Shown piece after piece: positions 1 to 22,791 of a DNA stretch of 22,791 bases. Where the stretch lies: positions 1 through 22,791 of IMG/VR virus record IMGVR_UViG_3300025671_000575, one strand, 5' to 3'. The DNA comes from a virus. Numbering within the stretch: position 1 is the first letter of the stretch; each line of letters opens with the position of its first letter. The notes beneath the pieces are model-generated. The model ran no database searches. It was given only the letters and a program-made list of their open reading frames with translations, and had not been told where the DNA came from. A program made the translations under genes and the position numbers.

Positions 1-479
1 GCATTGTTTCTTATTACAGAAGGTTGTGATTCATCAGTATAACCTTTGAATAAAACTTCAAACTGTGCTTCTGGTGTTTGAGCTGCAAAGTAATCTTTCA
101 TTTGATTTTTTATCATAGCTAATTCTTTAGCTTGTTCGGATTCAATGTCTAACTGTTCACCAGCTAATGCAATTTCTCTTTTAGCTTTATCTTGTGTACC
201 TATATTTTTAAATAATTGTTCAGTTGGTTCAAGAAACGCTTTAGCTAAATTAGCAGCTGTACTACCGCCACCTGTTTCTGACATGCCTCTTAGTCCACCT
301 GTTATTAATAATTGAGCTACTGGATCTATAGATTGAACAGGATAGTCTGCATATACTTGTTCTAATCTTTCTCTTGCAGAACCCACTTTAAAATTTTCTC
401 TGATACCAGTCATAATACCACCACCGACATCACCACCTTTTCTAAACATTGGTCTTCTTAATATTTTACTATTCATCAT
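1..479 (-). CDS. Internal virion protein-like, N-terminal part (cut by window edge)
   Basis: An open frame runs without a stop from the ATG at 479 to the left edge, giving about 159 residues; the C-terminus lies outside the window. The product begins MMNSKILRRPMFRKGG, followed by GGGIMTGI and then YPVQSIDPVAQLLITGGLRG. A long charged, probably helical stretch follows (AKREIALAGEQLDIESEQAK). I recall the start 'RPMFRxGG..GGIM' and the 'DPVAQLLI.GGL' block from large internal or ejection-type proteins of marine podoviruses; that assignment is from memory. The ATG overlaps the stop of the preceding gene as TAATG, so the start is well supported and translation is probably coupled. A second ATG immediately follows at 476. 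The likely role is a component of the inner capsid core or DNA-ejection apparatus. Function is not proven by any catalytic motif in the visible part. Confidence 0.75.
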   Translation of the reverse strand, partial: MMNSKILRRPMFRKGGDVGGGIMTGIRENFKVGSARERLEQVYADYPVQSIDPVAQLLITGGLRGMSETGGGSTAANLAKAFLEPTEQLFKNIGTQDKAKREIALAGEQLDIESEQAKELAMIKNQMKDYFAAQTPEAQFEVLFKGYTDESQPSVIRNN

Positions 480-1309
480 TAACCTCTTTGTATTACTAAT
501 GGAGAAGGATTTAATGCCTTATATATTCCCGCTAATGTTGAAGCTGCACTTAATCCAGTTTGTAATGAGCTAGGAGTAGGTTGAATTGTTTGTTGCTGTT
601 GAGCTGGATATCCTGATATCAGACCCATGATGCCTGATCCAAGAGTTTGTGCTGCTTGAATAGGTTGTTGTAATTGAGCTTGAGCTAATTGTTGTTGAGC
701 AGTTAATGTTGCTTGATCTGCTGCTTGTTGGATACCACCTAAAGTAGTTAATCCTGCAATTTGTGATCCTGCTAATTGTGGAGCTAACTGAGCTAATTGT
801 GCTTGTTGACCATAAGCAGTTTGAGCTAATTGTTGAGCTTGACCAAAACCTTGTTGTAATAATTGTGCTTGTAATGCAGCTCTGTTTCTATCTGATGCAG
901 ATTGATATTCTGCTCTTTGAACACCTTCTCTTCCACCACCAAATGCACCTTGACCAATTGCTTGCGCAGCTAATTGAGGTAAACCTTTTGCAGCCTGCAC
1001 ATCAAATTCTTGTAAAGTTGTATCTATTACATCTTGTTGATACGGAGACATAAACTGTTGGTATGCAGTTGGTCCTGTTAATGAACCAGCAGCTTGAAGA
1101 TAAGGAGCGTATGCACCTAATCCACCTGCTTGTCCGATTGCTTGTTGAGTTAATGCACCAAGTCCAGCAGTATATTGTGGACCCATTACTTTTGATAAAT
1201 CAGCAGTCTTTAATCCACCAACAGCTTGTTGTAATTCTGTAATATATGGTTTTGCAGCTGCTTCTATAAACTCAGGTGGTTGCGTTATTTGTGTAATTGT
1301 TTCAGCCAT
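479..1309 (-). CDS. Gln/Ala-rich internal virion protein (ejection-protein-like)
   Basis: The 276-aa product is dominated by Gln and Ala. It has a conserved-looking core, SPYQQDVIDTTL (residues 88-99), then GAFGGGREGV (121-130), then a long helical QA-rich region (about 135-245). This layout of an 'NPYQQ.VID' block, a 'G.FGG.R' turn and an amphipathic Gln/Ala helix is what I recall for internal virion/DNA-ejection proteins of marine podoviruses. There is no signal peptide or catalytic motif. The start ATG overlaps the upstream stop as TAATG, and the gene ends in another TAATG with the next gene, so the three leftmost genes form a coupled block. The likely place of action is inside the capsid, with ejection at infection. 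Confidence in a virion role is moderate to good; the exact role is unknown. Confidence 0.75.
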   Translation of the reverse strand: MAETITQITQPPEFIEAAAKPYITELQQAVGGLKTADLSKVMGPQYTAGLGALTQQAIGQAGGLGAYAPYLQAAGSLTGPTAYQQFMSPYQQDVIDTTLQEFDVQAAKGLPQLAAQAIGQGAFGGGREGVQRAEYQSASDRNRAALQAQLLQQGFGQAQQLAQTAYGQQAQLAQLAPQLAGSQIAGLTTLGGIQQAADQATLTAQQQLAQAQLQQPIQAAQTLGSGIMGLISGYPAQQQQTIQPTPSSLQTGLSAASTLAGIYKALNPSPLVIQRG

Positions 1310-2400
1310 TAAACTCTTCCTCCGTTTTCTAATTTTTTCATCATGTCATACATACGTTGCGCGCCAACGTTGACATTGCCGTCACCCATTCCTCTTACAG
1401 CATCTGCTGTAAATACAAATTCATTGTTAGATAACATTGCAGGGATATCATCTTCTTTTTCTTTTACACCAACCGGAGGAATAAATCCACCAGTATCTCT
1501 CATGTCTAATTCTGTTGCACCTGCGGGGTTTTGATTTAATGGAAGACCCATGATGCCTGCTGCATTGATAGCATTTTGTTCTGGATTATTATTACCAAAA
1601 GCATAACCAATTCTACCACCATTAGCTTTATTTTCAGAAAGTCTTTCTCTAGCTTCTTCAATTGCTTGTTGCTGACTAAAACCTGCTTCCATCAGTTCAC
1701 CTACAAGCTTCATAAATTTACTTTCATAATCATCAGAACCTGAATTAAAACCAATTCTACCACCATTAGCATAGCCACCAGCACCTGATGTGTATTCAGC
1801 TAAATCTGCTTCTACTAATGCTGGAATTTCTTCTTCAGGGTATCTCAATTCTCTATATGCTTTTTCTAATCTTGTTTTTAATGCACCAATGTTTCTTTCA
1901 CCACCAACAGTAGCACCTTCTTCATCAGAAGGTAAACCTCCACCTAAAGCACCACCTAGTACAGTTCCTGCTAATGCACCTTGAAATAATTTATTCTTTA
2001 AAAGACCACCTGTTCTAGTCATGTCTTCACCTACAGCTGTACCAAATATTGATTGTCCAAATGGAGATGCTTTTAAAGCACCAAATGTATTACCAATACC
2101 ATATTCTCCAAATAAACCTTTTGCTGGACCAAACATAGATTGTCTACCAAACAAGCCGCCTCCAAGAGGACCTGGTGCTCCAGGGATACCAAAACTTATA
2201 GCAGCTAACATAGCTGCCTTTCCTATGTCAGATTTAGCAAAATCTTTAATGCCACTAACAGCACCTTTTACAGCGCCAGTAACACCTTTAACAGCTTTCT
2301 TTACAAAGCTTCCTAATCCGTATTGTTGTCTTGGCTCAAGGCTCATTATGCCTCCACCCATTCTTAATTGACGTTCCATAAGTGATCTATTTATTGCCAT
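1309..2400 (-). CDS. Virion protein with NGGRIG repeats and a phage C-terminal 'LS.NEFV' module
   Basis: The 363-aa product starts MAINRSLMERQLRMGGGIM, followed by a basic amphipathic stretch (about 31-60) and a Gly-rich hydrophobic region (60-160) that could interact with membrane. The motif ANGGRIGF/Y occurs twice (211-218 and 259-266), and the protein ends ENGGRV. Residues 319-357 contain IPAMLSNNEFVFTADAVRG, then GDGNVNVGAQRMYDMM. I know this pattern as the C-terminal module of many phage internal-core or tape-measure-like proteins. No lysozyme or transglycosylase active site is visible. The start has no clear Shine-Dalgarno sequence; an alternative start is the Met at residue 8. A 56-base gap with a hairpin and a 14-bp palindrome separates it from the glycosyltransferase gene upstream, and TAATG couples it to the next gene. 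Likely an internal virion protein. Confidence 0.75.
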   Translation of the reverse strand: MAINRSLMERQLRMGGGIMSLEPRQQYGLGSFVKKAVKGVTGAVKGAVSGIKDFAKSDIGKAAMLAAISFGIPGAPGPLGGGLFGRQSMFGPAKGLFGEYGIGNTFGALKASPFGQSIFGTAVGEDMTRTGGLLKNKLFQGALAGTVLGGALGGGLPSDEEGATVGGERNIGALKTRLEKAYRELRYPEEEIPALVEADLAEYTSGAGGYANGGRIGFNSGSDDYESKFMKLVGELMEAGFSQQQAIEEARERLSENKANGGRIGYAFGNNNPEQNAINAAGIMGLPLNQNPAGATELDMRDTGGFIPPVGVKEKEDDIPAMLSNNEFVFTADAVRGMGDGNVNVGAQRMYDMMKKLENGGRV

Positions 2401-2410
2401 AATTTTTTGT

Positions 2411-2441
2411 TTAAACTAGTTTAAGGCAGGTAAAAAACCTG
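2411..2441 (-). promoter_or_regulatory. Intergenic palindrome plus small hairpin between glycosyltransferase and virion genes
   Basis: In the gap 2401-2456 there is a perfect 14-bp palindrome, TTAAACTAGTTTAA (2411-2424). Next to it is a 5-bp hairpin (CAGGT at 2427-2431 with ACCTG at 2437-2441, five-base loop). On the coding strand the loop is all T and no T-run follows the stem, so this is not a classic intrinsic terminator. It could be an operator, an mRNA-processing site or chance in AT-rich DNA. This is one of the few real gaps in the operon. Confidence 0.3.
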
Positions 2442-2456
2442 TAATTATTGACTTTA

Positions 2457-3311
2457 TTATTTTTTAGTCTTTTCGTCAATACGTTTAGTATACTGTAATT
2501 CATCCCAAAGTCTACCACAATATTGGTATTCTCCTGTGTGAGTTATATAGTCCATAATATAGGCATATACTTTACCACCCATATCTGTCCATCTTTTACA
2601 GAATCCAAAGTCTTCACCAAAGAATTCTTTAGTTTTAGGGTCATGTATACAGTCAAATAGGTTATAAAAATTTTCCTTAAATACCTCTTTACCATTAACA
2701 ATAGTTGGTTGATTAATCTTTAATTCAGGGTGATGTGCCATCATCTTTTCTATTAAAGATCTCTTAATTAACATACATCCAGTAGGAGCATGAGATACTT
2801 CTGCTACACCATTATTAACTGTAATCTCATTTTTATTACTTACTTTTATTGGAAAAGTATATCCTGATTTAGATAGATGATCTGCTTCATCTAACGCTTC
2901 TTTATGTAGTCTTCTCCATGCTTTATCCCAATCAAATGACTTCATTGGATATGGACATGCAATAAGATCTTTGTCTTTTTCTATCATTGTAAATATAGTC
3001 TTAGATTGAAAATCTATATCTGAATCTATAAATAATAAGTAATCATATTTTTCAGGTGCATTCATAAATTCAGCTACTAATAAATTTCTACCTTGTTGTA
3101 CTAATGATGATTTCATTAAACTAAAACTAACTAACATTCCTTTTTGCATGCATTCTTGTTGTAATACTAATAATGATTGACAAGTATGTATACTAATCTC
3201 ACTGTGACATGGAATAGCTACAAATATTTTTGTAACTTTTTTAGATGGCTGTATTTTTATTTCTTGATTATTTTGATTATTATTAAACCAGATAGGCTCA
3301 TTGTTTTGCAT
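2457..3311 (-). CDS. GT-A fold (GT2-like) glycosyltransferase
   Basis: The 284-aa product looks like a GT-A glycosyltransferase that transfers a sugar from a nucleotide donor. The N-terminal strand KIFVAIPCHSEIS (28-40) is followed by YLLFIDSDIDF (91-101), which contains the DxD metal/nucleotide-sugar motif D96-S97-D98. SHAPTGCMLIKR (173-184) and then GEDFGFCKRW (232-241) supply the acidic 'ED' typical of the catalytic base region. There is no signal peptide or membrane segment, so it probably acts in the host cytoplasm. The start has a good AAGGAG Shine-Dalgarno sequence six bases before the ATG, and the gene overlaps the upstream GT-B gene by 14 bp. Pairing of GT-A and GT-B enzymes in a late virion operon suggests glycosylation of virion protein or of a surface glycan. 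Donor and acceptor are not predictable. Confidence 0.85.
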   Translation of the reverse strand: MQNNEPIWFNNNQNNQEIKIQPSKKVTKIFVAIPCHSEISIHTCQSLLVLQQECMQKGMLVSFSLMKSSLVQQGRNLLVAEFMNAPEKYDYLLFIDSDIDFQSKTIFTMIEKDKDLIACPYPMKSFDWDKAWRRLHKEALDEADHLSKSGYTFPIKVSNKNEITVNNGVAEVSHAPTGCMLIKRSLIEKMMAHHPELKINQPTIVNGKEVFKENFYNLFDCIHDPKTKEFFGEDFGFCKRWTDMGGKVYAYIMDYITHTGEYQYCGRLWDELQYTKRIDEKTKK

Positions 3312-4236
3312 TAAGTGCTCCTTGTAAAAATCTTGTCCAAGATATTCCTTTTATTCTCCAATCATAAAATCTATTTACATATTTTATTTGTTCTTTTAAA
3401 TGTTCTTGAATTCCTGGTGTCTTAATTGCATCTGCTGCCATATCAATACCTGCAGCAAATTTATTAGACAAACTTCTATAGTTATTTGAATAAGGTATAG
3501 TCATTGGAAACTCTGCACAAGTTTCATACAAAGCTCCATAGTTTGTAATTATACAATATAAACCTGCAGCCATAGCCTCAAGAGCTGATATGCAAAATGT
3601 TTCTTCCCATATAGATGGATAAACATATAAATCATAATTCTTTAAATTTTCTTTTATATATTCATTAGGTTTATATCCAATGTAACTTACGTTAGGTAAT
3701 TTTTTAGCTTGATCATAAAGAGCTTGGTAATGTTTATCATTAGCTTCTGCAAATGCTTTGCCATATACTTCACAAGAAGAATATACATCAAGTTGTATAT
3801 TAGGATTTTTTACGAGTTGCATTGCACCTAATAAAACAGATAAACCTCTCCATGGTGTAGATTGATGTATTATTTTTATTTTTCTATTACCTTCTATTAT
3901 TTGATTTCTAGGTTCTATATTGTCTATACCATTTTTTATTATTACTGATCTTTCAGTTGGTATATCAAAATGATCTCTAAACTTTTCATAGTTCCAATTA
4001 GAATTAAATACATACCAATCATATTTAGAATGATTAGATTTATCCTTGAACCATGGTGCCAGATTCGGTTGATCGTAAGAATTTTTTTGCCAAAGTATAT
4101 TTAATTTAGTTGGGTGTAATGGAATTTTTTCTGGTACAGATGTAGTTATTTGTACTTGATCCAATAGCTTTGAATCAACATACTTTCTTAAATATTCAAA
4201 TTGTAATTCTGTTCCGCCTCTAGGATTTATTGTCAT
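3298..4236 (-). CDS. GT-B fold (GT4-like) glycosyltransferase
   Basis: The 312-aa product has GT4-family features. The N-terminal glycine loop PRGGTELQFEYL (5-16) and the Rossmann-like second domain starting RKIKIIHQSTPWRGLSVLL (118-136) are visible. The retaining-GT motif EETFCISALEAMAAG (211-225) has E212 and E220 spaced as E-x7-E, which normally contacts the donor nucleotide sugar. At 312 residues it is shorter than most GT4 enzymes (often around 350-400 from general knowledge), because the first domain is compact. It overlaps the 76-aa gene upstream by 17 bp and the next glycosyltransferase by 14 bp, so the two transferases are almost certainly made together. Likely a cytoplasmic enzyme; acceptor unknown, with a phage structural protein the leading guess given the context. 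Confidence 0.88.
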   Translation of the reverse strand: MTINPRGGTELQFEYLRKYVDSKLLDQVQITTSVPEKIPLHPTKLNILWQKNSYDQPNLAPWFKDKSNHSKYDWYVFNSNWNYEKFRDHFDIPTERSVIIKNGIDNIEPRNQIIEGNRKIKIIHQSTPWRGLSVLLGAMQLVKNPNIQLDVYSSCEVYGKAFAEANDKHYQALYDQAKKLPNVSYIGYKPNEYIKENLKNYDLYVYPSIWEETFCISALEAMAAGLYCIITNYGALYETCAEFPMTIPYSNNYRSLSNKFAAGIDMAADAIKTPGIQEHLKEQIKYVNRFYDWRIKGISWTRFLQGALNAKQ

Positions 4237-4450
4237 TTCTACTCATTACTTTCTTAAGCGCTTCAAGACCTTTTGGTGATACTTCAACTGTTAAATCTTG
4301 TTGTATATGATCTGCAGTTGTAACCGTATTGGGGTCATTGATATCCGCATCTCTTTCTGCTTCGTCTTTATATACTTTCCCTGTAAATTTATTTTTAATT
4401 ACAACATGAGTTGTACAATTAATTTTTAATATGTCTTCGTCGTGTGCCAT
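4220..4450 (-). CDS. Small conserved-looking virion-operon protein (76 aa)
   Basis: A 76-aa acidic protein begins MAHDEDILKINCTTHVVIKN and has a C-terminal QQDLTVEVSPKGLEALKKVM. I recall very similar small proteins ('INC.THV.IKNK.TGKVYKDE') beside structural genes in marine phages, but no function is known to me. No catalytic motif or membrane segment is visible. The start ATG shares its A with the preceding TAA stop (TAATG), and the 3' end overlaps the GT-B gene by 17 bp, which places it in a tight block with the 112-aa virion protein and the two glycosyltransferases. It might be a minor virion component or a chaperone. Confidence in the gene is high; no role can be assigned. Confidence 0.8.
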   Translation of the reverse strand: MAHDEDILKINCTTHVVIKNKFTGKVYKDEAERDADINDPNTVTTADHIQQDLTVEVSPKGLEALKKVMSRNDNKS

Positions 4451-4788
4451 TATCCGTTTTGATCCTCTCTACTTATTTCTAGTATTGATATGGTTGCACT
4501 TATACCAGATGTATCTGAAGTTTCAAGAGCAATTAAGTCATTGTCTTCTAGTATTAATGGTCCTTTAGCTACATTACAAATAGTTGGTCCTGTGATACTT
4601 GCATGTGCAACAACATAACTTGTTGTAGCAGAGCTATCTGTGATATGTACTTTAAATGTTTTTGATCCACTAGAATTTGTTACTTGTACATTTTGAATAA
4701 TTGCATTGGCATTACTTGGACAAGTATATGTTGTTACTGCTGTAGTAACTGTAGGATCATAGAATGCATTTTTATAAAAGTTAGCCAT
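4450..4788 (-). CDS. Small beta-rich virion protein (112 aa)
   Basis: The 112-aa product begins MANFYKNAFYDPTVTTAVTTYTC and consists mostly of alternating beta-prone segments rich in Thr, Ser and Val (AIIQNVQVTNSSGSKTFKVH, then IALETSDTSGISATISILEI). This resembles small immunoglobulin-like or jelly-roll decoration and fibre-associated proteins. It shares composition with the 93-aa protein near the right end of the window. The start overlaps the stop of the 411-aa gene by 8 bp (ATGGCTAA) and the end is TAATG with the next gene, so it is translationally coupled. Likely a minor structural or decoration protein on the virion; the exact location is unknown. Confidence 0.7.
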   Translation of the reverse strand: MANFYKNAFYDPTVTTAVTTYTCPSNANAIIQNVQVTNSSGSKTFKVHITDSSATTSYVVAHASITGPTICNVAKGPLILEDNDLIALETSDTSGISATISILEISREDQNG

Positions 4789-6016
4789 TTGTCGTATCGT
4801 ACCATTTTAATGAACCAATAACACCATCATTATTAGATGCACCTTTAGCACATAAAGTTAGTGTGTCAGATACACCTGCTATTGTTTGTCCAAGTTGATA
4901 TTCAAAATTAAAACCATCTCCAAAGTTTTCAATAGAAACTCCTTTACCCGATAAATAAGTTCTATTTATAATTGTTCCCCCTGTAATGGTTTTAGTACCG
5001 TCTAAATCATACTCTACATCATCAGAATAACTTGTGTATGAAAACGCTGTTGAAGGAGTTGCGTTTTGTCTTAACTGTACTTCAAAGTCAGAGTTAGCTA
5101 CAGCAGAAGCTATAAAACCTTGAGGAATAATAAGTGCATAAGGTCTTCCTGATTTAATTCTAATGGTTCCTAAATTATAAAATGTACCAGCTGTTGTTAA
5201 AGTAACTCCAGCTAATGAAGCAGTTCCAACTGATTGAATAATTCCTTGTGGAGAATAGCCACCTTCAATCATACAAGAAGAACATACTTGTTGTAATACG
5301 GCTGCACCAGATATTGTTCCTGTTGTTTCTATTTCATATCTTATTGGTAAGTTTGCAGTTTGCATATAAACGGTATCTAAATTATTAGCATTTAAAAATG
5401 TATGTGCTGTAATAAATTTACCATCTATTACAAAACCAACTCTAACAGCTCCCATTCCTAACCATTCATAATCCGTAAATAAAATAGTTGCTTTAGTTGG
5501 ATCGAGTGTATAGCCAGAAGCTCCTGTCCCATCTAACTTGTCACCATTCCAAGCTGACTGTGCAATTGGATCATCAACACTTGATCCTGATGTATAACTA
5601 CGTCTTACAATTTGATAGCCTGTTCCCGTATCTTCAAAAAAGATTCCATTATTTGCATCAAAACTTCCAACACGTTGTTCTAATCCAGATTCTTGTGCGT
5701 TCATTACAAATGTATTAAATATAAATAATGATTTACCTGGTTGATAAGACATAACTCTTTTGGATTGTCTTATTACTTTATCGCCACTAGCTGTAGTTAC
5801 ATTTAAATTAACTGTAGATTTATTTGCGGTATAAGTAACTGTTCCTGATCCAGTTAAAGATTCATCAAAAAGATTATTTTTTGACATTACATTTGTACTA
5901 TCAAAAATAGTAAATGGATTAGAAACTCTTAATCTTCCAAATGCATCATAAGCATTTGATCCATTTCCACCACCTATTACTGTAGGCTCTGTATTTACAT
6001 TGTTACACGCAGACAT
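4781..6016 (-). CDS. Virion structural protein (411 aa, 'YDAFGRLRVS' type)
   Basis: The 411-aa product has an N-terminal signature GSNAYDAFGRLRVSNPFTIF (19-38) that I recall in structural proteins of many marine phages. A long beta-rich body follows, with FVIDGKFITAHTFLN in the middle and a CSSC motif in VLQQVCSSCMIEGG, then IIQSVGTASLAG. The body resembles lectin or jelly-roll type beta-sandwich proteins, but no family can be proven by eye. The start overlaps the stop of the 56-aa gene as TAATG, and the 3' end overlaps the 112-aa gene by 8 bp. Position after the nozzle gene suggests a tail-associated or outer virion protein. The two cysteines separated by two serines could form a disulfide or a metal site. 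Function unassigned. Confidence 0.75.
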   Translation of the reverse strand: MSACNNVNTEPTVIGGGNGSNAYDAFGRLRVSNPFTIFDSTNVMSKNNLFDESLTGSGTVTYTANKSTVNLNVTTASGDKVIRQSKRVMSYQPGKSLFIFNTFVMNAQESGLEQRVGSFDANNGIFFEDTGTGYQIVRRSYTSGSSVDDPIAQSAWNGDKLDGTGASGYTLDPTKATILFTDYEWLGMGAVRVGFVIDGKFITAHTFLNANNLDTVYMQTANLPIRYEIETTGTISGAAVLQQVCSSCMIEGGYSPQGIIQSVGTASLAGVTLTTAGTFYNLGTIRIKSGRPYALIIPQGFIASAVANSDFEVQLRQNATPSTAFSYTSYSDDVEYDLDGTKTITGGTIINRTYLSGKGVSIENFGDGFNFEYQLGQTIAGVSDTLTLCAKGASNNDGVIGSLKWYDTTNG

Positions 6017-6186
6017 TAGTACCTCGTATTAAACCAACTAAATCTTTCAGTTTCTTTTTTTAAATCATCTTGATATGAAAAATTTAATTCACTTTTTAAT
6101 GTAGCAATAGCTTCTAATATTTGTCTTTGATTCTCAACATCATATTCTTGTTTAGGTTCTGGTATATATGAATTTACTTTAGCCAT
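6016..6186 (-). CDS. Small coiled-coil-like protein (56 aa)
   Basis: This short gene encodes 56 residues beginning MAKVNSYIPEPKQEYDVENQ and ending FSWFNTRY. It fills what would otherwise be a gap between two virion genes. The middle (QRQILEAIATLKSELNFSYQ) is a likely amphipathic helix. Evidence that it is real: its ATG overlaps the upstream stop as TAATG, and its own TAA overlaps the next ATG as TAATG, so the reading frame is fixed on both sides. I recall similar small 'PEPKQEYDV.NQR.I' proteins next to virion genes in marine podoviruses. A trimerising connector, chaperone or minor tail component is possible; nothing decides this from sequence. Confidence 0.85.
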   Translation of the reverse strand: MAKVNSYIPEPKQEYDVENQRQILEAIATLKSELNFSYQDDLKKETERFSWFNTRY

Positions 6187-6830
6187 TAGTTATATGTGCC
6201 TCCTTGATAAGGATCTGTATAATCAATTATATCTAAAATGCCATTTTTTACAGGAGCACTTTCAATATATTCTCTATTTCTATATCCGTCATAGTCATTT
6301 GAATCCATACCAGGAGGTACGGCTTCCGTTATACCTAATGATCTTAAACCACTTCCTCTACCTTTATCTATGTTTACTCCAGGTTTTTGAAATAAACCAA
6401 ACTCGCCTCTAGCATAATCTGCTAATGTATCATAATTTCTTATACTAGGTAGTGAACTACCAATTTTATATGCTACTCCGGCTAATGGATTTAATAAACC
6501 TAATATGCCACCAAATATAGATTTACCAAAACCACCTGCTTGACTAAATCTAGATTGAAAATCTCCTGTTACTGGATTAATGTTTCTATAACCTCTATTA
6601 AATAAATTATCTAAAAAAGAACCTGTATATTTTTGCGTTGGACCAAATACAGTTGGGCCTACATAATCTATTTTTTCATAGTCAGGTCCTTGATTTGCAA
6701 CTATGTCTCTTTGATTTCTATTTTGTTCTGGACTACCTCTATCATCAGGACCTGGACCACTTTTAGATTTATCATTAGGTCCACCCATTGTATCTCCACC
6801 ATATCTGTAATTAATTCTTTTATCTATCAT
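6186..6830 (-). CDS. Virion-operon protein of unknown function (214 aa)
   Basis: The 214-aa product has a polar, probably disordered N-terminus rich in Gly, Pro, Asp and Asn (residues 10-45, with SGPGPDDRGSPEQNRNQRD). It continues with a hydrophobic Gly-rich segment FGKSIFGGILGLLNPLAGVA (about 101-120), which resembles the membrane-active segments of internal virion proteins. The C-terminus is acidic (NGILDIIDYTDPYQGGTYN). I do not recognise a family. Both ends are TAATG junctions, with the nozzle gene upstream and the 56-aa gene downstream. The hydrophobic segment could be membrane-interacting during DNA entry. A minor virion protein is the safest description. Confidence 0.65.
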   Translation of the reverse strand: MIDKRINYRYGGDTMGGPNDKSKSGPGPDDRGSPEQNRNQRDIVANQGPDYEKIDYVGPTVFGPTQKYTGSFLDNLFNRGYRNINPVTGDFQSRFSQAGGFGKSIFGGILGLLNPLAGVAYKIGSSLPSIRNYDTLADYARGEFGLFQKPGVNIDKGRGSGLRSLGITEAVPPGMDSNDYDGYRNREYIESAPVKNGILDIIDYTDPYQGGTYN

Positions 6831-8770
6831 TAACGTCTACCATCCGGTTTTACATCTACTCTTAATGTTCCATAACGCCAAGTTTCACCTACAGCGTCAT
6901 TAGCTATTTTAATTGAAAGCAGTCGACCTCTTGCTCTAGTATCTACCTTATCAGTAGATGATGTAATTGTAAAGGGACCAAGTGGTGAGCTTGATGCTGT
7001 GTTACTTGGATAATCATTTAAAAGTAATGTAATTTTTGAATTACCTGTTAATACTTGAAAGTCTGGTATAAAACGTTTCATAGACATAATAAATTCACCG
7101 TCACCTCTAAAATCAGCTATACCAGTTGATTGGCCTGTTATACCTCTTCTTGCTGCAATATCAAAATCACCAGATTGTATAAAAGCATTAATAGAAGTAA
7201 CACCAGATGAATTGACCTGATCAGTTCCGGTTTCATGTTGGTAATATATAGATGCTCCATATAAATTTGTAATACCTTGAATATTAAAATTAGGTGTAGC
7301 TGTTGAATTATATTGTGTTGCATAAGGCACATCAAATACACCTGTGTCTGCATAGGATGATCTAGCTAATGATCCAGTTGTCCAACAGTTTTCTCCATAG
7401 TTATAAGTAACACATCTGTCAATTTGTGTACTTCCAGCTTTTGGATAAAACCATGTTACTTCATTATATAAAGTATTATGTTCGCCGTATATAATCTGAC
7501 TTGCATTATAATTAATACCTAGATTATCTCCTGTAGTTGTAAATACAAAATCTTCTACTAAACATGGTAATGCTTTAACTGTTCCATCAAATGCAAAAAA
7601 TCCACCTTCACCTGACATCCAAAATATCATACCATTAGAATAACTAACTGCATTTTGTCCAATACATCCACAGTTTGTTCCAACTTGTCTAACACTGAAT
7701 GTAAACGGTGGACCTACAAATTGAATTACATATGCTGCACTATCGGTTAATACAAATACATAATCTTTACCTTGAACAGCTGCTACAATTTTATTACCTG
7801 TATCTAATCTAAATGTACCTGCAGTGTTTGTAGCGGTTGGTTGGTACGTTGAATAATCTTCTTGGTTTGAAAATCTTATAAACATTGGATCCTGTGTAGT
7901 TGAATCACCAATCGTTGTTTCAGTTCCAAAGTGAAATAAATGTCTATCTCTATCTGATACCAAAGTTAATCTTGTTTTAGTAGGAGCTCCTGACATTAAA
8001 CTTGCTCTTATACTTCTTGCGCCTGCTGCACCAGCATTCCAAGTAAATGTTCTACCATTATGAATTGTTGCAACTAATATTTCTCCAAAGTTATCAAGAC
8101 TCCAGATGCCTGGATCCAAGATCACGTCACTAATTGTACGCTCCGTGCCCCAGGTAGAATTTCCCCATAAGTATGTGCCCCATCCATACCCTGCTGTTTG
8201 AAATGTTGGACCAACAGTTACATATGGATCAATTTGTGCGGAACCTGTTCCTGAAGTTGTAGCTGCAGAGTTAGATGGCATTGTAATGTCAAATGCATTT
8301 GCAGTTACATTTGATATTTCAAATGTGTTTTCTGTAAAATCTGTTGTTGCATAACCTGATCCTGTTGGAACAGTAACTGATGAAAATGTAACATATCTTC
8401 CACTTGATAAACTATGAGAAGTTTTGTTTACAGTAACTGTTGGAGAACCGATTGTAGCATCAAAATCAGCTCCAGTAATTCCGGTATCTAAAGGTGTAAT
8501 GTCATAAAACTTATCACCATAATATAAAAACAAACCTTGTGATGTACCGATTGCTGCATATTTTTCACCAGCTAAAGATGTCCATGTATGTTGTGCTCTA
8601 GCTGCACCTGGAAGAGTTTCATTATCAATAGTTAATTGTTCCCAACCACCTATTTTTTCTGGAAGTCCATATCTAAATCTAACAAAATCACCATCAGTCC
8701 ATTGAGACTCAGCTCCTGATTGTGTTATTTGTTTATTAAAACCTGGTTTAAACTGTAGTTTCTGAAGCAT
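6830..8770 (-). CDS. P22 gp10-like tail hub/nozzle (DNA stabilisation) protein
   Basis: The 646-aa product starts MLQKLQFKPGFNKQITQSG, followed by WTDGDFVRFRYGLPEKIGGW (24-43). This is the signature I know from P22 gp10-type 'phage stabilisation' proteins, which plug the neck and form the nozzle of the short tail. Beta-propeller-like repeats fill the rest, including an NCGCIGQNAVSY block and MIFWMSGEGGFFAFDGTV. It is longer than P22 gp10 (about 470 aa from memory), with extra beta-rich sequence near residues 105-185. The start has a GAGGTG ribosome binding site just upstream, and the gene ends in TAATG with the next. It argues for a podovirus. The oxygenase island lies directly upstream, separated by only 36 bases. 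Confidence 0.85.
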   Translation of the reverse strand: MLQKLQFKPGFNKQITQSGAESQWTDGDFVRFRYGLPEKIGGWEQLTIDNETLPGAARAQHTWTSLAGEKYAAIGTSQGLFLYYGDKFYDITPLDTGITGADFDATIGSPTVTVNKTSHSLSSGRYVTFSSVTVPTGSGYATTDFTENTFEISNVTANAFDITMPSNSAATTSGTGSAQIDPYVTVGPTFQTAGYGWGTYLWGNSTWGTERTISDVILDPGIWSLDNFGEILVATIHNGRTFTWNAGAAGARSIRASLMSGAPTKTRLTLVSDRDRHLFHFGTETTIGDSTTQDPMFIRFSNQEDYSTYQPTATNTAGTFRLDTGNKIVAAVQGKDYVFVLTDSAAYVIQFVGPPFTFSVRQVGTNCGCIGQNAVSYSNGMIFWMSGEGGFFAFDGTVKALPCLVEDFVFTTTGDNLGINYNASQIIYGEHNTLYNEVTWFYPKAGSTQIDRCVTYNYGENCWTTGSLARSSYADTGVFDVPYATQYNSTATPNFNIQGITNLYGASIYYQHETGTDQVNSSGVTSINAFIQSGDFDIAARRGITGQSTGIADFRGDGEFIMSMKRFIPDFQVLTGNSKITLLLNDYPSNTASSSPLGPFTITSSTDKVDTRARGRLLSIKIANDAVGETWRYGTLRVDVKPDGRR

Positions 8771-8806
8771 AGCACCTCATTATATATGCTTTTTATTTAA
8801 TTACTA

Positions 8807-9448
8807 TTAATTTTTTACTTGTAAATCAACAAAAGAATCAGCATCTCCTAGTTTTCCAACTGGAATAAAATTCATTGCAATACAATATCGTGTTTTATTG
8901 GATTTGTGAGTGCCTACAATATGATACATTTCACTAGGAAAAAATAACACCATATCTGATACAGGCTTAACCATAATTTCTTTAGTATTGTACATATTCC
9001 ATTTGTTAGGTAATATATTAAATCTTTGATCAGAAGTATCTTCAAAAAAAATAGCTGCAGATTTTTCATCCATCTGTGGATAATAAACTCCACTAAACAT
9101 ACAGTTCCTATGGTTGTGAGGAAAAGAAGATTGACCTTTACTTGTTTTACTAATCCAAGACGTAGTTAATTTAAATTCGTTATGTCTATATTCAAAAGCT
9201 TCATTTTTATATTCTGTAAAAGCATTTAATAATTGTTTTTTTAATTTAGGTAATTTATTTAAAACTTGTTTATCATAAGAAGTGTGAGTTACATGTAGGT
9301 AATCTTCTGTCTCTTTTTGTGCAGAGTTTTGGTAAGCACAGGCTGTCTCTAGTTTTTCTAACACTTTTATTGTTTTAGCCGTGTCTGTATTACCCAACAC
9401 TTGAGAATAAATAGCTTTAGAAAAAACTGGAGTAATTTTACCTTTCAT
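8807..9448 (-). CDS. 2OG-Fe(II) oxygenase-like protein, 2OG-FeII_Oxy_5 type (HxH)
   Basis: This is the last gene of the oxygenase island. I choose the ATG at 9448 (213 aa) because it forms an ATGA overlap with the preceding stop, with GGTGG just upstream; in-frame starts at 9472 and 9457 would need a longer overlap. The C-terminal half fits the 2OG-FeII_Oxy_5 (PF13759) pattern: SSFPHNHRNCMFSGVYYPQ (107-125) gives H111 and H113, VLFFPSEMYHIVG has distal H176, and TRYCIAMNF has R187 as the likely 2-oxoglutarate anchor. The second ligand position is His rather than Asp, as I recall for this family. The N-terminal ~80 residues are helical and charged. The reaction would be hydroxylation coupled to 2-oxoglutarate decarboxylation; the substrate is unknown. 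Confidence 0.8.
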   Translation of the reverse strand: MKGKITPVFSKAIYSQVLGNTDTAKTIKVLEKLETACAYQNSAQKETEDYLHVTHTSYDKQVLNKLPKLKKQLLNAFTEYKNEAFEYRHNEFKLTTSWISKTSKGQSSFPHNHRNCMFSGVYYPQMDEKSAAIFFEDTSDQRFNILPNKWNMYNTKEIMVKPVSDMVLFFPSEMYHIVGTHKSNKTRYCIAMNFIPVGKLGDADSFVDLQVKN

Positions 9449-10002
9449 TGCCACCATGGTCCTTTCTTCCAAATTGCTAATGTTATTCTTTCTCCTTTTG
9501 TAACTGGCGTAACTTTGTGTGCCATAAAAGATGGAAATACTAATACTGAACCTGGTTTACTAAATTCTTTTATATGTAATGATTCCCCCCACCAAATATA
9601 TAGATCCCCACCCTCATATTTTTTTTCAGATAAATTAATTAAAGTTGTAAGTTTAGATGTATAACCTTTGTCAAAAAACTCACCATCATAGTGCCACTCG
9701 TATTGACCTGCTACATCAGCTTTGTAAATATTATGATTGACACAATCAAATCTTGTAAAATTTCTAGTGGTAAAATTAAAAAATTGATTATTAGTGCTAT
9801 CAATTAAATCTTCAATATTGTTTATAACTTCACATTTTCTTAAAGTATTTAAATCTAACACTGAAACCTTTGCAGTCTTAACAGCTTTTTTAGATGGTTT
9901 GTCTTGTAATTTAGAATTATGACTTGCTAAAATAAATTTGTTTATTTTTTTTATTTGAGCAGGTTTGTATACATCTTGATACCAATAATAACAAAACTTC
10001 AT
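9445..10002 (-). CDS. 2OG-Fe(II) oxygenase, PKHD/prolyl-4-hydroxylase type
   Basis: The 185-aa product has a complete canonical site. YEWHYDGEF (101-109) gives H104 and D106, VFPSFMAHKVTPVTKGER has distal H162, and R172 would bind 2-oxoglutarate. LINLSEKKYEGGDLYIW (121-137) is the typical 'L.Ls....y.GG.l' strand of PKHD-type enzymes. This is one of the clearest active-enzyme candidates in the island, and it resembles the first oxygenase of the island (14914-15477) in the order and wording of these motifs. The start forms an ATGA overlap with the degenerate paralogue upstream, and its stop overlaps the next ATG in the same way. Likely a cytoplasmic, Fe(II)-dependent hydroxylase of a protein or small-molecule substrate. 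Confidence 0.88.
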   Translation of the reverse strand: MKFCYYWYQDVYKPAQIKKINKFILASHNSKLQDKPSKKAVKTAKVSVLDLNTLRKCEVINNIEDLIDSTNNQFFNFTTRNFTRFDCVNHNIYKADVAGQYEWHYDGEFFDKGYTSKLTTLINLSEKKYEGGDLYIWWGESLHIKEFSKPGSVLVFPSFMAHKVTPVTKGERITLAIWKKGPWWQ

Positions 10003-10484
10003 GTATAATTAATAATTAATTTTATTCCTCTTACATAATTTTGTTGTACAAGAGTTGCATATTTAGAGTTTTCAAATAAAACCATTTTATTATCTTCAGG
10101 GTCAATTTTAACTTTATCAATACCGTTCTCTATAATTAATTTACCATTGTTGGAATCTAAAAATAAAACTGCTGTTTTACAATCAAAAGATCTGTCTCTT
10201 GTCAAAGGAGTCTCATAAATAAAAGGTTCTTTCGTAAACAAAATAGCTTTGACTTGAGTTATCATATTAGGTTTTAATTTTTCTAATATAGGAAATATCT
10301 CATCAAAGAATGGTGAGGTCTTTTCATGCCAATCAAAAAAGGTATGTTGAAAATAATATTTATCTGTAAAAGTTTGTTCGTTATAATAAAACCAAGCAAA
10401 CTCATTTGATCTAATGATTTTTTTAATATTATTATAAGTATCTTCTTCTAAAAAATTTTTTATTTCTCTAATGTTACTGTCCAT
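9999..10484 (-). CDS. Degenerate 2OG oxygenase-fold protein lacking metal ligands
   Basis: The 161-aa product matches the layout of the 197-aa oxygenase at 12029-12622: an N-terminal SNEFAWFYYNEQTFTDKYY block (26-44), a CKTAVLFLDSNNGKLIIENG core (102-121) and a terminal GIKLIINYT strand. In related phage enzymes the core is preceded by an HxD and followed by a distal His before 'R.viNfn'. Here there is no histidine at all after residue 53; the HxD region reads YETPLTRDRSF, and the distal region reads ENSKYATLVQQNYVRG. The Fe-binding triad is therefore absent. The reading frame is intact, with a strong AAAGGAG ribosome binding site, so this is not an obvious pseudogene. It may be a regulatory or scaffold subunit, or a binding-only domain. 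Overlaps the unknown 114-aa gene by 25 bp. Confidence 0.72.
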   Translation of the reverse strand: MDSNIREIKNFLEEDTYNNIKKIIRSNEFAWFYYNEQTFTDKYYFQHTFFDWHEKTSPFFDEIFPILEKLKPNMITQVKAILFTKEPFIYETPLTRDRSFDCKTAVLFLDSNNGKLIIENGIDKVKIDPEDNKMVLFENSKYATLVQQNYVRGIKLIINYT

Positions 10485-10804
10485 TCTAACTCCTTTGCTA
10501 TGCTTTCTAAATGTAAAACTTTAATTTTATTTTTTAATATGTATTTATGTAATTCTTTAATATCAATAATCCACCATTGACTTAAAGTTTCTACAACCAT
10601 TTTATCTGCTTTAGTTCGAGTAGATCCTTTTTTAGCTGTCGTCCCATCTTTCTGAACTTTTAAAGGTCTTACATCAAAACGAAATCTTTCATTGTATCTA
10701 TCTTTTAAAATACCAGACACATCCCACAATTGCGTTTTACGCGTTCTTTCATTAGGAAACCTAGCATCTTTTAAATATTTTTTAGCAAATGTTGCTGTAC
10801 TCAT
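10460..10804 (-). CDS. Unknown basic protein inside the oxygenase island (114 aa)
   Basis: A 114-aa lysine-rich protein begins MSTATFAKKYLKDARFPNER and continues VSGILKDRYNERFRFDVRPL. The C-terminal half holds KADKMVVETLSQWWIIDIKE (residues 65-84) and ends LESIAKELEWTVTLEK. It has no HxD/H pattern and is the only member of the island that does not look like an oxygenase. I recall similar small proteins in marine T4-like and podoviral genomes, without function. Its high basic content would suit binding to nucleic acid or an acidic partner. The start lies just downstream of a 26-bp tandem duplication that carries its ribosome binding site. It overlaps the degenerate oxygenase gene by 25 bp. Confidence 0.75.
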   Translation of the reverse strand: MSTATFAKKYLKDARFPNERTRKTQLWDVSGILKDRYNERFRFDVRPLKVQKDGTTAKKGSTRTKADKMVVETLSQWWIIDIKELHKYILKNKIKVLHLESIAKELEWTVTLEK

Positions 10805-10856
10805 TATTATTTAATCCTTTATATATTCTTTATTATTTAATCCTTTATATATTCTT
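10805..10856. repeat. Perfect 26-bp tandem duplication carrying the ribosome binding site
   Basis: Positions 10805-10830 and 10831-10856 are identical 26-base units (plus strand begins TATTATTTAATCCTTTATAT). On the coding strand each copy holds the Shine-Dalgarno sequence AAAGGA (10820-10815 and 10846-10841). The copy nearer the gene is spaced 10 bases from the ATG at 10804. The repeat fills most of the 70-base gap between two island genes, one of the larger gaps in the window. It could be a slippage duplication that is neutral or that changes translation of the 114-aa gene. Confidence 0.95.
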
Positions 10857-10874
10857 TTATCATACATTTCAATA

Positions 10875-11531
10875 TTAAGATACTTTAAATTTAAGATTGC
10901 CCGATACTGTGATTCTATAATCATTACTTGTATAAAATGGAAAAACCTGGTGTGATTGTTTTGCAGGAAACATAATCATTTTGCCTTCAAAACTTTTATC
11001 TACATTCAAAAGATCACAACGTATCTCTCCAGTATAATCTACATTTAAAAATGCAAATTTAGAAGTATGATTGTATCTAACATTTAGTGGATCTTCTTTA
11101 ATATCACTAAAACATTTTTCTTCTTTTTTTAAATCGTACGGAATCTTTATAAAGACAACAAATGAATACAAACCTGAATGAGTGTGAGGAGGATTAAACT
11201 CATGTTTCTTTTGAAAGTTTACCCATAGGTCATCAATATAAAATTTACAAGATTGTGATAAAACATTTATCCTTTGCGTGTGGGCAAATATTATAGGGTT
11301 AGCTAAACAGTCTATCAAAATAAAATTTTTAAATTCATCACTAATATCATCTATATGGTATTCTTTTTTAATGTGGCCAATTAAACTTTTGTTAGCATCA
11401 CGACTAGCTTTGTTAACAGCTTTTTTTAACCATGCAAATGCTTTAGGTGGAACTACAAAAGGTACAGCTCGATTACCACTTTCAATAATAGGTTTTGCTT
11501 TATCCCAATTACTTGACATCACTTCTTTCAT
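10875..11531 (-). CDS. 2OG-Fe(II) oxygenase-like protein with HTH metal-ligand pattern
   Basis: The 218-aa product has EFNPPHTHSGLYSFVVFIKI (111-130) with H116 and H118, KMIMFPAKQSHQVFPFY with distal H194, and NDYRITVSGN with R206. This is the 2OG oxygenase double-stranded beta-helix layout of the 'NPPHtHsG' phage family, in which the acidic ligand is replaced by His, as in two other island members. It carries a longer insertion (about 133-170) between the core strands than its relatives. The start is uncertain: ATG 11531 overlaps the upstream gene by 23 bp, whereas ATG 11519 (residue 5) overlaps less and has AAAGAAG nearby. Likely a hydroxylase; substrate unknown. A 70-base gap with a tandem repeat follows. 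Confidence 0.78.
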   Translation of the reverse strand: MKEVMSSNWDKAKPIIESGNRAVPFVVPPKAFAWLKKAVNKASRDANKSLIGHIKKEYHIDDISDEFKNFILIDCLANPIIFAHTQRINVLSQSCKFYIDDLWVNFQKKHEFNPPHTHSGLYSFVVFIKIPYDLKKEEKCFSDIKEDPLNVRYNHTSKFAFLNVDYTGEIRCDLLNVDKSFEGKMIMFPAKQSHQVFPFYTSNDYRITVSGNLKFKVS

Positions 11532-12036
11532 ACCAAAATATTTGCACTGTTTCTCTGTCTTGTGCTTCGCTAGTTACTGCTGATGTGCCATGTAATATCT
11601 GATTATTATTGATTACGCAACAATTATATGAAGGAAAAAAAGTATTAATCTGAGGATCTTCATCTCTTTTATATAAAAACAATCCACCCCAATTAGGGTA
11701 CCATTCTTCATTTAAATAAATTGTAGCTGCAGCCACTCTATGTCCATCATCGTGCATGGGTATATAACTATGTGGAGGCCAACGATAATAATTAACTTGC
11801 ATACCGAACTTTTTACTAGGGGGAAAAATTTTGCTAAATATTTTTCTTACTTGATTATATATGTTTAAGTTCTGATCTAAAGGTAAAATTGGAATATAAG
11901 GTGCTCTTCTAATAAACTCTGGCCAATGATAACTTGTCTGCCATCTTTTTTCTTCAAGAGTATCTTGGACATAAGTTTTTATTTCTTTAATAAGTTTATC
12001 AGGTAATACATTAGTATGAAAAACAATATTATTCAT
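11509..12036 (-). CDS. 2OG-Fe(II) oxygenase, prolyl-4-hydroxylase-like
   Basis: I choose ATG 12036 (175 aa) because it gives an 8-bp overlap with the preceding stop (ATGAATAA) and starts the recognisable domain (MNNIVFHTNVLPDKLIKEIK). A longer frame extends upstream to 12117 but would overlap the neighbour by almost 90 bp. Motifs: YIPMHDDGHRVAAATIYLNE (91-110) supplies H95 and D97, the 'L' core is WGGLFLYKRDE, and NNQILHGTSAVT has distal H149. R161 in DRETVQIFW is the likely 2-oxoglutarate anchor. All residues needed for Fe(II) and cosubstrate binding are present, so activity is plausible. No Shine-Dalgarno sequence is visible, which fits translational coupling. Substrate unknown. Confidence 0.85.
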   Translation of the reverse strand: MNNIVFHTNVLPDKLIKEIKTYVQDTLEEKRWQTSYHWPEFIRRAPYIPILPLDQNLNIYNQVRKIFSKIFPPSKKFGMQVNYYRWPPHSYIPMHDDGHRVAAATIYLNEEWYPNWGGLFLYKRDEDPQINTFFPSYNCCVINNNQILHGTSAVTSEAQDRETVQIFWYERSDVK

Positions 12037-12622
12037 TAGTTGTAAAATCAAAGTTGATGACTGTTCTTTTGTCATATTTAATTGGATTATTGCCTGCATG
12101 ATAGATGTCTCCATCAAAATAAATTGATTTACCTTGTTTAGGTGTAACTCTTTTTATAGTTTTATATCCTTTGTATAAAAAAGTAGGATCACCTTCTTTA
12201 TATCTCTTATCAAAGAAAAAAGTATCTCCATCAGAGTCTTCTACGTAATAAATTAAACTTTTGTAATTTTTTTCATTTTCTAAATCTACATGAGGGTAAT
12301 TATATTTATCTTTTGTATGACCTGGTTTTTGTAAAGTTCTTCTAATTCTAACTCTTAAAATATCTCGTATAGGTATGTTTAAATCTGGTAAAATAGAATC
12401 TACAAAAAGATAATATGCATCTGAATTAACTCCTTTAGGTGCTAGAAACAATGTATGAACATAAGCTGGAGTCAAAGTAATATTTTTATTACCTGGTGTA
12501 TTAATTTCTTTATCACTTAAAATAGTTCCATAGTAAAACCAAGGAAAAGTATCGGAGTTTAAAATATCTTTTATTTTGTTTTGTTTATCTAGCGAAACTA
12601 AATTATTTAATATCTTTATCAT
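12029..12622 (-). CDS. 2OG-Fe(II) oxygenase of the phage 'FPWFYY' type
   Basis: The 197-aa product begins with a helical lid region containing SDTFPWFYYG (23-32), a signature I recall from cyanophage and marine-phage oxygenases. The active site is complete: NYPHVDLENE (108-117) gives H111 and D113, IYFDGDIYHAGNNP gives distal H165, and KRTVINFDF has R176. The core strand is SLIYYVEDSDGDTFFFD (122-138). It is the active-looking counterpart of the ligand-less protein at 9999-10484, with which it shares the N-terminal block and the C-terminal strand. An AAAGGG ribosome binding site lies eight bases upstream of the ATG. It overlaps the upstream gene by 20 bp and the downstream one by 8 bp. Confidence 0.87.
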   Translation of the reverse strand: MIKILNNLVSLDKQNKIKDILNSDTFPWFYYGTILSDKEINTPGNKNITLTPAYVHTLFLAPKGVNSDAYYLFVDSILPDLNIPIRDILRVRIRRTLQKPGHTKDKYNYPHVDLENEKNYKSLIYYVEDSDGDTFFFDKRYKEGDPTFLYKGYKTIKRVTPKQGKSIYFDGDIYHAGNNPIKYDKRTVINFDFTTNE

Positions 12623-13235
12623 ATATAGACCCTTTCAATTTATTATGATCCCAATTTACAGGATGCGTCCAAGAAGACAAGGAGTATTTAGTTCCAGATA
12701 TTAATGGATAAGCTACGTGTGGATGAGTAACCTGTGAGGGCCAAACAAAACACCATCCTTTCGGTATATCTTTGTTAGTCCATTTCTGCCTTGGAAACTC
12801 TACATGACATCCTTTGAAATTAGTATTTAATTTTACATTCAAAGTAAATTTACTTGTATCATTATGTAATTTTACATTTTGTCCTTTATGATGATATTTA
12901 ATAATCATTGGACAAAACCATCCTGAAATATAACTACCTTGAAATTTAGTAAGCAACAAAGGAGATATTCTTTCTTTGTATTGTATACAAAAATTTTTAA
13001 ATAAATCTTTTTCTATATCTGTAAAAAACAATGTGTTCCAAGGACAATTATCTGTTTCACCTTCTGATTGATTGTAAACAATATAAGGTGCAAATTCTTT
13101 TTTCTTCTCTTCACAAATAGCTACTAATTCATCACAAAAAGATTCAGTATAAAAAGGAGTTATTAATATATCCTTTATAAATTTGTATTTCTTACCACAA
13201 TCAGGGTGTATACCTTTGTTATATATCACAGTCAA
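12603..13235 (-). CDS. 2OG-Fe(II) oxygenase, lysyl/prolyl hydroxylase-like (HND, Lys anchor)
   Basis: The 210-aa product carries VKLHNDTSKFTLNVKLN (121-137) with H124 and D126, and CFVWPSQVTHPHVAYPLISG (162-181) with H171/H173 as distal ligand candidates. K183 in GTKYSLSSW stands where Lys replaces Arg as the 2-oxoglutarate anchor, as in prolyl 4-hydroxylases. The FPRQKW insertion (147-152) lies between the core strands. It resembles the 198-aa oxygenase at 14321-14917 in the segment from the 'WPS' turn to the final strand. The start is weak: no ATG exists near the 5' end, and the frame opens with TTG at 13235 or GTG at 13229, neither with a Shine-Dalgarno sequence. It overlaps the upstream stop by up to 17 bp, so re-initiation is likely. 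Confidence 0.82.
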   Translation of the reverse strand: MTVIYNKGIHPDCGKKYKFIKDILITPFYTESFCDELVAICEEKKKEFAPYIVYNQSEGETDNCPWNTLFFTDIEKDLFKNFCIQYKERISPLLLTKFQGSYISGWFCPMIIKYHHKGQNVKLHNDTSKFTLNVKLNTNFKGCHVEFPRQKWTNKDIPKGWCFVWPSQVTHPHVAYPLISGTKYSLSSWTHPVNWDHNKLKGSIYDKDIK

Positions 13236-13743
13236 AATTAAAAGAAATAATAGTTTTTAAAGTATTAGTTATTTGAGGTGGAGCTCTATGTTTTACATAA
13301 GAAGGAAATACAATAATATCTCCTTCATATACAGTTGGCATCATAACTTTTTTAGTTACAGGATCTACAAGTTCTGTGCCGATACATTTTTCATTATACT
13401 TCACATAATAAACTCCAGTAAATGTACATCCATGAATATGCCAGTGATGAGTGTTATCTTTTTTATATTGTTGAAACCAAATATCTTTGAACTGTAATGT
13501 TTTAAAATCCATCTGTGTTAGAAAAGTTTCAAAACTTTTCATAAAACTAGGTAAAAACATTTCTACCCATGAACGACTAGGATTGGTGCTGTTGTGAAAA
13601 TCACATTTATAAATGTCATCCATGTTTACATTATTTTTTTTATTAAAAGGTTCTTGTTTAAAATGTGTTAATAATTTGTTTTTAAACTTTTTATGTTGTT
13701 TAAATGGAAACTTAATTAATTTATATTGAATTATCTCTTGCAT
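13219..13743 (-). CDS. 2OG-Fe(II) oxygenase-like protein, 2OG-FeII_Oxy_5 type (HIH)
   Basis: I use ATG 13743 (174 aa, MQEIIQYKLIKFPF). A TTG at 13764 has GGAAG just upstream and cannot be excluded. The PF13759-like core is DNTHHWHIHGCTFTGVYYVK (96-115), with H102 and H104 as likely metal ligands; GDIIVFPSYVKHRAPP has distal H152, and K163 in TLKTIISFNF takes the anchor position. The carboxylate of the classic HxD is replaced by His, as I recall for the family. A basic N-terminus (residues 8-37) may contact substrate. It sits between two oxygenase genes with overlaps of 13 and up to 17 bp. Role inferred to be hydroxylation, with lower certainty than for the HxD members. Confidence 0.8.
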   Translation of the reverse strand: MQEIIQYKLIKFPFKQHKKFKNKLLTHFKQEPFNKKNNVNMDDIYKCDFHNSTNPSRSWVEMFLPSFMKSFETFLTQMDFKTLQFKDIWFQQYKKDNTHHWHIHGCTFTGVYYVKYNEKCIGTELVDPVTKKVMMPTVYEGDIIVFPSYVKHRAPPQITNTLKTIISFNFDCDI

Positions 13744-14324
13744 ATAGATGGCATACCCAACCAAATTCTTCCATCGTAGGGTTCTTTATCCTTTCTTTTA
13801 ACATCATTGTAATGAAAAAACACTTGACCACATTCTCCTTTTGGTAAAGGTTTTCTCCAGTGTTCTAGTTCTTCACCTTTGTAAACTAACATATCACCAG
13901 GTTTTAATATAATTTTTTTATTTTCTACATAGATAGGCCATGTTTCTCCACCTAGATTTAAAGTTGTAGAAAATTCACAAGGTATTCTATCTTTGTGTTT
14001 ATGTAATTCATTACCTTTTTCGTATATTCTTGCATAAGAATAAGTAGGCACTAAACTTAAATTTGTAATTTTTTCCATTGTAGGTTTTAACATAACCAGT
14101 AAACATTCAAGAGCTGGATCTCCATACACACAATATATTTTTTCTTTAAACATAGGATCGCCAAAAGTTCCATAAGTTGTATCTAGTGCATGTATTAAAC
14201 ATTTCTCTCGTTGTAAAATATATAACAAATCTCTTCTAAATCTTAAATAATTAAAAAAATAATGAGCCATATCTTTAGATATAACTTTCTTAATTACTTG
14301 ATAATAATCTTTTTTAAAACTCAT
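13731..14324 (-). CDS. 2OG-Fe(II) oxygenase-like protein (HKD...EHWR type)
   Basis: I choose ATG 14324 (197 aa, MSFKKDYYQVIKKVISK) because it makes an ATGA overlap with the preceding stop and has AAGG upstream; an in-frame extension to 14351 is unlikely. Motifs: YARIYEKGNELHKHKDRIPC (97-116) supplies H110 and D112, STTLNLGG is the next strand, and PGDMLVYKGEELEHWRKPL (142-160) has distal H155. QVFFHYND (167-174) closes the fold, with Gln where Arg is common. I recall this 'DLEHWREP...QVFLHY' arrangement from cyanophage and bacterial 2OG oxygenases. The active site looks intact for iron, while the cosubstrate anchor is less clear. It overlaps the next gene by 13 bp. Confidence 0.83.
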   Translation of the reverse strand: MSFKKDYYQVIKKVISKDMAHYFFNYLRFRRDLLYILQREKCLIHALDTTYGTFGDPMFKEKIYCVYGDPALECLLVMLKPTMEKITNLSLVPTYSYARIYEKGNELHKHKDRIPCEFSTTLNLGGETWPIYVENKKIILKPGDMLVYKGEELEHWRKPLPKGECGQVFFHYNDVKRKDKEPYDGRIWLGMPSICKR

Positions 14325-14917
14325 AGCCTTGGTGTCCCGTATTCTACCCACCCAGTTATAATATATTTATCTCCTGATATTGGAGGATTGCCTCTATGAG
14401 TATGAGTAAAACCAGATGGCCAAAGCAATAAAGTATTTCTTTTAGGTTTAAATCTACATTTTTGATACAAAAATTCTGTTTCTCCACCTTCTTTAATGTC
14501 ATTTAAATAAACCATAAAAGCCATAATTCTATTTCTATATTGCATGTTTGTGTTTTCACAATGCCAACTATGATAACCTTCACCTGGTGAAGTCTTTTGT
14601 ATTTTAATATCAAAGATAGTATGTTTTTGAAAATGATCTAAAATAGAATATTTTTTTGCATAAATAGGATAAATATCTTTAAAAAAATGATCTATAAAAG
14701 GTTTATTAACATAGGGTAAATCTAACATATTATCAAAGAAAGGATCTGAAATTGTTGATACAGCTGTATCTGCAACATCCCATGAACGTAAATTACGTTC
14801 ACCTACAATACCTTCTTTTTCGCATCGTTTGTAATATTTTAAATATGTATCAACCATTTTGTCTGGCAAAGCATTTTCAAATATAGCGATATGATCTTCT
14901 CGTAATGTACTTTTCAT
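14321..14917 (-). CDS. 2OG-Fe(II) oxygenase, prolyl-4-hydroxylase-like (HCE variant)
   Basis: The 198-aa product has PGEGYHSWHCENTNMQYRNR (111-130), in which H119 and E121 occupy the HxD position with Glu replacing Asp. MVYLNDIKEGGETEFLYQ (135-152) is the hallmark P4H strand-turn, LLLWPSGFTHTHRGNPP (163-179) gives distal H172/H174, and K184 in GDKYIITGW is the 2-oxoglutarate anchor, as in prolyl 4-hydroxylases. I recall 'WHcEn...YLNdv.eGGeTeF' as a conserved subfamily, so Glu is probably normal rather than inactivating. Both ends are ATGA overlaps, with the first oxygenase upstream and the HKD-type enzyme downstream. The subfamily is a good candidate for peptidyl-proline or other peptidyl hydroxylation. 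Confidence 0.88.
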   Translation of the reverse strand: MKSTLREDHIAIFENALPDKMVDTYLKYYKRCEKEGIVGERNLRSWDVADTAVSTISDPFFDNMLDLPYVNKPFIDHFFKDIYPIYAKKYSILDHFQKHTIFDIKIQKTSPGEGYHSWHCENTNMQYRNRIMAFMVYLNDIKEGGETEFLYQKCRFKPKRNTLLLWPSGFTHTHRGNPPISGDKYIITGWVEYGTPRL

Positions 14918-15477
14918 ACAAATGGATTACCTCTCATCCAAAGAACTAAAGAGTATCTAGTGCCCCTAGTAACAGGTTTAACCATATGGTACGTATAAGA
15001 TGGGAAAACTACAATAGATCCTTGTTCCCTGACTTCTTTACATTCAACTTTTCTTTTATTAATATCAAACATAAATTGTCCACCACTATAATTTTCTTTA
15101 TCAGATAAAATAAGTGACATAGATAACTTTCTAATAGTGTTAGATTTGTCAGGTTCTTCATAACTATCTACATGCCAATCATAAAATTGATTTCTGCCAT
15201 ATATAGTAAATTGCGGATCTTCTGTTCCACTTAATTGTAAATTCCAACCTGCATTTTTATTAGCTAAATGTATATAAGGTTCACATATATGCCTAACCCA
15301 AGAGTCTCTTAAAAAAACAACATCTGAATCTCTTAAATTAGAGTTTTTATTTTCTCCTTCGTATCCACCTACCAATCCTTTTTGTTTGGGTAAGTTTAAA
15401 CCTTCATTAATAATAAAGTTACACATACTTTTAGGTATGACTTTAGGAAAAAACCAATATGCATATTTAAATATCAT
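14914..15477 (-). CDS. 2OG-Fe(II) oxygenase, PKHD type; first gene of the island
   Basis: The 187-aa product is a textbook small 2OG oxygenase. YGRNQFYDWHVDSYEEPD (93-110) gives H102 and D104, LSMSLILSDKENYSGGQFMF (118-137) is the PKHD core, and VVFPSYTYHMVKPVTRGTRY (156-175) gives distal H164 and R174. All Fe(II) and cosubstrate residues are present, so activity is expected. It closely resembles the PKHD gene near the other end of the island (9445-10002). The ATG at 15477 follows an AAAGG ribosome binding site that lies inside a hairpin (15480-15497), so the entry into the island may be under translational control. The stop overlaps the next ATG as ATGA. Substrate unknown. Confidence 0.9.
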   Translation of the reverse strand: MIFKYAYWFFPKVIPKSMCNFIINEGLNLPKQKGLVGGYEGENKNSNLRDSDVVFLRDSWVRHICEPYIHLANKNAGWNLQLSGTEDPQFTIYGRNQFYDWHVDSYEEPDKSNTIRKLSMSLILSDKENYSGGQFMFDINKRKVECKEVREQGSIVVFPSYTYHMVKPVTRGTRYSLVLWMRGNPFV

Positions 15478-15479
15478 TC

Positions 15480-15497
15480 TAAACCTTTATAGGTTTA
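15480..15497 (-). promoter_or_regulatory. Hairpin sequestering the ribosome binding site of the first oxygenase gene
   Basis: On the coding strand TAAACCT (15497-15491) pairs perfectly with AGGTTTA (15486-15480) around the loop ATAA. The Shine-Dalgarno AAAGG (15488-15484) begins in the loop and runs into the 3' arm, six bases before the ATG at 15477. The hairpin lies in the 51-base gap after the 155-aa gene. It has no following T-run, so a translational control element is more likely than a terminator. Confidence 0.5.
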
Positions 15498-15528
15498 AGT
15501 AGCATAAATTGTTATTGATGTAAATAGA

Positions 15529-15996
15529 TTAGATTGCTTGCCAGTTTAGGCTAGTTGCATTCCAGTAATATTTGTTAGATGTAGGCTCTCCAGCATCATC
15601 GTATTCTGTAGCTTCCCATCTTTGAGCTGATTCGTTCCACTCTGTTCCATAAACAAATGTATTTTCATCTACATTTTGAGTTGTAGGTTTAGCAACTGGT
15701 GCTTCCCATAATCCAGTGTCATTATTTAAAGTCCAAGAATTGTGAGGTTGTGGTTCTATGAATCCATCTTTTGCTTCGTCCCATGTCCAACCTACAGCTG
15801 GCATGTTTTTTCTAAAAGGTGTTCCACCATCACTGTGAACGTTTCCTGATGTATTGAAAGAACATTGTTTCCAATTTCCACCTAATAAATTTGTACAGTA
15901 TTGTTCACCAACACTTGGTGTTGGTGCTTCCGCATCATCAACTTTTATTATTCTTAAAACTATGTTGTTATTGTCAATTTCTGCAAATGTTGCCAT
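15529..15996 (-). CDS. Tail-fibre-associated accessory protein ('MATFAEID' type, 155 aa)
   Basis: The 155-aa product begins MATFAEIDNNNIVLRIIKVD, a start I recall from small proteins near tail fibres in many cyanophages and marine phages. It then has GGTPFRKNMPAVGWTWDEAK, HNSWTLNNDTGLWEAPVAKP and a terminal YYWNATSLNWQAI. The repeated W-x-(n)-W pattern (short units resembling 'W....G.WEAP') suggests small beta units of the kind seen in fibre tips or chaperones. It follows the glycine-rich adhesin with a TAATG junction, the place where an adhesin chaperone or capping protein would be expected. No function is established to my knowledge. The oxygenase island starts just downstream. Confidence 0.75.
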   Translation of the reverse strand: MATFAEIDNNNIVLRIIKVDDAEAPTPSVGEQYCTNLLGGNWKQCSFNTSGNVHSDGGTPFRKNMPAVGWTWDEAKDGFIEPQPHNSWTLNNDTGLWEAPVAKPTTQNVDENTFVYGTEWNESAQRWEATEYDDAGEPTSNKYYWNATSLNWQAI

Positions 15997-16865
15997 TAGT
16001 CTACCTGTACCGTTCCAGTTACTGTAAATACTGCATATTTATCGCCGCCAGGAGTTGTGCCTGTTGTGTTTGTACCTGGTGTAACAGTTAATGAGTTTGC
16101 TGAAGGAACTCTAAAAGTTATTCTTCCAGATCCGCCTCCGCCGCCTGGGCCTCCGCCGTCAGCGCCGCCTCCACCGCCACCGCCACCGGTGTTAGTTGAG
16201 CCAGGATTTCCTGATCCTCCAGGTCTGTTTCCGCCATTTCCTCCGCCTCCAGTTCCTCCTGGTCCGCCAGAGTTTCCGATGTAGCCGCCTCCGCCGCCAC
16301 CACCAGCATATGTTGAATCTCCTAAACCTGAAATATTTGCGTCAGGTGCTCCATTTCCTCCAGGGCCACCTGTTCCTCCTGATCCTGCGTTTCCTGCTCC
16401 GCCACCTCCAGATGTTGAACCTCCGCCAGGAGTTCCTTCTGGAGGAGTGTAACCTCCTTCATTACCAGATCCAGGGCCTCCACCACCAGAGCCACCATTT
16501 GTAGTAGCTGATGGTGTATTAATTTGTCCACCATAACCTCTTCCTCCACCTGTTGCAGAAAAAGTTCCGTCTGTATATCCAAAGCTAGAGTTTTGTCCTT
16601 CAGCTGCTGAAGCTGCTCCTCCAGATCCAGATCCAATAGTTACTGTGTATGGAGTACCAAGATCCATACCAATTACTTCTCCAGATGAAAGAGGTGTTGT
16701 ACCAAAAGATAATCTAAAACCACCAGCTCCGCCGCCGCCTGCAAGGTCTTTTCCACCCCCGCCGCCTCCGGCTACAATCATGTATTCGACTTCAGCAGGT
16801 TTTTTTCCGCCACCACGGCCAAATCCTCTTCCTGATGCTGCTCCTATTGATCCTAATAAAGGCAT
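15996..16865 (-). CDS. Polyglycine-rich tail adhesin-like protein
   Basis: The 289-aa product starts with a basic head (MPLLGSIGAASGRGFGRGGG), then VEYMIVAGGGGGGKDLAGGG. This opening is typical of glycine-rich phage adhesins and fibre-tip domains whose glycine runs form polyglycine-II helices. The long Gly region (about 100-250) carries GGPGG, GGGGSG and GNGAPDANISG units. The C-terminus (SGRITFRVPSANSLTVTPG onward, about 247-289) is a beta-rich cap. By analogy with gp38-type adhesins of T-even-like phages, the glycine-run loops may set host range. The gene is markedly richer in G and C than its neighbours because of glycine codons. A strong AGGAGG ribosome binding site precedes the ATG. It is a possible substrate for the downstream hydroxylases, which is speculation. 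Confidence 0.8.
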   Translation of the reverse strand: MPLLGSIGAASGRGFGRGGGKKPAEVEYMIVAGGGGGGKDLAGGGGAGGFRLSFGTTPLSSGEVIGMDLGTPYTVTIGSGSGGAASAAEGQNSSFGYTDGTFSATGGGRGYGGQINTPSATTNGGSGGGGPGSGNEGGYTPPEGTPGGGSTSGGGGAGNAGSGGTGGPGGNGAPDANISGLGDSTYAGGGGGGGYIGNSGGPGGTGGGGNGGNRPGGSGNPGSTNTGGGGGGGGADGGGPGGGGGSGRITFRVPSANSLTVTPGTNTTGTTPGGDKYAVFTVTGTVQVD

Positions 16866-16883
16866 CTTTCTATCCTCCTAATT

Positions 16884-17957
16884 TTACGCGAATTGCGTTT
16901 GTGCTGCAAGTACAGTAAATGTTGATGCTGCAGTTTTAATTGCAGTGTAAGTATAAACATCATTTGATGTTACGTTTCCAGCTGTAGGGGCTGCTCCACC
17001 TTGCCATACTGGAGTTACTGTAGAACCATCTACTTGTACTGTAGTATTATAATAAGCTGTTGCATTTTGTTTTGAAATGTATGCAACTGTGATTGATTCA
17101 CCAACGTCCATAGACGCATCTAAAGAATTTGAACCATCACCTCTTAAATTAACTGTAAAGTTTGCAGTAGCTGCTGCAGTGTCTAATTGTACACCTTGAG
17201 TATTTGTATCAAAGTTAATGTTTGAAGTATATGTTCCATTAACAGTTACTTTTTCTGCAAGACCTTGAATTTTACCATTACCATTTAATGTAACTCTTCC
17301 AATTCCTTTTGGAGTTAAATTAAAATCAATGTTTGTGTCACTTCCTACTGCTGCTACTTCAGGAGCTGAACCAGTTGCTTGGTTAGTTACATCAAAGTAG
17401 TTAACAGCTGAAGCTGTTTTTTGAAATCTAATATATGGATTGTTTGAATCATCTTCAATCGCACCAGCGTCATCAACAATTATATCATTACCGTTTGTAT
17501 CTAGGATACCTGATAATTGTGGAGTGATGTCTGAAGATAAATCTGTGAAAGCTGTGTCAACAACATCAGTACCATTTGAGTAAACCATTTTAGTACCTTT
17601 GTCAGTTGCTGCCCATGTTACACCTGAACCAGAAGTAGTTTTAACAGTTACAGTAAATGCACCTGAAGTTCCGTTTTCAATGATGTAAGTTTTTTCTACT
17701 GAATCAGGAATTACAACATCAATGTTTCCAGTAATAGTTCCTGTTAATTTAATTACTTGGTCTTTACCATTTGATAAAGCACCATTTGAAAAAGTTAAAG
17801 TTGCACCAGTAGTTGCGTTAACTGTAACTGCAGAATAACCACCAATAGCTTGTTCTAAAATTAATAAATTTGTATTTGTAATTTGTCCCCAAGTTCCCGA
17901 GTTTTCACCAGTTGCTTGAACCGTTAACTTTAGGTTTGCTGATGTTGAGTTTGCCAT
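16884..17957 (-). CDS. Tail-fibre-like protein (357 aa)
   Basis: The 357-aa product begins MANSTSANLKLTVQATGENS, followed by GTWGQITNTNLLILEQAIGG (21-40). I recall this start from tail-fibre or structural proteins of many marine phages. The body is beta-rich with Thr/Val/Gly repeats: one block reads YIIENGTSGAFTVTVKTTSG and another VGSDTNIDFNLTPKGIGRVT. The C-terminus (YTAIKTAASTFTVLAAQTQ) is also beta-prone. It probably forms a trimeric fibre shaft or connector in the adhesion apparatus. A GGAG ribosome binding site lies ten bases upstream, and a consensus-like promoter (17981-18009) directly precedes it, so it may have its own transcript as well as the operon read-through. It leads into the glycine-rich adhesin 18 bases further on. 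Confidence 0.78.
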   Translation of the reverse strand: MANSTSANLKLTVQATGENSGTWGQITNTNLLILEQAIGGYSAVTVNATTGATLTFSNGALSNGKDQVIKLTGTITGNIDVVIPDSVEKTYIIENGTSGAFTVTVKTTSGSGVTWAATDKGTKMVYSNGTDVVDTAFTDLSSDITPQLSGILDTNGNDIIVDDAGAIEDDSNNPYIRFQKTASAVNYFDVTNQATGSAPEVAAVGSDTNIDFNLTPKGIGRVTLNGNGKIQGLAEKVTVNGTYTSNINFDTNTQGVQLDTAAATANFTVNLRGDGSNSLDASMDVGESITVAYISKQNATAYYNTTVQVDGSTVTPVWQGGAAPTAGNVTSNDVYTYTAIKTAASTFTVLAAQTQFA

Positions 17958-17980
17958 AATTTTTTATCTCCAATGTTTAT

Positions 17981-18009
17981 TTTATAAATTTTTTGACAAC
18001 TATTGTCAA
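17981..18009 (-). promoter_or_regulatory. Sigma70-like promoter overlapped by an inverted repeat
   Basis: On the coding strand TTGACA (18009-18004) is followed, after exactly 17 bases, by TATAAA (17986-17981); this matches bacterial sigma70 consensus spacing. The -35 lies in a perfect 7-bp inverted repeat, TTGACAA-TAG-TTGTCAA (18009-17993), which could be an operator. The expected start site near 17974 leaves about 17 bases before the ATG at 17957. AT-rich DNA makes chance matches common, so this is a candidate only. Confidence 0.45.
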
Positions 18010-18019
18010 TATATATTTT

Positions 18020-20197
18020 TTAAGCAGCGGTGTCAACTTCTTGCCAACCTGGTGGAACAACTGGTGCTGTGCCAGTATTTACTTCATTCCAAATCAATGT
18101 TTTAAGGCTTCCTTCAGCCATTGTCAAGGCATTTCCTGACAATAATACATTAGCATTTCCTGTAACTTCGTCAACATCATTTTCTTGTATGGTCATTTCT
18201 TGACCACTTACTTCAGCTATAGTATTTGCATCTAATACTGCTGTTCCAAGATTGATTGTTGCAGCTTGTGCATACCCTGTAGCATCAAAATATTGACCAT
18301 TACCCCAAGTAGATTGACCCCAAGTTTGCTCACCCCATGCTATATCTGTAATTGTACCTGTATTAGCATCACCTTGAGTTACAACGTCATCTAACGTTGC
18401 AGTCATTTCTATACCTATAATATTAGCATCAGGTGCAGGATCCACGTCTCCTTCCTGCATACCCATTACTAAAGTATCTACTTGTTGATTACCATATACT
18501 CCATAACCCCATGCAGAATTACCCCAACTCGCTGCTGAAGTAGCTGAAACTTCTACAATTGTATTTGCATCTAAATCAGCTGTGCCCTCATTCATTGTCA
18601 TGGCCATTGATGCAGATACATCATTTAAAATAATTGTTGAACCATTGGTTCCATCAAAATGAAGTAAGTTTACTGTATTTGCATCCGTGCTAAATTCTGA
18701 TGTTGGAACAGTTATTGTAGCTTCTGTAACTGGGTTATATCTTGCAATATTAGATTGTCTGTATTCATCAATATAGGCTGAAACTGCATTGGCCCCATTT
18801 AAGTCTGCTCCTATAAATGTTCTATTTGAATTATTGTTATTTACTAAACCGCCACCTATAGCATTTCTTCTTGTTCCTCTTGACCATAATGCTCCGTTGT
18901 TTGAAGCATCTCTAGCAAAAGCTAAATGCATCCATGTATTGTTTGAAAATAAACCTGATGAAGATGATAACTGTGCACCATCTTCGTAAAGAATTAAATT
19001 TCCATTGTTAATTCCTATTGAATAACCATTACCACTTGTATTTCTTCCATCCCAAAGAATACCTGTTTGTGTTGTAGCATTTGAAGCATACCACCAAAAT
19101 TCTATAGTAAATGCTCCACCATCTAGACCATCAACAGTTCCTGATGCATTTACGTAATCACCTGTACCATCTAATAATAATGAAGCTGTTCCAAATTCTT
19201 TTTGAGCCGTAGATAATTGTGCATCTCCATTTACAGAGAATTCATTACCACCTATTGAAGGATTAAATACATCTACAACCGCTTCTTGATATTGAAGCGT
19301 TGCGGTCATAGGTTGACCGGTTACATCTGCAACAAATGATGCAAAACCTTCTGCATCACCTTCAGCAGCAGTCATTTCTTCACCAGTTAATACATCAGTT
19401 TGACCATCAGCATTAATAGTTAAATCGTCTAATGTAGCTGTTAAACCTATTCCAGTTAAATCAACTACTAATCCTGATATACCCCAAGTTTCATATCCCC
19501 AGGTATCAGAACCCCAACCTATATTAATTTCATTATCTACAGTAACAGCACCAAGATTTGCAGACATTTGAATTCCGTCTGAAATATATGCTGTACCAAA
19601 AGCACCCCAACCAGTGAAGCCCCAAACAGAACCTCCCCAACCAGAATTTATTTCGTTATCAATTGTTACTGAACCTGTATTTGAATTTAATTCTTGACCT
19701 GTTGGAATTACTTGTCCAAAACCATTCCATATGTTTTGACCCCAAGTAAGTCTACCCCAACCTTCGTTAATTTCTCCGGCTGTTGTTTCGTCACCTAAAG
19801 TAGCTGTAAATTCTATTCCTGTTGGTAATGCAGTTGTATCGGATAAATCTCCCCATTCACCATTACCATAAGAAGTTGCTCCCCAACCTTTTCTTACAAA
19901 TGATTCTGCTTGACCTTGATTTATATCTAAAGAAAAACTAGTTGGAATTAAATTTACATTTTTTAAATCACCCCAACTTCCAAAGTTCCAAGTACGTCCT
20001 CCAAAACCAGAATTAACTTCAGCAGTTACAGTTGGCTCACCTATAGAAGCGTCAAGGTTTCCACCTCCGCCCCAATAAAAATTACCATAGGCATCTCTAC
20101 CCCAGTAAGTGTCATTTGGATTTGTTACATTAACGTAAGCATTACCAAACTCACCCCACTTAAGGTATCCAAAAGTATTACTGCCCCATCCGGCCAT
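18020..20197 (-). CDS. WG-repeat tail fibre protein with LamG-like domain
   Basis: The 725-aa product is built of short Trp-Gly repeats: GWGSNTFGYLKWGEFG (3-18), GWGATSYGNGEWGD (104-117), GWGRLTWGQNIWNGFG (146-161), GWGGSVWGFTGWGAFG (186-201), GWGSDTWGYETWG (227-239), then SWGNSAWGYGVYG (557-569) and AWGEQTWGQSTWGNG (620-634). These alternate with 'G.EMTATLDD'-like strands. A concanavalin/LamG-like domain occupies about 325-490 (LLLDGTGDYVNASG, FTIEFWWYA, NTWMHLAFARD, AYIDEYRQSNIARY). LamG folds often bind sugars, so this is a probable receptor-binding or fibre protein at the virion surface. The consensus AGGAGG ribosome binding site is paired in a hairpin next to the ATG. Confidence 0.82.
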   Translation of the reverse strand: MAGWGSNTFGYLKWGEFGNAYVNVTNPNDTYWGRDAYGNFYWGGGGNLDASIGEPTVTAEVNSGFGGRTWNFGSWGDLKNVNLIPTSFSLDINQGQAESFVRKGWGATSYGNGEWGDLSDTTALPTGIEFTATLGDETTAGEINEGWGRLTWGQNIWNGFGQVIPTGQELNSNTGSVTIDNEINSGWGGSVWGFTGWGAFGTAYISDGIQMSANLGAVTVDNEINIGWGSDTWGYETWGISGLVVDLTGIGLTATLDDLTINADGQTDVLTGEEMTAAEGDAEGFASFVADVTGQPMTATLQYQEAVVDVFNPSIGGNEFSVNGDAQLSTAQKEFGTASLLLDGTGDYVNASGTVDGLDGGAFTIEFWWYASNATTQTGILWDGRNTSGNGYSIGINNGNLILYEDGAQLSSSSGLFSNNTWMHLAFARDASNNGALWSRGTRRNAIGGGLVNNNNSNRTFIGADLNGANAVSAYIDEYRQSNIARYNPVTEATITVPTSEFSTDANTVNLLHFDGTNGSTIILNDVSASMAMTMNEGTADLDANTIVEVSATSAASWGNSAWGYGVYGNQQVDTLVMGMQEGDVDPAPDANIIGIEMTATLDDVVTQGDANTGTITDIAWGEQTWGQSTWGNGQYFDATGYAQAATINLGTAVLDANTIAEVSGQEMTIQENDVDEVTGNANVLLSGNALTMAEGSLKTLIWNEVNTGTAPVVPPGWQEVDTAA

Positions 20198-20212
20198 AGG
20201 AGGTTACCTCCT
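20198..20212 (-). promoter_or_regulatory. Hairpin masking a perfect AGGAGG ribosome binding site
   Basis: On the coding strand AGGAGG (20212-20207) pairs completely with CCTCCT (20203-20198) across the three-base loop TAA; the ATG at 20197 follows directly. The Shine-Dalgarno sequence is the full consensus and sits right after the stop codon of the preceding gene (20217-20215). Ribosomes finishing the upstream gene would open the stem, so this is a plausible coupling switch for the fibre gene. Confidence 0.6.
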
Positions 20213-20214
20213 AA

Positions 20215-20655
20215 TTAACCAGAGATCCTTAGAATCGCTGCAGTTGATGTTGGTGCTGGGAACTGAATTGTAAATGTACCAGAAGTTGCAGTTTTGTCTC
20301 CACCGAAATCTAATACAGCAACAGCTGCGTTAGCTTGAGTAGCAGATGTATTGTAAATCAATGCACCTCTAGCAGTTAAAGTTACACCAGTAAATGATAA
20401 GTTGTCAAAGTCAACTCTTGCTACACCAGCAGTGATTGATGTTCCTGCATTAACTAACGCACCACCACCTGCTGTGTATTGACCAGAAGCAGACACTTCT
20501 TGAGAAGTAGTGTATGATGTTGTAGCAGAAGTTAAAGTCGCACCTGCGGTATAAAGAGCTAATTTAAACACGTCTCCACCAGATTGTTTGAAATTGTGAT
20601 CACCTTCCAAAAGTTCTTTTTTGAAAGAGTTCGCAATTGCCTGAGTTATAGCCAT
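20215..20655 (-). CDS. Virion structural protein ('LALYTA' type, 146 aa)
   Basis: The 146-aa product begins MAITQAIANSFKKELLEGDH and has DVFKLALYTAGATLTSATTS followed by beta-strands (VARVDFDNLSFTGVTLTARG, then ALIYNTSATQANAAVAVLDF). I recall near-identical layouts ('F.vELL.g.H.F......fkiALYts.At') as common structural proteins of marine and other tailed phages, often near tail-fibre genes. No catalytic motif is visible. An AAGGAG ribosome binding site is well placed, and the gene is followed after only 17 bases by the WG-repeat fibre. A role in the tail-fibre attachment site or as a small virion protein is plausible but unproven. Confidence 0.78.
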   Translation of the reverse strand: MAITQAIANSFKKELLEGDHNFKQSGGDVFKLALYTAGATLTSATTSYTTSQEVSASGQYTAGGGALVNAGTSITAGVARVDFDNLSFTGVTLTARGALIYNTSATQANAAVAVLDFGGDKTATSGTFTIQFPAPTSTAAILRISG

Positions 20656-20673
20656 AGTTTATCTCCTTATATA

Positions 20674-21327
20674 TTATTTTCCTCCGACTCGAGGAACACC
20701 ACTTTGATATTCATCTCGTCTTCGTCTTCCCATTTGTTCTATCGAGAAGCCTTCAACCACTTGTTTATACTTTCCTTCGTATAATTGCAAGAGATCATTT
20801 GGCCCCTTTAAAAACGAAAAAGCTTCTACTAAGCATGCATACAAAAGTCCGTTGGGAAAAACTTTACTTATGTATGTTTCTGTATTTGTACTCGATAAAC
20901 CTGGATCTTTCAAGATATAATTTAATTGAATTGTGTAGGTAGCATCTGGAGTAGGAGCTACTACAATAGTGTCATTGTCCCAATAACTGTAATATTTAGG
21001 TACTCCAGTTGAGCCAGTTGGATTATATTCTGACATAAAACTTGTATCCCTAAATTGTAAAAATTCTCTATTATCAGGTTGTGAACTTCCGTCAGAGTCT
21101 ATGATTTGAGCGGACCTAATAACCAATAAATTATCCGGTGTGTCAATAAATCTGTTTGAGGTTACTAAATTAGCTGTTGCATATCTTCTATTATTATCAG
21201 AATCTACATCTCTTAAAATTCTAAATTCTGCATCAGATATAAATCCATCTACAATAGTAGATGTTAAAACATTTGAATCTACTTCTGTGTAATCTCTAAT
21301 TTTTTGTACTAGTTCTGCGTATGTCAT
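20674..21327 (-). CDS. Head-tail adaptor-like protein (SU10-adaptor type)
   Basis: The 217-aa product begins MTYAELVQKIRDYTEVDSNV, followed by LTSTIVDGFISDAEFRILRD, a helical start typical of phage neck adaptors. The middle has YYSYWDNDTIVVAPTPDATY and then TIQLNYILKDPGLSS, the 'i.l.P.p.....i.l.Yy..p' strand pair I associate with the SU10-type adaptor family. The C-terminal helix LLYACLVEAFSFLKGPNDLL precedes a basic tail. Together with the 240-aa protein two genes upstream it probably builds the ring joining portal and tail. Its ATG shares bases with the upstream stop (TAATG). Confidence in a neck role is good; the exact position in the neck is not determinable. Confidence 0.78.
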   Translation of the reverse strand: MTYAELVQKIRDYTEVDSNVLTSTIVDGFISDAEFRILRDVDSDNNRRYATANLVTSNRFIDTPDNLLVIRSAQIIDSDGSSQPDNREFLQFRDTSFMSEYNPTGSTGVPKYYSYWDNDTIVVAPTPDATYTIQLNYILKDPGLSSTNTETYISKVFPNGLLYACLVEAFSFLKGPNDLLQLYEGKYKQVVEGFSIEQMGRRRRDEYQSGVPRVGGK

Positions 21328-21689
21328 TATGTTATACTAATTGTTACCCTTCCTAAATTTGTCTGTGCTTCTCTTCTTCTATTAATAGAAGAACCATTAT
21401 CAGGAATCATACCATTGTTTGATCCAAAAGCAAAGGCTCCTGGTAAAGTTAAATCAACATTCATAAAACCACCATCACCTGTTTGTGCAGAAAATGTTTG
21501 TGGTCTTGCATTGTCTAATCCTTGTGGATCAGCTGTATGTGGTTTTGGTTCTAACTGTGGATGCTTGGGTTCAAATTCGGAAATATGGACTCTAGATCCA
21601 TTCCATTCAATAACCATTTCTTTATATGGAAATGCTTGACCACTTCTATCAGAAATAAATTGTGCAAATTTTCCATTTGATCTAGACAT
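21327..21689 (-). CDS. Small virion-operon protein with a lost zinc ribbon (120 aa)
   Basis: The 120-aa product reads FISDRSGQAFPYKEMVIEWN (11-30), then GSRVHISEFEPKHPQLEPKP (31-50). I recall a small phage family with the same frame, 'CDRCGf.....l..eW.Gl.VC..C.epRHPQ', in which two CxxC pairs hold zinc. Here the four positions are S13, S16, H35 and E38, and the protein contains no cysteine at all, so classic zinc binding is lost while the surrounding frame (DRSG, EW.G, EPKHPQ) is kept. The rest is Gly/Asn-rich and beta-prone, ending LGRVTISIT. It lies between two adaptor-like genes, overlapping upstream by 8 bp (ATGTCTAG) and downstream as TAATG. Likely a minor neck protein or assembly factor. 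Confidence 0.75.
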   Translation of the reverse strand: MSRSNGKFAQFISDRSGQAFPYKEMVIEWNGSRVHISEFEPKHPQLEPKPHTADPQGLDNARPQTFSAQTGDGGFMNVDLTLPGAFAFGSNNGMIPDNGSSINRRREAQTNLGRVTISIT

Positions 21690-22404
21690 TTGGGTAATAA
21701 TTTTTTGGGGTTATAAAAGAACTAGATGAAGAACCATCTTCAGTTAAAGCTCTATTGAGTTCATCCTCGTATAACATTTTCATTTGTTGAACGAGCTCGG
21801 GTTTAAATTTTTGTGATAAATAATATGATAAACCTGCAACCATACAAGGTATAAATCTATAAGGTACATCAGCTTCATTAGAATAAGCCCCTGCATCCTG
21901 AATCCTGCTTACATAATAATAGTTTAAAAAGTTTCCGGCTTCAGTGGTTCCGGGAGTTAAATATAAAGTAATTGTGACTCTATCAATAAATCTTTGTACA
22001 AAATATTGTGATGGAACACCTGTAGCTGTTTTATTTGAAAATGCTTGATACTCTGATCTGTTTATTTTTGTGAGTGGTGTATCAACACTAGATGCATTTC
22101 TATAACTTGCTTCTAATATATCATCAACTCCATATACTGCTGTTGCATCTGAAGTGCCATCAGCTGTTGATCTATACATTACATATTCTGCTTGACCATC
22201 AACTAATGTAATTGAATTATTTTTTACTTGCCAAAAATGCAAACCTCTATTAGCCCACTCTTGAAACATTATGTTCAAAGAACGTCTAGCCGTTTTTATA
22301 TCATTACCAGAATAATCAAATCGACCTATACGTTCATAGGCTTCAGTAATTATATCATCAATATAAAAACCTGATTCAAAAGTTGTAGTCCCAGAAGTTG
22401 CCAT
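21682..22404 (-). CDS. Head-tail connector/tail tubular A-like protein
   Basis: The 240-aa product has a helical N-terminal half, FYIDDIITEAYERIGRFDYS (12-31), then TARRSLNIMFQEWANRGLHFW (39-59 region) and VKNNSITLVDGQAEYVM. The order 'A...R..LN.....W..rG..fw......l..g...Y' is shared with neck proteins such as T7 gp11 and P22 gp4-like connectors. A second strand-rich part (TITLYLTPGTTEAGNFLNYY) precedes a C-terminal helix (FIPCMVAGLSYYLSQKF). The protein probably forms the adaptor ring below the portal. A TAGGAG ribosome binding site precedes the ATG, and the stop overlaps the next gene by 8 bp. Length fits the family's usual 180-250 aa range from general knowledge. Confidence 0.8.
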   Translation of the reverse strand: MATSGTTTFESGFYIDDIITEAYERIGRFDYSGNDIKTARRSLNIMFQEWANRGLHFWQVKNNSITLVDGQAEYVMYRSTADGTSDATAVYGVDDILEASYRNASSVDTPLTKINRSEYQAFSNKTATGVPSQYFVQRFIDRVTITLYLTPGTTEAGNFLNYYYVSRIQDAGAYSNEADVPYRFIPCMVAGLSYYLSQKFKPELVQQMKMLYEDELNRALTEDGSSSSSFITPKNYYPNV

Positions 22405-22412
22405 TTAAACTC

Positions 22413-22694
22413 CTATTTGTCTAATAATATCGTAGCCGCAACGTCCGCACCAATAGCATTTACAGTCATAAAACTTTTAAATAAAATTCCATCTTCTGGA
22501 AGATTAAATGCAAATACATCACCTGCTGGACAACTTGTTACAAACTGAGTTCCATCTGTATCTTGTAAAGTAATAGATTGAGCTGTAGTAGCATTTGTAT
22601 TTTCAACAATGATTCCTCTTAATCTAGTTCTTCCTGCGAATACAGATCCAGTTCCTGTAACTCTTACTGCTTTTACATCACCTTTAGCTGCCAT
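22413..22694 (-). CDS. Small virion-operon protein (93 aa)
   Basis: The 93-aa product begins MAAKGDVKAVRVTGTGSVFA and is beta-rich throughout (GIIVENTNATTAQSITLQDT, then FAFNLPEDGILFKSFMTVNA). The composition and size fit a small decoration or head-completion protein. The pattern of short strands resembles that of the 112-aa protein at 4450-4788. A TAGGAG ribosome binding site precedes the ATG, which lies 21 bases beyond a strong hairpin ending the upstream gene. It precedes the connector gene by eight bases. I do not recognise a named family. Confidence 0.7.
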   Translation of the reverse strand: MAAKGDVKAVRVTGTGSVFAGRTRLRGIIVENTNATTAQSITLQDTDGTQFVTSCPAGDVFAFNLPEDGILFKSFMTVNAIGADVAATILLDK

Positions 22695-22715
22695 AGTTTT
22701 CTCCTATTAAAATTG

Positions 22716-22735
22716 TGTGGGCCCGAAGGCCCACA
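22716..22735 (-). terminator. UUCG-tetraloop hairpin after the upstream gene
   Basis: On the coding strand TGTGGGCC (22735-22728) and GGCCCACA (22723-22716) form a perfect 8-bp GC-rich stem closed by the C(UUCG)G tetraloop, an exceptionally stable RNA fold. It lies 11 bases past the stop of the partial gene and is followed by CAATTTTAAT, a weak T-run. It could be a partial intrinsic terminator, as seen after capsid genes in some podoviruses, or an mRNA-stabilising 3' end. Confidence 0.75.
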
Positions 22736-22746
22736 TTAATTATTTA

Positions 22747-22791
22747 TTAAGCTGCAAATGCAAACGCACCAGTAACAGCTGCTGCTGCACC
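22747..22791 (-). CDS. C-terminal end of an upstream gene (partial)
   Basis: Only the last 14 codons and the TAA stop are in the window, ending GAAAAVTGAFAFAA. The 5' part lies beyond the right edge. The short Ala/Gly/Phe-rich tail cannot identify the protein. Because it is followed by a strong hairpin and then by head-neck genes, it may be the major capsid protein or a small head protein; that is inference from gene order only. Confidence 0.6.
   Translation of the reverse strand, partial: GAAAAVTGAFAFAA

Follow-up and report, generated by a model that had tools for sequence, protein, structure and literature searches.

In the viral DNA analysed here (22,791 bases, referred to below as the window), the Shine-Dalgarno sequence (SD) and the first base of the start codon of a 725-aa fibre-like gene are predicted to lie within a compact RNA hairpin, placed immediately downstream of the stop codon of a 146-aa gene. 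A hairpin at this position is conserved with changed sequence among most relatives carrying the same type of fibre gene, its mismatches have the character of sense-strand RNA, and the start codon is predicted to be hidden. We consider it probable that this intercistronic hairpin conceals the fibre start until a ribosome translating the upstream gene opens it, an arrangement that would amount to translational coupling. All the genes at the junction lie on the minus strand, on which the upstream gene ends in GGT TAA (stop at 20217-20215), followed by a single T, TAGGAGG (20213-20207), TAA (20206-20204) and CCTCCTA (20203-20197), whose last base opens the fibre ATG (20197-20195). The sequence-only reading that drew attention to this site had described AGGAGG, TAA and CCTCCT as fully paired next to the fibre ATG and as starting directly past the upstream stop; read on the minus strand, the pairing is correct, and only one base separates the stop UAA from the hairpin. 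The same reading had pointed out that CCUCC is also the core of the anti-SD, which any sequence that pairs with an SD would be.

Table 1. Genes and RNA elements at the fibre junction of the window.
Feature	Position	Strand	Details
Adaptor protein gene, SU10 type, 217 aa	20674..21327	-	ahead of the 146-aa gene; PF24175, E 1.6e-24
Upstream gene, 146 aa	20215..20655	-	PHROG 644 (function not annotated), E 1.9e-19; stop UAA 20217-20215
Downstream gene, 725 aa, fibre-like	18020..20197	-	WG motifs
Hairpin, 5' arm	20207..20213	-	UAGGAGG; contains the Shine-Dalgarno AGGAGG (20212-20207)
Hairpin, loop	20204..20206	-	UAA
Hairpin, 3' arm	20197..20203	-	CCUCCUA; ends on the A of the fibre AUG
Outer stem in the window genome	20189..20223	-	UCUGGUUA (20223-20216, part of the stop included) with UGGCCGGA (20196-20189)

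The window hairpin has a 7 bp stem with a predicted energy of -9.4 kcal/mol at 37 C and -13.1 kcal/mol at 16 C, and the outer stem covers the remainder of the AUG, a feature that is not general in relatives and is absent from the fold of HTVC027P. The pattern TAGGAG-N(2-6)-CTCCTATG occurs once in the window against 0.01 occurrences expected from shuffles, and when 31 gene starts on the minus strand of the window were compared, that of the fibre had the most stable local fold (the runner-up is at -6.7 kcal/mol). The 101-nt neighbourhood as a whole folds unexceptionally (z -1.16, with 22 of 200 shuffles equally stable), so the signal resides in the placement of the hairpin and not in overall stability. 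Nor is the junction hairpin an intrinsic terminator, as the stem is followed by UGGCC with no run of U, and it is absent from the six terminator-like sites found; a search of Rfam returned nothing at the junction up to E 1 and two weak matches elsewhere. A GC-rich hairpin that is terminator-like on both strands is found at 22715-22736, directly ahead of a 93-aa gene.

The window virus is related to the Pelagibacter phages HTVC027P and HTVC023P, in a group related to viruses that infect SAR11. The predicted fold of the 146-aa protein is rich in beta structure (mean pLDDT 75.9); no solved relative was found by sequence, or by fold at E <1, and among viral fold matches the best were unnamed proteins (1.8e-6), followed by a 'structural protein' (1.5e-3) and weak matches to tail-collar fibre proteins (0.03 and above). 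The tail-collar matches of this model would fit an anchor role. Residues about 319-571 of the 725-aa protein match profiles of phage baseplate and virion proteins. By analogy, the adaptor gene just upstream suggests a partnership of anchor and fibre: in phage SU10 the adaptor gp11 carries long fibres built of a proximal gp12 trimer and a distal gp13 trimer (PMC9509320, in part), and the window likewise has an adaptor gene, then a small gene, then a fibre-like gene. This is an analogy of context only, and the role of the 146-aa protein is putative. Elsewhere in the window, twelve consecutive small ORFs occupy 8807-15477 on the minus strand; two of the four tested were above the Pfam cut-off, in 2OG-Fe(II) oxygenase families, and multiple genes of this type are described for HTVC023P-type phages (PMC9599517, in part). 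Two minus-strand gene starts within or edging this run, at 14917 and 15477, have local hairpins of moderate stability (-5.2 and -6.7 kcal/mol, respectively), and a 289-aa glycine-rich protein encoded at 15996-16865 matches PHROG 2295.

Relatives of the junction were gathered through the 146-aa and 217-aa proteins and not through the hairpin. Of 207 loci with a match to the 146-aa protein, 202 gave a junction, and 149 of these were distinct; the counted set consists of 125 distinct junctions, window included, the remaining ones having come from a motif scan and been excluded. A hairpin was scored when it had at least 5 pairs, at least 2 of them G-C, a loop of 3-9 nt, GG in the 5' arm and a 3' arm extending at least to the base that precedes the start codon (-1 to +2 allowed). 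By this definition the local hairpin over the SD and start is present in 73 of the 84 junctions with the same fibre type, that is, in 60 of 71 of the WG class, which comprises all junctions outside the DRV and TVTV classes, and in 13 of 13 of the TVTV class. It is found in none of the 41 DRV-type junctions, where the downstream gene is a different one. The orthologous starts of the 146-aa gene and of the three genes preceding it, taken as controls, have it in 1 of 229 cases (p240 1/44, p120 0/19, p217 0/74, p146 0/92), and shuffling the spacer generates it in 314 of 4200 sequences (7.5%). The earlier proposal of a coupling hairpin is thus supported in part. A hairpin over the SD and start just past the stop is kept in relatives far above the controls, with pairing retained and sequence varied in the 73 junctions of the same fibre type. 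The condition which that reading named as refuting, loss of pairing with the ribosome binding site kept, applies to the local hairpin in 52 of the 125, 41 of them having the different downstream gene and 11 belonging to the WG or TVTV type.

The junction between gp67 and gp68 of the cultured phage HTVC027P has the same 17-nt palindrome as the window, the sole case among 22 annotated starts on the plus strand in the portion of that genome analysed. In the portions covered of HTVC027P, HTVC023P and 023Pt_psg01, all 61 further annotated starts on that strand are without the hairpin, which, together with the single case among the controls and with the other starts of the window, led us to reject the idea that it is a general type of ribosome binding site in these phages. 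Eight more distant phage junctions, from 11 further records of which 3 Gordonia records were left out, also have no hairpin. The motif scan of viral contigs returned at least 120 stretches, and 49 of the 115 newly fetched loci also hold a gene of the 146-aa family, not necessarily adjoining the motif. In the other 66, viewing the contexts revealed no further gene family at which the motif clearly recurs among the matches listed; one of them, L221, is a fibre junction cut at the end of its contig. On a tree of the upstream protein (124 of the 125 rows) the type of downstream gene changes at least 9 times and the hairpin state at least 8 times, and the link between hairpin and fibre type comes down to 4 well-supported independent pairs (sign test, median p 0.5), too few to test it.

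The hairpins themselves are far from uniform. Their stems measure 6-9 bp, the 5' arm starts within 5 nt of the end of the stop codon on either side, and the last base of the 3' arm is the A of the start codon in 15 of the 73, its U in 19 and its G in 39. There are 21 different loops of 3-8 nt, UAA being the loop in 26 of the 73. Examples include TAGGATG-GTAA-CATCCTA (L144) and TAGGAGA-TAG-TCTCCTA (L152) and, with the stop codon inside the arm, TAAGGAG-TAA-CTCCTTA (L029) and TAATAGG-AGTTA-CCTATTA (L062 and relatives). In 11 of the 73 (L029, L032, L053, L056, L060-L062, L067, L068, L077 and L080) the hairpin takes in the whole stop codon, which is always UAA; the last codon of the upstream gene is Ala in 9 of these, either GCA (4) or GCG (5), and its final two bases can extend the pairing to the U and G of the AUG.

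When 49 distinct hairpin sequences are aligned, 83.0% of the cells pair, compared with 34-69% when the arms are slid out of register, and there are 4 doubly changed pairs where shuffles give 1.4 (a count reached by 3 of 500); these figures are indicative, the sequences having been picked for having the hairpin. The paired share is barely above that of the shuffles (83.0 vs 82.0%, a share reached by 11 of 500), and one slid version exceeds the true register in doubly changed cells (11 vs 7). The MAFFT alignment A1 misregisters the stop-including hairpins, which form one clade, so that their pairing is understated. We also tallied the inner seven pairs in 60 distinct 29-mers of the WG and TVTV classes, 4 of them without a register, and found 27 G.U, 2 A.C and 25 other imperfect cells beside 332 Watson-Crick pairs. 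The great excess of G.U over A.C favours sense-strand RNA, with the reservations that the choice of register somewhat favours G.U, that a C-to-T bias may add to it and that A is common at the innermost pair. From these comparisons the pairing looks conserved despite sequence change, and the hairpin appears to be selected rather than due to chance.

Predicted folding indicates that the start codon is mostly hidden whether or not the hairpin is present. The mean probability of the start codon being unpaired is 0.14 in the hairpin group, 0.14 in the DRV group and 0.15 in the other WG junctions, against 0.36, 0.44 and 0.40 in the respective nulls; in other contexts and sets the means reach up to 0.22. 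Control starts have values of 0.41-0.59 with nulls of 0.42-0.53, exceeding the null in three of the genes and practically equal to it in the remaining one (0.41 vs 0.42). With flanks of 60-200 nt, the SD is predicted to be unpaired at only 0.01 in the window and in HTVC027P. In the latter, despite the same inner hairpin, the complete start codon is rather accessible (0.41-0.60), so the hiding of the SD may be what matters there. The SD of the DRV group is scarcely better concealed than in its null (0.35 vs 0.39), with a value below the null in 25 of 41. When a ribosome at the upstream stop was modelled as a mask from -15 to +11 about that codon, the start value rose from 0.14 to 0.45 in the hairpin group and reached 0.28 in the DRV group and 0.38 in the rest, a partial release.

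In most of the hairpin-less junctions examined the start codon is still predicted to be paired, often with the end codons of the upstream gene. In the DRV group, GCU (37 of 41) and AUA (34 of 41) near the end of that gene can form base pairs with AUGGC, joined in many junctions by pairing of UUAAGA and CUCU in the subsequent codons with the spacer and the SD; the same two codon positions in the hairpin group are mostly GCG (49 of 73) and AUU (44 of 73). The pairing of AUGGC with the Ala and Ile codons is absent in several DRV junctions, for example L002, L003, L065 and L081. Five of the 11 WG junctions without the hairpin have a Ser UCC codon able to pair with GGAG. Redrawing the upstream synonymous codons alone raises the DRV start value to 0.31. 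RNAalifold found no consensus structure in the DRV alignment, so the support for this fold comes from folding sequences singly and from the null tests; moreover, 29 of the 41 DRV rows are one clade, and the codon differences may have moved with exchanged modules. Pairing of this predicted kind fits coupling but not a fixed hairpin. It is conceivable, and we put it forward tentatively, that selection acts on the function and not on one structure, such that the start of any fibre-module gene stays closed unless the 146-aa gene is translated and the structure is rebuilt whenever the module changes. The forms would then be a post-stop hairpin in WG, a hairpin including the stop and often the last codon in 11 cases, and a stop-spanning fold with Ala GCU and Ile AUA in DRV; if so, the downstream partner would set the synonymous codons of the upstream gene.

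The mechanism we favour, coupling through opening of the structure, can be outlined as follows. With the SD and fibre start hidden in the hairpin, a free 30S subunit would enter poorly. The ribosome finishing the 146-aa gene would stop on a codon that is part of the 5' arm or precedes it by no more than 5 nt, and break the stem, whereupon that ribosome or a following 30S subunit would start the fibre from its strong SD. Fibre synthesis would thus track synthesis of the 146-aa protein, by RNA unfolding, by reinitiation or by both, modes that each have supporting evidence in a review (PMC12548453, in part). We infer that both genes share one mRNA and that the fibre depends on its neighbour, and the strict coupling proposed in the sequence-only reading is to be taken in the same conditional sense. 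The reason may be, by analogy with SU10, to match the amounts of neighbouring tail parts. The frame of the fibre gene relative to the upstream gene is mixed among the 73 hairpin junctions (14, 27 and 32), which rules out fusion of the two proteins by readthrough or frameshift.

The same review covers coupled pairs whose downstream start is concealed by RNA structure, among them those of phage f1 (VII/IX) and MS2 (PMC12548453, in part). Like f1 VII/IX, MS2 coat/lysis and E. coli rpmI/rplT, the genes studied here are same-strand neighbours with a structured downstream ribosome binding site (PMC12548453, in part). The junction differs from those pairs in its compact stop-start hairpin of 6-9 bp and in the other predicted pairings that replace it in relatives, and coupling is here deduced. 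No earlier report of this junction was found in the literature searched, and the portion of the HTVC027P transcriptome paper available to us contains nothing on gp67 or gp68. The junction is a well-conserved instance of an already known type of control. It offers natural hairpin variants, alternative structures predicted for a single site and, in a cultured phage, an identical inner hairpin, so that the question of unfolding versus reinitiation becomes testable with small reporters, and answering it would reveal how the ratios of tail parts may be set as marine phages exchange fibre genes.

The strongest rival to coupling is that the hairpin mainly acts as a throttle, setting a fixed low output of fibre without dependence on the upstream gene. 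Structure directly past a stop can reduce coupling (PMC12548453, in part), and so the hairpin might indeed act in this way; local folds are at -8 kcal/mol or stronger in 64 of the 73 hairpin junctions, and in a model of the MS2 coat hairpin the output falls from 21.7 per min at -7.93 kcal/mol to 5.9 at -9.49 kcal/mol (PMC9894550, in part). A throttle, however, needs no fixed place next to a stop, yet the start lies 13-23 nt past the stop, a short distance on the same strand, in all 73 hairpin junctions; in addition, the predicted pairing partner in many of the hairpin-less junctions is the upstream coding end, which a translating ribosome must open. For these reasons we regard this explanation as unlikely. 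Appreciably less probable is an operator at which a phage protein binds the hairpin and represses fibre translation in the manner of the MS2 coat protein. The size and placing of the hairpin, with SD and AUG in one short stem-loop, do resemble the MS2 operator (the TR hairpin at the replicase start), which likewise covers the start of a coupled gene and at which coupling and repression act together (PMC9894550, in part). A protein site would be expected to keep its loop or bulge, whereas here no loop is constant, stem lengths and registers vary, and hiding persists with quite different structures. The stem of the MS2 operator has a bulged base. Unlike it, our junction has neither a bulged base nor a constant loop, and it belongs to a dsDNA phage.

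Structures that hide a start are also known from T4 and related phages, where the SD and/or AUG of genes e, soc, 49 and I-TevI lie in a helix much as at our junction, and the gene e structure has been compared among T4-related phages (PMC3014915, in part). A temporal gate of the e/soc kind would keep the fibre silent on long early transcripts, and a late promoter in the 5' arm would yield an open mRNA. Whereas the gene e and I-TevI structures silence early transcripts (PMC3014915, in part), the junction hairpin stands between two same-strand neighbours within one block of tail and head genes, and no sigma-70-like site was found at the hairpin on the minus strand, in a type of scan that misses phage promoters; we consider such a gate very improbable. 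Least credible of all is a chance complement of a strong SD kept only through common descent: many of the sequences are closely related, but the 7.5% of the shuffles against 73 of 84 junctions, the controls and the pairing kept through base changes all contradict it. Just as improbable as the temporal gate is that the palindrome serves as DNA, marking the border of a fibre module open to exchange and acting there in recombination or protein binding. Exchange does take place at this boundary: L010 and L012 are 98.5% identical over 1149 aligned columns up to 5 nt inside the fibre gene. On the other hand, DNA symmetry prefers no strand, contrary to the 27 G.U against 2 A.C (25 others) among the deviations, and none of the 41 junctions that carry the other type of gene has the hairpin. 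After the nearly identical stretch of ~1.15 kb, L010 and L012 differ by about 387 nt and then resume at 92.8% identity. The difference is an added N-terminal fibre segment of ~129 aa, inserted 5 nt inside the gene with the hairpin left intact, and the TVTV-type proteins appear, from this comparison, to be WG-type proteins plus an extra N-terminal part.
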